Part shown: positions 1-64,000 of the stretch, piece by piece
Numbering within the stretch: the first letter of the stretch is position 1
Layout of the letters: each line of letters starts with the position of its first letter
Source of the DNA: Seiridium cupressi
Taxonomy: Eukaryota; Ascomycota; Sordariomycetes; Amphisphaeriales; Sporocadaceae
Assembly: GCA_036674765.1 (NCBI GenBank)
Contig: JARVKI010000011.1
Span: 558,001-622,000, forward strand
Length of the DNA stretch: 64,000 nt
Direction: 5' to 3'
Notes under the pieces: model-generated
Told to the model about the DNA's origin: nothing
The model's input: only the letters and a program-made list of their open reading frames with translations
Database searches by the model: none
Translations under genes and position numbers: made by a program

Positions 1-1898
1 GAGCTAAGGAACTGTCTTATCGACCACGACGTTTTCCCTGCCGAGGAGGAATTTACCAAGCGGGAAGAGGCCCTCAAGATCTTACAGGCCACCTTGTCAG
101 ATGCTAGCCCTGGTTTGGCCACTTCTCAGAACCGCCCAACTGTGCATTTCGTCATTGTTCCTGTTGGCTCGTATGGCTTAGGCGTATGGACTGCTTCATC
201 TGACGTGGATTGTCTGTGCTTGGGATCGATTAGCCCGAAGGTGTTCTTTGCTCTCTCTGCGCAGAGACTTCGAAGAGCTTCGTCAAAGGGGATCAAGATC
301 CTGAGAAGAGTCAATGCACTTTCTGGCACCATGCTTGAGCTCGAGATCTTAGGCGTCAAGATGGATCTACAATACTGCTCTTCAGCAATCATGGCACAGA
401 CGTGGCCGCGGGCCATGGAACTCCCAGCCAACAGCCCTGCATTCACGCTTCCGACACAAACATTGGCGAAATTGAAACCAGCACGGGATTTGTATTATCT
501 CCGACGGACAATACCAGACTTCGCAGCTTTTAGAACGGCTTTCCATCTCATCAAGACTTGGGCAAAGCAGCGTGGCATCTACGCTGCCCGGTTCGGATAT
601 CTGGGAGGAATTCATATTGCAATCCTTCTTTCTCGCGTGTGCAAGCTTCTAAGTCGGGATATCGGTTTTGTCTCGGTACCGACAATCCTTCTAACCTTCT
701 TCAATCATTATGCGAACTTCGACTGGAAAAATAAAATGGCTTTCGATCCATTCTTCCACAAGCGACTTCGATATGTAAGAACGTCTCGAGAGGCTATGGT
801 TATCTTAGGCTTCCATTCACCTGGCCTAAATGTCGCAACCACTGCTTCACCACCTTCAGTCAGGACGATTTCAGAAGAGTTTAGAACAGCCGATCAGATG
901 CTTTCTAGAGAAAACATTCGCTGGGTTGATTTTCTAGGAACGGAGAAGACATCTCTGAAAAGCGGCCCCAACACTTTCCTCGAGGCTTACCAAAGCTATG
1001 TGAAAATTGACGTGCAATTTTGGGGTGTATCGCACGCCAAAGGTAGTCAATACGTGGGCTGGCTCGAATCAAGACGTGTTATGCTACTAGTCGGTGAGTT
1101 AAAAGTGTTTGGCGAATCCTCTCCTGAAACCGTGTAGTCTAATGCCTCATAGATATTGGTCGGCGACTTCCAAACATCCATGCCCGGATATGGCCAGCTC
1201 GTTTTGTCGTCGAAGGGCCTTCAGACAATGAGAACGACTACCAAGGATGCTATCTTATTGGTCTGGACCTGTGGGAAACCCCTGAGGGGCAGACTATGTC
1301 AAAAGATGGCCTGAAGATGGCCCACGGCTCTCTTCTGACCGCGATTCAGAAATTCGAGGACCAAATCAGGGGTGATGAAAAGTATTTCGATGCCAAGTCG
1401 TCTTGGATGAGCGCTTCGATTGTGAAACAATCCGAATTAGGCAAATTAAAGCTGGATCACCGAGAGTGGGGCGAGCACACGATCGGCGAGGATGAGCCCG
1501 AAGATAATGAAGAGGATGAGGAAGTCACGGCCCGGGAATCCGACGGCGAGGCTATTCCAGCAACGGCCAAGAAGCTCAAGAAGAAAGAGAAAGAGCTGCC
1601 CGTAATACCTGCGTACACCGGCAAATTCCGATCGTCGGGGGACGTCATCAGCCGCATCCGCTGGGACCCTGCTATGGATAGCGGTGATTACCTTGTGGGA
1701 TATGAGGACCGCTTTCTGGGCATCAAGGAAAGGGCGCTAGACCAGTGGAAGGCCGAGCAGACTGACGAGGAGTTTATTCCTCAGCATCGCATCATGTACT
1801 TTAAGCGTATCAGTGATGGCATCATGGTTTGGGATCGCACATCTCGGAGGGACATGATTTTTGGAAGCGGCGTCCAGAGTACTGATATTCCTGCATGA
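1..1898 (+). CDS. Poly(A)-polymerase-like nucleotidyltransferase fused to MJ1316/DUF504 domain (5' partial)
   Basis: The frame is open from base 1, so the start lies before the window. Exon 1..1093, intron 1094..1152 (59 nt, GTGAGT..TAG), exon 1153..1898, giving 612 visible residues. Near the visible N-terminus is a polymerase-beta-type nucleotidyltransferase signature: VGSYGLG at about 55-61, then SDVD at 67-70, where the acidic pair would bind metal. A PAP-like helical region follows (LIKTWAKQRG). After an acidic and lysine-rich linker, roughly the last 95 residues match the MJ1316 (DUF504) domain, with SRIRWDP, GYEDRFLGIKE, EEFIPQHRI and FGSG. From family knowledge, MJ1316 is described as recognising RNA cyclic-phosphate ends. 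A role in RNA end processing or tailing is therefore inferred. Related fungal proteins carry further RNA-processing domains upstream, which cannot be checked here. Confidence 0.85.
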
Positions 1899-2163
1899 AG
1901 TTGAACACTAGCTTTTGTTATGTAGAACTTGCCAACATGGGAATGGCATTGCTCATGTTTTTGACATTGTGCATCCAATGAGTAATAAATCAAGCGGGCC
2001 AAGATTGGTGTGATGTGAGAGATGGGGAAAGCGCATTCCCCGTGTCCTAGGCAAGCAAAAAAGAAGTACCTTCCCATCGATACGCGATGATTTGACAGGT
2101 GCTTGCCTTGGGTAGCACTTCGGTTGCTCGAGCCACGTCGTTACTTGCAATCAGTCTTCGCTC

Positions 2164-2766
2164 ATGTGCAAAAACCTTCTTCTTCTGTTCATCATTGCGT
2201 CCCGCAGACTGCGACATCACCGCAGTGGCAACATTGAGTGCCCTTTCTGCAAGCGAGGATACAACACCGCTACAGGTTTATGTGGCCATCTCAAAGCCGG
2301 CGCCTGCCCACGAGCACCGATGCTGGACCGTGATCAGGTATACCGTGTGGTCCGCTCCAAAGATCCCGGCGGAGTCATCTCGAAGCGTCTCATCGGCTGG
2401 CACGGGTCTCCCAAGTACGAGGCCGACGATCGCACCTGGAACGGTCAGGGATACGAATGCTACTTGTGCCGTCGGGACTTCGCACAGCTCAGCGGGCTGA
2501 ATCAGCATTTGGCTTCTCCCATCCGTAAGCTTTCAACAACGTATCACTCATGTGTGTATTTGAAGCTAGGCTAATGTCATGGTAATGGCACAGACCAGCA
2601 GGACCTCTATCATTGCCCAGATCGTTCCCGTTGTGGTAAGGATTTCACGAGTCTTGCCGCTGTTATGAATCATCTGGAAAGCGAGAGCTGCGGCTTTACT
2701 CGTTTCGAGACTGTCCAGCGAGGGGTCAAAAATATGGTTAGTGGAAACCACTCCATCAACTTCTGA
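2164..2766 (+). CDS. C2H2 zinc-finger protein (start uncertain, possibly 5'-truncated)
   Basis: Exons 2164..2524 and 2594..2766, intron 2525..2593 (GTAAGC..CAG), 177 aa as modelled. Three fingers of a common fungal C2H2 family are visible: ECPFCKRGY followed by GHLKAGACPRAP; YECYLCRRDF followed by LNQHL and, across the splice, SPIH; and YHCPDRSRCGKDF followed by NHLESESCGF. The splice restores the expected SPIHQQ..YHC junction, which supports the intron. Family members usually begin with several more fingers, and none is readable in the 265 bp before 2164, so the gene may be truncated or may have an unseen first exon. DNA or RNA binding is the default inference; no target can be named. Confidence 0.6.
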
Positions 2767-3319
2767 TTAAGAAACGTTCTCTATGGCAAACGACCAGGCT
2801 CGTTAGGGTTGAGATGGAATATGTATTCTTGTCTGTTGTAAGTGTGTGTCATTACTTGGTGGCTAAACTTAAGTTACGGCTGATGGAATAGGGGGTCATT
2901 CTACAGGGTCATTCTTGCTTTGGAGGAGGTAGAACTTTATCTGTAATGGAATCGTAGTCGCAGCAGAGTTAACATTGCTTTGATAGGGAATGCTCTCGTA
3001 AAATGATACGTGCGACTTCGGTATGTCGTGGTCGATTATGCCGTCTGCCGGCGATGTTTGTACGGACCGACAGACAGCTGGAGAAAACTCGACCTTTGCA
3101 ATTACATGTAGCAAACTATCGCGACAGTTTCCAGACTCTCGTATCTTTCAACCACTTCCTTACACGTAATCCCCTGGAAGGGCGAATGCACTGGCGGCTG
3201 GACATTGTTAATTCGATACAAAGGAGTGCCCTTTACTGTGGAGCCCTCGCTGAAATCCTTTTGCGACACCTAGCTTTTTGCGTGAGGGTTGCAAACCCCC
3301 TTTTGAAATACCCATCAAA
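2767..3319. other. Intergenic, C2H2 gene to NSUN gene
   Basis: No convincing coding sequence on either strand. It holds the 3' end of the zinc-finger gene and the presumed promoter and leader of the methyltransferase. An in-frame TTG extension of the downstream gene reaches back to 3278, but the first ATG is at 3320. Confidence 0.6.
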
Positions 3320-4498
3320 ATGCCTGCCCTGACGAAGGCGCAGCAAAAGCAAGTCCAGGCTGCACAAGATTCGTTTAACAAGACGTATGCGGTGCAGTAT
3401 GGCGATGAAAGATGGCAGAATTCGTTGCGCCCGGCCCTGCTGGCGCCAACGCGCTACGCCGTGCTGCTCAACCACTACGAAGCAGACACTTTACCCAGCA
3501 CATTCACGGAGAACGACACACGAGACTTACAGCTCATAGAATTCCCATCTAGTAGTGGCGCCATGGCCTCAGAATCAGAGGCTGGGCCTAGCGAACCACA
3601 GCGCTTGATCTCGTATCAGAGAATATTCACTGCAGAAACGGCGCAGTCATCAACTTCAGAAGCACCGTTTCCAGCACCGCAAGCGGCGTCAGCTACAACT
3701 GCACTTCTCATGACCCACTGGAATCTCGACGCTGCCTCGTTGCTCGCTGTCAGCATCCTGGACCCAAAGCCAGGCGACAAGGTGCTCGACCTCTGCGCAG
3801 CACCGGGCGGCAAGAGTCTGGCTCTAGCGCAACTATTGCGCCCACTGGATTACGATCCAGCAGCCCCTTCGCTTAGCGGCGGTTGTCTTCACAGCAACGA
3901 GATTGACAATGCGCGGAACAAGCGGCTGGCCTCCAACCTACAATCGTACTTACCTGCGCCGCTAATCAAGAACGGGGAGGTCAAGGTGTTGAAGCTGGAT
4001 GGAACCGAGCAGAATGCCGCTCAAACGCTGCCGCTGGGCCTTGGAGGTTATGACAAGGTTCTTCTGGACGCGCCGTGCTCGAGCGAGAGGCATGTCCTGC
4101 ATGCTCACTCCAAGGCTAGGCAAGGAGGCAGAGTGGCGGACGAGATGGCCTCGTGGCGCTCTGGGCAGTCGAAGAAAACGGCCAGGATACAGGCGGCCAT
4201 CCTGATGACTGCGCTGCGGGCCGTCAAGGTGGGCGGTAGGGTTTTGTATGCCACGTGCTCCTTGAGCAACAAGGAAAACGACGCCGTGATCGAAAAGGGG
4301 CAGGAGCTGGTGGCGAAGGAGAAGAAGAAGTATGGCATCAGATGGGACGTGGCGGTGCGAAGTGGTCGCCTGGCTGAGAAAGGGGTTGAGCGGTGGGCTG
4401 AGAGCACGAAATACGGCTGGATAGTACTGCCTGACCATCCTAGCGGAGGAAGATGGGGACCATTATTCTTTGCCGTCTTGGAGAAAGTTGCTGCTTGA
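3320..4498 (+). CDS. NSUN/RsmB-family RNA (cytosine-5) methyltransferase
   Basis: Single-exon gene, 392 aa, starting at the first ATG (MPALTKAQ), which is preceded by AAA. It contains the SAM-binding motif VLDLCAAPGGKS at 155-166. Both NOL1/NOP2/Sun cysteines are present: Cys253 in DAPCSSERHVLH, which releases the product, and Cys313 in YATCSLSNKEND, which attacks cytosine C6. The SSERHVLH form of motif IV resembles the NSUN3/NSUN4 branch, whose known members modify mitochondrial tRNA or rRNA. A mitochondrial RNA target is therefore inferred, although no clear presequence was seen. It could instead be a cytosolic tRNA enzyme. The catalytic core is complete and its length is normal for the family. 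Confidence 0.88.
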   Translation: MPALTKAQQKQVQAAQDSFNKTYAVQYGDERWQNSLRPALLAPTRYAVLLNHYEADTLPSTFTENDTRDLQLIEFPSSSGAMASESEAGPSEPQRLISYQRIFTAETAQSSTSEAPFPAPQAASATTALLMTHWNLDAASLLAVSILDPKPGDKVLDLCAAPGGKSLALAQLLRPLDYDPAAPSLSGGCLHSNEIDNARNKRLASNLQSYLPAPLIKNGEVKVLKLDGTEQNAAQTLPLGLGGYDKVLLDAPCSSERHVLHAHSKARQGGRVADEMASWRSGQSKKTARIQAAILMTALRAVKVGGRVLYATCSLSNKENDAVIEKGQELVAKEKKKYGIRWDVAVRSGRLAEKGVERWAESTKYGWIVLPDHPSGGRWGPLFFAVLEKVAA

Positions 4499-6108
4499 GT
4501 GGTTCAACATCGGTCGACTTTGCTCGAAACTCGCAGGGTTAGGAAGAAACCGAAATGGAACCACGAGGTTGGCCATACTACCAACTTTTTTGGTCCACAC
4601 TTTACTCATGGTTGCGCCACTAAAACATCACACATGGTCTCAGCCTTGTGGGCTGAGAAAGCAAGCTGGGGGGTTGCATATTCGTACGATGGCACTGCCA
4701 TGTTTATCGGTCTGACACAAGCACGAAGGAACGAAGTGCAGCGCCTTTTGGAGCTGCCCCAAACTCCGAATCTGTGAGGAATTCACCCGTTGTTCCTGTA
4801 CATTGCCTACTCTCCTTAGACGCGACGCCACAATGCACAATATGCCGGTTCGGCACCACGACCTGACCGTTGCTCGAGCGAAGCCGTATGCTCGTTCTTG
4901 CGCCTGCTTGCTTTTCCCGGCTCGCATTGCCCGAGAGGGTAGTGGGGGTGTCAGAGTTGCAGAATAGGACTGCCAGCGTTTTGGGCCATTGACCCAATAC
5001 TTTTCAGCCGAGGAAGGCAGGAAGAAGGGGGATGAATTTCATTGCTTCTTCTGCGAACAGATTGCTAGTTCCGTGCTTTCCCGTCAGTTTCATGTAGACT
5101 CAGGGGTAAGTTGTGATAGTGGCAAATATGGCGACTGCCGAATGTGTTGCAGCTTATTGCAAGATACGGGAAATGCAGCCTCCGCTGCATTTCTCAGGAT
5201 CGATATTGCTCAATTTATTGCCTTGCCTCTTGCTGAGTTCATGTGCCGTTCCTCCCAGCTCTCCGCGGAAACTCTGAAATCAGGCATTGTCTGCTATTAT
5301 TCACCTCGAACATATCCCGCGGCCGTCCGGATAGGTTTTCCATTGCAAGTTGTCGAAGACTGGAGTTGTGTTGGGCATGAAGCTGCGAAAAAAAATACCT
5401 CTAACGGTAGATTGGTTTGACCCCTTGCGTTGCGCACGTCCGCTCGATTTTGAGCAGGCGCCGCATCCCGTCAAATTCCTAGAACTGCAGGCCGTAGAGG
5501 AGGCCCAACTGGCTTGAACGAGCCTCTTTAGTGGCTTCGATCGGTTGTTTTCGGCTGGGTGCAAAGCTTAAAGATTTGGACGGACGAATAGCTACCTACC
5601 GCTACAAAAGTAATGCCTCACTACCGTGACGCAAGTGTGTCACATCGCGTGCGAGTTCCTGCTTCTTGGGAGGCCCGTATGTTGTTGATTCGCACTCGAG
5701 AGATCGGGTAGACTTCAAGCGCCAAGCTCCTCGTGCCTATCAGCGGCAGCCACGTAACTCGACGTTTGAGGGAAGGGTTCGTTAAAATTGGGCCCAGAAA
5801 GGTAGGCCATTGATCTTCCTGGACACATACCGTCCTTGGCAGTGGTCTGCTCCGCTCCGGACAGTATAGCCTTGGACGTTCAGGCCGTATCCGTGGGGAA
5901 AATACTATACTTGAGCCAAATTGGGTTATCTCACACCGGGCACTACAACTACTGGTCGGCCACCAGCCCAAAAAATGAGGCGTACGCCGGACTAACACTG
6001 TCGAGATCTTCGTTAGTTCATGATGAGTGTAGAGGCCGTGTGGAGATGGGCCGCCGAAAGAACTAGTGGCAACGCTTGCAAGAAGCGTCCGTGGAAGGCG
6101 CTGGAGAA

Positions 6109-6122
6109 GGGGGGGGGGGGGG
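6109..6122. repeat. Poly-G run (G14)
   Basis: Fourteen consecutive G residues on the plus strand in non-coding DNA. Its length is likely to vary and may be a sequencing or assembly soft spot. Confidence 0.9.
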
Positions 6123-8920
6123 ATTTCGTGGTCCGCCTCGTCACAACGTTTCTGTGTGAACTCCAACAGCATGCACGCTATATAGCTGAGACCTTCCGTT
6201 TCTTGGCCCATGAAAGAAGACAACTTCTCTCTCAAAAGTATGTGGTAATAGTTGTCGACGTCCTTGTTTCATCAATGTCTGCGCACGGAGAACATGTAGC
6301 TGGACGCGTCTTTGAAAGAAGACAAATTTCCGTTCCGGATTGAGAAAGATCCACAGCCGTTACTTGTCGGCTGTCAGAGTTCACGCCAGTTCTACTCTAC
6401 CCCATACAATTAGATCCTGAAGCGCGACTTCCGGTGCCTATTACTGTAACTCTAGGTCCAAGAACCTAGCTTGCATGAATCCTGAGGTTTTGAGTCAGCG
6501 TTGGCCTGTTCATTTTACTCCCCCAGCCCCTTTCGAGGAATGAATTCTTGAATAAACACAAGTCCACTAGATTAGCTTCTTTGAAACACGACGGCGCCTC
6601 CGAAAAGTCGGGATGATCGTTGTGCGGAACCCCGTTGGAGTGGGGCCGGCATAGTATGTTTGCTTTGGGAGGAGAGAAAGACGGTGCAGTAGGATTTGGG
6701 TTCTCAAGGCCTGACCTTAAGAGTTTGGACCTCGGGCTTGGACTCTAGCACTGCGGGTACATCCTAACAATAGCAAAACATAGTGCAGACCAGGTACCGC
6801 AGACATGCCTCAGCCTCTGTCACTTCCTGCTCTACACAGGGGACAATGGCTCGAGAGCATCCTCGAAGGATGGCGCCGTCGTCTATCATGGGTAGCGCTT
6901 CCGGCTACGGCTGCCGAGTCTTGCCGCACACGATTCTTGGTCCTAGGTGTCCCGAGTTGTTGGGGATGGCCCATGAGGAGGGAAATTACCAGTCGTCGCT
7001 GTTCCCTTGCAGCTTTTCTAGCTTCCTCATGCACAGCAGATGGACAAAAGGGTGTATGTATACAACGCTCTCCGAACAGGAATCAACCATCCAGGGATTA
7101 CGTTGCAGGCAGCCGCTGCCACCAAGTCCTTAGGTTCTGCAAGGGGATTGGCGTCCGATTTCATACATACCTGTACGCATGAGAAGCGCAACACGTGCAG
7201 CTGGACAAGGCAACACGCAACCGCTAGATCTGCGGAGGGATCTGAGTTGGCAGGCGTCGAAGGCGTCCAATGGCAAGCCTGTCCGAGATGGGAGATGGTT
7301 GGTCTCGGGCTTTGGACATCGAAATACCTACCTAGCACTAGTCCCTTGTTCTATGACGGTCCCCTTATCTAAGTTGTGACACGCAGGAAGCCTTGCCATA
7401 GTTGGGCCGTGCTTGCATTGCGCTGTTTCTGGAGACCCTTATTCCATATCCACAGTTTTACGTCGAGGAGCTCAGTACTCATCTGGTTGATACGAGATCC
7501 CCAACCGGGGACTATGACCACTTGAGCCATATTTGACATTTGCATCAAGGATCTGAGCCAACGTAGGCCTGGGGATCCAGGTTCCCCGCATTCAAAGGTT
7601 TAAGCAACCTGTCACCTTCACCGCCATGGATAAAGACTGGACAAGGTGTGGTACCCGAGGACCTGGGTGAGTCTGAACTAGACTTTGTTGTATGTTTCCA
7701 TTTTAGGGTTAGCTTGGGCACAGCCTTTGGAGTATATTCGTCACAAAGTCCTGAGCAGCAGCGCGATAATGGACAGTGGGGGGGGTTTGGTGGTCAGATG
7801 GCGACTAATGTGCGGGCAGAGTGATAGGATGCATTGTCACTTTGAGAGGTTCATACAGAGGTCGATCATAACCCCTACTGGGTTTAACGAGGCTCAGCAC
7901 GTGCCTCTATGCAAACAACAATTGCGCAATATACTGGTAGCGGCGCTGCTTCGCAGAGATGCACAATGGACGCAATGCGGATCCAATGGTATGCAAGGTC
8001 AAGGCATGCATCGGACAACGATGAACGAATACGTGATGTTCGCATTCTGTCCATGGCTGGCTAAGTTGAGGCTGGACAGCGTTGATCCTACTCTTGGCAT
8101 GTACCTCAAGATAATGCCAGCGTTCACATCAGCCATCCTGATCCTTGGAGATCATGAGATGCCATGGCTGCTGAGGCGCCGCAAGTACAGTATGGTGCTG
8201 TACACATACATTACTAGGTGGGCGGACCAGACGGATGGAACGGGACGAGGAGAAACGGCGCCGGCCACCATCACATCAGCTCGAGGGTGCGTCAGCGCGG
8301 ACTGTGGATATCGGCCTGAGGGGTCCTAGCCGGCCGTGGTTTAATGGTTGCTCATTGGCACTGTTGTGGGATTCTTGGCCCGGTCATGGCCGCTTCAAGC
8401 CAGGAGCTAATGTGCATCGCATCGTGATGGGAGGGTGATGGCAGACCAGCGAAGGTTTTCAATTTCCAGCAGCGCCTTTGCTGACATGCACTCGTTGACG
8501 ATGATCAGTACTGAACCAGCACGACTAGGCTGACGACGCCGGGCGCGCATGGAAAAAGAAAGCAAAAGTTTGCAATAGTTGGCCGAATATAGTAATTTTT
8601 CAGGGTCTCCTGTGCCCGAAGCGCACCTGGTCCTTAGTAAAAGCCGATGGGTAACGTTCCGTGGCTGCGGGAGATTGGCATTCGAAACCGAGCTAAATCG
8701 GACAGAAGGAGGGCGGGCTCTTCGATGGAATATTCCAAACCAAGGCAAATGGAACCTGCCATCATTGTGCAGCAGCACAACCCTGCCGATAATCGCCTGA
8801 ACTCCCACGGGTTGGTTCCACAGCCCACGTGTTGGTCACACGTAATCGCCATTATTCGACACTTTTGAGCGTCGTTTCGGCTTGCACCATAGGTAGCTAC
8901 GACCGGTATCTCGCGAGACC

Positions 8921-8956
8921 CATCGCCATCATCGCCATCATCGTCATCATCATCAT
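8921..8956. repeat. Trinucleotide tract (CATCGC/CAT)
   Basis: Imperfect run of CAT and CGC units ending in four CAT units. No coding context is visible. Confidence 0.85.
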
Positions 8957-9680
8957 GACCAGCCCAACCCCGACGGCTTCGACTGGCCTTGCAGCAGTTT
9001 CAAATTGATCACTGGCCGCGAGACTGTGTTTCGACCTGTTCGGTTTCTATTCACGGATAGCGGAATGAGGCGCCATGGAGCCTCCCGAGGTCCCAGCACT
9101 TTTTTTGTGACTCAAGACCCACGACCATTGGACGTTGCGGCCGTGCTGCGGCGCTCTGCGCTCCTGCACTCCTCTTCAAGGAGTTGGCTGTCAGTGCAGC
9201 ACTGCTATTGGGCCTGCCCGCCATCCACTGTCTTGTAACGCGGTCCCGAGCTCAGAGCCCCTCGCCGAGCAACATTGTCAGCGCAAAATGGACTGGAAGT
9301 GCCTCAGATGCAGTCAGATTTGACTTTGCTTTGCAGCAAGGCGCTGCCGGCGCATGCGCACAAGATTGCGGCGCCTTGGGCCTGCCCGTATCTCAAAGCG
9401 CTCGTCATCTGGCCGTACCGGTACAATACAATACGAGCCAGCAAATCCCATCAGCGTTAGCCTCAAGATCACATCCAAGTCGTCCTAGCCAAGGTTTAGT
9501 CCCGTTCCACTACCTTTGACTTGGCCCTTGGTCGGTTGTGTTCTCCTCCGACCCCCAATGCTACCGTCTGCCCCTCATCCACGCGCAACCCTGTTATGCG
9601 AGGGCTGTGAGGGCTGTGACAGCGACCTTGTTGTTACCTGCATACCTGAATGTTCGCTCGCATCTCGTCAACGGCGTGCA

Positions 9681-9720
9681 TACACATACACACGCACACG
9701 CACACACGCACACACACAAA
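9681..9720. repeat. CA dinucleotide microsatellite
   Basis: Interrupted CA repeat with TA and CG interruptions, about 40 bp, upstream of the small gene at 10389. Confidence 0.9.
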
Positions 9721-10067
9721 CGACAAGATACCCGCTCGATGGAAGTCCCCCTGCCGTTGTACCTCTCCCAGCCCGCTAGCCAGTGAAACCCCATCTTCTT
9801 TGTTTCAATGGTGATCGCGGCGGCTCCACGCCTCTGATGCCAATCTCGTTATCCTCGTGACCGGATGGTGCCACACCGCTTGCAGGCCACCTTCATCAAA
9901 TCTAGTCTATTCGCCGACTGTGACGATTGCCTATCGCAATGCCCGTGCTCGCGTTGGGCCACTATCTCATTTCACAATATTACCATGGGGAATATTTTTT
10001 TTCGGACGCTAGCCCCTGACAGGGCCCCCGTCCCCCCATTTGAGAGGTATTGTATACGTGCCCAAGG

Positions 10068-10074
10068 TATAAAG
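10068..10074 (+). promoter_or_regulatory. TATA box of the small Cys-rich gene
   Basis: TATAAAG about 320 bp before the ATG at 10389. Downstream DNA turns C/T-rich, especially 10315-10388, as is usual for a fungal transcript leader. The transcription start would be expected a few tens of bases after the box (inference). Confidence 0.5.
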
Positions 10075-10100
10075 TTGGTGCATCCACACAGCCAACCTTT

Positions 10101-10313
10101 ATGAGAGATCGCCAGTCCCAAGCTTCAGTCACATCGCAGAGAGCATTTAAACCTCCCCCATCCCCCAGCCGGACTTGCCTCAGACCTTTTCAAGAAACTG
10201 CAAGCACCCTTCCGCAATCAACATTGGGCACTCTTGACCTTAATCGACAGACAGTCTATTTGAACATCAGCCTAGCTACCTGGCTAAGCCTTCAAAAGTC
10301 CTCCAACACTTGA
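10101..10313 (+). other. Upstream ORF (70 codons) in the leader of the 39-aa gene
   Basis: This is the first ATG after the TATA box. It opens a 70-codon frame that closes 75 bp before the main ATG. It looks like unselected sequence (Ser, Thr, Pro and Gln rich) with no recognisable domain. If the transcript begins near 10100, the ATG could lie within or just before the leader and would then restrain translation of the main frame. Confidence 0.3.
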
Positions 10314-10388
10314 TTACTTTTCCTCAACGCCCATCTTAGACCCTCACCTCGCCAACCTACTCTGCCACCAACACATCCCTCCGCTACA

Positions 10389-10508
10389 ATGGCCGTCAAG
10401 GAGTATCAACCTCTCGTCGACAGCTGCTGCACTTTCTGCTGCAAAGCTGTCGATTTCGGCACCCACGACTATTGCACCCACAATGGATGCCATCGCTGTC
10501 CGAATTAG
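10389..10508 (+). CDS. Small Cys/His-rich protein, 39 aa, putative zinc-binding micropeptide
   Basis: ATG at 10389 in a good fungal start context (CTACAATGG), stop TAG at 10506. The product is 39 aa with 7 Cys and 3 His, arranged C13-C14-x2-C17-C18-x7-H26-x2-C29-x-H31-x2-C34-H35-x-C37. The core reads CCTFCCKAVDFGTHDYC. There is no signal peptide or membrane segment, so an intracellular metal-binding peptide is more likely than a secreted defensin-like one. Support for a real gene comes from the TATA box at 10068, the long CT-rich leader, the strong start context, and a Cys/His density hard to obtain by chance in DNA that is otherwise non-coding. I do not recognise the family and assign no function. 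Unusually large empty flanks suggest extensive regulation or long untranslated regions (inference). Confidence 0.6.
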   Translation: MAVKEYQPLVDSCCTFCCKAVDFGTHDYCTHNGCHRCPN

Positions 10509-13500
10509 CCAGCAGGGGGCCCGCCTTACCCACTGGCAAGCTCTGAAGCTCTGAACTAGCTTTCAGCTCGCAGCTTCGCCTTACCGGTCACGGTTTCACA
10601 AACTACAAACTCACCCAACACCCCTCTTCACCGAAGGGTTATGCGCAGTTCTAGCATTCGAGCGCCTCGAGCCGTCCCCTCGGGTACATGCGCAAAGTCA
10701 AAAAAAAAAAAATGAGCACCCTCGGGAATCAGCTCTCATTGCACGACTCCGCCTGCCGCTTTACACACCCCGCATGCAAGGCTGAATTGCTAAGAGCACG
10801 GCTTGTTGGCCCTGCATCATGTATCCTGCAGCATCTATGCACTACGATATTGGCCAACACCCACGCTGCTCTCACACCATTTCCGATTATTTCAACAGTT
10901 GCGATACCCCGGTTTTTTTTTCTTTCCCTCTGTATTCATAACGACGTGTAACACTCGTTCTCTGCATAGCACAGCGTTGCTTACATTCCTTGTCCCAACA
11001 CTTGCGGTGTCGGGCGACAATGTCGGAGTTTTTTCCTCCCTTTTCTCTTGGGCAGCGTTTGGAACGGCATCTGGGACATGGGCGCTAGGATTTTCCTACC
11101 TTTCTTGGACTTTTCCTTTGCATACCCCCACTCACTTTGACGATGTCCCCCTCGTGGGACACGTCGCCATCTGTTTGGCTCCGCTTTGGACATGACTACC
11201 TACATATACCTGTCAGGGAGTCTGGTCGCGGAACGGAACGTAACATGGGGGTACATCACACCGAGAGTGATCAAATGGGCAGACATTACGATGAGAATGA
11301 CGAAAAGCGTGGTTGATCACCGGCCAGGGGCGATGGCATTTCCTCTTTACCTTCCTCTTGCACATGGGAATGGGGTCAAAGGGCAGGCCGCTCGCCACAT
11401 GTTTCATGGGCGGATATGGTAACCGATGAGTCGAGCGGTTGGAGATACAAATGGTCTCCACCATATTCAAAGGCGGGCCTTTGGCCGGGAACTCCCTTCA
11501 CGGATCTCTCCTAGGTTTAGCCTTTCACTTCCAGTAAGCCCCTGCTCTGCACGGCAGCGGGTACTCGGTTTGATGAGATATGCAATACATGGTTGTCAAG
11601 TACCCTCTCTTTTCCTGTTTACCGAGTGATTGTGACTTGTCTATAAACAGCGACCTGATCGTCTAGTTCCAATACCCGTTCAACCTTCTCATTGGTCTGT
11701 CAAACACGCTGCGAAGTCGTGTCTCAGCTAAGGAGAGACGGCAAAGGCCGTATACTCCAGTGGGCCTGTGTCTCGCAAGGATCAGCCGTGGATGCCGCAA
11801 TTAATAGCAATGTCTTACACGGCTCGCTCGGCGCTGCGATTATAGCCATTGCATGAATAGAATGGCTTCTCGGCCTTCGCTTGAACGCTGGTCAGATAGG
11901 GCCGCATGCAGGCGTGGTACGGTAGCGAAGTCTGCCCGGCATCACCTGACAACCCTATACGAATTTCGATGTAGACTTACCATATATCAATAGCGAGAAC
12001 CCCTCCTTCCAATACTAAACCCCAACTTCGACCCTTGTCCGAGAGCAAGTGGCACCCCCTGTCACCAGGGCTTAGCCGCAATCGAGGATCCCAAGATTGA
12101 TATGATATGCAGCTACGAGCAAGGTCTGTGTCTATCTGTCCGATATAACCCAACCCCTACCCAATCAGGCTACATATCTGACGTGCTCAGGATATGATAT
12201 CAATATTGAAGATGGGGGTCGGGAGTTTTTGTTTTCTTTTTCCTTATACGACGTGGGACAGGTCAGACGGCACCCGAGCATTTTTTGTGCAACATGGTGC
12301 CTTGCTCAAAGGGGCCCAGGAAGGATAGGCTTGGCGTTATCTCTTTTCTTCACTTGGCGAGACATACATGTACGCGTGCATTTTGGCTCAGCCTCTCTCA
12401 GCAGCGAGCGGACAAGCCAGCAGCAGTGCTACCGATTCTCGGTGTACGTGCAGCACTAGCCTGCATTTGCTTTTCCTTGCCTTGCTCACCTTTTGTCTGC
12501 TGTACCTGATGTTTCCGCTTCCGTGCTGTTCGTACAAGGCCCGGCACATGCGAGCGAAAGGCGAGCGTCAGCCCTGGGAAGGACCATCGTTTACAGACCC
12601 TTGAAGCACACTACACCTACCCCATGCGATCATCACCATCCCACATTGCAGCGACAGGGCATGGCGTGCGTGTTGCGTCCAGGGCGAGGGGCTGCAGGTT
12701 TCCCTGGGCCAGGAAAGAATAGGTCGCGTATGCTAAGGTTATAATCAGTCCACACTGCTGCTCGGACGTCCTGCAGGTGTGTTCGGTAAGGGCAAGTGAT
12801 TGACACGTCTGTGCTTTCTGCTTTTAATCGAGGGTACAGCACCTAAACCTAACCTAAGCATGGCCAGGGGTGGCCAAGAGCTGATCAGTCGAAAAAGAGC
12901 TAGCTACAGCTGTGCCGTGTGCAAGTTCTCCTTGGGCTCAGCAGCGTCTAAATCCACGCTGCTGTGGAGAGCGAACGGGGGAACGATGCCCGGGGACACG
13001 CCGCAAATTGGTTGCAAAAAGATGACATTACACAGATATCATCGTGAGCGGCGGCCCCCTTCGGGCGACAGCCAGATAGCAGAATATCCTCTACGGGTTT
13101 ATCGGCGTTGGCTCTTACCTCCCAATTGAACCCGGAGGGTTATGCCCGTGAGCCCTTCACTTGATGACGGACCATTGGCACGAGACGTTGGTATGCATGC
13201 AAAAGCAACGCCCGACGCAGGATTGCTGAGGAGCCACGGGTGGTCCTTTTTCCCGGGATTGCGATCGGGAGATGATTCTCTCTGCAAGATCCGTTCGCTG
13301 CCGGCCGGGAAATACGCAGTTAACCCCCAGGAATGTGTTTGCCATCTATGTCAGCTCAAGGAGCCCGGCATTTGCGCCCCCCTCATATAGGAATACTACG
13401 TTGACTAGGTTACAGTACATCTTGGGGGTTGCTTCCAAAGCGAGCATTGGCAGACAGACATACAGATAAACAAACAGGCAGAACAGGATGGGCAATGAAC

Positions 13501-15021
13501 AGTTCCGGAGTCAGGTCCGAAGCCCCCCCCCACCATCCCAAATCCACTATGCCTTCTTTCGTCGTTCAAGGCCCTCGAATCGTTGGGAATCGTGGCCCCG
13601 TCATGTCGACTACGAGCGCTACTGTCACCGCCTGCGTTCTGAGGCCGCCGACCACCGCGTGGCTCTGACTCCGTCGAGGAGACAAGTCAAGTAGCAACAC
13701 GTTGGACCAGCAGGGTCTCAGCAGGGTCCCAGCAGGGTCCCGGGGCGGCAGGGCGAGTCACCTTACCGCAAAGAGACTCCTCATACCCCGGCAAACAAGT
13801 GACAGGCCCGAGGCAAGGTGAGCCAAAGCTCAGACCTCACGGTGGACCAAGGTGAGGGGCAGGCCGGCGCGACCAACAGATAGACAGGAACAAATATGCA
13901 CATGGCTCCAGGTGTATGTATGGATTGCTGCGTCTTTGGGCCCCCCCCTTCACCCTAGGTCAGAGCAGTTCCACTATCAATATGCATGCACGTCGACCGA
14001 GAGGTCGATATGAGAGCGTCCTTATGCGTCCTGGCGCGGTCGAGAGTGGAGAAAAGATCGCGAACTGCTCGGGGTCGATCATGCAAGCCTCGCTATCTCG
14101 CAGGTCTGGGCCGTCTGACTGTCAGCCGGGGGGCTGGTGTGTCCATAGGTGAGCTGACTAGTATGGTATATGTAGTTACCCTCAGAGTGAGATGAGCAAT
14201 CAGCAAGGACTAGTGACGCAGTGCAAGCCAGGAGATAGTCATGATGTATACATATCCGAATTGTGGCTTAGCGAACTGCGGTTGGACAACACTAGCAAAT
14301 GCGGCCTGTACAATAATCAAATTGTTTGGGGCCGTTGGCAACTAAAGGTCTTCGCATGGCCGCTGTCGTACCCCCCGAGCACACATCGTGTCCATTCCAC
14401 ATTGCCGCCACGGCGGTGCCACGCGATACCTATGTCTCATATATCACATTTAACACTCAAGGTTACACATGACCACGTTCGGCACTAGCACATCAGCTGT
14501 CAGGCATCTATCTTCATATCGATATTACTCTTTTCGTGGTTAGTCAGAGTCGCCTCTCAGAAATGGTACCCGGCGCGAGAAACAAAGCATACCAAACGCC
14601 TCGCCAGCCCGGAAGGGTATCTAACAATGTTACATCTCAACGTTCCCACCTTATTTCCGTGTTACTTCATATTCCGTCCTCATGTCCATGTCTCCATAGA
14701 AGATGACCAAGGCACTGGACAGAGCGATAGCTGCGCCGTGCGTCATACCCGTGTCTGCGTTCTATCCCGTATTACTATGCCCCCACACGCCCCGGATTTG
14801 ACCTGCCTACTTTCTCCCAGGGAGAATTCAAGATCCTTGCCTAGCATACCGAAACAACCGTGGTGCAGCCGAAGAGTGGCGTGTTGATCGCCATCCAACT
14901 TTTTCAGCTGCATCAGTGATGCCGCGTCTGTGCGTCAAATGTACCTACCTGACCATGTCCTCATCTGCCGAAGTCTCCGATGAATCGGTGGTTGAGGTCC
15001 AGGATTCATTGCAACCATGTC
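10509..15021. other. Gene desert, right part
   Basis: About 4.5 kb between the small gene and EXO70. The proximal part probably includes the 3' UTR of the small gene. ORFs of 60-130 codons (for example 10803-11195, 12285-12509 and 14627-14887) have no domain and lie in overlapping frames. It contains an 11-bp triplicate at 13708 and C- or G-rich short runs. No tRNA-like cloverleaf or transposase fragment was found. Confidence 0.45.
13708..13740. repeat. 11-bp tandem repeat, three copies
   Basis: Three direct copies of CAGCAGGGTCY, the first ending in T and the next two in C. The unit is followed by a degenerate GGCAGGG. Non-coding context. Confidence 0.85.
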
Positions 15022-16980
15022 TTAGAAGAGGGACAGAAAGACGGCAGCGATACTTGACTTGTCGTACTTCACGTACTTGCCCTTGCCCTTGTCGACCTCG
15101 TGGTAGCGGTCCCAGAACCGGTTGTACAGGGGTTCAAGCACTTGTTGAATGTCCTTGGCAAACATGTTTCGAACTTCCCGCTCCATGCTGTAAGTCTTGT
15201 GCTTAACGACCAAGTCGTCAAAACCAGCGTTGAATGCAAGGAATTTGTTCTTGATGCTTTCTTTGTCCTTGCTGCTGAGGCTCTTGAGGACTGAAGCAGA
15301 ATCATTGTTGTTGCCCGACGGAGGCCGCTGCGCCCGATTGGTGTGAATAACATCAAATAGATGCATAGAAAGATCTTTGCAGGCTTCAGTGTACATGGCC
15401 TTTGCCTTCTTACGCCACGTATCCAGAACGCCAAGTCTGCCATCCAGAAGTGGCGCCAGGCCGGATTCTAGGATCATGCGCTCAACGATCGTGAGGCAGT
15501 TCGCTAGGAAGACACCTTGGACCGATTTGCCCTTGAGCAACATCCTTGATTTTGCATCGAGGCCTGACAATAACGCATCAATGGTGTCGGTGCAGTAATG
15601 CGCGAATATCTCCTTGCCGTCGGCTCCGATGTCGAACGAGGCAAGACTTGGTATAGCGTCTGTGCTGCGATTTGCCGCCGCGGCAGACTTCCATCCGCCA
15701 TCTCCTAATGATATCATGACGCTCGATATCGGGCGTAGGAACTCAACCATTGTTTGCAGGCGCTGCATGGTGGCGGAAACAACTGGAATTGGAGCCCCGT
15801 CAGATGGCAAGGCCTGAAGCATGTTCACCTTTTGCTTCGTCTCGTCCAGCAGCTCGGCTAGGGATACCTTGGCCGTCTCTCTAACTGGTTTCAAGGCTGC
15901 CGCCAATGTACCTTTCAGTTCCCCGGTTCGCTCCTCTAAGCTCGAAGCCAAACTGGACATGATCTCGACCACCTCGTATGCTAGGAAGCAATCTGTGCTC
16001 AAGTGTGCCTTGATATGGTTGTTAAGTTCACGGATCGTCCGGGCAAGCTCTGCCATGGGCACCTGAGACGTCAGCTGCAGTACCGCACCCCAGTCCTGCC
16101 TCATGAATATGCTGCAGATGTTCTCATGCTCTGCGACGCACATGCCTTCGAGGGCCTTGGCATACTCGCCGATCCCATTGGTGCCCGCCTTATATAATGC
16201 ACCCGGGCTGGTCTTTTTGGCCGTGTTGACGCTGGCAAATGCCAGGTTCACGAGCGTCTTCTGAAGATATTGGCCGCGGACTTCAGCATAGATCTTGACA
16301 AGTGGGTTTTCGGTGGTAGCATTACTCCCCACATAAGAATTGATCAGGCTTAGGCGGGCGATTTTGTCCTGCGGTATCACAGGGAACGGCTTCCCCTTGG
16401 TAGTGAAGTTCAGAGGTTCGACCGACATCGGTGTCTCCCCCCGTAAGGTCTTATCGAAGTGGTTCTCGAGGGAGCTGTTTCCATTCTGTATCAGCCTCTG
16501 CAAATCGGCCTTGGTCTGTTGGTTCGAGCGAAGGTTGGCGGTTTCCATATTCTGTAGCGCTTTGCTCAGCCGCTGGATTGAATTCAGATAATTGGACAAG
16601 CCAGCCTTGTCTGGGCCCTGACGGATGATCTGTTCCTCATCGTTCTTGGAATCGGCGGGTTGGCGTAGTCGTTCGATGGCTGCGATCACGGCATCGATAT
16701 CTGCAGCGAGCAGCAGCATACGTTAGCATTTGCAGAACAAAAAAGACCCTCGCTTCAGGGGTTACTGACTGTTGCCCAGGACCTGGAGCTTCTTGGTCTC
16801 GCCATTGAGAGGTGCAGAAACGTCGCGCACGCTCTTTCCCGTTGTCTCCAGTCTGCCGAGACATGCTTGTATCTTCTTCGTCAATTGCGCCGTCTTCTCC
16901 AGCCGTGAATTCAGCACGTCCACCTCGGCACGCGCCTCCTCATCAGCCGCATGACGGCCATTCGTCAATCCGACGGCCAT
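15022..16980 (-). CDS. EXO70: Exocyst complex component EXO70
   Basis: Exons 16980..16770 and 16700..15022, intron 16701..16769 (69 nt, GTCAGT..CAG with CTAAC), 629 aa. The splice gives LQVLGN-NIDAVIAAIERLR, which fits Exo70 exactly. The N-terminal coiled-coil (EVDVLNSRLEKTAQLTKK) and the long all-helical body match the family, as does the length. The C-terminal block (EVRNMFAKDIQQVLEPLYNR) is the basic end that binds PI(4,5)P2 in yeast Exo70. The protein tethers post-Golgi vesicles at the plasma membrane for polarised growth and septation. An in-frame ATG at 17184 exists, but the family N-terminus begins at 16980, so the upstream codons are taken as leader. Confidence 0.95.
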
Positions 16981-17815
16981 GACTGCGGTTTGCGACAAGC
17001 AGTATCGTCGTATATGTTGGTGCTGCGATGGGTGCAATGTTCTCGACGGAAAGGTAGTATGAACAGCCGTCCGAGCTGTTGTCGTGCCATGGAGAAGCGT
17101 CCGTTGGGTCGCCGCCAGCGAGTGGGAGCTAGCACAGCTTGGTATGACGGAGTGGGTAAATGCACCTAGCCGAGGATCCCCCAAGTCGAAAATGGCTTAG
17201 CACTAGCTAGAGCGCAGATCAAGATTACATTTGGCGGGGCCTGCAAGTGCCCTTCAGGGACCAGGTCGAGAGCTTGGGGTGCGCCGCAGTGCTTAACTAG
17301 ACTGCCAAAGTTGACATTACTGTACAAGATCAGACGATTCACTTGTATGTATTCTCAACCACCTGGGCACCCCTGCAGGCGACCAATTTCCATGACCTGT
17401 AGGCACTCCAGGCCACCTCGTCCAGTCTAGCTTATTGTCACAAGAAAAGAACAAATAAACATGAACAAAAAAAAAAAAAAAAAAAAAAAAGACAAACGGC
17501 TTGGCTTGGCTTATGACAGTACATAGTCCACGAGTAATAAAACAACTCTCAGTTGACACATGAAATTATTCGCGGCATGTTCACGTAATGAGTGTGCGTA
17601 TAGGCTGCGTCTAGACTGGCCGCATCCAGCATACAACATATACACACTCACCCAAGATCAAGAGATCAATGCATGCAGTTCCGACTCCTTGCTGCCAAGA
17701 TATATAGGTGGTCAATAAGATATATTGCTGATGAAAACGACCCTCGTATACATAAATAAAAAGAAGCTACTCAGTACAGCAACTACCGATTCCAGCCGTG
17801 TCCCGCTTTCGTTAC
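16981..17815. other. Intergenic, EXO70 promoter side and aminotransferase 3' side
   Basis: No coding sequence recognised. It holds the EXO70 leader and promoter (reading minus), the A24 tract, and the downstream region of the aminotransferase gene. Confidence 0.6.
17467..17490. repeat. Poly-A tract (A24)
   Basis: Twenty-four A residues on the plus strand. No retroposed gene body was found next to it, so it is treated as a homopolymer tract rather than a retroposition tail. Confidence 0.9.
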
Positions 17816-19345
17816 TCACAATTTCGACTTCTCCAGGGCTCCGAAATAGTCAGCTACGAGCCTGTGAAGAATACTCACTATTTCTTCGATCTCACCCGCT
17901 GTCGTGTTGTAGGGTGGTGAGATAATAACATGATCTCCATTGATGCCATCGGCCGTTCCCGTTCCAGGATAAATCGCGATGCCATAACCTTCGCTTAAGC
18001 CAAGCTCGGCAAGTCCCATGGCGATACCACAGGACGCAGGAAAGGGCTCTCCAGTCTCTTTGTTTGCAACAAACTCAATACCCCAGAAGAATCCTCGCCC
18101 ACGGATATTGCCGACATTAGGATGGTGCGACAGCTGCTCCGTCAGACGTCGCGACAGGAGCTGACCCATCTTCTGTACATTCTCGAGCAGATGTTCCTCC
18201 GTGATAATCCTCTGTACCTCGAGAGCGGCGGCACAAGCAATGGGGTGGCCTTGGTACGTGTGGCCATGAACGAAGGCGCTATTGGAGGTCACGGATTAGC
18301 TCCTTCCAGAACATGGCAGTGCGTTCGTTTACTTACCCGCTTCCACTAGACAGAACATCGACCACTGCGCGATTGACAAGCACGGCAGCTATCGGTTGGT
18401 ATCCTCCACCTAGGCATTTCCCAAGGGTTTGTATATCCGGAACAACACCCTCTTGCTCCCAAGCATGAAGGGTGCCTGTTCGTCCCATACCACACATTAC
18501 CTCATCCAGGATCAGGAGGGCACCATGTCTATCGCAGACTTGCCTCATGGCCTGAAAGTAGCCCGGAACGGAAGTAACACAGCCGAGGGCCTAAGTACCA
18601 TCAGAGTTGAGAACAGGCGATTTATACGGTGAACTTACAGCACCAACGACAGGCTCTGCGACGAAAGCAGAAACCGTCTCAGGACCTAGTCTTTGAAACT
18701 CTGCATCCAGCTCGCTGGCTAGTCTCGCAACATATGCCTCGTCATTCTCCTCGGTACTTTGGTTTCGATATGGGAAGCATGGCGAAACTCGGGATATGTT
18801 GGTCAACAACATCGGCTCGAACTTCGCCCGTCTGTATACGTGGCCGCCCATGGACAAGCTTCCTAGTGTGGTCCCATGATACGAATGTTGCCGTGCAATG
18901 AAGTTTATCCGCTGGGGCTCCGGTGTTGATTTTTCAAGGAAGTACTGCCGAGCCAGCTTCATTGCCGCCTCCATTGCTTCGGATCCTGGGTCACTGTCGG
19001 CCACGTCACTCCAAAAGCCTATGGTGGGATTTGCTTACCAGATGAGACGATAAGTGCTCGAGACATATGGCCATGTGTTGAGGTGACAAGCTCCTGGCAG
19101 AGTTTCTCGCACACATCGCTCGTGTAAAACACGGTTGAGCAATAGGATATTCTGTCAAGTTGGGCAGCGATGGCTTGTTTCACTCTGGCATCACCGTGTC
19201 CAATGCAAGCGACTGACGCACCGCCCGATGCGTCGATCACTGTCCGTCCATTCTCGAAGGTTAAGCGACTCTTTTCACCACTAGATAGACGCAGGAACTG
19301 GTGCTTCAAGCTGCGGTGCAGCACAGCTGAGGTCTCAGGGTTCAT
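17816..19345 (-). CDS. Class III pyridoxal-phosphate aminotransferase
   Basis: Four exons: 19345..19039, 18985..18639, 18590..18337 and 18278..17816, with introns of 53, 48 and 58 nt, total 456 aa. The junctions restore conserved text: SSG-SEAMEAAMKLA, EPVVGA-ALGC and SGSG-AFVHGHTYQGHP. PLP-site residues are visible: Asp247 in LILDEVMCGMGRTG, which pairs with the pyridine nitrogen, and Lys276 in TLGKCLGGG, the Schiff-base lysine. This is fold-type I subgroup II (omega-aminotransferase, GABA or acetylornithine type). The amino donor and acceptor cannot be told from sequence. An upstream in-frame TAG limits the start to 19345. No pathway neighbours flank it, so its role remains general amine or amino-acid metabolism. 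Confidence 0.92.
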
Positions 19346-22300
19346 GGCCGCAACCTCGTATGCACTCTGTTGCTGAAGAAGGTGACCTTGCAGGCCCGGG
19401 ACAAGACTTTTCTACACGGGGTGTTGTTCTGTTCCCTGTGCGGCCCTCGATGAGTGGTCCGGCTTAATGGAGTGAGGGAAAGTATTGATCCAACGCCCCT
19501 TGAAACATTTCGAGAGTATCTGTGAGTCCGTCATCTCGAACTATATACTCTCCCTGTGTGTGCTAGCGTCGGAATAAGTAAAGTAGTGCCAACCTTAAAT
19601 ATACAGCGTGTGGCACACACAAATCAAACGAGGTCGAATATGACCAAGTACAAGTATACCCAAGTATCCTCCCTCCCACAAGCACGCCGTAAAGACGCCT
19701 GGCTGTTGCTGTACCGACTTTCGATCCCTGGTGTTGGAGTCACCTCATGATGCGGTACCCCGCCCAATTATCTGGGGACTGCAAACGCAGCATTTAGGAT
19801 CCCACGACGATTTCGGGAGATGGCCGATGAGACCGAGCCGCGAAGGATTGATTCCTAGCAAATCGCAGCTCTGACCCCATTCGCGACGCGGTATCACATT
19901 TACCAGGGTGGATCAGTGCTCCGACATCAACAGAGGGACTCGTCGACGTATCGAGCGAGAACAGGTCACGGCCATGTGCGACGGATCCATTCGTTTGGAG
20001 AATAGTCACCACCATATCTTTTCACGCATGGTCCGCAGCGTCACACCGACTGGAAGGAGTCCAGTGCGACGTCGGCTATCAACTTCCGGATGTGATTGAT
20101 TGTACCGCCCGCAGGCAATTAGTGCTGTGTAACGATGCTACACGTGAGCACAACGTCGAGCACTTTACCGGCGGCGCTCGCTCTATCTGTTACGTGATTG
20201 GTTCAGTCACAGCTTCTGGAGGACTATTAGCTCTCGGCATCCCGATCCCGACCTCGGGCTGAAATCTCCTCTCATTACCGATCTCCGCTACGTAAGCAGT
20301 AGTGCAAGCTTTCTGCAATCATCGTTGCATTGAAGAATCTCTTTGCATATCGTCCAACTTGCCAAGCGATGATCCATGCCGTCGTCTGCTAGCGTGATCT
20401 CCTAGTATGCGAAACGCCTGCAGGCCACTACGGCTGGCCCTGTACGACTCACCGCTTTCGGTCTTTATATCACCCTAGGCTATACAACGAGCTCTCTTGC
20501 AGCAATGCTTTGCTTCGAAAAACCGAGCGACAGGTGACAGATCTGCAGTTAACTCTTGGAAAGCTCAGTTGGCTGATGCTAAGGGGCTAGATCATTTCGA
20601 CTGGGTGACCACATCGATAGAGCGAATCGTGTTTCCCCGGCAGGTAAAACGATCTGACCAAGGGGGGTTCTTTAACCTGGGTTTACCAGTACCATGATAT
20701 CGGGCCCCCTTGCAAGCATCCCCTCAACGGAAACTAATCAGACCCCGGACACTTTGGCCCTATGACTGACCCCTGCAAAAGTCGCTTGCAAGGATGCGTT
20801 TTTTACAACGATATTTGCAAGCATTCATTCGCAGCAGGAACCCACTACTCTGGATGCAGAGTCAGCAATTACTCCCTTCGTACCTATTTCCTTTTTGATA
20901 AGCCGCCAGCGCCGCTCGATCTGGCATCAGGGCGACGATCTGGATCATAACATACTATCTCTCAGATCATACCATCCATTAGCTCGGATTCTGTGCCGCT
21001 CGCTACGACGAACGACGTTCCATATAGGAGATATTATGAGCATTTTTCGTGACAAACTCCCAACAGCATAGAATGAAGGGAGGGCCATCGGTATTTATTT
21101 TGCTGATGATGAACTCCACCAGGAGAGGAAGACCGAGAAGTAGCAGCCTCTTCATTTCCTGCATTGACACAACAACAATGGCATATCGCTTCCTACTTCT
21201 CTCTCTGACTAGCATCAGCTAGGAGCAATCTTTGGCTCCACTGCCCACTAATAAGAAAGTCATCCTTGAATTGACCATCCCTATGGTCCGATGTCGATTC
21301 TCCTCGGACCTTTCTTGAGCTCGGCCGAGCTTTTGGCCCTGATTTCAGCGGCACGAGATTTTGCCCGGTGATACCCCCTGTACGAAAGGCTACAATGTAG
21401 CGTCCGGTTCTCTCGTTTCTTCCTCCATAATTGGTTGCACGATGGATGGATAGTTTTATTTGCGCCTCACGCGGGCCGAAGCCCAGGCATGTTGTGGCCC
21501 CTTGCCATTGCATTCCTGCTAAGTCTTTTTCAGAAAGCATTCCGAGACCACGGACAAGTGCCAATAGTGCTGATTGCTTCAAGAGCTCGGAAACAGACGA
21601 ATGACGGCGGCGGCCGCACACACGCCCCAGACGCCAAGCGTCACGAGATGAGTACTTGAGTATACACTGATCGAGGGAGAGAATCACAGGCAGTAATATG
21701 CGAGCTAGTGGAACTACCGCTCGCATCGAGCGGGTTTACCCGTGCAGGAAGCATCCCGCGGCAGCGCAAGGCACACCTTACTCGGATGGCCGCTTCAGGT
21801 AAATGATTTCTTTTGCTTACGAGCCCAAGTTCCCATTGAACTTGGCCCATTACAAGAGCTCAAGCCATGGATTTTCTTGACAAATCTCTTGGAGAAAGCT
21901 CTCGAAACATTCAAAGGGATTCGGTCCTTTGGGCAAGAATCATTGGGACGCAAGTATAGTCTCTCTTCACCAGGACAGGATAAGATGTAAGTCCTACTGA
22001 ATCAACCTTACCGTACTCACCAAGAAAGCCTTGCCCGAGATCCAATCAGAGTGCAGAACCGCCAATGGAGCATCCCACAAACTCAGGACACCTGACCAAG
22101 GCAGGGATGCTGTAAGGGTATCAATCTACCCCAAATACAGAGGAATGAATCCAATCATAGGTGGAGGAAGCTTACCCTATATGGCATCCGTCTTCCCTGC
22201 TCCGGTAAACTGTGCCGCATGTCCGTTCGCGAATAGCGGCCCGTGGGAGCCCCACGAAATCCTCGAGAATGGCATGCGCGGCCGTTGCAACCTGCTGTCG

Positions 22301-23300
22301 TGCCATGGTCTAACGCATGTCGACATCGGGCCAGGTCGCCATACAGGCTAGACCACGTAGCCGTGACACATCCTTGAAGGAGCGGGCGGAGGCGAAGAGC
22401 GCTGCACGTGTCGAAAAGGCTACTGCAGTGGCTCCGTCAGAAATTCTTCAGCAATGCAGATAATGCCGTGCAACGCCGGGCGGTAATGGAGTGGTTAGTG
22501 CGTCGCCCGCAGCGAGTGGAGTGTCTGCACACATTAGTAAATCGGTACCACGGTTTGTCAGGGTCAAAAAGTCTCAAGGTAAGCTGCAAAGTCTCCCATA
22601 AGTTGTGTAAATTACAAAAGCTAGGGAGCTGGAGGTAAGCTCCGGAGCTCACACTTAAATACTCAAGTCTATCAGCTGACACCAGCTGCGCCAATCCGTG
22701 ACAGATATAATTTTAATGCTAAAAAAAAGGGGGGGGGGGGTGGAGAGGTTGGGTTTAACCATCGTCAGAGGGTTATAATCATAAATATATACAACACAAC
22801 GTTAATAAGCCAAGCAAATGGCTATATGGAGGATATTCATCGCGTGAACAAAGATGGCCCAATGCCACTACATGATAAGAAGCAGCGAACTCTTTTCGAT
22901 GTAGTTTGTCTGAACGCCGAGAGTCCAATAGACCAGGCTGTGATGAATCACTTTATATCGCCGTTCGCCCTTCACTTCCAACATCTGCTTATACGCTAGG
23001 GGGCGTATGTCATCCCTTTTCAAAAAGCTCGAGAGTCCCTGATTTTACGACTTTATTTCGTATGCTGATAGTGCCATTGTAGATTCTGGAGCCTTCTAAC
23101 CCACAGGACGATTCGCGATTGGAAAAATTCACTATTCGACCGCCATAAGATGTTGTGACAGAATTACTCGGACGTTCACTGAGCCATGTAAATGCCTTAT
23201 TTTGATGCTTGGTATCACAGAATACTTTTTCGATGACGAGGGGAAGTTTCGCGCATTCCTGCTAGGACTTCCACGGATTGAGGGTCGCCACTCTGGTCAG
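19346..23300. other. Long intergenic region, partly degenerate
   Basis: About 4 kb with no confident gene. A 177-codon minus frame (21193-21726) has no domain. Two stretches look mildly coding, though unidentified: 22408-22638 plus (LLQWLRQKFFSNADNAVQRR region) and 22821-22998 plus (LHDKKQRTLFDVV region). Both may be relics. An A8G12 junction lies at 22721-22740. Confidence 0.4.
22721..22740. repeat. A8-G12 homopolymer junction
   Basis: Eight A followed directly by twelve G on the plus strand, in non-coding DNA just before the WD40 relic region. Confidence 0.9.
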
Positions 23301-23329
23301 CAATACGGATGAATGCGGCTAGACCACAA

Positions 23330-24040
23330 AAGATCACTATGGTTATAATCCTTTTCGAAGGAAACAGCCGTCCTAAATTACGGTCAGGGCTCATAGAGCG
23401 CAGGACAGGGAATTTCGGTCAAGTCTTCCTGGCCCAAGAATTGGGTGGCTCGCAAAGTTCGACTAACGGTTTCCGGAGTGAACGAGATGCTCCATGCTCA
23501 ATTTGGGTCATTGGCTTCAGCGAAGATGGCAGGTACCTTGCAGCTGCAGGAAGAGACTGAATAGTGCGTGTATGAATGATATTTTCTTCATTAGAGCATC
23601 GCGCCAAATATAGTGCAGAGAAACACGCCAAGCAAAGCGATTGCGACGGTCTTTATGCTCTCGTCTTTCATCCACAGCCGCGTCACAAGTTCAATGGCCA
23701 CACAAATAAGATAGTCGACCGGAGCGGGAGTAAAAATGGCTTCTTGTTATCTTGCTCAATGGACAGAACTGTCCGGCTATGGCATATGGACCATGACAGA
23801 TGCCTTGGACAATTGCTCATAGAGCCACTTACGTCCATTGCGTTTCATCCTAAGATGATAGATCTTTCTTGGCAGGATCTCTAGACTCTACTCTGGGCTT
23901 TTGCAGCATACCCGACAATGACATCATCTACTCAGCCAGGTTGTCAGATGTAATTACAGCTGTTGCATTAGGTCCTAGAGGTGAAACAAGCATCGTGGGG
24001 TGTCCTGATGGACAATCACGGAAACGGAGCAAAGCAAGGA
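23330..24040 (+). pseudogene. WD40-repeat protein relic (WDR44-like)
   Basis: Broken frames spell the fungal WDR44-type protein in order. FGQVFLAQELG is followed by WVIGFSEDGRYLAAAGRD, then stop codons at 23558 and 23573, where the family has DRVVRVW. After a frame change come FHPQPRHKFNGHT, NGFLLSCSMDRTVRLWH and SIAFHP. After another frame change come GSLDSTLGFCSIPD and DVITAVALGPRG. Both stops could arise by single transitions (CGA to TGA, TGG to TGA). The N- and C-terminal parts of the parent protein are missing. The parent family has beta-propeller repeats involved in membrane trafficking; this copy cannot encode a propeller. Confidence 0.75.
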
Positions 24041-24099
24041 TTGATCAATCATTGTATATAATTGCAGAGGTTATAGTGACAGAGTGAGAAGCAGGGTAA

Positions 24100-24791
24100 A
24101 TATAGGCCAAATTATAGTATATAGATTGGTAGAATGATAGCTAATCTCTGCCTACCTTTTCGGTGGCCTTCCTCGAGGCTCTGTAGCGCGCTCGCTCGCA
24201 TAGGGTCCTCGCATTCTAGACGGTGTTATAACGCGGGATACACCTGCCTGAGCCGTCTTCAGATTTGCTACTGCTTACCGGTGCTCCAAACCAAAACGAT
24301 CGAAATCTAGCAAGCAGATCGGTACTGACGCTACAACCGTAACATCAGCCGGCACAGCTCTTGTCAGCGCTAATTGGGAGGCAAGCCATGGCCCCTATAT
24401 CTCGCCCGCGCCACTACCCCCGAGTCGGAGGCGGCTTCTTTTACTACCTGTCCCAATATATTGCTTTACTCGTATTAAACAGTCTTCATCTGCTTTTCGA
24501 AGTTCTTACTTCTGTTATCATACATCTAGATTATTATAATTTATTAAGCTTGCTTGACTAGTAGACGAATTTCTCACGAATCAGATACCGAGGATTAATT
24601 TTATCTGTAAAACTGGGAGGACTGTCTGAGAGGGCATCGCAGCATTTCCTGTGCTCCATAATGCGTGATTCAGCAAGAAACCGTCAAATGAGCCAAAAGC
24701 TGCTCGCGCGCCTGTTCTCATGAGACGTACCTCGTCATCTTGAACTCGACTTACGAAGCCCCCGCAAATTGGGGTCATCTCCGAGTTGTCC
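24100..24791. other. Intergenic, A/T-rich
   Basis: Downstream of the WD40 relic and of the desaturase stop. The most A/T-rich stretch is about 24440-24600. No gene seen. Confidence 0.5.
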
Positions 24792-25936
24792 TTACTTCAT
24801 GTCCTCTGTGAGATACTCTTCGTTGGTCGAATAAGTCTCATCCTGCTCGTAGACCCAGTGCTCATCTTTCATCTCCATTTCTTCTTTAGTGATAACAAGT
24901 GGGTTTCCTCGAAAGTCTCGCCGCACACCGGGCCAAATAAAGGAGCGCCACATATAAAGTAGGATACTGCGTTCTTCCAAGCTGGACGCAATATGAGGAG
25001 CAATGAGTTCTTGGTGTTTCTGCGGTAAGACTGACCAATGTAAGCCGGGATAAAGATGGTGGATGGTATGAAACCCGTTGTTAAAGCACAAGTAGTTGAG
25101 CAACGGGTCCGTAAAATTGCGCGCAAAGTTGTACTTGGAAGAAATGTCGCAGCCGTCATGTTGCAGCAAGTTTAGCGATAAGATGCAATACTTTGCATAA
25201 AATTGAGGGATCAGCGCGAACCAGACCCAACGCCGCCAGTCAAGCAACACCAGCAAAGCCATGGTGCCAAAGACTGCCACCTGCTCCAATCGTCGCTGCC
25301 GTACGATGGGCCTATTTCTGCGAGCCTGAGCAGCAAAATACAGTTTCTCGTCGTCACTTCCCATTAATACAATATGCCAGAAGAACAGAAGGCCGTTCAA
25401 CAAGTTCCATCGGTACTGCACCTTGGTGGTACGCACTAGTTGTTTAAGTTAGCATTTAAATGTTTTATTTGATTTCAACTGAGTCAAAGCTCGGGGGAAA
25501 GCCTTTGATTCAAGCAAATAGTGTTGAACTTACTGAAATCTCTCGCACGCTGGGTATACTTGTGATGCGACAGGTTGTGACCAGGAATAAAGACCGAGAC
25601 AGAAAAGCCATATTGCAGCGACAAACAAATCTGATAGAGCCCGTTCAACCGCGAGCTATAGAATACGGGTGTGTGAATGGCATTATGCGTCGCAACCGCA
25701 CCCATAAAGGAGAGTTGGAATAAAGATAGCCATATTATACATGAGGACAGGCCGGCGGACCAAGGCGATTCATAGCTCAGCCAGGCAAAAATAAATACGG
25801 CGAAGAAAAGAGCAGTGGACACTAGCTGACGTATGTCCTCGACATGTCTAAGAACCCCTTTCCTGGGGTTTGAGACCGTGGATGATTTCGATTGCGCCGG
25901 GCTGTAGGTTTTGGAGACGGCTGGTTGTGACGTCAT
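24792..25936 (-). CDS. Membrane fatty acid desaturase
   Basis: Exons 25936..25534 and 25435..24792, intron 25436..25533 (98 nt, GTAAGT..TAG), 348 aa. The splice joins QRARDF-MRTTKVQYRWN in frame, the ATG being formed across the junction. The three histidine boxes of the membrane di-iron desaturase/hydroxylase family are present: HNAIH at 84-88, HNLSHH at 120-125, and HTIHH at 257-261. Hydrophobic segments lie at about 40-80 and 95-118 and on either side of residue 200. The family inserts double bonds or hydroxyls into acyl chains, usually in the ER. Substrate and regiospecificity cannot be read here. An in-frame ATG at 26089 would add 51 unlikely residues, so MTSQPAVSK is preferred. It is the only intact gene in this relic-rich stretch. 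Confidence 0.85.
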
Positions 25937-26590
25937 AATACCAAGTTGTTGTTTGCGGGCATGTGAAGGGAACAACAAAAATGGCGTAGGAAAACCTCGA
26001 AGAAAGGGAGACGAGCGTGAGAGAGGGGGAAAAAAAAATATTGATTGTCGATTCAAGCGGTCAAGAAACCCCCAGGCTTCCGGGGCCACCGGTAGCTAGG
26101 GCAACTACCGCATTTTTTTGCACTCTACATTGTAGGGACCGTCCCAACTAGCGCCTGTGTCTCCGGCTGCGGCTCAGCTGTGGCTTCGCGGTGAGCAGAA
26201 GAAATCGTGAACGCCAATCAATCAATGCACAGCTTCTCTCAGAAGTGGGGAAACTGCTGACTGCGTGGGCCGATCACTTCACAATGCGCAGCTTGGCTGT
26301 TCCACTTCACCCTGACGATTCCTCGCCAGAACCATGAGACTGGGGACTGGAGACTGCGGAAAGTCGGCGGACGCAGAGCGGGACCGCCTCTGGAATCCCA
26401 TATAAATGCCAGGCGATGGGCCAATGATACTACAGGTCATGGGTGCACTGGGCCCTTTTATTTTACTGACAGCCATACACAAACCATCGCAAGTCAATTC
26501 AGCGGGCTACATACCTGTCAATACGCGTAATTTGTGGGCCGGTCACTCGTCCATCATCCAATTTTCAGGGAGCTATGAACCACAGTATCG
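25937..26590. other. Intergenic, desaturase promoter side
   Basis: Upstream of the desaturase (minus) and before the SDR relic (plus). No coding sequence recognised. Confidence 0.5.
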
Positions 26591-26595
26591 GAGTG

Positions 26596-27482
26596 AAAGA
26601 TACGATTACTGGTGGAGGCGCCCCTGTAATCGCAACGCAGACTGCTCATGAATACGTATCCTCCCGTCTTGTAAGTGCGCTTCCCCCACGGCTACACAGT
26701 CTCGGTAAGAAGATCTAGCAAACCCCTGGTATAAAAAAATGCGACCTCCTCTAACCAGTGAATGCCGCCCAATGCCCTTCAATGCAAGTGAGGTCAAGTG
26801 CAACGCTAGGGAATGACGCATGGACAATACTGCAAGTGTTTCAATCATGCCTGGTAACATAGGCGCACAAGGCATCCAAATGTTGAGATTGCTAAGACAC
26901 GAGTCATTCGTACAACAGGTCACATGCCAGCCTCATACGAAATGCTTTGACACATTACCAGATGTGGGAAGCCAATGTACTCCCTCTTAAAACGATGCGA
27001 CCACCCAGTGTGGCTATTGTAGCCTGGTACGTACCACATGGCGATGAACCGTTGGTCTGGTTCCAGAGGATTACATTACTGCAGCTTCGGCTGGTGTTGT
27101 ATTTGCGTAGTCCGGAAGGCAAACCTTATATGGGGATCCGATCCACCCCCACATAATACGTGTATATTCGCTAGCTCATTTTGACTGCAAACAGCCCGGT
27201 ATTGGCTCCCTGGTCTCTGTTTTACATCCGTCCAATCAACATTACAGATGATGTGGCAATCCAGAAATTTCGTTGATGATGTGATCGCAAATTCGGCCGG
27301 GTTGATATGCTGATCAACAATACGAGAATCATGGATACTTTTGATCCGGCCGGAAGCACTACCAAGTCAGATTGGGATCGTGTCGTTGGAGTGAATCTCA
27401 CGGGCACGTTCCTATGTACGAAATCGTCTGCTAGTGCCATGAAGTCACAGGCTCCTGTGGATGGGGTCATTATAAGCATATA
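26596..27482 (+). pseudogene. Short-chain dehydrogenase/reductase relic
   Basis: Fragments of an SDR appear in order: TGGGAPVIATQTAHEY at about 26607, resembling the Rossmann TGxxxGIG region; then, after about 550 bp of unreadable sequence, a frame-shifted DDVAIQKF segment at about 27247; then FGRVDMLINN, SDWDRVVGVNLTGTFL and AMKSQAPVDGVI up to about 27475. The NNAG motif has become NNTR, and the catalytic Ser, Tyr and Lys region is absent. It is non-functional. It ends against the start of the P450 relic with essentially no spacer. Confidence 0.7.
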
Positions 27483-27485
27483 TGA

Positions 27486-28170
27486 GATACGGTGAAGTGA
27501 TGCGAGTGTTACCGGATGAAGTTTACTTTATCAACCCTTAGCCATGGAAGGACATCTACGGACATAGTCACGTCGAGTTCCCCGAGCTCTATCCCGAGGG
27601 AATACACATTAATCCGCGGAAAACAATCGTATCAGACGCTCAGGACTACTTTCGGTATCGTCGAGCAATGCTGCCTGCCTTTTCGGGCAGGGCCCTTGCC
27701 CGGCTGGAACCTCTCATTCGAGTATATGTAAACCTTTTTTGTGCAACGACTACGCAAAATCTCCGAAAGAGGAATATGGACGAATATGGTACGCTGGTAT
27801 AACTTGACTACTTTTTGACCTCATAGCCGATTTGGCCTACGGCGAATCGCTTTATGGTTCAGAAAAGGCCAGACTAATGCTTGGATCGACATCATCGAGA
27901 AGACTATGGTCCTGATGCCTGTGTTCGTGCTAGTTGGGTCATCAAAGTCGCGTGGCAGAGTCATTATCTGATTTCTCCGTATTATAATACGAAACGTGGA
28001 GAAAAACTATGTGGCTAACGTTGAGAGGCTTGCTAAAAGTCGGTTATATGCTCGGAAGCAGACTGATCGGGGAGACTTCTTGGACTTTCTCTTACGCTTA
28101 CCCGGACAGCCACACGAGCTTAACGATGACAAACTAAAGGTCCAGTCACTGAGGATAACCAATCTAAGTG
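27486..28170 (+). pseudogene. Cytochrome P450 relic (fungal secondary-metabolism type)
   Basis: Reading through breaks gives the N-terminal half of a fungal P450: YGEVMRVLPDEVYFINP, stop, PWKDIYGH, then RRAMLPAFSGRALARLEPLI, VQRLRKISERG, MVRWYNLTTF and DLIADLAYGES, then weak text to about 28170. The stop TAG at about 27542 stands where the family has Gln (CAG). Two of the frame breaks fall in T runs (about 27735 and 27814). The oxygen-binding helix, the ExxR motif and the heme-cysteine loop were not found. The family resembles trichothecene-type hydroxylases and benzoate hydroxylases, which often sit in metabolite clusters. Confidence 0.78.
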
Positions 28171-29511
28171 TGTTAACATATAAATCGAATCGGTATAAGT
28201 GTTGGGTTACCAACATCATAGCAGGCGCTGCTAAAGTATGGCAGCGGACAAGGCCCTGACGCTTGGCCTTAACTTTAGCCAAGATAGTAATTTACTCTTC
28301 TATATCACTCATTGCACTCCCAAAGCTTTGGGCTCAACAGGGCCTCATCAATGGTAGTACCCTGACTAAGTTTAGAGCTTTCCAAGAGCTAGAGAATGGA
28401 ATTTTCTCCGGATTCAGAACAAGCACTCTTCACCCTTGGATCCGAGCCTTTTGACCAGGAAAGCCTCGAGTATCTTGTCGATGCCACCCCGGAGGTGATT
28501 GGAAGTTGGCCTTCGGAGGCCATGCCCGAAAGCTGCACTTCAAATGCGGGAGCTGTCACGCAAGCTTTTACATCTTTAGAAGGAGCATATTGAGATTCAG
28601 CTCTCCAAAATCGTTTACTTGCATGGCTTACCCGCTCGCGTCTCTCCCCAATCTATCACATAACCACCCTTATTTTTACTCACGTCAAGCGCGACCAAAG
28701 TTCGGTGGCCACTACTCATCTCTTATTCCACCAGGAAAATGGAGGAAAGAACACATTTTTTTCTATTTCCATTTTATATTATAATAGCAATGTCCCAATC
28801 AAACAGTGGCCCCTCTTGTTGATCGGGCTCTGTGTTGTACCCAAAGCGAGACGACAGCTTCGGTCAAGTCACCTGTTGATATCATAAATACATAAACTCA
28901 ACAAATCAAGAAACAATAACTTGCAATCATATTATCAACCAGTTTCTGAATTTCTCATTCAATCCAGAGTCGCATAAGTTCAAATTGTGGTCCGGGGCTT
29001 TGCTGTGCCGAACGTCGTAGACACTATTTGCTTCGACGGGAAGGTTGTGCAGGGAATGAAGAAAGTGAACAGCATCAAGACTTAGTTAGCTCTTGAATCG
29101 TATATCCCGATGATCATCAATGTGCGTGTAGTTGACTGGAGTCGGGACTCGGCACGTGTCATGTTCTAGCAATACGATCTTGATTAATAGGATATCAATT
29201 AACGATGCGTTATACTAGCTCGAGGAAACAAAACAAAAAAAAAATTGGATATCTTAAACACTTTCTGTGCCAAATAGGCAAAAACAATGCCAAGTAGAAT
29301 GCTTAAACCGCTACTACTCATCATCATGACAAAGGAGGAATGCTCAGATCCGCAAGACGCCGAATAACGATCAATCCAATCAAGAGGGGTATCGGCTGAC
29401 ATGCAGCAAAAGCCACATCCACATTAACGCTTCCTTTCTCACCATCTAACCCGTTCTCGTGCAAACCAGGAGAGACTGTGGAAATCTTCCAGGGCCGTCG
29501 GAAACAACAGT
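28171..29511. other. Intergenic, possible P450 3' debris
   Basis: No intact gene. Short frames near 28390-28660 might continue the decayed P450 but could not be matched. From about 28740 the DNA is A/T-rich with no coding signal. Confidence 0.4.
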
Positions 29512-32171
29512 CTAATCTTCAAAGAACTTGATAAATTGCTTCAGATCCTGAACACCAACGCCATGGCGGGGGTAGCAAATATAGATGGGGTCGCCCTTGA
29601 CACCAAACTTCTCCCTGAATCCAGCCTTGTTTGCAAGGGAAAGCTGTTTCACGAGAAGCTCGTACGTGTTAGCCAAAAATTTGGCTCGGGCACCGTGAAG
29701 CTGATTGCCCGGGGTCAACTTTTCAGACACCCCCGCACCGAATGTTACATTTCCGGTGACAGAGGACAGAGCCTTCTCAACCGTGACCTCGATGGTACCG
29801 CTCGGTGAGCCGGGGAAATCCATGGCCCACTTGACCTGCCATCCATGCTTGGGCGAGAGCTGCGCTAGTACAACCAACGCGAGAACTTTGTTGTCTTTCT
29901 CAGCGGCGAAGTACTTGCGATGTTCTGAGTCCACCCATGGACGAATTTCCGTCAAGTGGACCTGCTTCTTGCCGGTACGGGCGGCTTTCCATTCTCCGAT
30001 ACTCTCTTCACATCGTTTCTTGAAATCGTCTGAAAGTTCAACCTGGTGAACTTTGACATGTTCTCTCTCCACTCGTCGAACGTCATGTTTGCTCGGCTCC
30101 TTGTGATGATCGGCATCGACCCGCTGCTCCTCAACGCAACTCAATGTCCTCCACTTGTGGTTATCGGCAAGAACCTCCTGCACCTGTTCTGACACAAGCA
30201 TCCAGACCGGCGTAAGCTTGAGCTCTTTCAGCACATACTGTTTGTAGGCTGCAATGACCTCGTTGTATTGACTCTCATCGCATAGTGGGTCACCAATCGT
30301 CATCGCAAACTTGTCGTCCTGAACGCAGTAACCGACCGCTGCGCCATTCGAGTGCCGCCAGATCTCAAATCGCTCGTCTAGCCAGGACGTATTTGAAGCG
30401 TCACCATAGTTCGCAATCAGCTTTTCAAGGGGAGGTTGCTCTGGGTTTTGCCATGGCTTGGTGGTGTCAGCCTCGGGATGCGGAAGTCCTGGTGGTTTCT
30501 CTGGTAGGGATTTGGGGTCTCTGTGGAATAATGTAGCGTTTCTGACATTGCCAAGCTTCAGCATCAGCATCACCACACGCTCTAGCCCAAGACCTGCACC
30601 TCCGTGCGGGGCCGGGCCCAAGTCGAATGCGGCTAGATACTCTTCCATACCAACCTCAGGTATCCTAGCGGCCCTCATGCTCTCTCGTAGCTTCTCGGCG
30701 TTGTGGATACGCTGCCCGCCGGTGCAAATCTCCTGACCTCGGACAAAAATGTCGAAAGAGTTCGTGAACTGCGGATCTTCGGCCCTGTGGGTGTAGAAAG
30801 GTCGAGCATTTGCCGGAAACTTGTCCAGGATGTAGTAGTCCGTCTTGTACTTCTCCTTGACGAGCTCTCCCAATCGGATTTCGTCACGCGTACCAAGATC
30901 TTCGACTTCAACGTCGGCACCATCATCCCGCAACATTTTGATTCCCTCGGTGAAAGGAAGAACAAGTGTCTCCTCTAGCCAAACCAAGTCTTCGCTGGGA
31001 AAACGCTCTCGAACCACCTGAAGTTCTGGCATTTTCTGGACAGCAGCAAAAATGTTTTTCAAACACTTGTCGACGGTCATCATAACCTCGTAGTAGTTTT
31101 GCTGGATCTCCATTTCGATATCAAGGCCGGTGTATTCTGTGAGATGTCTATGCGTGTTGGAGTTTTCAGCACGGAAGACGGGCCCCACCTGTATGAAAGT
31201 TAGCCGCAGCGATTATGGAAAGACGAATGTATTCTTACCTCGAAAACTTTCCTCAAGTCCGCAGAAATAGCCATCTGCTTCGCCAACTGAGGACTCTGAG
31301 CCAAAAATGCTTTCCGTCCAAAGTAATTGACCTTGAAAACTTCTGCACCACTTTCGGTCGCCGCTGGCTGTAGTTTTGGGGTCTGAATCTCGAGAAAGTC
31401 CAGCTCCTCAAGGGTATTACGGAATTGGCTGACAATCTTGGACCGAATCTTGAAGATGGCAATATTGGAGGGGTGTCGAATATCGAGGATGCGTGATTGG
31501 AGTCGGGTGTTGAGTGCCTCTGGGGGCTCGTAGTTGTCCCACGGTAGGTCGTTGGCTGCAGCCACTAAATGTGTGGAGTAGACATCGATCTCGACGTTGT
31601 GCTCGGTAGCAGACCGAATGTTCTCGGGTGGTTCTTTGACAGTGCCAGTCACGTAAACTAGAGACTCGGGGTGTAGCCGCTGAACCCAACGGATCATGTG
31701 GGTGCTCGTGTGAGCGAGAACACCTTGGATGGAGTGTGTCTGATCTCGGAATAGCAGAAAGTCAAGCTTGGGCGACATACGGCGTTGAGTGACGATGCGT
31801 GCGCGGAATGAAACCTTGGTGCCGATGGGGAGCGCAGTGATCTGCTCAATGGTCATGAGTTTGCTGGGCTGGACGGCGCTGGGCAAGTCCTCGGGTTCGG
31901 AAACCATTCCATAGCGAGTGAGCATCTCTGCATTCTCCTCAGAACGGGCGCGCTCGTGCTCCTTGCGCAGGCGATCCTGCTTTTCTTGGATATCTCGCGA
32001 GTGGCGCTCCTCCTTCTCGGCCTTTTCCAGGCGCCTGAGCTCGTGGCGGTGGGCCGCCTTGCCCTTCTCTACCGTGCCATTTTGCTTGCTGCTGGGTTTC
32101 AATTTCTCCTTCAGCTGAAGCGCCAAGCCCGAGAGGGTATGCGGGCGTGGTGAGCCCTCTTTAGTTGTCAT
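29512..32171 (-). CDS. erdS: Aspartyl-tRNA synthetase fused to DUF2156: ergosteryl-3-beta-O-L-aspartate synthase type
   Basis: Exons 32171..31239 and 31188..29512, intron 31189..31238 (50 nt, GTAAGA..CAG), 869 aa. Order: a Lys/Glu-rich N-terminal helix, as in eukaryotic AspRS (about 20-90); an OB-fold (about 115-215); a class II core with motif 2 right after the splice (FRAENSNTHRHLTEYTG) and motif 3 GLGLERVVMLM, ending near 543; then a linker and a DUF2156 domain to the end, including TPVWMLVSEQVQEVL and PIYICYPRHG. From published work, this fusion charges tRNA-Asp and the DUF2156 part transfers Asp from Asp-tRNA to ergosterol. It is additional to the cytosolic AspRS. The neighbouring divergent hydrolase fits the known erdS-erdH arrangement. 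The start MTTKEG is preferred over an in-frame ATG 19 codons upstream. Confidence 0.92.
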
Positions 32172-33260
32172 TGTTGCAAAGCGACCTTCAACAAGGCGGC
32201 AGCCAAGGTAATCAGGACTTCCTAGCAAAGTCTAGGGGCGAAATGGAATGAGAGTGCGGTGGGAGAAGAAAGGAGAGAAGAATGAATTCTAGACGTATTG
32301 AGGAAATTGTATCGTAGGAAGAAGCGTGGCGGTTTCGGCAATTAAGGGTACATACCCAGACAAGCTTTTGCGGCTTCTGACAAGAAAATGTACCTGGCAG
32401 GGGCGGCAGAACTAACATGGGCGAGATGCAATTGTGCTCGGGCAATGTCGTCATCCCGTCGTCGGAATCATGATTCGGGACTCAATCTGAGGACGAACAG
32501 GATCCGCAAGTACCTCTATTTTGAATTATTGTGGATAGAAATTCCATGGTACAGTTGCACGGCCCAGCCTAAGATTCCGCGTCCGACGTGTTCATAGGCC
32601 GAACCAGCCGCGGCCCCCTTGCCTGACTCTTTGGGCTGAACCGGAAGCGCGGAGTCTTTGCTCCATCCCAGCACGTCCACCGCTGGCAGCACCTTCGCCC
32701 GTCAGTCAGTCATATGCTCCCATGGCTGCCGGCACCCAGTGGTTGACAGCACGAGCAAGGTACACGCACCCTGCCACATTGGTGGTGAGTGCCATTTCGG
32801 CTGGGCTTAGTAGCACGTTTCGGCAGGGGGCCAACCCGGCAACCAGGGATCCATCCGACAATTCACCACGGCCCCAACGCTAAGCCCGCTTGACGTCACG
32901 GCAGACGTTCATCTCCACCAAGCTACAAGACAGTCGACGGCCGTGGAAGCAGCCTTGGCACGTCTGTCAGGTCGCATGTCACAAATCGAGATTTCTCGCG
33001 CAAGATACCGTGTCTGCCGTCAAGCAATTAGGTCAGGTGCACCATTCGGCTGTGTCGGAAACTAAAATCAAGGCCGTTGCCCAGTCCGTTGCCCGGGCCC
33101 GTAACTCGTTTCCTCTTCCAGACAGACCTGCTTCCGACTGTCAGACCTTCTGGAAAGTTAGAGAAATTCTATTTTCTTACCGCGCGCCTCGGACTCCGTT
33201 AGCTCCATCCATCCCGTCGACCCGGTGACTCAGTACTGCATATCGAACGGGACATTCGGC
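32172..33260. promoter_or_regulatory. Divergent promoter region between erdS and the hydrolase gene
   Basis: About 1.1 kb shared upstream region. An ORF on the plus strand (32890-33228) has no domain and is taken as leader or promoter. The arrangement allows joint control of the synthase and the hydrolase (inference). Confidence 0.5.
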
Positions 33261-34664
33261 ATGTCAGACGAAACCCAGCCCGACCTCTCCAAGGTCTCTA
33301 CCGCAGCCAGTCTGCAGGTGCCAGGCGAGAACCTCAAGGCTTTGTCCGAGGGAGGCAGTTTAAGACCGCCCTTCTCGGCACGAAGAACGTTCTCGCAGCG
33401 GATCCTCAGACGGCATCGCAGCAAGATCGATACTGGAGCCGGCCCCGAGAACGAGCCCGGCGAAGGGAGACCCGCTTTGGCCCTCAGGAAAACATTGTCG
33501 AATATCGACGTCAACGATGAGTACATCAACCCTCTGGAGCAGAGTGCGCGATGGATGCTGTCCGCTCGCGCCGGTGCCATACGCGCCGGCGCAAACATCG
33601 GGTTCGGCATCATGAACAGAGCGGCCATCAACCCAACAAGAACAGTATGGCTCGACTCGACGCTGGGACCTGCGAAAGGCTGCAAGAAGATTGAGGTCAA
33701 GATATGGGATCCAAAGCAAAAACCACAGGCATCGAGCAGTAGGGAGACATCACCTGATGTCAGGCGGCCGGCGGTGATCAATTTTCATGGAGGAGGGTTC
33801 GTGGTGGGTTCGGCGACCGATGATGCCCTGTGGGCCGGCGCTGTCATGAAATCCATTGATGCGGTCGTCTTCTCCGTTGAATACCGTCTCGCGCCCGAAC
33901 ACCCTTTTCCGAAGGCAGTAGAAGATTGTGCGGATGCCATTCTCCAGATTGTCCAAAAGTCCGACGAGTTCGGCATTGATAGTGATCGCATCATAGTCTC
34001 CGGCTTCTCCGCGGGCGGTACGCTCTCTTTGGCCAGCTGGGTTCTGCTTCAGGAGCCGCAGCGATGGGGCTACGACATAAGGGGCGAACCACCCAAGATC
34101 GCTGGCTTCGCGCTCTTTTACCCGCTTCTGGACTGGACTATCAGCCGTCCACACAAGAGAATGTCTTGCGTGAAGCCGGACGTGACGCTTTCCAAGAATC
34201 TGACCGACTTGTTTGATGCGTCATATGTGTTCCCGAAGATTCCGAAAACCGCGCGCGACGACCCACGACTCTCACCAGGGCTCATGTCCGACGAGCTAGT
34301 GGAGTGCTTACCCCCAATCCATCTCTGCGTCTGCGAATATGATATGCTTCATGCCGAGGGACATACCTTCGCGGATCGAGTGTACCAAGCTGGCAGGGAT
34401 ATCAAAGTGAGAGTTGTGAAGGAGGCCAAGCATGCATGGGATAAGCCGCCGCCAATGTGGCCCAAGGCCAGTGTGTCTGTTGAGTACGGGCATGCTGTCG
34501 AGTCGATGAGAAGTTGGGTCCGGTTACCGGGCTTAAAAAGGGAGTCGAGCACGGTCTCGGAAGTAATCAAGAAGGCAGAAGATGCTATAGAAGAGCAACG
34601 GCCGGAAGACAAGACGCCGGAAGAGAAAGCCGATTTTACTAATTCGGATCTCCAGATATCATAG
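33261..34664 (+). CDS. erdH: HSL-family alpha/beta hydrolase, probable ergosteryl-aspartate hydrolase
   Basis: Single exon, 467 aa, start MSDETQPD; a GTG 12 codons upstream is not used. After a basic, Ser-rich N-terminal region (about 1-90) comes an alpha/beta-hydrolase fold of the hormone-sensitive lipase group. The oxyanion motif HGGG is at 176-179, the nucleophile Ser250 is in SGFSAGG, the acid is probably Asp361 in CEYDMLHAEG, and the base is His391 in EAKHAWDK. The C-terminal tail is charged. In fungi a hydrolase named ErdH removes aspartate from ergosteryl-Asp and is often encoded beside erdS. Divergent placement next to erdS here supports that role. On sequence alone it could be a general esterase or lipase, so the symbol rests mainly on context. 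Confidence 0.75.
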   Translation: MSDETQPDLSKVSTAASLQVPGENLKALSEGGSLRPPFSARRTFSQRILRRHRSKIDTGAGPENEPGEGRPALALRKTLSNIDVNDEYINPLEQSARWMLSARAGAIRAGANIGFGIMNRAAINPTRTVWLDSTLGPAKGCKKIEVKIWDPKQKPQASSSRETSPDVRRPAVINFHGGGFVVGSATDDALWAGAVMKSIDAVVFSVEYRLAPEHPFPKAVEDCADAILQIVQKSDEFGIDSDRIIVSGFSAGGTLSLASWVLLQEPQRWGYDIRGEPPKIAGFALFYPLLDWTISRPHKRMSCVKPDVTLSKNLTDLFDASYVFPKIPKTARDDPRLSPGLMSDELVECLPPIHLCVCEYDMLHAEGHTFADRVYQAGRDIKVRVVKEAKHAWDKPPPMWPKASVSVEYGHAVESMRSWVRLPGLKRESSTVSEVIKKAEDAIEEQRPEDKTPEEKADFTNSDLQIS

Positions 34665-35849
34665 ATATAGAACAGAATATACAAAGCCGCAATGAGAAAA
34701 AGAAATCAAAATCTAGACTGAAGTCGATTGTAGCCCGCCTGCTTTCGCCATTTCACCAAGCCAAAAAGGTGATCATTGAAATTCTCGGCAACTCGTTCCG
34801 AGTGCACATTCGATGATACCTTATTGAGGATATTTCTAACATGGAACTCCTTAGTGAAATCCGGCTCAAAAACAATACTTTAATTTTCATCGTCTACTGG
34901 CGACTGGAAAGGAACAGGCGCAGGATGGACCGCAGCAGCTTATCTAGGAGTGTATACCGTTTCTCTCGCTACACCGGACATCAAGGGGATCATAGTATTC
35001 ACGTCTGTGGCGCCTGGTCATGACCAGCGCGATCTCATCGATGTCGGCAGTAACCTCTTAAGTGGCATCTAGTGTCGGCTGAACAAACCCACTTCCCGAT
35101 GCAGATGTTGCCTTTGATATTCAACTCAGTGGCGAGAGCGTCGAGTATTTTGGCATCAGATACCATGACAAGGTAAACGTTGTCTTCCTTTTCCCAAGAA
35201 ATTCCCCACACTTGATCACATTTCCAAGGGTACATCAAGGGCTGAATTGATTCTAACTACGCATAGAATTGAGGTAGTAAACTTTTCCCAAAGCGCTTTC
35301 AAATTGTAGTATCGGGGCCACGTCCGCGTCGGCAGCTATAGTGTGGTTTGGCCACATGTCATTGCGCCTGATGCTGCGCGCTACAGCTCTTACCTCTCGA
35401 AAGATGGCAAACTGCTTCACGCTGCTTGCACGCTGCTTGCACTGTGGACTCTGTCACCGTAAGACCGATCGGAACAGCCTACCCTCGTGGGACAGACACA
35501 GCGTGGCTCACATGGGTACACTTCAGAAATGAGTATCGGCCAGGGCGAGGGTCTATTCGACCTGACGGTCGAGAATGTTGATATCCTGATTAGCTCGCCC
35601 GAGTCTGGACGATATATTGGCGTTGCCAGCGCCACCTTCAAAGGCGAGACACTCAGCGGCTACGGACAATGGGAAGAGTTTTGGCTTCCTCAAGTGGCTT
35701 AAGAGAGAACTGTATCAAATGGACAGATGAACAAAAATGGAGGTCTTCGTGGGTCAATTTCTCTTGAGATGGCTTGGAGATGAATCGTTCCTTGGGGTGA
35801 TACAGGGTCGGGCAAGCGTTCGTATCTTATCAGATTGTAAAGAGTAAGC
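34665..35849. other. Relic-bearing intergenic region
   Basis: No confident gene. Two short frames look coding: 35529..35702 plus (57 codons, with GEGLFDLTVENVDILISS and TFKGETLSGYGQWEEFWLP) and 35035..35238 minus (CDQVWGISWEKEDNVYLVMV, then LDALATELNIKGN). Neither could be assigned to a family. They may be pieces of decayed genes. Confidence 0.35.
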
Positions 35850-36476
35850 AGGGCGCCCATGTGTACGTGGATTTTTATCAGCTGTGATGCCGCCTCGATC
35901 TTGCTGCAGGCCATTAGTGGTAGCCTAGCTGCCGCGTCAGAAAATATGACTTTTATGAACGCTGAAAATAACATCATCGCCACCGGTATCGTTTTCCGGA
36001 TGGTCACAATGATCGGGTGCGGTATGTTGGCGGCCGAATACATGTATCGACGATCTTGACACTCGAAACTTGCCCAAAAACACTAACAGTATGACACGAA
36101 ATTTGAGGCGTCGAAGTTACATTTGTTTTATGGTACCATCGTGTTTGCGTACGTCACTGTCTTGAGTAGTTATATCTACAGGTAGGTGGAGGACCTTGAT
36201 TGGGGATTGAAAGACGTGGAGGCTAACATTAAATAGATTGCCAGAAATAGCCAGTAGGTAGGGAAATCAAAAGATGCGAAAGGAGAAGAAGTTCTTGGTG
36301 TCGGATGGACTGTAAGTTATGATCTTTAGAATTTGTTTTAGTGGAAGCTGACTTATTCTGTTTAGTAGGGTTGCTCTGGCCGCTATCGCTCTTGCCGTCT
36401 TCCATCTGGGCTTCTTCTATCCAAGCATGAGGACAGCTCCACCGAAATCAACTGCTGGGACTCGCGTCTCTTCCTA
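35850..36476 (+). pseudogene. RTA1-like membrane protein relic (C-terminal half)
   Basis: Recognisable RTA1-family text in order: SCDAASILLQAISGSLAAAS, NIIATGIVFRMVTMIGCGML, then a TGA at 36057. After a break come LFYGTIVFAYVTVLSSYIYR, with a plausible intron 36181..36236, then a short charged piece, another plausible intron, and VALAAIALAVFHLGFFYPSM before a stop at 36475. These correspond to the last transmembrane segments of a seven-span RTA1 lipid-translocating/exporter-like protein. The first half was not found upstream, and stops interrupt the rest, so it is called a pseudogene. A rearranged but expressed gene cannot be fully excluded. Confidence 0.65.
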
Positions 36477-37130
36477 ATCCAGCGAAATTGCTCTCTAATA
36501 ATTTGCCGAACGTACTCGAAGCCCTTTGTCATATGTCGATAGAAAATACACTATATATACCAAACTAAATTGTTTTGAGCATGGATATAAGCTGAGGCGG
36601 ACGACCCTGTCACATCTATGAATACTTGCAGCGCGAGAGTGAAATTTATATCCATCTACCTAGGAAGAGGATTTGTATCGAGTTTTCTCACAGCTCAGCA
36701 AAACCGCGTTGAAATCGTGGCGTTTTACCTTAATTTGCCTTCTCCAGGCTTTAGAGGTGAAATGTTTCCATAGAAGACTTGGATACATTTTGTGCTTTCC
36801 CCCTGCACGATAGAATCAGTCTTATCTATAAGAGCTGACGATCAACCACGTGGCCACTATCGATTGTCTTATGCGTGGAAATATATTGTCCAGTAGCTCA
36901 ATAAAACTAATGCGACGTGCTCCTTGCTCCTCAACTCCTAAATAGAGGATACGGGTAGCGAGATCGCTCAGCCGACTATTATCTCCGCCTATTCGAATAT
37001 TTAGATACTAGGAACATATACTTGAGATTATACTTGGACCTGGAGTTGTGAAGCTTGACGAGACCTCTGATTGTCCTTGAGTCTGGTAGTGTAGTTTGCT
37101 AATTATTATTTTTTTACGCCTACAGGTAGC

Positions 37131-37560
37131 GCCGGCAGGCCCTCAGGTTCCGGTGAGCGTATCGCTCAGCCGCTGTCACTCCGAGCAGCCAGGGTTTTCC
37201 CTCCTGGACAATGGCGCATAGGGGCTGGATCCGCCGTATCAGTTCGATGAGCTGGCCTAAGGGAGATTTCGGGGCGATGTCGGATGCCGTCACTGGCGCC
37301 GACGCTCAGGTCCACGCTCGTGGACAGGATGCTAAGCTCGGCAGGTAGTGTTTTCGAAGCGAACGCCCAGATGGACACTAAGATCGATACCTAGCGGGAA
37401 TACAGCCTCGTAGGTCTTAGGGTTCACGAGTGTAGTAGCACGATTTAGCCCTACAATATTATCCTTTGAGTTTCGAGAGCAATGGCCACGCACGCGGCAC
37501 CCGCTATATTGGTAGCAACCTTGTGCAGAGCCGCGGTGGTCAGCACTGCTCTCAAGAGAG
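37131..37560 (-). pseudogene. Unidentified protein-coding relic
   Basis: On the minus strand, three frame-broken pieces look protein-like: AALHKVATNIAGAACVAIAL (about 37530-37465), NPKTYEAVFPLGIDLSVHLG (about 37425-37365) and SPLGQLIELIRRIQPLCAIV with VQEGKPWLLGVTAAERYAHR (about 37265-37150). Stops and frame changes separate them. I cannot name the family. Confidence 0.35.
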
Positions 37561-40343
37561 CTGGATGCTTTAGTGACGAAGCAAGGATGACGTCGCGCTA
37601 GACTCTCTGGCCTTTACTTCTTCCCTAGAGTGTTTGGTCGGTTCTGGTGAGAAATAAATGCACCAGATCTGGATCGATTAGATACGAGCTTCGTCCAGTG
37701 GTTGTATTATCACGAGCCTCGCAACTTCGCCAGCTGTACCCGAGCGGTCCATAGCCGCTAGAGACGAAGGGTACTATCTAAGGTAAGAGCATGATTCGAT
37801 TCGGTGAACGCAACGCTTGAAGAACAGTGCAAAGTCTCGTCGTATTCATGACGGCTGTCGGGTCAGCACCTCCTTGGGCCACAGACGGCGGCAAATGGGG
37901 AGACTTGCCTTGACTTTGTGATGCTTGTATTGCCTGTACCCGTGTCTAGACTTGGTATGGGCCTTTATGGTTGTTATAGAGACTTATTCAGTAAGATGGT
38001 GCAATTAAGACTTCATTGTTCGAGCTGAGTTCCATCAGTATTTTACCTGCAGGTAAAGTATTGCCTTGGACAATCTTAAGTATTGATTCGGTCGGTCACT
38101 TGTTAGCGTTCCGCGCCGTTGTGAGCACAGTTGGCACAATCGATAGAAGCGCTTAGAATTTACATTGAATAGCCATTTTCTACCCCTTGTAAAACACGTA
38201 TCCAGTTCCATCATAAAAATCTGTGCAGGGACGATGTTGGCATGCAGGTTGGGGGGTTGAGTCTGGGTGAAAAAGTGATAATCGACCAGGTTGTCATTAC
38301 GCAGCGGCGATGGTGGACTTGAACTTTAGGTAGCAGCAGCTGGTTGAAGGCTCCCTTCCACGGGCTCTATCTAATCGACAGCCAATCGGATGGCTCCCCT
38401 TTATGTAGGACCACCTCCCCCTTGTGGTATCAGACACGTTGAGGCAGATTGTCCGCGGACCATTTGGTTGCAACTTCCATGATTGAAAATCGAACAACCC
38501 CTCAACTTTGTGGCGACGCAGCTCCTGGATTGCAATTATATCGCCGGAGAGGCAATTGCTACACATTTGCTTGTTAGTTTCCTCAACTATGCGCTCGTAG
38601 CCTCTTCGGGTTCGCCGGGGCCCTTTCGCGCCTCTTCACGTATGATCGTACTCCTTCTCTTTTTGCCTTTTCGAAGAAGCCAAGCTGATAAGTTCAGATC
38701 CAAGTTTCACACCCCGCATGGCTGTGGTCGCCGTAAGCAACCATGGCAACATGACTCGGGCGTGATAAGGCGACGGGTCAGACGATGCATCCCCAGCCAA
38801 TTAAGGGACCACGATCGACCTTCCATCTTCGCAGGATGAGATGGCATAAATAGGGCTCGGGCCACAGACCACCTCGGGGGCAAATGCATCTTTGTTTTGG
38901 TCGACTATTGGAAATAAGCTTATCACAATTGCCCTTCCCCGCATAAGGCTCTGCCCCATTGTGGTCTTACACGGGTTCCTCGCCACTCCTACGTGCCAGT
39001 CTTCAATGAATTGAGCAACATGGCCTCACGAAGGCCAGCTTGAGGACTCGAGGTGTATCGTCCCATTGAGCGTCCTTATTACTTGGCAGCTACATGGAGG
39101 AAGTCATCCCACCAGGGCTGCGAGATCATGCGACTCTAAGCTATGTGCATAGCTTCAGTCACGACGGTGGTGGGACGTGGCATTGACGCCCAGGGGGTGG
39201 CGACTGCATTGCTGCGGTTTTAGCTCCTTCAATATCGCCCTATCACCGTGGGTCCCAATAGGTTTCGCGCAAGGCCCTGCATCTAGCATTTCCTCGAACA
39301 GGTCGATCACTCGGAGGTTCCAACACTACCTGCCTCTCAGCCCTCAGGACGACTTCCATGAATCAAGTTCCAGTCCCTGAACACCAGACAGAAATACGAA
39401 AGTAACGCGTTTGCGATCTGAAGCTTTCAACCTTGAGACGGCCAAGGGTGACAATATTTGGGTCACTCAAATGCTAGTTATAATGCGTCTCAAAGGCGGC
39501 AGAAACTCAACTCGTGCCTCGGGTTGCAACATGTTGCCACAGCTCGCAGAATACAGCCCGGGCAACCATTCGAAAGACGAGGGTGTCGGGGAGAGAAACT
39601 TGCTAATTAGTACAGGCTAACATGTCTCTCGCCACCATCATCATTCACACCTATCAATTTCCGCAAAAGAACACTACAGAAATCTCGCTTATATGGCGAC
39701 ACGCTTGGAAAATAACATTGCTATGGAATGTACAAGCCTTAGATGGGCGCCCGTTCGATATATTGCAGTGGTTCGACGCACACACACTGTGATTCCGGGC
39801 AGCCCGTGACACACACTCCTAGAGCGTAACTTACCCGCATGGCGCAACTTAAGATGTTCGATCAGCTAGTGGTGGCGATTATGAAATCCATACAGAATTG
39901 GAGGTGTTTTGGCCCACGGATCGATCCCCATGGCGAAATTCTGCAGCTTAGCTGCCTCCCTCAGGCGGCGTGGCTGGTTCAAAAACTATCATCGTCCGCT
40001 GTCTTGCTTCTTCGATTGCTATTCGTGATCGGAATTATAAGCATCGCGCTGCTCTCTATCTGGGGCTGCCTGGTATATCACTTCCATTACCACTAATAAT
40101 CCTATTATTCCTAACGACACAAATTTGGCTAATTCGAAGCGGACCATTCCCATACAAAGAAAACATCAAAACCAATCGATTTAACATGTCTGTGCGATCC
40201 CATAACGGCCCAGCCAACCAGAATAGGTATATATCTCCGGAGAGAAATGCATCAAAAGCACTGACCCTTCTCTCAGCAACGGTCACGACCGAGGCGGTCT
40301 TGCTCAAGTACGAATCCAGAGATACCTCGACGAGCCTATTCAG

Positions 40344-40664
40344 AACGGCAACAGACTCGTCGCACTTCCCGCAAGGACGGAAGACCCAAAGTCGGCAGAA
40401 AGGCAGGCTGAGATCGAGGCGAGACGTCGCATCGAACTCGCCCTGAGGAGACTCCACTATGCGTGACTCGGGGAACTGTTTGTTATCGTCTTGGGCGTCA
40501 GGTTCATGGATCATGTACTGGCTTTGCTGCTTCTAGATGCCTTTGCTCGACTCGTCATTGGCCTGTTGAGATGCTCTACAAAACGGAATATACTCCTTAC
40601 TTGTCTTGCCCTTGCCCTCGCGAAACCGCTGTGTGGTGAACAATACGTAAGCCACGGCGGATAG
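40344..40664 (+). pseudogene. Possible membrane-protein relic
   Basis: A 106-codon frame reads RQAEIEARRRIELALRRLHY, then one TGA at 40464, then LGELFVIVLGVRFMDHVLAL and LLLDAFARLVIGLLR, with two hydrophobic stretches. The TGA could come from CGA by one C-to-T change. No family recognised; it could be chance. Confidence 0.25.
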
Positions 40665-41920
40665 AGCCGTGAAAGATGTCTAGTGCATAGGCTGTCTCTC
40701 TGGTTGGGTGTCACGTTACGCCTTGCGTTGTACAGCATCTTCCGGTAGAGCTTTGAGAACTGCTTGGCTGGCCTTGAGTGAGTGGAATATCGTCTTAAGT
40801 TTGCCAGAGCTCTGTCAAGTGATAGAGTGGGAGGCCTTGTCACTGGTACACTTGTCTTTGGAGGAATCCGTCGACACCCAGCGGAAGGATGCAAGTTGTG
40901 GTGACCAGCCGTACAGCTGATAGAGCATCATCGTAGATGCAACAAGAAGCCTGAAAACATTCACGACATCTGTCGACGAATATGATTGGATTTGATCGTC
41001 CAATTTCAGGCTGTCGTCGCCGTCGCAGGTCCCTCCCCTCCACTGTGGTGAGTCGCGTCCGCGTCGTTAGCCCCCCCTTGAGCACGTTCTGACTGAGCAA
41101 ACGTCCCAACCACCTCCCCCACGACAAGCAAACATATGGTAGTCCCGTGACACCTAGACAATAGCACAAACCACCCTCCTAGGCACCTCTTAATCCAAAA
41201 TAGGTCATCTTTCTTTCGACCCGCCCATTAGGGGCGGGTCACACGGCCTCTTGGCTGAGTCGGTAGCTTCTCACTCCCGTGCATGTTGTGAACCGTCCTC
41301 CCAGTCCCTGTGAGTAGGTAGTTCAACTTCCACCCTAGTGCAGCTTTCCACTCGCGTCCCAAGTGATATTGAAATCCTGGCCAGGTGCAGATGTAGGGCG
41401 GGGGAGTAGCCCCCGCCTGAACTGTTTTGCATCTTTTACTTCCTTTTATTTTTTTTGGCCCTGCATTCTGCAGCATATTCCTTCATCCATACCTGAGTGG
41501 CTGCACAGCATGTATGGACGGATTACCTCAAGCTCGCCGACTTTTGTATACATGGCGCCACATGTTGATGGTGATAATGCTCTTGGTGCGATTTCAACAT
41601 TCTGAATGACGGCTGTTGGCACGTCGAGGACCTCAAAGTTGATAAACTACTGACATGTCCATACATGAGAAGTTGTCAAAGCCGCTCACGATCACGTAGA
41701 GAATCAATACAGATTTAGGAATCCAAGGAGAGTGGATCAGCTATATGCAACACCACCTAGTTAGTCCTCAGACTCGGCTGATAGAACGGCGATTGAGCAC
41801 CGTCGGACGAAGTGGGCTTGCACATTAAATGATCAAGCCTGTGACTTGGCTTACATATAGAAGCTTGCTCAAAGTGAAAAGGGGGTTTCTAATGGCCGCA
41901 GAATAGAGCATGTTCTGCCT

Positions 41921-41963
41921 TTAGGATGCCTTGAAAAGAGCGCAACTTGCTCATTGGTAAGCA
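41921..41963 (+). repeat. Dispersed repeat, copy 1
   Basis: Matches 56041-56082. Shared core here: AACTTGCTCATTGGTAAGCA, preceded by TTAGGATGCC and an A-rich stretch. The two cores differ by two transitions. Confidence 0.5.
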
Positions 41964-42890
41964 TTAATGGGAGACGCTGTAAGCGGGGACGAAGCCCGTC
42001 AGCCTTCACTCCATAATTGCGATACCCTCAAACTGTAGGTCATGAACGGAAGCAACGGTTTCGGTATAACATTCAGTGGTGTTCTCATAGAATCTCGCTC
42101 ACCTGATATGACCAAGAAGACTATGTGGAGATCACGATATCCTCCGAACGACCTCGCGGAGCTGGTGGGATAAGCGGAGTCACTGAAATTAGTACTATAT
42201 AACTGGAATACTTGTATCTCTTGGAATTAGGTACTGCTGATCCCTTACGTTCACGCTGACTGGTCTACGCGCGATGTCACGAAGGTCAGTCATGCTTCCA
42301 AGGAACACGAATCAATTTGGTGAGTTTTCAAAATGTCGACTGGCATAACTCGAATTGAGCTAAATAGAAGGCAGGGGATAGACAAAAAAGAAAAAGAAAC
42401 AGGAACATTTACCCCTTGAATTACAATGATCAGAGCAACTTTTGTATACGGTGGAGTAAACTATGATCATCTCCCTATTGAACAAGACCTTAGTGATACC
42501 ATATGGCGGTAATTAGCAAGTTAGACTGAGAACAGAAAATGTAAAGGCCCGCCTGCTAAGTATCAAAAGATATGAATACTAAGTTATGGAGTAACAAGTC
42601 ACAATGTTGTCGAAAACATGAACATTTTGGCCATAGCGACTCAACTGTAACTAGAAGGAGGCAGAAGGCGACGTTAAAAAAGACCCACATTAACACAAGC
42701 TCGATTACTCGCATATCGTTCTAAAAGCTTAGGTGCTCCTGCTGACATACATACATGCTCGAGGGCCCGATAAGATAAGCCCAGCGACGTCAGTCCCCAA
42801 AAACTTACAGCCTCGTCCACCTCGACCTCAAGAAATCGACAGCCTTATCGCCTTTCTCACTCCGAAAGCCTTCGTCACAAAGCCACCAAG

Positions 42891-43877
42891 ATGCCAGCAG
42901 ACCTATCCTCATACCTGGCAACGCACTACCTTAGCGCCGACCCGAAACCATCAAAAAAACGCAAGCGCAACAAGGACCCCTCGGCCGGCCTACTCATCAC
43001 CGACGACTCAGAGACCGGCTGGACGCGCTCTGCGAACGCCGATGAAGACGACGAGAATACCCCGGCCACCGTCGCAGGAACATCAGCCGAGTTCCGGAAA
43101 GCAAAGCAGTCAGGATGGAAGACGGTGGGGGCGCCGGCGCCTAAGGAGTCCGACATAGCCGCCAAAGAAGACGCAGCCGCGAATGCAATCCTGGCGTCCG
43201 CAGCGGCGGAGTCGGCCCAAGCCTCGGGGCGGCAGGACGACGACCCGGCAGTCGTCATGATGTCCGACGGCACGCACGCGGGCCTGCAGACAGCAGCCAC
43301 GGTGACGGCTCAGCTGGCGCGGCGGAAGGCGCTGGAGGAGGCCGAGTTCGAGAAGATGCGGAAACACGAGAAGGAGGCCGAGACGGTGTACCGGGACGCG
43401 ACGGGGCGGCGGATCGACATCAGCATGAAGCGGGCCGAGGCGAGGAAACAGCTCGCCGAAGCCGAGGAGAAGAAGATGGAGGCGCTGGAGGCGCTCAAGG
43501 GCGAGGTGCAAATCGAGGAGGCCAGGAAGAGGAGGGAAAAGCTGCAGGATGCCAAGCTCATGACGGTTGCGAGGGGCGTAGATGATGAGGAGATGAATCA
43601 AGAGCTGAAGGAGAAGGTCAGGTGGGGGGATACCATGGCCGACTTGATTGGAGGCGACAAGGGTGGCGCCGGAGGAGGCACGGCGGGAGGCAAGAAGAAG
43701 AACAAGGGAAGACCGATATATCAGGGTGCCGCGCCGCCGAACAGATATGGCATCCGTCCAGGATATAGGTGGGACGGCGTGGACAGGGGCAACGGGTTCG
43801 AGGCCGAAAGGTTCAAGGCCATCAACCGCGTGGAACGGAACAAAGGACTGGAATATAATTGGCAGATGGACGAGTAA
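42891..43877 (+). CDS. BUD13: Pre-mRNA-splicing factor BUD13/CWC26
   Basis: Single exon, 328 aa. The C-terminal third carries the Bud13 signature: [20 protein letters not shown] at 167-186 and [19 protein letters not shown] beginning at 281, followed by NGFE. The middle is a charged coiled-coil ([28 protein letters not shown]). The N-terminus has a basic patch KKRKRNK and acidic stretches. In yeast, Bud13 is a subunit of the RES complex, with Pml1 and Snu17, which acts on the spliceosome before the first step and promotes nuclear retention of pre-mRNA. A Gly/Lys-rich insert lies at about 258-272. The start is the first ATG after CCACCAAG, a good context. Convergent with the TFIIF gene downstream. 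Confidence 0.93.
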
Positions 43878-44396
43878 ATTCGAAAGCCTGGTATGCAGGT
43901 CTTCCTGGTTGGCGCCACAATGCATGAGGGCAGCTCAAGCAAATCATGATACCCAAAGCGACGAAAACCATTACAAGACTGTGCTCTGAGAGACAGGGTC
44001 TGCTTCACAACAATGCTACGAGTATTATCTCACTACTTGTTTCCTAATGATCTAGGATACTGGTTATCGTTGATCATGTATCAGTGAAAACCAAAAGGGG
44101 GTTGCGTGGAAAGCATTGCGGTATCACTTCAAGCATGGGATATAGCACATTTCTCGTGATTGTGTGGTGTCCAAACTAGAACCTATAGCGTAAGTGCGCA
44201 TTTCTCTGACTCCTGGGAGGAAATGCTGCAGCTCATAGCTAGCAACCTTCCTCGCGAGAAATCAATCGTATGGCTCCCAATTATTTCGTGTTGCCCCCGG
44301 GGAAGGCGGACGTGTCCCTCAATCATAGGGTAAACCTACACCAAGGACATGCTGCCTAAAGGAAGACTGGGCATGCAACCTCTCTCGAAAAGGAAT
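43878..44396. other. Intergenic between convergent BUD13 and TFIIF genes
   Basis: About 520 bp holding both 3' ends. No gene or clear terminator motif identified. Confidence 0.6.
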
Positions 44397-46507
44397 CTAT
44401 GCCACCTTCTGCTTTCTAGAAAGAGTCCTGGTATCCTTCTTGAATATGCTATTTTCTTTCACCAATTGGATGAAATCCGCTTTGGTGGTCTTGGTTGGAC
44501 CCTCGCCAATCCGGGCGCTGAACAACTTCAACAGTTGACTGATGTTGAGCCCCTTTGCGGGATCGCCTGGTAGAGCATCAATGATCTCTTGGGCTGTAAG
44601 CGGTTGTGACATTGGCGAACGAGCACCGGAGGCAGGAGCGGGACTACCAGCTCGGCTGCCGACGGGCGTGCCTCTTGCGCCTGTACCGGTTGCGAGATTG
44701 CTGCCGGTCTTCTTCTTCTTGATCTTGCCGCCAACGCCATCCGACATCTCACCACCAGTAGCTTCCGCGTCGCTAGCCGATCCTGGCCCAGGGCGTCGAG
44801 GAATGGGAGTTGAACTACGGCTACCAACAAGAGAAGAGTTTGAAGGTCCGACCTTTTTCTTCTTGTTTTTGCGAGTAGATTCGTTTCCGCTGGAGTCAGA
44901 GACCATGGGCGAACCAGGTCGCTTCAGGGATTTGCCTTTCTTAGCAGCGTCCCCGAGCGCCTTCTTGCCTTGTGGGGTATTATCGCCTTTCGAGGAGGCG
45001 CCAGCGGTCTTATCCTTGCCGTCTTTTTCTTCTTCCTTCTTGGCTTTCTCCTCATCAGATTCCGAGCCGGACTCGTCATCGCTCTGGTTTGTGTTAGATC
45101 TCTCCGGTCAATTTTTTGGGCCTCACTTACAGAAGAAGCAAAAGGATCCCGCTCTCTTTCGGAGTCATCACTGTCATCATACTGAAACTGCTTGTCTCGT
45201 TTCTTGAGAGCCTTCTTCATGTTTTTGCCGAACAACTTCCTCTCAAGGTCCTCCCGATGCCGTTGAGCCTCTTCCTTCTCAACAGCTTTCTCATCCGCAT
45301 CGCCAAAGAGGTTCGCCCGCAGTTGGTCTCGGCGAACCTTGTCCTGGGCGTCCTTGCTATCTTCGTCCTTTTCAGGCTCAAAGCCGGCCGTCTCATCATC
45401 GTCCTGAAACTCATCGCCCGACATATCAATGTCGTCGTGATCTTCCTTCTCCCGCCGAGAAGACTGTTTGTAGGTACGACTTTCTTGCTTGACCATGCCA
45501 ATGCCACGAGATTCGGTCAAAGCTTTCTCGGCCGCCTCACGTTGCTGGTCTCGCATAGCCCATCTTGCAACGGGTACCTTCTTCTTCATGACAGCTTCAA
45601 CCTCATCCAGAGTCATGGCATTCACCGACGATCTCTTCGACGTGAACTTGTACCATTTCTCCAAAGGTGTCACCATGAACTTATTGTCCCTGTACATGAT
45701 AGCCACCTTGGTGTCCGAGAGGGGTTGCTCGTACTGTCCAACCCATACGTTTCCACCGTCGGCATCTTCCAGATGCCAAGGCAAAGCTTCCTCATATCTG
45801 AGCTCGGATTCTTTCTTCTGTGCTTCGGTCCTTGGTCCATGGTGGACTTTGGTACCCTGCGGTTTGTCCTTCTGCTTGGGCTGCTTCTTGGAAGGTCCGC
45901 CGGATGGAGCTTTCTGGGCATCATCAATAGCGCGCTGAGCGTCCCTGTCTGCCTTCTGCTGTGCCAATTTTTCCCTCTCCGCGATCTGTTCAGGTGTCTC
46001 CTCATCCACGGGCGTAGGTTCCTTAACTGCGCGACCGGGAGGGGGTTGTCTGGGATCGCGACGGTGCAATAAAACAGGGCGCGTGAACTCGTCCTGATCT
46101 GAAGGATCGATGCCATTCTTGGTTTTCCTGGGCGGTACCAATCTCATGACATGGGAGCGCATGCCTTCCTTTGTATTCTTCTTGGTCAGAACCAAATCAA
46201 ACTCGCCCATGCCCTCTCTCATAGGGAAAGACCATCCGCCATATTTTTGACGATCGGCGTCAAAATTTGGTTGAGCTTGGGCGCCGGCTTTCGGCTGTGG
46301 CTTGGCATTAGTCGGCTTCGGGGCTACGCCCTTAGAGCTGGCAGGCAATGGGGTCCCCGGCGCATGAACAGCTGCTGGGCGAGCATGTGGCTTCTGTACT
46401 GGACGAAATGGATTGGACTTTGCTGGTCTGCGTCGGGGGACAGGTCCTTTCCCTTGAGGTGGTGTTGGGGTTTGGCCATTAGGGCCACCGGCAGGCGAGG
46501 CGCTCAT
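44397..46507 (-). CDS. TFG1: Transcription initiation factor TFIIF subunit alpha (RAP74/Tfg1)
   Basis: Exons 46507..45131 and 45083..44397, intron 45084..45130 (47 nt, GTAAGT..CAG), 687 aa. After a Pro/Lys-rich N-terminus comes the conserved RAP74 core: YGGWSFPMREGMGEFDLVL, then the split beta-barrel half (ALPWHLEDADGGNVWVGQY, FMVTPLEKWYKFT) that pairs with TFIIF beta. The middle is long and highly charged (Asp/Glu/Lys runs, including the spliced SDDESGSESDEE). The C-terminus (QEIIDALPGDPAKGLNISQL and LVKENSIFKKDTR) is the winged helix that binds the CTD phosphatase in homologues. The protein works with RNA polymerase II in initiation and elongation. Length and order are normal. Confidence 0.93.
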
Positions 46508-48134
46508 TGCAGGCAGATGCGATCGCGTCGGTCAGCCGTGGGGAGAATGCTTGCTGTGCAAGCTGAGTGACAACAGAGGACACGGCGCCTATGGAGCTCC
46601 TCTTGCTGATGTCGTGAGATTTTCTGGAAGCCGCCGAGTGGGGAAATCGAGTAGCGAGGCCAAGGAGAGAAAAACATCAATGCATCTAAAACGTATGACG
46701 GAAGACAAAGCCGCTGTAGAGGCTGCGCATGAGCTCGCAGATATGCTGAAAATATACAAGAAGGTGCGAGTGATGGCGTCCCGGTGCCGATGCGACGGCC
46801 TGGCTGCTCAATAGAAGGAAATGTACGAGGATGGCGCGCTTGGACGCGTGCGCAGAGAGTGTGAAAGGGAAGGCTGACGGTCGGATGCGGCGACGATGAC
46901 AAAGGCTTTCTGGCTGGTTGGCATTGAGCGGAGGTCCAAGGTTGTGCTTGAGCTGACTGTAGCCTTGGGTCAGAGCAAGGTACTTGCAGATGTCACAATC
47001 CGCCGTACTTGCAGGGGCTGTTTGGCGCTTGAAAGCTTTGTTAGTGACTAGCTGCTGAGTATCGACCATTTAGGCTTAGTCCCAGTAGCTCTTGGACAGC
47101 AAAAGTATTCTCTAGATGGCCTGGAACAGTTATCACACCAAAACAATTTAGCACTCAGAGGACAATTCAGTTACAAATCAATTGCAGTCTGTCCGAATTC
47201 TTTTTAAGAATCAATCAAGCGGGCTTATCGGACTTCCCCTCTAGCCAGTGGGAAAATACTTTTAGCAGGACGGATCTGTACCAAGTCGCATTACCTCGAT
47301 ATGGGTGAACACGCTAAGCTTAACTCGGGCCCTTGACGGGTGAAGCTCCTCACTGGCTGCATGAGGGGCCGTCAAGCTTTCTGCCCCACCTGCACTTTCA
47401 TTGCAATTGCATTAAACAATCCCATCTCTACAGCACCAACAAATAACATCAGCCCAAAGTAAAATTGAGGCTCATACACGATTTCAGCCTTTAACATCCC
47501 CAACACGCAAACCTCACCCTTAGTGGATATTAGAATACCAGCCTGGGCGTAGTGCTAGGCAGCTTCGTTGGTTGTGTTTAGTGCAGCTTCAAGTGAACTC
47601 AAGCACAGGCTTCTTCGGTAGGTATTCTCCATTCCAGACCTCTTGCAAAATTTATTCACACTCACAATACTGCAGATCAACAAACTTCAGCAACCACGAG
47701 GGTAACTTCTTTTTTTCCTGCGAGGCCCACTCGATCACAAAGAAGCTTTGTATTGCGAGTTTCGAAGTGAGCACGTGGTGTTTGGTTCTATTGCTGCCTA
47801 CCTTAACCCAATCAGGTTTCGACTTGCACATGTGCCTCCTCAACCACACAGGGACACACTAGTTTGAATTGATTCGACGATAATCCCATACGTTCACCCT
47901 CTGTGACGGTATCGCGTACCTTATTAGCGTTCATGAGAGACAGAGCTGGTTCTCTTACACCAATGGCATTTGGTAGTGGTGCCAGCCGTTACCAGTGACC
48001 ACTTATCTACGACTTAACCACAGAGGCTGGAGTAAGCCAGACTTACGCAACGGCAAAAATATCGTGTTGTTCTTACACGCTTGGTGTCACCTGCGAATTG
48101 ATCTTCATCCTCCGGTTTTACATCCCAATCGATC
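46508..48134. other. Divergent intergenic region, TFIIF alpha and nucleotidyltransferase genes
   Basis: About 1.6 kb with the promoters of both flanking genes. ORFs up to 132 codons near 46504-46902 (minus) have no domain. No RNA gene recognised. Confidence 0.5.
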
Positions 48135-51100
48135 ATGATGCCTGTCCCTCAAGAATCAGGACCACCCCTTGAGGACCATCTACGCAACTTGATCTTGCAC
48201 AACACTGGAAATGCAGCCTCAACCCAGTTGAATAACGAAACATTTGCGGCCGGACATGGGCAAGGCAATGTGGATCCATCAATAGCGACGGACACAGGCA
48301 ACAAACCCGTTCGGAAACGCCCAAATCAAGCCCAGCGTCGTCAGATGAGCTCACAGACGACTATAGATATCGATCCCAGGGCAACTGCGCCCCAGCCCTC
48401 AAGATCTTACGCTGCTCAACCAGGCTTCAACAGAGGTCCTGTACATGGATTCCATCCAGGACCGCCCCGTCATCCACATGGGCATCGTGGCGGCTTCCAC
48501 GGTCACCATCCATCACACGAACGGGGACACCATCCGCCACATCATCACCATCACCAACATCACCGCGGACATGGCTCTCACTCGATGTCTTCACCCGCAC
48601 CGCCTCATCAGCAGAGCTGGAGACAGCATCCTCCCTATGGTGGTGCCCCCGATCGAGGAGTGAACGTCATACAATCAGATGCATTTGTTGCTAGACGACC
48701 CCGGAACACTCACGGCTCGTTGTACAACCCGGAAGGACATAGGCAATATGTTGTGAAACCAGAAGAGCTAACCGCTCAGTCTGAACTTCTGGACCGGCTT
48801 TGCGCCACTGTGGTACAAGATGCCGAGATTGGGCATGGCGATATCCTGGAAAAGGAAAATTTTCGTGGATACGTCGAAAGCATTTGCCGCGCTGTTGTAT
48901 CGGAACATGAAGTTAATACCAATGGCGCTTCAGGATTTGAACCCAACAGTGTACAATTGATGTGTTTTGGAAGCCTGGCTTCTGGCTTCGCTACTAAGAC
49001 CGCTGATATGGATCTCGGCCTCATATCACCTAATTCAAAGATTGCTCCTGATGCTCCAGAATGTCCTCTCCCTAGACTCATCGAGCGAGCCTTACTCGAC
49101 GCTGGATTTGGAGCCCGCCTTTTAACCCGAACTCGCGTTCCAATCATCAAACTCTGCGAGAAACCCACGGCGACACTCCGGGCCGACCTCTTGGAAGAAC
49201 GCACAAAATGGGAACAAGGTCTGACTGAGAATGAGCATGTTGCAGAGGAGGCCGCTGAAGGCGGTGAATCTTTGGTACAGACTTCGAGGAATCCTGCACC
49301 GATTGGAGCAAGTGATGGGGGTCCGTCGAATGCTCTGACACAAGCAGACACGAATATCATATCCGAGAAAGGCAATGATTTGTCAAGCCAACAACTGCTT
49401 TCTTCCTTCAAACAGTCTAAGAATCAGACACTGCTTGCTTACCATAACCAGGCTAAAAAGTTTCTCAGACAGCTAGGCGGCCGTGATGTTACTCATTCCA
49501 ATCTCAGTGTCTTCACAGATGCCGACTACTTGCTGCTAGACGATGTCAGCAAGGCTTTCGTCGAGGGCTTATATGACAGGGAGTTGAGAGATCGTGTCAT
49601 GATGCATAATTCATTCTCCTGCGGCAAGTATAAACCAAACCGTAGGACATTGCATGGAGTCTGTAACATGGTCGAGGGTGAGACTCTGGTAATGCTGTGG
49701 GAGACCAGGGCTATCCCCGAGGGTGATCCTCGGACAGAGCAAACATACTCCAAGACTGTTCAGTTGTGGGCAGAGTTCCACAAGACGCGGTCGTTCGGCC
49801 TTGACCCGCTCGGCTTCAACAGGGAAATGTCCCTGCCTCTAGAAAGACTGCGCAAATTCCCATCCATCCAGTTGATGCAATTGCAGCAGCAGCAGTACGA
49901 GTCGGCTGCGGACTACCACGAACGCGCGGTCAAGATAATGGCTCATCTCAATGCGACTGCTCTTGCAGCTTCGGAACCCGGAGTTCTTCCACCGGCGGTC
50001 GGATACTATGTTTCCGGTATTCAAGAGGAGGATATTAGGATCGAGTGTGAGCGGTTTATCCAACAAACTGACACGAAGAACATAAGAGCTGTTGCTCGAA
50101 GGCACAGAAGCTTACATCTTGCCAATGAATATGCACGAGCTCTTGAGAAGGGTGGGCTCTACGAAGACAACGATGTTCCGACGATCCAGGAGTACATCAA
50201 ATTCCTCCAAAGTGACCTTCTTCCAGCAAGTTCACCGCATTCCAATGACTACCAGCTACCCATTCGGGGTGCAATGGTGCGGGTGTATTCCAGGATCTTG
50301 GAGCTGCCCAATCCGGCGCAGCTGGCGCCAAACCAGCCCAAGGACCGATACCATGATAGACTGGAATTTCCCCAGTCAGGTATCGGTGTTCAGTGTGATA
50401 TCAACTTCTCGGCCCATCTTGCACTTCACAACAGTCACCTTTTACGATGTTACGCCGCAACAGACCCACGCGTTAGACCTATGGTGCTCTTCATCAAGCA
50501 TTGGGCCAAAGCCAGGGACATCAATACACCATATCGAGGCACCCTCAGCAGCTATGGGTATGTGTTGATGGTAATACACTACTTGGTCAATATAGTGCAG
50601 CCATTCGTATCTCCGAATCTTCAGATACTCGCCCCCGAAGATCCCGATCTTCCACCTGAAGAATTGGAAGGAATAACAACGTGTAAGGGCCACAATGTGC
50701 GTTTCTGGCGTGACGAGCAGGAGATACAGCGCCTCTCACACGAAGGCGTACTTAATGGTAATCGGGATTCGATTGGCTATCTCCTGAGAGGATTCTTCGA
50801 GTACTATGCTCAGAACAACATGATGAGCACAATCCAGAAAAGAGGTTTCGATTGGGGCAGAGATGTCCTCAGTCTCAGGACTCCTGGTGGGCTTCTTAGC
50901 AAACAGGAAAAGAATTGGGTGCAAGCAAAGACCGTTATACAGACACAAACGGGAGCGCCACCAACCCCAACTGCTCTGGAAAGCCCAGGCCTCATGAAGT
51001 CACCAACCGAAGAGCCTTCTCCGAGAGCATCGGGAGCAAACATTGACCCGACCACTTCGCCGGATGGAACATCCAAGCCTGACCTTGTCACTAAGCCGCA

Positions 51101-51371
51101 AGAACTGAAAGAAGTTCGTCATCGATATCTCTTCGCTATCGAAGATCCCTTCGAACTCGAGCACAATGTCGCCCGTACCGTAACGCATCATGGAATTGTT
51201 GCGATACGAGATGAGTTTCGACGAGCTTGGCGCATCATCAAGGCTGCGGGCAAGACTGCAGTCCAGGAAGACCTGTTGGAAAATGTCAAGATACATGCTA
51301 AGTTGGTCGAGAGGAAGCAATTCGCCGATCTTTTGTCGGAAATTCACGGTGAAGTCATCGATGCGGAATGA
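48135..51371 (+). CDS. Cid1/PAP-associated-type nucleotidyltransferase with very large catalytic-domain insert
   Basis: Single exon, 1078 aa; a second ATG directly follows the first. The N-terminus is disordered and histidine-rich (about 104-150, with HHPPHHHHHQHH). The polymerase-beta-like core begins with CFGSLASGFATKTADMDLGL: FGS at 278-280 and metal-binding Asp pair 291/293. The strand RVPIIKLCEK ends near 343. The third catalytic Asp, in GIGVQCDINFSA, appears only at residue 755. About 400 residues, mostly helical and charged, therefore interrupt the catalytic fold. After it come the PAP-core helices (MVLFIKHWAKARDINTPYRG, LSSYGYVLMVIHYL) and the PAP-associated domain (IGYLLRGFFEYYA). 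The expected activity is terminal uridylyl- or adenylyl-transfer to RNA 3' ends, from the family. All three carboxylates are present, so it is probably active. Which RNAs it tails is unknown. Confidence 0.88.
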   Translation: MMPVPQESGPPLEDHLRNLILHNTGNAASTQLNNETFAAGHGQGNVDPSIATDTGNKPVRKRPNQAQRRQMSSQTTIDIDPRATAPQPSRSYAAQPGFNRGPVHGFHPGPPRHPHGHRGGFHGHHPSHERGHHPPHHHHHQHHRGHGSHSMSSPAPPHQQSWRQHPPYGGAPDRGVNVIQSDAFVARRPRNTHGSLYNPEGHRQYVVKPEELTAQSELLDRLCATVVQDAEIGHGDILEKENFRGYVESICRAVVSEHEVNTNGASGFEPNSVQLMCFGSLASGFATKTADMDLGLISPNSKIAPDAPECPLPRLIERALLDAGFGARLLTRTRVPIIKLCEKPTATLRADLLEERTKWEQGLTENEHVAEEAAEGGESLVQTSRNPAPIGASDGGPSNALTQADTNIISEKGNDLSSQQLLSSFKQSKNQTLLAYHNQAKKFLRQLGGRDVTHSNLSVFTDADYLLLDDVSKAFVEGLYDRELRDRVMMHNSFSCGKYKPNRRTLHGVCNMVEGETLVMLWETRAIPEGDPRTEQTYSKTVQLWAEFHKTRSFGLDPLGFNREMSLPLERLRKFPSIQLMQLQQQQYESAADYHERAVKIMAHLNATALAASEPGVLPPAVGYYVSGIQEEDIRIECERFIQQTDTKNIRAVARRHRSLHLANEYARALEKGGLYEDNDVPTIQEYIKFLQSDLLPASSPHSNDYQLPIRGAMVRVYSRILELPNPAQLAPNQPKDRYHDRLEFPQSGIGVQCDINFSAHLALHNSHLLRCYAATDPRVRPMVLFIKHWAKARDINTPYRGTLSSYGYVLMVIHYLVNIVQPFVSPNLQILAPEDPDLPPEELEGITTCKGHNVRFWRDEQEIQRLSHEGVLNGNRDSIGYLLRGFFEYYAQNNMMSTIQKRGFDWGRDVLSLRTPGGLLSKQEKNWVQAKTVIQTQTGAPPTPTALESPGLMKSPTEEPSPRASGANIDPTTSPDGTSKPDLVTKPQELKEVRHRYLFAIEDPFELEHNVARTVTHHGIVAIRDEFRRAWRIIKAAGKTAVQEDLLENVKIHAKLVERKQFADLLSEIHGEVIDAE

Positions 51372-53294
51372 AGGGAATGCAGCTTGAGGTATTGTTTGCA
51401 GAGTATGGACGGACATGGATGGGGATTGTACGTGCGGTACGGTGTGATCTGATGTGACGATGAGATGCGGCCAAGGCTTGATGTGGATGAATACTGGACG
51501 TTGCTATTGATTACTTGCTATGGAGACTGTATGAGTATTGAAAAGCCGAATGCTTTTGAAGGGCTGTGTTAACCTTCACATATGTCCCGGGAAAAAATAT
51601 GAGTTACCTCGTTTCAGGTCACTACTAGTTTACTAGACACAATTGATTACGTGAAAATTCTTCTAAAGCAGAATTTTGGCCAAGCCACTCTCGTGACCGA
51701 AAGAAGCTACGTAGCCACGACACTCAACCAGATATTCCAAGTCAAATAAGCTGTGTCGATCGCGCCTTTTCGCTTCGTAGAGGAATCGGCGTAAGCCTGT
51801 ATAGGACGCCCTTCAGACTTAGGGGTGAACTTGACTATAATAAGCATAGCCCATCATCGCCTAATCTCCCCATTTGGTGGCTCATGGGCGATATAGAGGA
51901 AATATTTCAAGCACTATTACTACTAATCGTTTGGCTACAAGTCGCAAGCTGTACTTGGAAATGTCGTTTAGAATGCGAACAACGTCATATTAATGGAAAT
52001 TATGGAATTCATTATCTGCAAAGCGTAACCGAGAACCTCTCCGAAAAGTGAATATCAAATCCGGAATGAAAATCCGATTTCTGCAGGGAAGTTGGAAGAA
52101 CAATCAAAAAATGCTCGTACTCGAATGCCCTGTGATTCTTTCTTGCGAGTTCAAGCGGGGGAGCAATCAAATTGCCTTGGAATGGGAAATAAGTTGTCAT
52201 TATGAATGCTGGAACCTGACAGCCTTGTAAAATAACATCTCGTCACTTTCCTCCGTCCTCCCCCACATTTCGAGTCCAGTCTCTTTACAACCTCCTTCCG
52301 ACTAAGAAAGACTTAGTTATTAAGAACTTGGTAAGTCAAAGTTTGTTTTTAAGTTTTTTTTATTTTTATTTTTTTTAAATAAGCTTCCTTTATATCATCC
52401 CTATAGCTGGCGAATAAATGCAGTGAGCATATTTGGTTTCTCCGTCACCTCTACCCACCCTATATGTTCTCCATCATCAGACGATAATTTCTTGCAACGT
52501 CGATAATTTCTTACAGCATCGAGATTTGCGGCCACCCCTTGTTCAACTCGCATGAGACTCTGTTATGTGGACTGATGTCAGCGACAAAGATATATCGTCA
52601 GGTTGCAAGAATTTCTCTGAGAGATTATCTTGCTCAAAGGTCTTGCAGGTAATATTTCATGCTCACATCCATTTCACCCACTACATTTCACTAGTGCAAC
52701 GTCTACAATTACCACCTACCCAGTCAAATTTCAAACTCCACAAGCTCACTTTGTAGTCACTCCTCGATACGAGGTAGTCACATACACACTCAAGTCCATT
52801 TTCTATTTTTGAGAAACCTGGATTGCACTCGGAAGAAATCTGATTCATATATCGTTCTTTCCTTTTGCAATAATCCCACCTTCTCTCCATCAATCCAAAC
52901 CAGCTCCTGGTCTGCCACCATCGACCGAATTTCTTTTCTTTTCTTCTTGTCTTTTGGAATGACAATCCGAAAGTCGTATCTCACTTGAACGCCCATTGAG
53001 CCCGCACCACACTTTGCGCTGGCTGAAGATTGTTTTATTCATTGAGGTCCCAGAATCGAGCACCAAAAATCAAACGGTAGTCTGCCTCTTCCCAAAATTC
53101 CGACACACTTTTGCACCCAGTTGCAAATTCCTCTCTCGTCCATCTTTCTTTCTTTCTTTCTTGAGCCACCGGCTTCTCACCCGAATTCTATTTTCTGTTG
53201 CAATTGAAGCTTCGTCCCGAGTAACGACTCGCCCAGAAGCGTACCAACGTCACCAACAAGTACCACACACATTCACCACCTACACCAGACAACC
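51372..53294. other. Intergenic, A/T-rich, before the OTU gene
   Basis: About 1.9 kb. It includes a T-rich stretch near 52340-52380 and a TTTC microsatellite at 53143. The last few hundred bases are CT-rich and probably a long leader of the downstream gene. No gene recognised. Confidence 0.5.
53143..53162. repeat. TTTC tetranucleotide microsatellite
   Basis: About five CTTT units inside the pyrimidine-rich leader upstream of the OTU gene at 53295. Confidence 0.85.
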
Positions 53295-55802
53295 ATGGCC
53301 TCCTCTCCTCTCTTCACCGGCATCTCGCTCAAGCGCGATGCGACGCAAGCTGGTCTTGATAATGCCGCCTCTTCACACAAAAAGCGACGTGTAGCCAAGT
53401 CTCCATTTATTACGGACGACGAGGAGGAGCTGGATGTCCCCGCTGTTGGCACGGCCGTCAACACTTTGTCACTAGACCTACCTCCGCAGCCTGTCATTCT
53501 TGCGGCCGGAGAGGATTCGTCTTCTCCGCCACCTCCACCACTGCCTTCTTCCAACTCAACGAAGGAGAAGTCGGCTTCGCAAGTCTTTCAACCTGAGACC
53601 AGCCCTTTGAGTGAGCTTCGCAGCAGCCAGGTCCTTTCACAGGACCAGTTCACAGAGTATGAGAGGCGCCGCAACATCGATCAGCACGACTTGCAAGTAG
53701 CTGAAGAATGTGTTTACAACGCTCTTGCCAAGTACAAAGACCTGAACAATGGCAAACTGGGCTTGGCAATTTACAATTTGTTGCGCGACGAGGTTCTGGG
53801 ATCCGTCTACGGCAACATCCCTTGCACCTTCCACACAGAAGAAACCGCAATCGAAAACATCGCCCCTGCTACATATACCAGTGTCGACGCTCTAACTCAG
53901 ACCGAGCAGCTGGTTGCTCCCACTCTGGCAGAAAGCCAAATCTTGGTTGCTGCAGTTGTTGAGCCGGCTGCTCCTGCTCTGGCAGAAAGCCGAATCTTCA
54001 TTACCACTGCTATCGAGCCCGATGACACAACCACCGTCACTATCATCAAACCCACTTCCAGCGATGCTAGCACTCAAACTAAGCCTCTCGCAAGCCCTGC
54101 GCCCGTCCAACCCGACTGGGCCACCATCTACAACAAGGACCTTGAGACCATCCGCATGAAGCAGCCTTTCGTAACTGGTAAAGATGTTGTCACGGTCAAG
54201 ACTGCACTTCGCCGTGTACCCAGGCCTACCAAGCTGACCAGCGCGGTTGAGCGTCACCGCCGCTCTCGACGCGGCAGTGCCAGTGTGCTCTCATCGCGTC
54301 GCCCCAGCAGCAATGCCTACTTGACTCCTGCCCGAAAGGCATCTGCCCCCGTTTCTGCTAGTACCAATGTCATCTGCGTGGAGTCAGACGATGACGACGA
54401 TGACAAGCCTGCCAAGGGTTGGTCGTCCCGAGCTGTTGGTGGCTCTCCTTCTCAAGAGAAGGAATCTGCTGTGCGTCCTACCGCAACCATTCCAAAGGCT
54501 CCCGGACTCCTCACGCAGTACCCAACTCCTGTTAGCCGAAACTCCAGTCCCGCTGAAGATCCCATTCCTATTTCGGACTCTGAGGATGAGATATCCTCTC
54601 CCCTCTCCAAGAAATCCTCTTATCGCGTCGGTGGTGGATCTGTCTCATCTTCCGTCGGTGGTGGTTCTTTCTTCACCGACAGCGATGACCATCACGGCTA
54701 CAGCTATGGCAATAGGTCTCACGTTCGCAGCGGTCGTGAAGATGGTTTCAACGACAACAACTATGACCATGACCATGACGGCGGCTCGTCCATGGTGCCT
54801 CGGGCAATGGAGGAGACGCCACAGTTTTACGGTCTGTCGGGCAGAGAAGGCACAGCCATGACTGACACCACACTTCGCTTCCAGGATCGCAAACTGAACA
54901 TCGGCTGCACTCCCGATGTCAACACGGGCCACCGACTCAAGTTTCAGGAATTCCTCGCCGCTATTGGAGCTGACCATATGCGTGACCCGGCGCAGGAAAT
55001 TGATAAGTATCTCAAGCGGACGTGGGGTACACGTCTCACCCTCGACGAGGATACTGCCATTGCACAGAACTGGTGCTCCCATGAATCCCCTTACTCCATC
55101 GTGAAGGGTTTCCCCCTAGTCGAGGATGTCGAATTCATCGTTCCCGAAAACCGCGGCAGGCCAGACGGAGACTGCTACTGGCGCAGCATCTCGTTCAGCT
55201 TGTACGGCACCGACAAGCACTGGGACATCGTCAAGGCCGAACACCTCTCCTATGTGTACCACGCGCTGAAGAACCCCTCGCACGCTCGCCACGAGCTATA
55301 CAGTGAGAAGCTGAACAAGAAGTTCTTTCTTACCGCCGCCGCCACACGCAATAGCGAGGCAGTAGCCAGGTTCTACGCCAACATGTGGCAGGTCCTGTAC
55401 ATGGCGCACGCCTGGACCCCGGCTCTGATGCAGCAGGTGACGGCAGACCTGTACAACATCTGCCTGATCACGTTCACGCGAGAAGGCCAGCCTCATGACT
55501 CGACCATCACCGAGACGGCGGTCCGCGGCAGCTTCAACTCGAGACACATCTTCCTCCAGTTCATCGACGGGAACCACTTCCAGCCCATGTGCCCGAACCA
55601 GTACCGCCCTTCCGAGTTCCGCTACCCGCGCGTCACTGTCGACAAGACGGCCAAGTACAACAATGCTCCCAAGGCGACCTCGAACAAGTCCAGTCTCCAG
55701 CACCCCTGGCGAAATGATTTCACCAAGGAGGTACCGGCTCCTGTCCCCCACCTGAATGGATGTGATGTCGAGGGCTTGCGACGGTGGTTGGGGACCAGGT
55801 AG
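53295..55802 (+). CDS. OTU-domain protein (putative deubiquitinase/deSUMOylation-linked protease)
   Basis: Single exon, 835 aa, ATG in ACCATGG context. The N-terminal two thirds are low-complexity (Ser, Pro, Asp runs), with a basic patch KKRRVAK at 29-35 that could be a nuclear signal. Imperfect duplication at about 208-241 (APTLAESQILVAAVVEP and APALAESRIFITTAIEP). Two SUMO-interaction-like motifs: VICVESDDDD at 359-368 and IPISDSEDE at 424-432. The C-terminal domain is OTU-like: PDGDCYWRSISFSLYG with Cys627 as nucleophile, and FIDGNHFQPM with His761. The family cleaves ubiquitin or ubiquitin-like chains. Activity is plausible because both catalytic residues are present. Substrate specificity and SUMO binding are inferences from motifs only. 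Confidence 0.78.
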   Translation: MASSPLFTGISLKRDATQAGLDNAASSHKKRRVAKSPFITDDEEELDVPAVGTAVNTLSLDLPPQPVILAAGEDSSSPPPPPLPSSNSTKEKSASQVFQPETSPLSELRSSQVLSQDQFTEYERRRNIDQHDLQVAEECVYNALAKYKDLNNGKLGLAIYNLLRDEVLGSVYGNIPCTFHTEETAIENIAPATYTSVDALTQTEQLVAPTLAESQILVAAVVEPAAPALAESRIFITTAIEPDDTTTVTIIKPTSSDASTQTKPLASPAPVQPDWATIYNKDLETIRMKQPFVTGKDVVTVKTALRRVPRPTKLTSAVERHRRSRRGSASVLSSRRPSSNAYLTPARKASAPVSASTNVICVESDDDDDDKPAKGWSSRAVGGSPSQEKESAVRPTATIPKAPGLLTQYPTPVSRNSSPAEDPIPISDSEDEISSPLSKKSSYRVGGGSVSSSVGGGSFFTDSDDHHGYSYGNRSHVRSGREDGFNDNNYDHDHDGGSSMVPRAMEETPQFYGLSGREGTAMTDTTLRFQDRKLNIGCTPDVNTGHRLKFQEFLAAIGADHMRDPAQEIDKYLKRTWGTRLTLDEDTAIAQNWCSHESPYSIVKGFPLVEDVEFIVPENRGRPDGDCYWRSISFSLYGTDKHWDIVKAEHLSYVYHALKNPSHARHELYSEKLNKKFFLTAAATRNSEAVARFYANMWQVLYMAHAWTPALMQQVTADLYNICLITFTREGQPHDSTITETAVRGSFNSRHIFLQFIDGNHFQPMCPNQYRPSEFRYPRVTVDKTAKYNNAPKATSNKSSLQHPWRNDFTKEVPAPVPHLNGCDVEGLRRWLGTR

Positions 55803-56737
55803 ATTGCAGAATAGATGAGGCGGCAAGGTGTATTATATTTCCAATTAGATCCCGACGTTGTGGAAGATTGATCGAGCAGGACTTGGCAGACTAAAAGATC
55901 CACAAATCATGTAGAGCAGGTCAAAATGAATAGAAATGTACATATACCTTGGTACTGATATGGATATCAATTGTGAAGAAGCTTGACAACGCCTTTTCAC
56001 AGATACTGGCATGCGAAGTTTGAACTGAGTCAGCTCGGCGTTAGATGCCCTAAAAATAGCGTAACTTACTCATCGGTAAGCAATTTCTGGTGGTGAAGAG
56101 CGTAGTTGCAAGACCATCCGCGTTTACTCGCTGGTTGTGATAGACTTGAAAAAAAGCATCCAGATGGTAGTGGCAGCATCGAGAAACATGTAAATTTGGA
56201 ACAGGAACGAAATCACAATATATTGAATGGCTAGATAATTGTACGCAGAACATGTTCACCAAACGAGACCTTCCGCTCGATGGTTGACCAGAAGTCTAAA
56301 ACCAAGGCCAGACAATACCGACAAACTGTCTAATTAAGATAAAATGTCCGAAAATTTCTCTTGCCCATCATCCATCGTTGAAAACGTGGTCTTGGAGACC
56401 TGAATGATGGGCCTTCTAGAATCGAATTCCAATCTGCCAACGTTCCGTTCAGAGCTCATCCTAGAGGGATTTGAGCCCAGGCTACCACGAGGGGAGCACC
56501 GCTGGGGTTTCATATCATGTGGTCACTGATGGTGCATGCCGTAGACGTACCTCGAAAAGAAGCTCAACATGGTATCTGGATTTGTTGCTCGGATCTAGTC
56601 ACTGCCATGAACCTACTGAGCCTTTCTGGTTGTCCTCCGAAACGCCATGCAGTCGAAACTACCGAGACTGCTGCTCATGATTCTCGTAAAGACATATGCT
56701 ACACGTATCTTGCTACTGCGACACAGCTCTGCGTAGC
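55803..56737. other. Intergenic, OTU gene to PRPP synthetase gene
   Basis: Both flanking genes end here (convergent). It holds the second dispersed-repeat copy at 56041. Short plus frames at 56471-56786 have no domain. Confidence 0.5.
56041..56082 (+). repeat. Dispersed repeat, copy 2
   Basis: Core AACTTACTCATCGGTAAGCA, matching 41921-41963. Differences between the copies are mainly transitions, as old repeats often show in fungi. No full element could be bounded. Confidence 0.5.
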
Positions 56738-58457
56738 TCAGCCTTCGGCAATATGTGCAAACAGCGGCGAGATGGACTCGCCATAGTGATTTCTCCTGAT
56801 GGCTTCCGAGAGGAGGAAAGATAAATCTAGGATGACCAACTTACTTGAGCCCTTGCTCCTGCGTTCGCTAATGGGGAAGCTGTTGGTAACGATTATTTGG
56901 TCAATGCACTCGCATGCCTGCAGCTGCTCCAGAGAGTCACCGCCGAACACACCGTGGGTGGCTATGCAGTAGACCTTCTTGGCGTGGCCTCTCTTGACGA
57001 CCGTTTCAGCAGCAGCGATCCATGACCCGGCCTTGTCAATCATGTCATCCACGATAAGGACCGGTCGATTTTTGACATCTCCAACGAGGGTGATCATGTG
57101 CTCGAGCTTCGGGTCCTGGAGCTTCTCGTCTTCCTCATCAGACGAGGGCTCGGCGTCGCCAGATCCACCTAGTGCATGCGGCTCAGGTGCGAAGAATGAC
57201 GAGGCATGAGACATGGTCATGGGATCTTCTACTTCCGTGTTCTGGTAGCTGCCTTCACCTCCAGCCTCGGACGTGGGTGCAGAAGGATAGTCGTCTGGGA
57301 CGATGTGGCCTTGGACGAGTCGTCCCTGAGTGACTACTTGGGCACGTTCATCGGTGAAGCCTGGCGTCTCAGTCTCCTCGTCCTCGTCCTCGTTCTGCTC
57401 ATCAATAGGTGAGGTCTGAGAGGAATTCTGCAGAGCCCTGGCAATGGATGCCCGTGTTGAACCATTAGTCCTCAATGGTGGGCCACTGGTACGCCTTGGT
57501 GAACCTTGAGAGTCTGTGACGACACGAGACGGTCTTCCTGAGCCACTGACGTCCTGAGAAGGAGCCGAGGTGGGTGCATCAAAGCCATTTTGTGGCTGGC
57601 GGTTCCCGTTGATCACAGTGGGTGGACCGTCGAGGTGATTCATAATCAAACTAGCGGTCAGATTGCCGGTGGCTCGCTTCCGGTCGGTGGTGACAATACC
57701 GAAGTTCAGCTTCAAGGCATCTGCTAAGGATGTGACCCGCTTGGTGCCTCCCGCATTCTTGGAGACAACCACGGCTTCCTTCCAGTCGGCAATGTTCTGA
57801 CGCACCCAACGCGCAATCAGTGGCTCGGCGTGGAGGTTGTCGACAGGGCACTTGAAGAAGCCTTGCATCTGTGAAGCATGAAGATCGACAGTGATGACAT
57901 GCTTGACACCAGCCACATGCATGAGGTTGGCAAGCATCCTGGCTGTGATGGCACCGCGGTGTGATTTCTTCTTGGACTGTCGGTTGTAGGGGAAATAAGG
58001 CAGAACAGCTGTGACAGGTGGGCAGCATATCAGCATTATTCCCAATGGGCTCCAATGGGTACCCATGGTATGTTTGCATGCTTGTGGACGTACCAGTGAT
58101 CTTGTTTGCCGAACCGCCCTTGCAGGCTGAAATCATGATCAGAAGCTCCATGATGGTATCGTTGATCTTGGGGCTTCCCGACTGGACCACGAAGACATCC
58201 TTCTCCCGGACACTCGTCAGAATTCGGACGCTTGTCTCTCCCTACGACACTCTCAGTCAGCTTGGCGGCACGAGATTAAGGTGGAATTCTCAAGGTGGGA
58301 ACCGAGACGGGCACTGGACAGCGACGGGCAGAACGGGAGAACAAACATTTGAGAATTGGGAAAGCTCGGCTTCAGCCGGAGCCATTCCAAGGTTCTCACA
58401 TATCTTCCCAGTGAGAGGCGGGCAGCTTGAGCCCGAGAAGACCAGTGTGTTTCTCAT
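56738..58457 (-). CDS. Ribose-phosphate pyrophosphokinase (PRPP synthetase) with non-homologous insert
   Basis: Three exons: 58457..58347, 58241..58094 and 58008..56738, introns 105 nt (GTTTGT..TAG) and 85 nt (GTACGT..CAG), 509 aa. The junctions rebuild family text: [12 protein letters not shown] and [17 protein letters not shown]. It makes PRPP from ribose-5-phosphate and ATP for nucleotide, His and Trp synthesis. Visible sites: [12 protein letters not shown] (127-138) and the PRPP loop [14 protein letters not shown] (403-416). Residues about 200-388 form a low-complexity, acidic insert at the position of the non-homologous region of yeast Prs1 and Prs5; those proteins work in hetero-oligomers and link to cell-wall signalling. 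The C-terminus ([13 protein letters not shown]) is also Prs1-like. Assignment to Prs1 or Prs5 is left open. The first donor, GTTTGT, is unusual but the frame fit is exact. Confidence 0.9.
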
Positions 58458-58880
58458 GATGCGAAGAAGAGAAGAAGAGGAAGTGGGAGTGAAGTTGCAG
58501 GAAAAGTTTCAGTGGGGGGAAGTGAAAGCTTTCAGAGGTAAATGTGGGTCGACAGGTCCAGCTTGGCGCCGCCTTCCCCCACGACCCCTAGCAGACCCTG
58601 GCACTAATGTAACTTCCAATCGACAGCACTTACCAAGTGACTCACTTACAGTAAAGTCCACCACATCTTGAGCTATTTCAGGGAAACCAGTTGTCTCTGG
58701 TCGCTCAATTCCATACGGATTTGGGTGTGAGGGACTATAGGTAGACAAAAGGAGTTATTTCAATATCTCGCGAGGCTAACAAGTCCTCGTACTCAGTCAA
58801 TTTATTTAGGCTGCCGGCCACAATACGTTAAATCGCAGGGATTTTATTGACTGCAGACCACACTTGGCGGGGAAACTGCC
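58458..58880. promoter_or_regulatory. Divergent promoter, PRPP synthetase and Asteroid-like genes
   Basis: 423 bp between the two start codons. A short uORF-like ATG (13 codons) on the minus strand near 58710 could lie in the PRPP synthetase leader. GTAAG signals at about 58630-58650 (minus) might mark a leader intron. Confidence 0.4.
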
Positions 58881-60912
58881 ATGGGTATCAGAGGCCTCAC
58901 AAAGGCCCTGAGGGACCTTCCCGTCGGCACTCAAGTAGCCCTTCTTGGCAAGGAAGTCGTGATCGATGGTCCGGCGTTAATCCACCGACTTTGGGAGTTG
59001 TTGATGAAAGACCAGGGCATTGCAAACGTCATACTTGAGCAGGTTTCATATTCCGAGCTGGGGGAAAGTGTTGTCCGCTGGCTTGACGAACTACGCAGCC
59101 AAGGTGTCCACGTGTAGGTAGCTCGGGAAGTGTCAAATGTCATGATACAATAGACTGAAAACTCCTAGGAGAAAAATCTACTTTGATGGATACTTGCCGC
59201 CCTTCAAGTGGGATACCAGGAAGGAGAGGCTCATGCAACAAACGACGAAGGTGCAAAGCTTGTCAAGCAATCATCGTGGCGGAGTGAAACTTGGCCACGG
59301 AAAGAGTTCTCGACGGAAGAAGGATCGAAACACTAGTGTTCAAGAGAGTACCGAGACAAGTACGAACCACGAACCTGGAGCAACAGGTCACCTTTCCAGT
59401 TTGCAGTTCTCGAAACGCACGAAGGACCACTTGGACGGTCTGCCGAAACATGCTTTCATGGTCCCAGCAGTAATTGAGAGCCTGAGACATTCCCATTGGT
59501 CTCATATTGTGCAGGTCGTACCCGGTGAGGCTGATGCCTTCTGCGCTCAGGACGTCAGGCATAATGGTGGGCTGCTGCTGACTGCCGATTCCGATCTCAT
59601 TATTCAGGACCTCGGGCCGGAAGGATATGTTGTATTCCTTTGGAATCTCTTCGACCTGGTAGGAACAGACCCCATGGACGCTGCGAAAGATGTCTCCGCA
59701 CAAGAAGTGGAAGAGGATCAAGCACTGGGACCAGCAGGTACGAGAGTGCCCCTTTCGGCCCTGGCCTATAGCCGCTCGGAGATAGAAAGACATCTCGCCA
59801 TCGAAGGTATTGGTGGATTGCCTAGGCTGGTTTTTGAGTGGAAACAAGACGGGGGCAGTTTACAGCAAGCTCAGGCACGCTTGACAAAAAATGCCAATGT
59901 TGCTATCGATCAGAAAGCCTTCGACGCATTTCTCCAAGAGCACCGCAGCGTGGAGTACATCCCCAAAGCTCACGCCGTTGTTGGCATGCTATCTAGTTTA
60001 GACCCCCGAATATCTGAGTTCGTTATCCAGTCACTCAATGTCGAAGCGGTAAAAGTAGAGAGTGTGCCGGGAAGGGCATCCCAGCAGTCCGCTGCGGGGC
60101 CCCGAGGCCCTGAAGAGCTTTCCATATTTCTTCCTACCATGATCGAGGACACCTCGTCAAAAAGCTGCTGGGAGTATAGCCAGACGACCCGCCAACTGGC
60201 CTATGGTCTTGCGCAGAGCTTTGCTCACAGGCAGCGCGAAAGTGTCATCGAATACCGTCTTCTCTATTCCCTCAGTGGTGGCCGGAAAATCGACATGCTT
60301 CCAAGCGACACCATTCAACAGTGGTGCGAAATGCTGGTTACTACCCTGGATCAGATTGGATCAAGACAATTATCGGCCGTTACAAACGCTAAATGGTTGG
60401 CGTTTGCGCTCTTTCAGGAAATCCAGCTTTCGAACGCTAAGGGAACTAAATCAACGGCCACCAAATTGGTAAAGGAGTATCTTAGCCGGGGTATCGCGCT
60501 CGTCAACTATTCGTGGCATCATATCCACCTCGGCGCGATCATCCAAGCTGCCCAGTATTCCCTTAGGATACTCAAACAGATACTAGACGTCAAGGCGACC
60601 CTTGTGCCTGAGCCAATGACTGCCTCCCAAGAATCCTTGCGTGGACATCTCGAAACTCTGCCGCCCATTACCGAGTGGCCCAGCGCCTCGACGCTGGCTA
60701 AAGATCTCTTTGCTTTCGGAAAAGCAGGTGGACTAGCGTTAGTTTCGCGAATTCTGGGTGTCCCCGAGCCCAGGCCGAACGATAGTTCTGCGAAGCCGAA
60801 GAAGCGGGCTCGAGATCCGTCAAAAACAGAGAAGGGCGAATTACCACAGAAGGTGGCAAAGTCATCAAGGTCTTCCAACCCTTTCGAGGCTCTGGAAATG
60901 GCATCGGAGTAG
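58881..60912 (+). CDS. Asteroid-family protein with XPG/FEN1-like nuclease fold
   Basis: Exons 58881..59113 and 59169..60912, intron 59114..59168 (55 nt, GTAGGT..TAG), 658 aa. It begins MGIRGLTKALRDL, the XPG N-terminal signature, with an Asp in VVIDGPALIHRLW (about 29) and another in RKIYFDGYLPPFK across the splice. The XPG-I block is VVPGEADAFCAQ (194-205) followed by LLTADSDLIIQD (214-225), keeping the metal-binding acidic residues. There is no clear helix-hairpin-helix or PCNA-binding tail. The C-terminus is helical, with a basic stretch (KPKKRARDP). Asteroid proteins are poorly understood; nuclease activity is plausible because the acidic set is kept, but it is not shown. Confidence 0.85.
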
Positions 60913-61602
60913 TGAACCAACTGTTTTACGGCTTGTTCTGGCTTGCTAGGAGGCAGCATTCTCCAAGCATTCGACGTTTCAGCGGCGCAATCCTCAGCAA
61001 TGTCTCGAATGATATACGGCTTCTCTGGCTTCTTATCAGAATTGCAGATTCTTGGGGAATTGTTGGGAATACCATGACTATCTCGTACGAAGGCACTAGG
61101 AGACGGCTTCAACGTGTACGTACTGAACAAACAATGCTGAGCTCATGTTGAGAAACGGTTCGCACCTCTCAGATGATACCTCCACCCGTAAATAAGCACA
61201 GTTGGTTTGGAGTTTGTAGGTGAATCGAGAAGTTTGATGCCGAAACTGCTAGCATCAAAACTAAGGTCCAAGGAACCTATATTGAGTGGCAAGTGAGGTT
61301 GATGCATCCTTGATCAAATGTCGGGGCCAAACTCATGCTCATGGCGTTGTCCGGAATCGCCATTAGGCACCATGCCATTCCGCAACAACATACCACAACT
61401 GACAAACGTAAACATGTTGATGGCCGATGGTGGACACATGAATAACAGAACTCATGTTTGTTTTCAGAACATAATACAGTTTTATTACTCATTATCAATG
61501 TTCGTTACCTCGTCAATCCAGTACAACGCCGAGGAGTGCAGTCACCAGCAAACCAACCAGAAACCCTTCAATAGGCCCCCACACCGATTGGGATAAAGAT
61601 AC
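60913..61602. other. Intergenic between convergent Asteroid-like and TMEM16 genes
   Basis: About 690 bp holding both 3' ends. Nothing else recognised. Confidence 0.6.
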
Positions 61603-64000
61603 CTAAGCCTTCGCCGTTTTGTTTGCCGACATACTTGAAATGAGTTTACGTCCCACCGAGATCGTCTCGTCCATGCCCTGCTGTCGTTGCCAGAAACTAA
61701 AACCTGGTCAGCAACAATGAAATTAAGAAATTAGGTGGTTGCTTACGCTTGCTCGGGCGAACGGTTCCCATGGATAGATGCCTGTCTCGCCTCTTCTTCC
61801 AAGCCAGCACGTGTGATCTTTTCACCGGTTGGCACATCGGGCAACGGTTTTTCCAGTTGAACATCTTGTCCTAGTGTCTCTTCAAGCATTAGCTTTCTCA
61901 CAGAGAAACGCTCAGCCCTCTCCTTTTGTAGTCCCGGGCTATCAATCTGACTTAAGACGTAGCGGACGACAAATTGGGTTGCTAGGTAAAAGTGCTCTGC
62001 GAGCAAGACGCTAAGGAGCAAGCCCCAAGCAGAAATACTCCAAGGTTCGCCACCAGGTCCTTCGGGTCCATTGGCAAAGAGGAACACAACGGACGAGCTA
62101 ATTACGCTTCCGAACCAAGACAGGAAACCCAGAGCGTTTAGCCAAGGGCCGATGGAATCGGCTCGCCAGGGAATTGGTCGCTGGCTATTGACAGCGATCT
62201 TCATGGCATCGCCTCGAAGTTCAACCCAGTTGTTGATCAAAAATGAGACTGGTGTCAAGGGCCAAACGGCCGAGAAGAGTGAAAGGTAGCCTGTAGGGGT
62301 TAGTACAAAGATGACCATGCTTCAGAGAACGCCAGACATACCGAATTGAATGACCATTTCCCTGTAGTCACCCGACACATCATAAACATCCAATGCGGCC
62401 TCATTGCGCACACGTGCCAAGAATGCCGCTTCTTCGGGCACATCGTGAGGGCTATATTCAGACTGGCCCTTCTTTTGCGTCATTTCAGTCTGAACCTCTG
62501 TCACCTTCTTGAAGACCTTGCGCTTGATGTAAGGCGTCAATGTCTCCAGCGCAAAGTTGACTATCTGTGCCGTGACAGTGAAGTAAATTACTTGCTTCTT
62601 CAGCCGATCCGGGTTGATATGGAAACCTTGAGTTGTGACCTTCTCGCTCGAGGACAACTTCTCGGCGGTAACTCGCCAAATATCGAGGTAGGGTACAAGG
62701 AGGTTACCAAATGGCATATAGATGAAAGTAGTGAGGAAGAGCGGAGTATAGGAGGTGATGAAGTTGACGACAAAAATCTTCTGGATGAGTGCCGCTTCAT
62801 GAGCTGTTATTGCGTCAGCGGTCGTTCGTTCTCCATAGTTTTGTCATGGCTTACCATCATGGGTTTCATAATTCTCAGCGTCGGTCAAGCGTTCAGCTAG
62901 GTTACTCAGGATGGTAGACAAAGTGGGAGTAAGCGCGGTCAAAATGATCGTCGGTAGGAAAGTCTGGCTCTGTCAGTTATCCCATAATAGAAATAATGCC
63001 CGAGAGCGTCTTACAAGGTAAGTCTTGAATGGGCCATTATAGATCTCTCCCAAGAAGATCTCAATTGAGAAGCAGAATACATAAAGTGCGCCCAGGATTA
63101 GGAGGCAGACAAATGCGAACGGCACTTGAAGCAGTTGAGTTTGGAGACGTTTACGGGTAGAGTAAACTTTGATCGGCTCTCCAGTGACGGGGTCAGCAGC
63201 TTCGTGGTCCCACTTATACTTGGTTCGAGGATGTTGAATGCGAGATACACCACGGACTCCCCATTGCACTGCCAGGTCAACCTCCTTTTTCTTCCAATAC
63301 TCGAAAAAGATTACAGACCAAAGGGAGTTGACGACGGCATAGAACCAGGAGTATTGGCCGAGAATAAGCCAAGCCGCAAATCCGAACGCAGCTGGGAACA
63401 CGAGGAAGGAGAAGTAGGACTGCAGAAAGGCAAAGTAGAAGGCAATCTTCTCTCCAAACTTGTCACGTATTTCACCAATATCCTCCTCTTTCAGGACAGA
63501 CTTGCTGCTCCATTGCTTGATCCACTGTCTGTTGAAGGCGTGGTTGTGCAGGGGGAAGATGGACTCGACGTGTTTCCATTGGCCGCTCTTGGGGGTCAGA
63601 CCAGCTCCGCCGTCGTTCCTCGGCAGCGTCAATAGCAGATACACCAACCGGAGTCGTTCAGCCTCGCTGATGGGCTCTTCGTCGAAGATTTTGTTGACGT
63701 CCTTCTCAGGGGCCTTGATACGCACACCGTATAGGTAGTCTTGCACGCGTTCTCGGTAGATCTTGGATTTTAGGTACTGGTCGGAGGAGACCTTCACAAA
63801 GACAAGAACAGAGTTGTTGTCGACGCCGCTTCGTACTTCGGAGGCGAGACCGGCTTTCGTTAGGGCCTCGATCAACTGGGTAAACCCAGCTTCGGCTTCG
63901 GCCTGCTCTACAATGGAATTAGTTAGCTATAACTATATTCTGCGTAATCGAGTGGTCCTTGGCTTACCAGATTCGGGTATCTTGTAGTTGATGACGAAGT
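61603..64000 (-). CDS. TMEM16/anoctamin-family phospholipid scramblase (5' partial)
   Basis: Six visible exons: >64000..63968, 63907..63015, 62969..62855, 62803..62342, 62290..61747 and 61696..61603, with introns of 60, 45, 51, 50 and 50 nt; 712 visible residues. The start lies beyond the window. Text follows fungal TMEM16 proteins such as nhTMEM16 throughout: GAGLTPKSGQWKHVESIFPL, FFEYWKKKEVDLAVQWGVRG and IPWRADSIGPWL. The calcium-site acids known from that protein are all present: Glu in VNFALETLTPY, Asp and Glu in SGDYREMV, Glu and Asp in NNWVELRGDAMK. The family is a ten-span dimeric calcium-activated lipid scramblase; the yeast relative Ist2 tethers ER to plasma membrane. Scramblase activity is inferred from the intact site. 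Confidence 0.94.

Follow-up and report, generated by a model that had tools for sequence, protein, structure and literature searches.

A conserved cysteine-rich microprotein gene in Seiridium cupressi, the orthologue of Neurospora crassa NCU08013, with a putative metal-binding signature

We identified a microprotein gene at positions 10389..10508 on the plus strand of a 64,000-nucleotide stretch of Seiridium cupressi DNA (hereafter the window). The frame consists of a single exon of 39 codons followed by TAG and is almost certainly a real translated gene. Its translation, 23 relatives and a single match in its own genome identified it as the orthologue of Neurospora crassa NCU08013, and the gene occurs in several orders of Sordariomycetes; the assignment was established by sequence comparison and supported by the neighbouring genes. 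Judging from sequence features, we favour with moderate confidence a stand-alone intracellular protein that would bind two zinc ions and act as an adaptor or regulator of a partner.

Translation of 10389-10508 gave MAVKEYQPLVDSCCTFCCKAVDFGTHDYCTHNGCHRCPN, in agreement with the initial annotation, which had described a 39-codon frame with seven Cys and three His. The Cys and His fraction (10/39) was the highest among the 282 ATG-started frames of 30-60 amino acids in the window. By Lys/Arg minus Asp/Glu the peptide carries a net charge of -1. It lacks any hydrophobic stretch, the maximum 15-residue Kyte-Doolittle mean being 1.15. The TATA box, CT-rich leader and strong start context of the initial annotation were all recovered. 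The sequence TATAAA at 10068..10073 (+), a candidate core promoter element, lies 321 bases before the start codon. The end of the 5′ leader (10300..10388, +) is pyrimidine-rich, with 67-70% pyrimidine in its final three 30-base blocks, and leads into a good start context, CTACAATGG. The sole other ATG between 9991 and the microprotein start is at 10101. It opens a putative upstream frame, 70 codons long (10101..10313, +; predicted), that stops 75 bases before the microprotein ATG and may affect its translation if the transcript starts before 10101. Eleven promoter motif patterns were compared between the 1.5 kb upstream and 300 first-order Markov controls; none was enriched (lowest fraction 0.21), and SYGGRG was rarer than expected (3 versus 8.8).

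The relatives were collected in three protein searches. With the single sequence, all eight scored candidates (E up to 1) from a database of 5.8 billion proteins were relatives, with a best E of 2.2e-15. Later profile searches of the same 5.8 billion proteins returned relatives as 20 of 20 and 23 of 36 scored candidates (E up to 10). Profile E-values of proteins already inside the profile carry little meaning; among relatives absent from the profile when it was searched, 12 scored 3.7e-21 to 1.9e-7 and then three scored 1.2e-18 to 8.0e-8. The combined result was 23 relatives (P0002-P0024), 13 with an organism name: Neurospora crassa (NCU08013, 40 amino acids), Podospora anserina (PODANS_6_1310, 41 amino acids), Cercophora newfieldiana, Thozetella sp., Thermothelomyces myriococcoides, T. 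heterothallicus, Apiospora arundinis, Neopestalotiopsis sp., Xylaria cubensis, Camillea tinctor, Annulohypoxylon truncatum, Biscogniauxia marginata and Daldinia sp. The initial annotation had staked its reading on a conserved frame in close relatives. Such a frame exists at the protein level, with a core that is not decaying, but its conservation is wider than close relatives.

All 13 named species are Sordariomycetes. The three protein searches gave no named match in Hypocreales, Glomerellales or Magnaporthales, orders for which many genomes are public, and this speaks against class-wide conservation unless short genes are unannotated there. Absence outside Sordariomycetes means little, because databases often lack short proteins. 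Among viral contigs (429 pattern stretches) and bacterial and archaeal genomes (144 pattern stretches), two collections that do not hold fungi as such, no stretch was a relative.

The conserved core, CCTFCCKAVDFGTHDYC, comprises residues 13-29 (10425..10475, +). In the alignments it contains C13, C14, C17, C18, H26 and C29, six of the eight conserved residues that could bind metal. Its motif, [CY]Cx2CC[KR]x3FGTHDYC, was intact in 21 of 24 sequences, the window included. The last two conserved Cys lie in the C-terminal CxxCP (residues 34-38; 10488..10502, +). A Cx2C tail followed HDYC in 13 of the 24 sequences, whereas the other 11, as recorded, had none; we read most of the tail-less records as wrong gene models. 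A selected alignment of 14 sequences, including the window, was prepared by leaving out those whose ends looked wrong (P0005, P0008, P0009, P0014, P0016, P0019, P0020, P0021, P0022 and P0024). C13, C14, C17, C18, H26, C29 and C37 were present in 14/14 of this set and C34 in 13/14, tail counts that are favoured by the dropping of sequences with odd ends. The non-ligand residues A20, D22, F23, G24, T25, D27 and Y28 were likewise found in 14/14, and an aromatic residue occupied positions 16, 23 and 28 in every selected sequence. These invariant non-ligand residues point to a fold or a surface, and not to thiols alone. The initial annotation had proposed a CCxxCC...HxxCxHxxCHxC layout, of which the seven Cys and H26 are conserved. 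H31 (3/14) and H35 (5/14) are not, so that the proposed layout is partly peculiar to the lineage and the signature consists of seven Cys and one His. Thozetella has Tyr in place of C13, and P0021 and P0024 have CCSTCC.

The suggestion that orthologues may be unannotated needs correction, as the 13 named fungal records already exist, some as hypothetical proteins. Three of them, from Apiospora, Neurospora and Podospora, are 40-41 amino acids long, and the remaining ten models look extended or mis-spliced. P0006 and P0010 carry N-terminal extensions, P0019 (Thermothelomyces heterothallicus) breaks at DF, and seven named models (P0005, P0008, P0009, P0014, P0016, P0020 and P0022) have unrelated tails past residue 29. 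Over-extended models may be the mark of a minimum-length filter that they survive. Back-translation of the seven long-tailed models supports this reading in part, since an out-of-frame CxxCP was possible in two of them, P0005 and P0009, and impossible in P0008, P0014, P0016, P0020 and P0022. In these five, the true tail could be spliced out or really different. The tails of P0008 (Camillea) and P0016 (Biscogniauxia) resemble each other (SSVTV..GATF); in these two genera, the sequence past the usual stop may be conserved or read through.

In two further relatives, P0021 and P0024, the frame is broken after DFG, where the residues would allow the splice donors G|GTAAG and G|GTATGAG. In P0021, the shifted frame can encode THDYC at a single place, and the preceding codon allows a CAG acceptor. 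CxxCP can follow THDYC after three residues, or alternatively after six. This implies a phase-1 intron of 71 bases with putative GT..AG ends at DF|G. Among 2000 shuffled P0021 tails, THDYC was possible in 14 and THDYC together with CxxCP in two. Back-translation gave no such shifted frame for P0024, which ends 21 residues past the break, or for P0019. A putative phase-1 intron may lie inside this gene of about 40 codons in some lineages, with back-translation backing it in P0021 only. An intron carried by some lineages but lacking in the window would be nothing unusual in the evolution of fungal genes, and it strengthens the coding reading. In S. cupressi itself, a piece of a longer spliced gene was rejected: 5′ splice sites of the forms GTRNGY, GTRAG and GTATG were absent from the plus strand within 10001-10800, and the relatives of 40-41 amino acids stop at the corresponding place.

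Orthology was further supported by gene order. The convergent neighbour is the EXO70 exocyst subunit gene (15022..17184, −), whose main frame (15022-16719) matched Pfam Exo70_C at 4.1e-96 and Exo70_N at 1.8e-21. The frame 16762-17184, in which Pfam recognised no family, is probably its 5′ exon. The next recognised gene (17816..18292, −) encodes the C-terminal part of a class-III aminotransferase (Pfam Aminotran_3, 1.2e-18). The order in the window is therefore microprotein (+), EXO70 (−) and aminotransferase (−). In Neurospora, EXO-70 is NCU08012 (PMC7389182) and NCU08011 is a predicted aminotransferase (PMC8550094). Locus tags in Neurospora are generally numbered along the chromosome. On this side of the gene, the order in the window would thus correspond to that of the tags NCU08013, NCU08012 and NCU08011, supporting orthology.

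The closest known counterparts are NCU08013 and PODANS_6_1310, annotated as 'hypothetical' or 'uncharacterized'. They are 74% and 62% identical to the window peptide, respectively, and within two residues of its length; NCU08013 is in addition numbered beside EXO-70 (NCU08012) and the predicted aminotransferase NCU08011. Both differ from the window in having CCSFCC instead of CCTFCC and no His at the H31 and H35 positions. The tail is CASCPY in Neurospora and has one Cys instead of Cx2C in Podospora. In open-licence full texts, no paper was found for NCU08013, PODANS_6_1310 (Pa_6_1310) or the string FGTHDYC, and the neighbouring tags NCU08010, NCU08014-08016 and PODANS_6_1300 did not occur there, unlike NCU08011. 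The titles and abstract openings of open-licence literature on fungal micropeptides, small ORFs and metallothioneins did not name the family. The view that the family is undescribed thus survives at the protein level, no description having been met in the sources searched.

The synonymous codon choice of the microprotein frame agrees better than chance with that of the window's long frames, with about 59 of 20,000 simulated choices equally good. Its total codon log-odds against background was negative (-5.2 bits in the first version of the model), which we attribute to its odd amino-acid make-up. Around the gene, some 10.5 kb are free of long genes, from the end of an RsmB/F-type methyltransferase frame (4498) to the 3′ end of EXO70 (15022). 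A codon-based scan of both strands of 4500-15020 gave one stretch at 8.6 bits as its maximum, compared with 74.6 bits for EXO70 and 40.4 bits for the methyltransferase as held-out frames, and found no larger frame for which the microprotein would be a leader peptide. The scan is blunt: false stretches opposite known genes reached 10.2 bits, and part of a desaturase gene only 13.9. Other microproteins or weak exons would escape it, as the microprotein gene itself would at -5.2 bits. The interval 4500-15020, which is without strong coding signal, could harbour further microproteins, unannotated RNAs or an extended regulatory region; the region 34665-42890 is also poor in long frames. Rfam gave no match over 4500-15100 at gathering thresholds, and ARAGORN (bacterial code) found no tRNA across the window. 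In the S. cupressi genome (45.4 Mb, 228 contigs), each of three queries gave a single match, which ruled out a repeat or mobile element.

We compared the peptide with known domains and metal-protein classes. With the window peptide and 14 selected members, Pfam returned only RING_ZNF598 (PF25447), with E 0.54 in 1/14. The microprotein shares with RING-type zinc domains the CxxC ... HxxC ... CxxC pairs, and its residues 11-37 weakly match positions 3-29 of this profile; however, the profile is 90 positions long and the match reached 11.1 bits against a cut-off of 27. With this score, and with a loose RING pattern in 3/24 sequences, the window among them, a RING finger (C3HC4) was rejected. The Zn(II)2Cys6 fungal cluster (CX2CX6CX5-16CX2CX6-8C) and the zinc knuckle (CX2CX4HX4C) each matched 0/24. 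The classical C2H2 finger (CX2-4CX12HX3-5H) matched the window via H31/H35, yet only three of the 24 sequences did so, and these His are not conserved. CYSTM proteins carry a hydrophobic segment; the microprotein has no hydrophobic Cys-rich C-terminal segment and no CYSTM Pfam match. Among PDB sequences, the best hits were chance-like, with E 0.55 for the peptide and 1.9 for the family profile. AlphaFold gave no confident structure (mean pLDDT 51.1 with 21 sequences and 50.3 with 14).

Structural metal binding by the microprotein appears fairly probable from this pattern of residues. The eight conserved potential ligands (C13/C14, C17/C18, H26/C29 and C34/C37) are as many as two tetrahedral zinc sites require, and they would suit two sites better than the single compact site envisaged in the initial annotation. 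Two zinc ions would most likely be bound by C13, C14, C17, C18, H26, C29, C34 and C37; pairing as C14/C17/H26/C29 and C13/C18/C34/C37 would be one example, offered as a guess. Held in place by the metal, the invariant DFGTHDY loop would form a partner-binding surface, and the microprotein would be a small adaptor or regulator of that partner rather than an enzyme or simple metal buffer. If metal is bound, we give this adaptor or regulator role an even chance, and it may equally be called a guess.

A metallothionein-like Cu/Zn buffer, in which the thiols hold a metal cluster and the remaining sequence has little weight, would suit a small, Cys-rich protein (7 Cys in 39 residues, 18%) without a membrane span, features that fungal metallothioneins share. 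We nevertheless consider it improbable. Metallothioneins carry repeated CxC motifs and few or no aromatic residues, whereas none of the 24 sequences contains CxC and the non-ligand residues are invariant. Seven of these lie between C18 and C29, F23 and Y28 are among the aromatics kept throughout the selected set, and the family combines invariant aromatic and acidic residues with one invariant His, which sets it apart from fungal metallothioneins. Metallothioneins are not known to have such invariant non-ligand and aromatic residues. None of the metal-response motifs tried was enriched upstream. Slightly less probable still is a redox or lipid-modified peptide, its CCx2CC palmitoylated or disulfide-forming and serving as a membrane tether or thiol switch. 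The vicinal Cys pairs 13/14 and 17/18, present in all selected sequences, are what such a peptide would need, but H26 is conserved as strictly as the cysteines and stands in an HxxC pair, and the hydrophobic segment seen in CYSTM proteins is missing.

The peptide is short and strongly conserved and follows a leader with a TATA box, as might a regulatory upstream frame of the arginine-attenuator type, whose peptide would control translation of a coding sequence further along its mRNA. This reading is very unlikely. The coding signal does not exceed 8.6 bits on either strand of 4500-15020, although the scan could overlook a weak or multi-exon gene, and the adjacent EXO70 gene is convergent. The family also has a conserved C-terminal CxxCP and a probable intron within the P0021 frame, both unusual for attenuator-type leaders. 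That the frame merely reflects the Cys/His richness of non-coding DNA is a negligible prospect. Its size below that of usual annotation and its negative codon log-odds would fit, but this reading is refuted by the conserved relatives, with 23 found, the core in 21/24 sequences and matching neighbours. The preferred reading thus remains a self-contained microprotein, probably metal-binding.

The core is nearly unchanged from Neurospora-like to Xylaria-like fungi, so the gene must matter to the cell, and at 39 residues it has a size that gene finders often miss. It illustrates that conserved microproteins of fungi can stay hidden behind length cut-offs and small introns. More tentatively, and with less than even confidence, the family may represent a self-standing two-metal mini-domain not described before, about 40 residues long and with a fold of its own (CCx2CC - H26x2C29 - Cx2C). 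It would be fixed in several orders of a large fungal class, would serve a larger complex as its dedicated subunit or regulator, and would have gone unseen because annotation cut-offs probably remove it and an intron splits it in some lineages. A true two-metal fold would be a compact domain with a ligand spacing unlike any zinc pattern tested here. The locus number in Neurospora makes the function of the microprotein directly testable.
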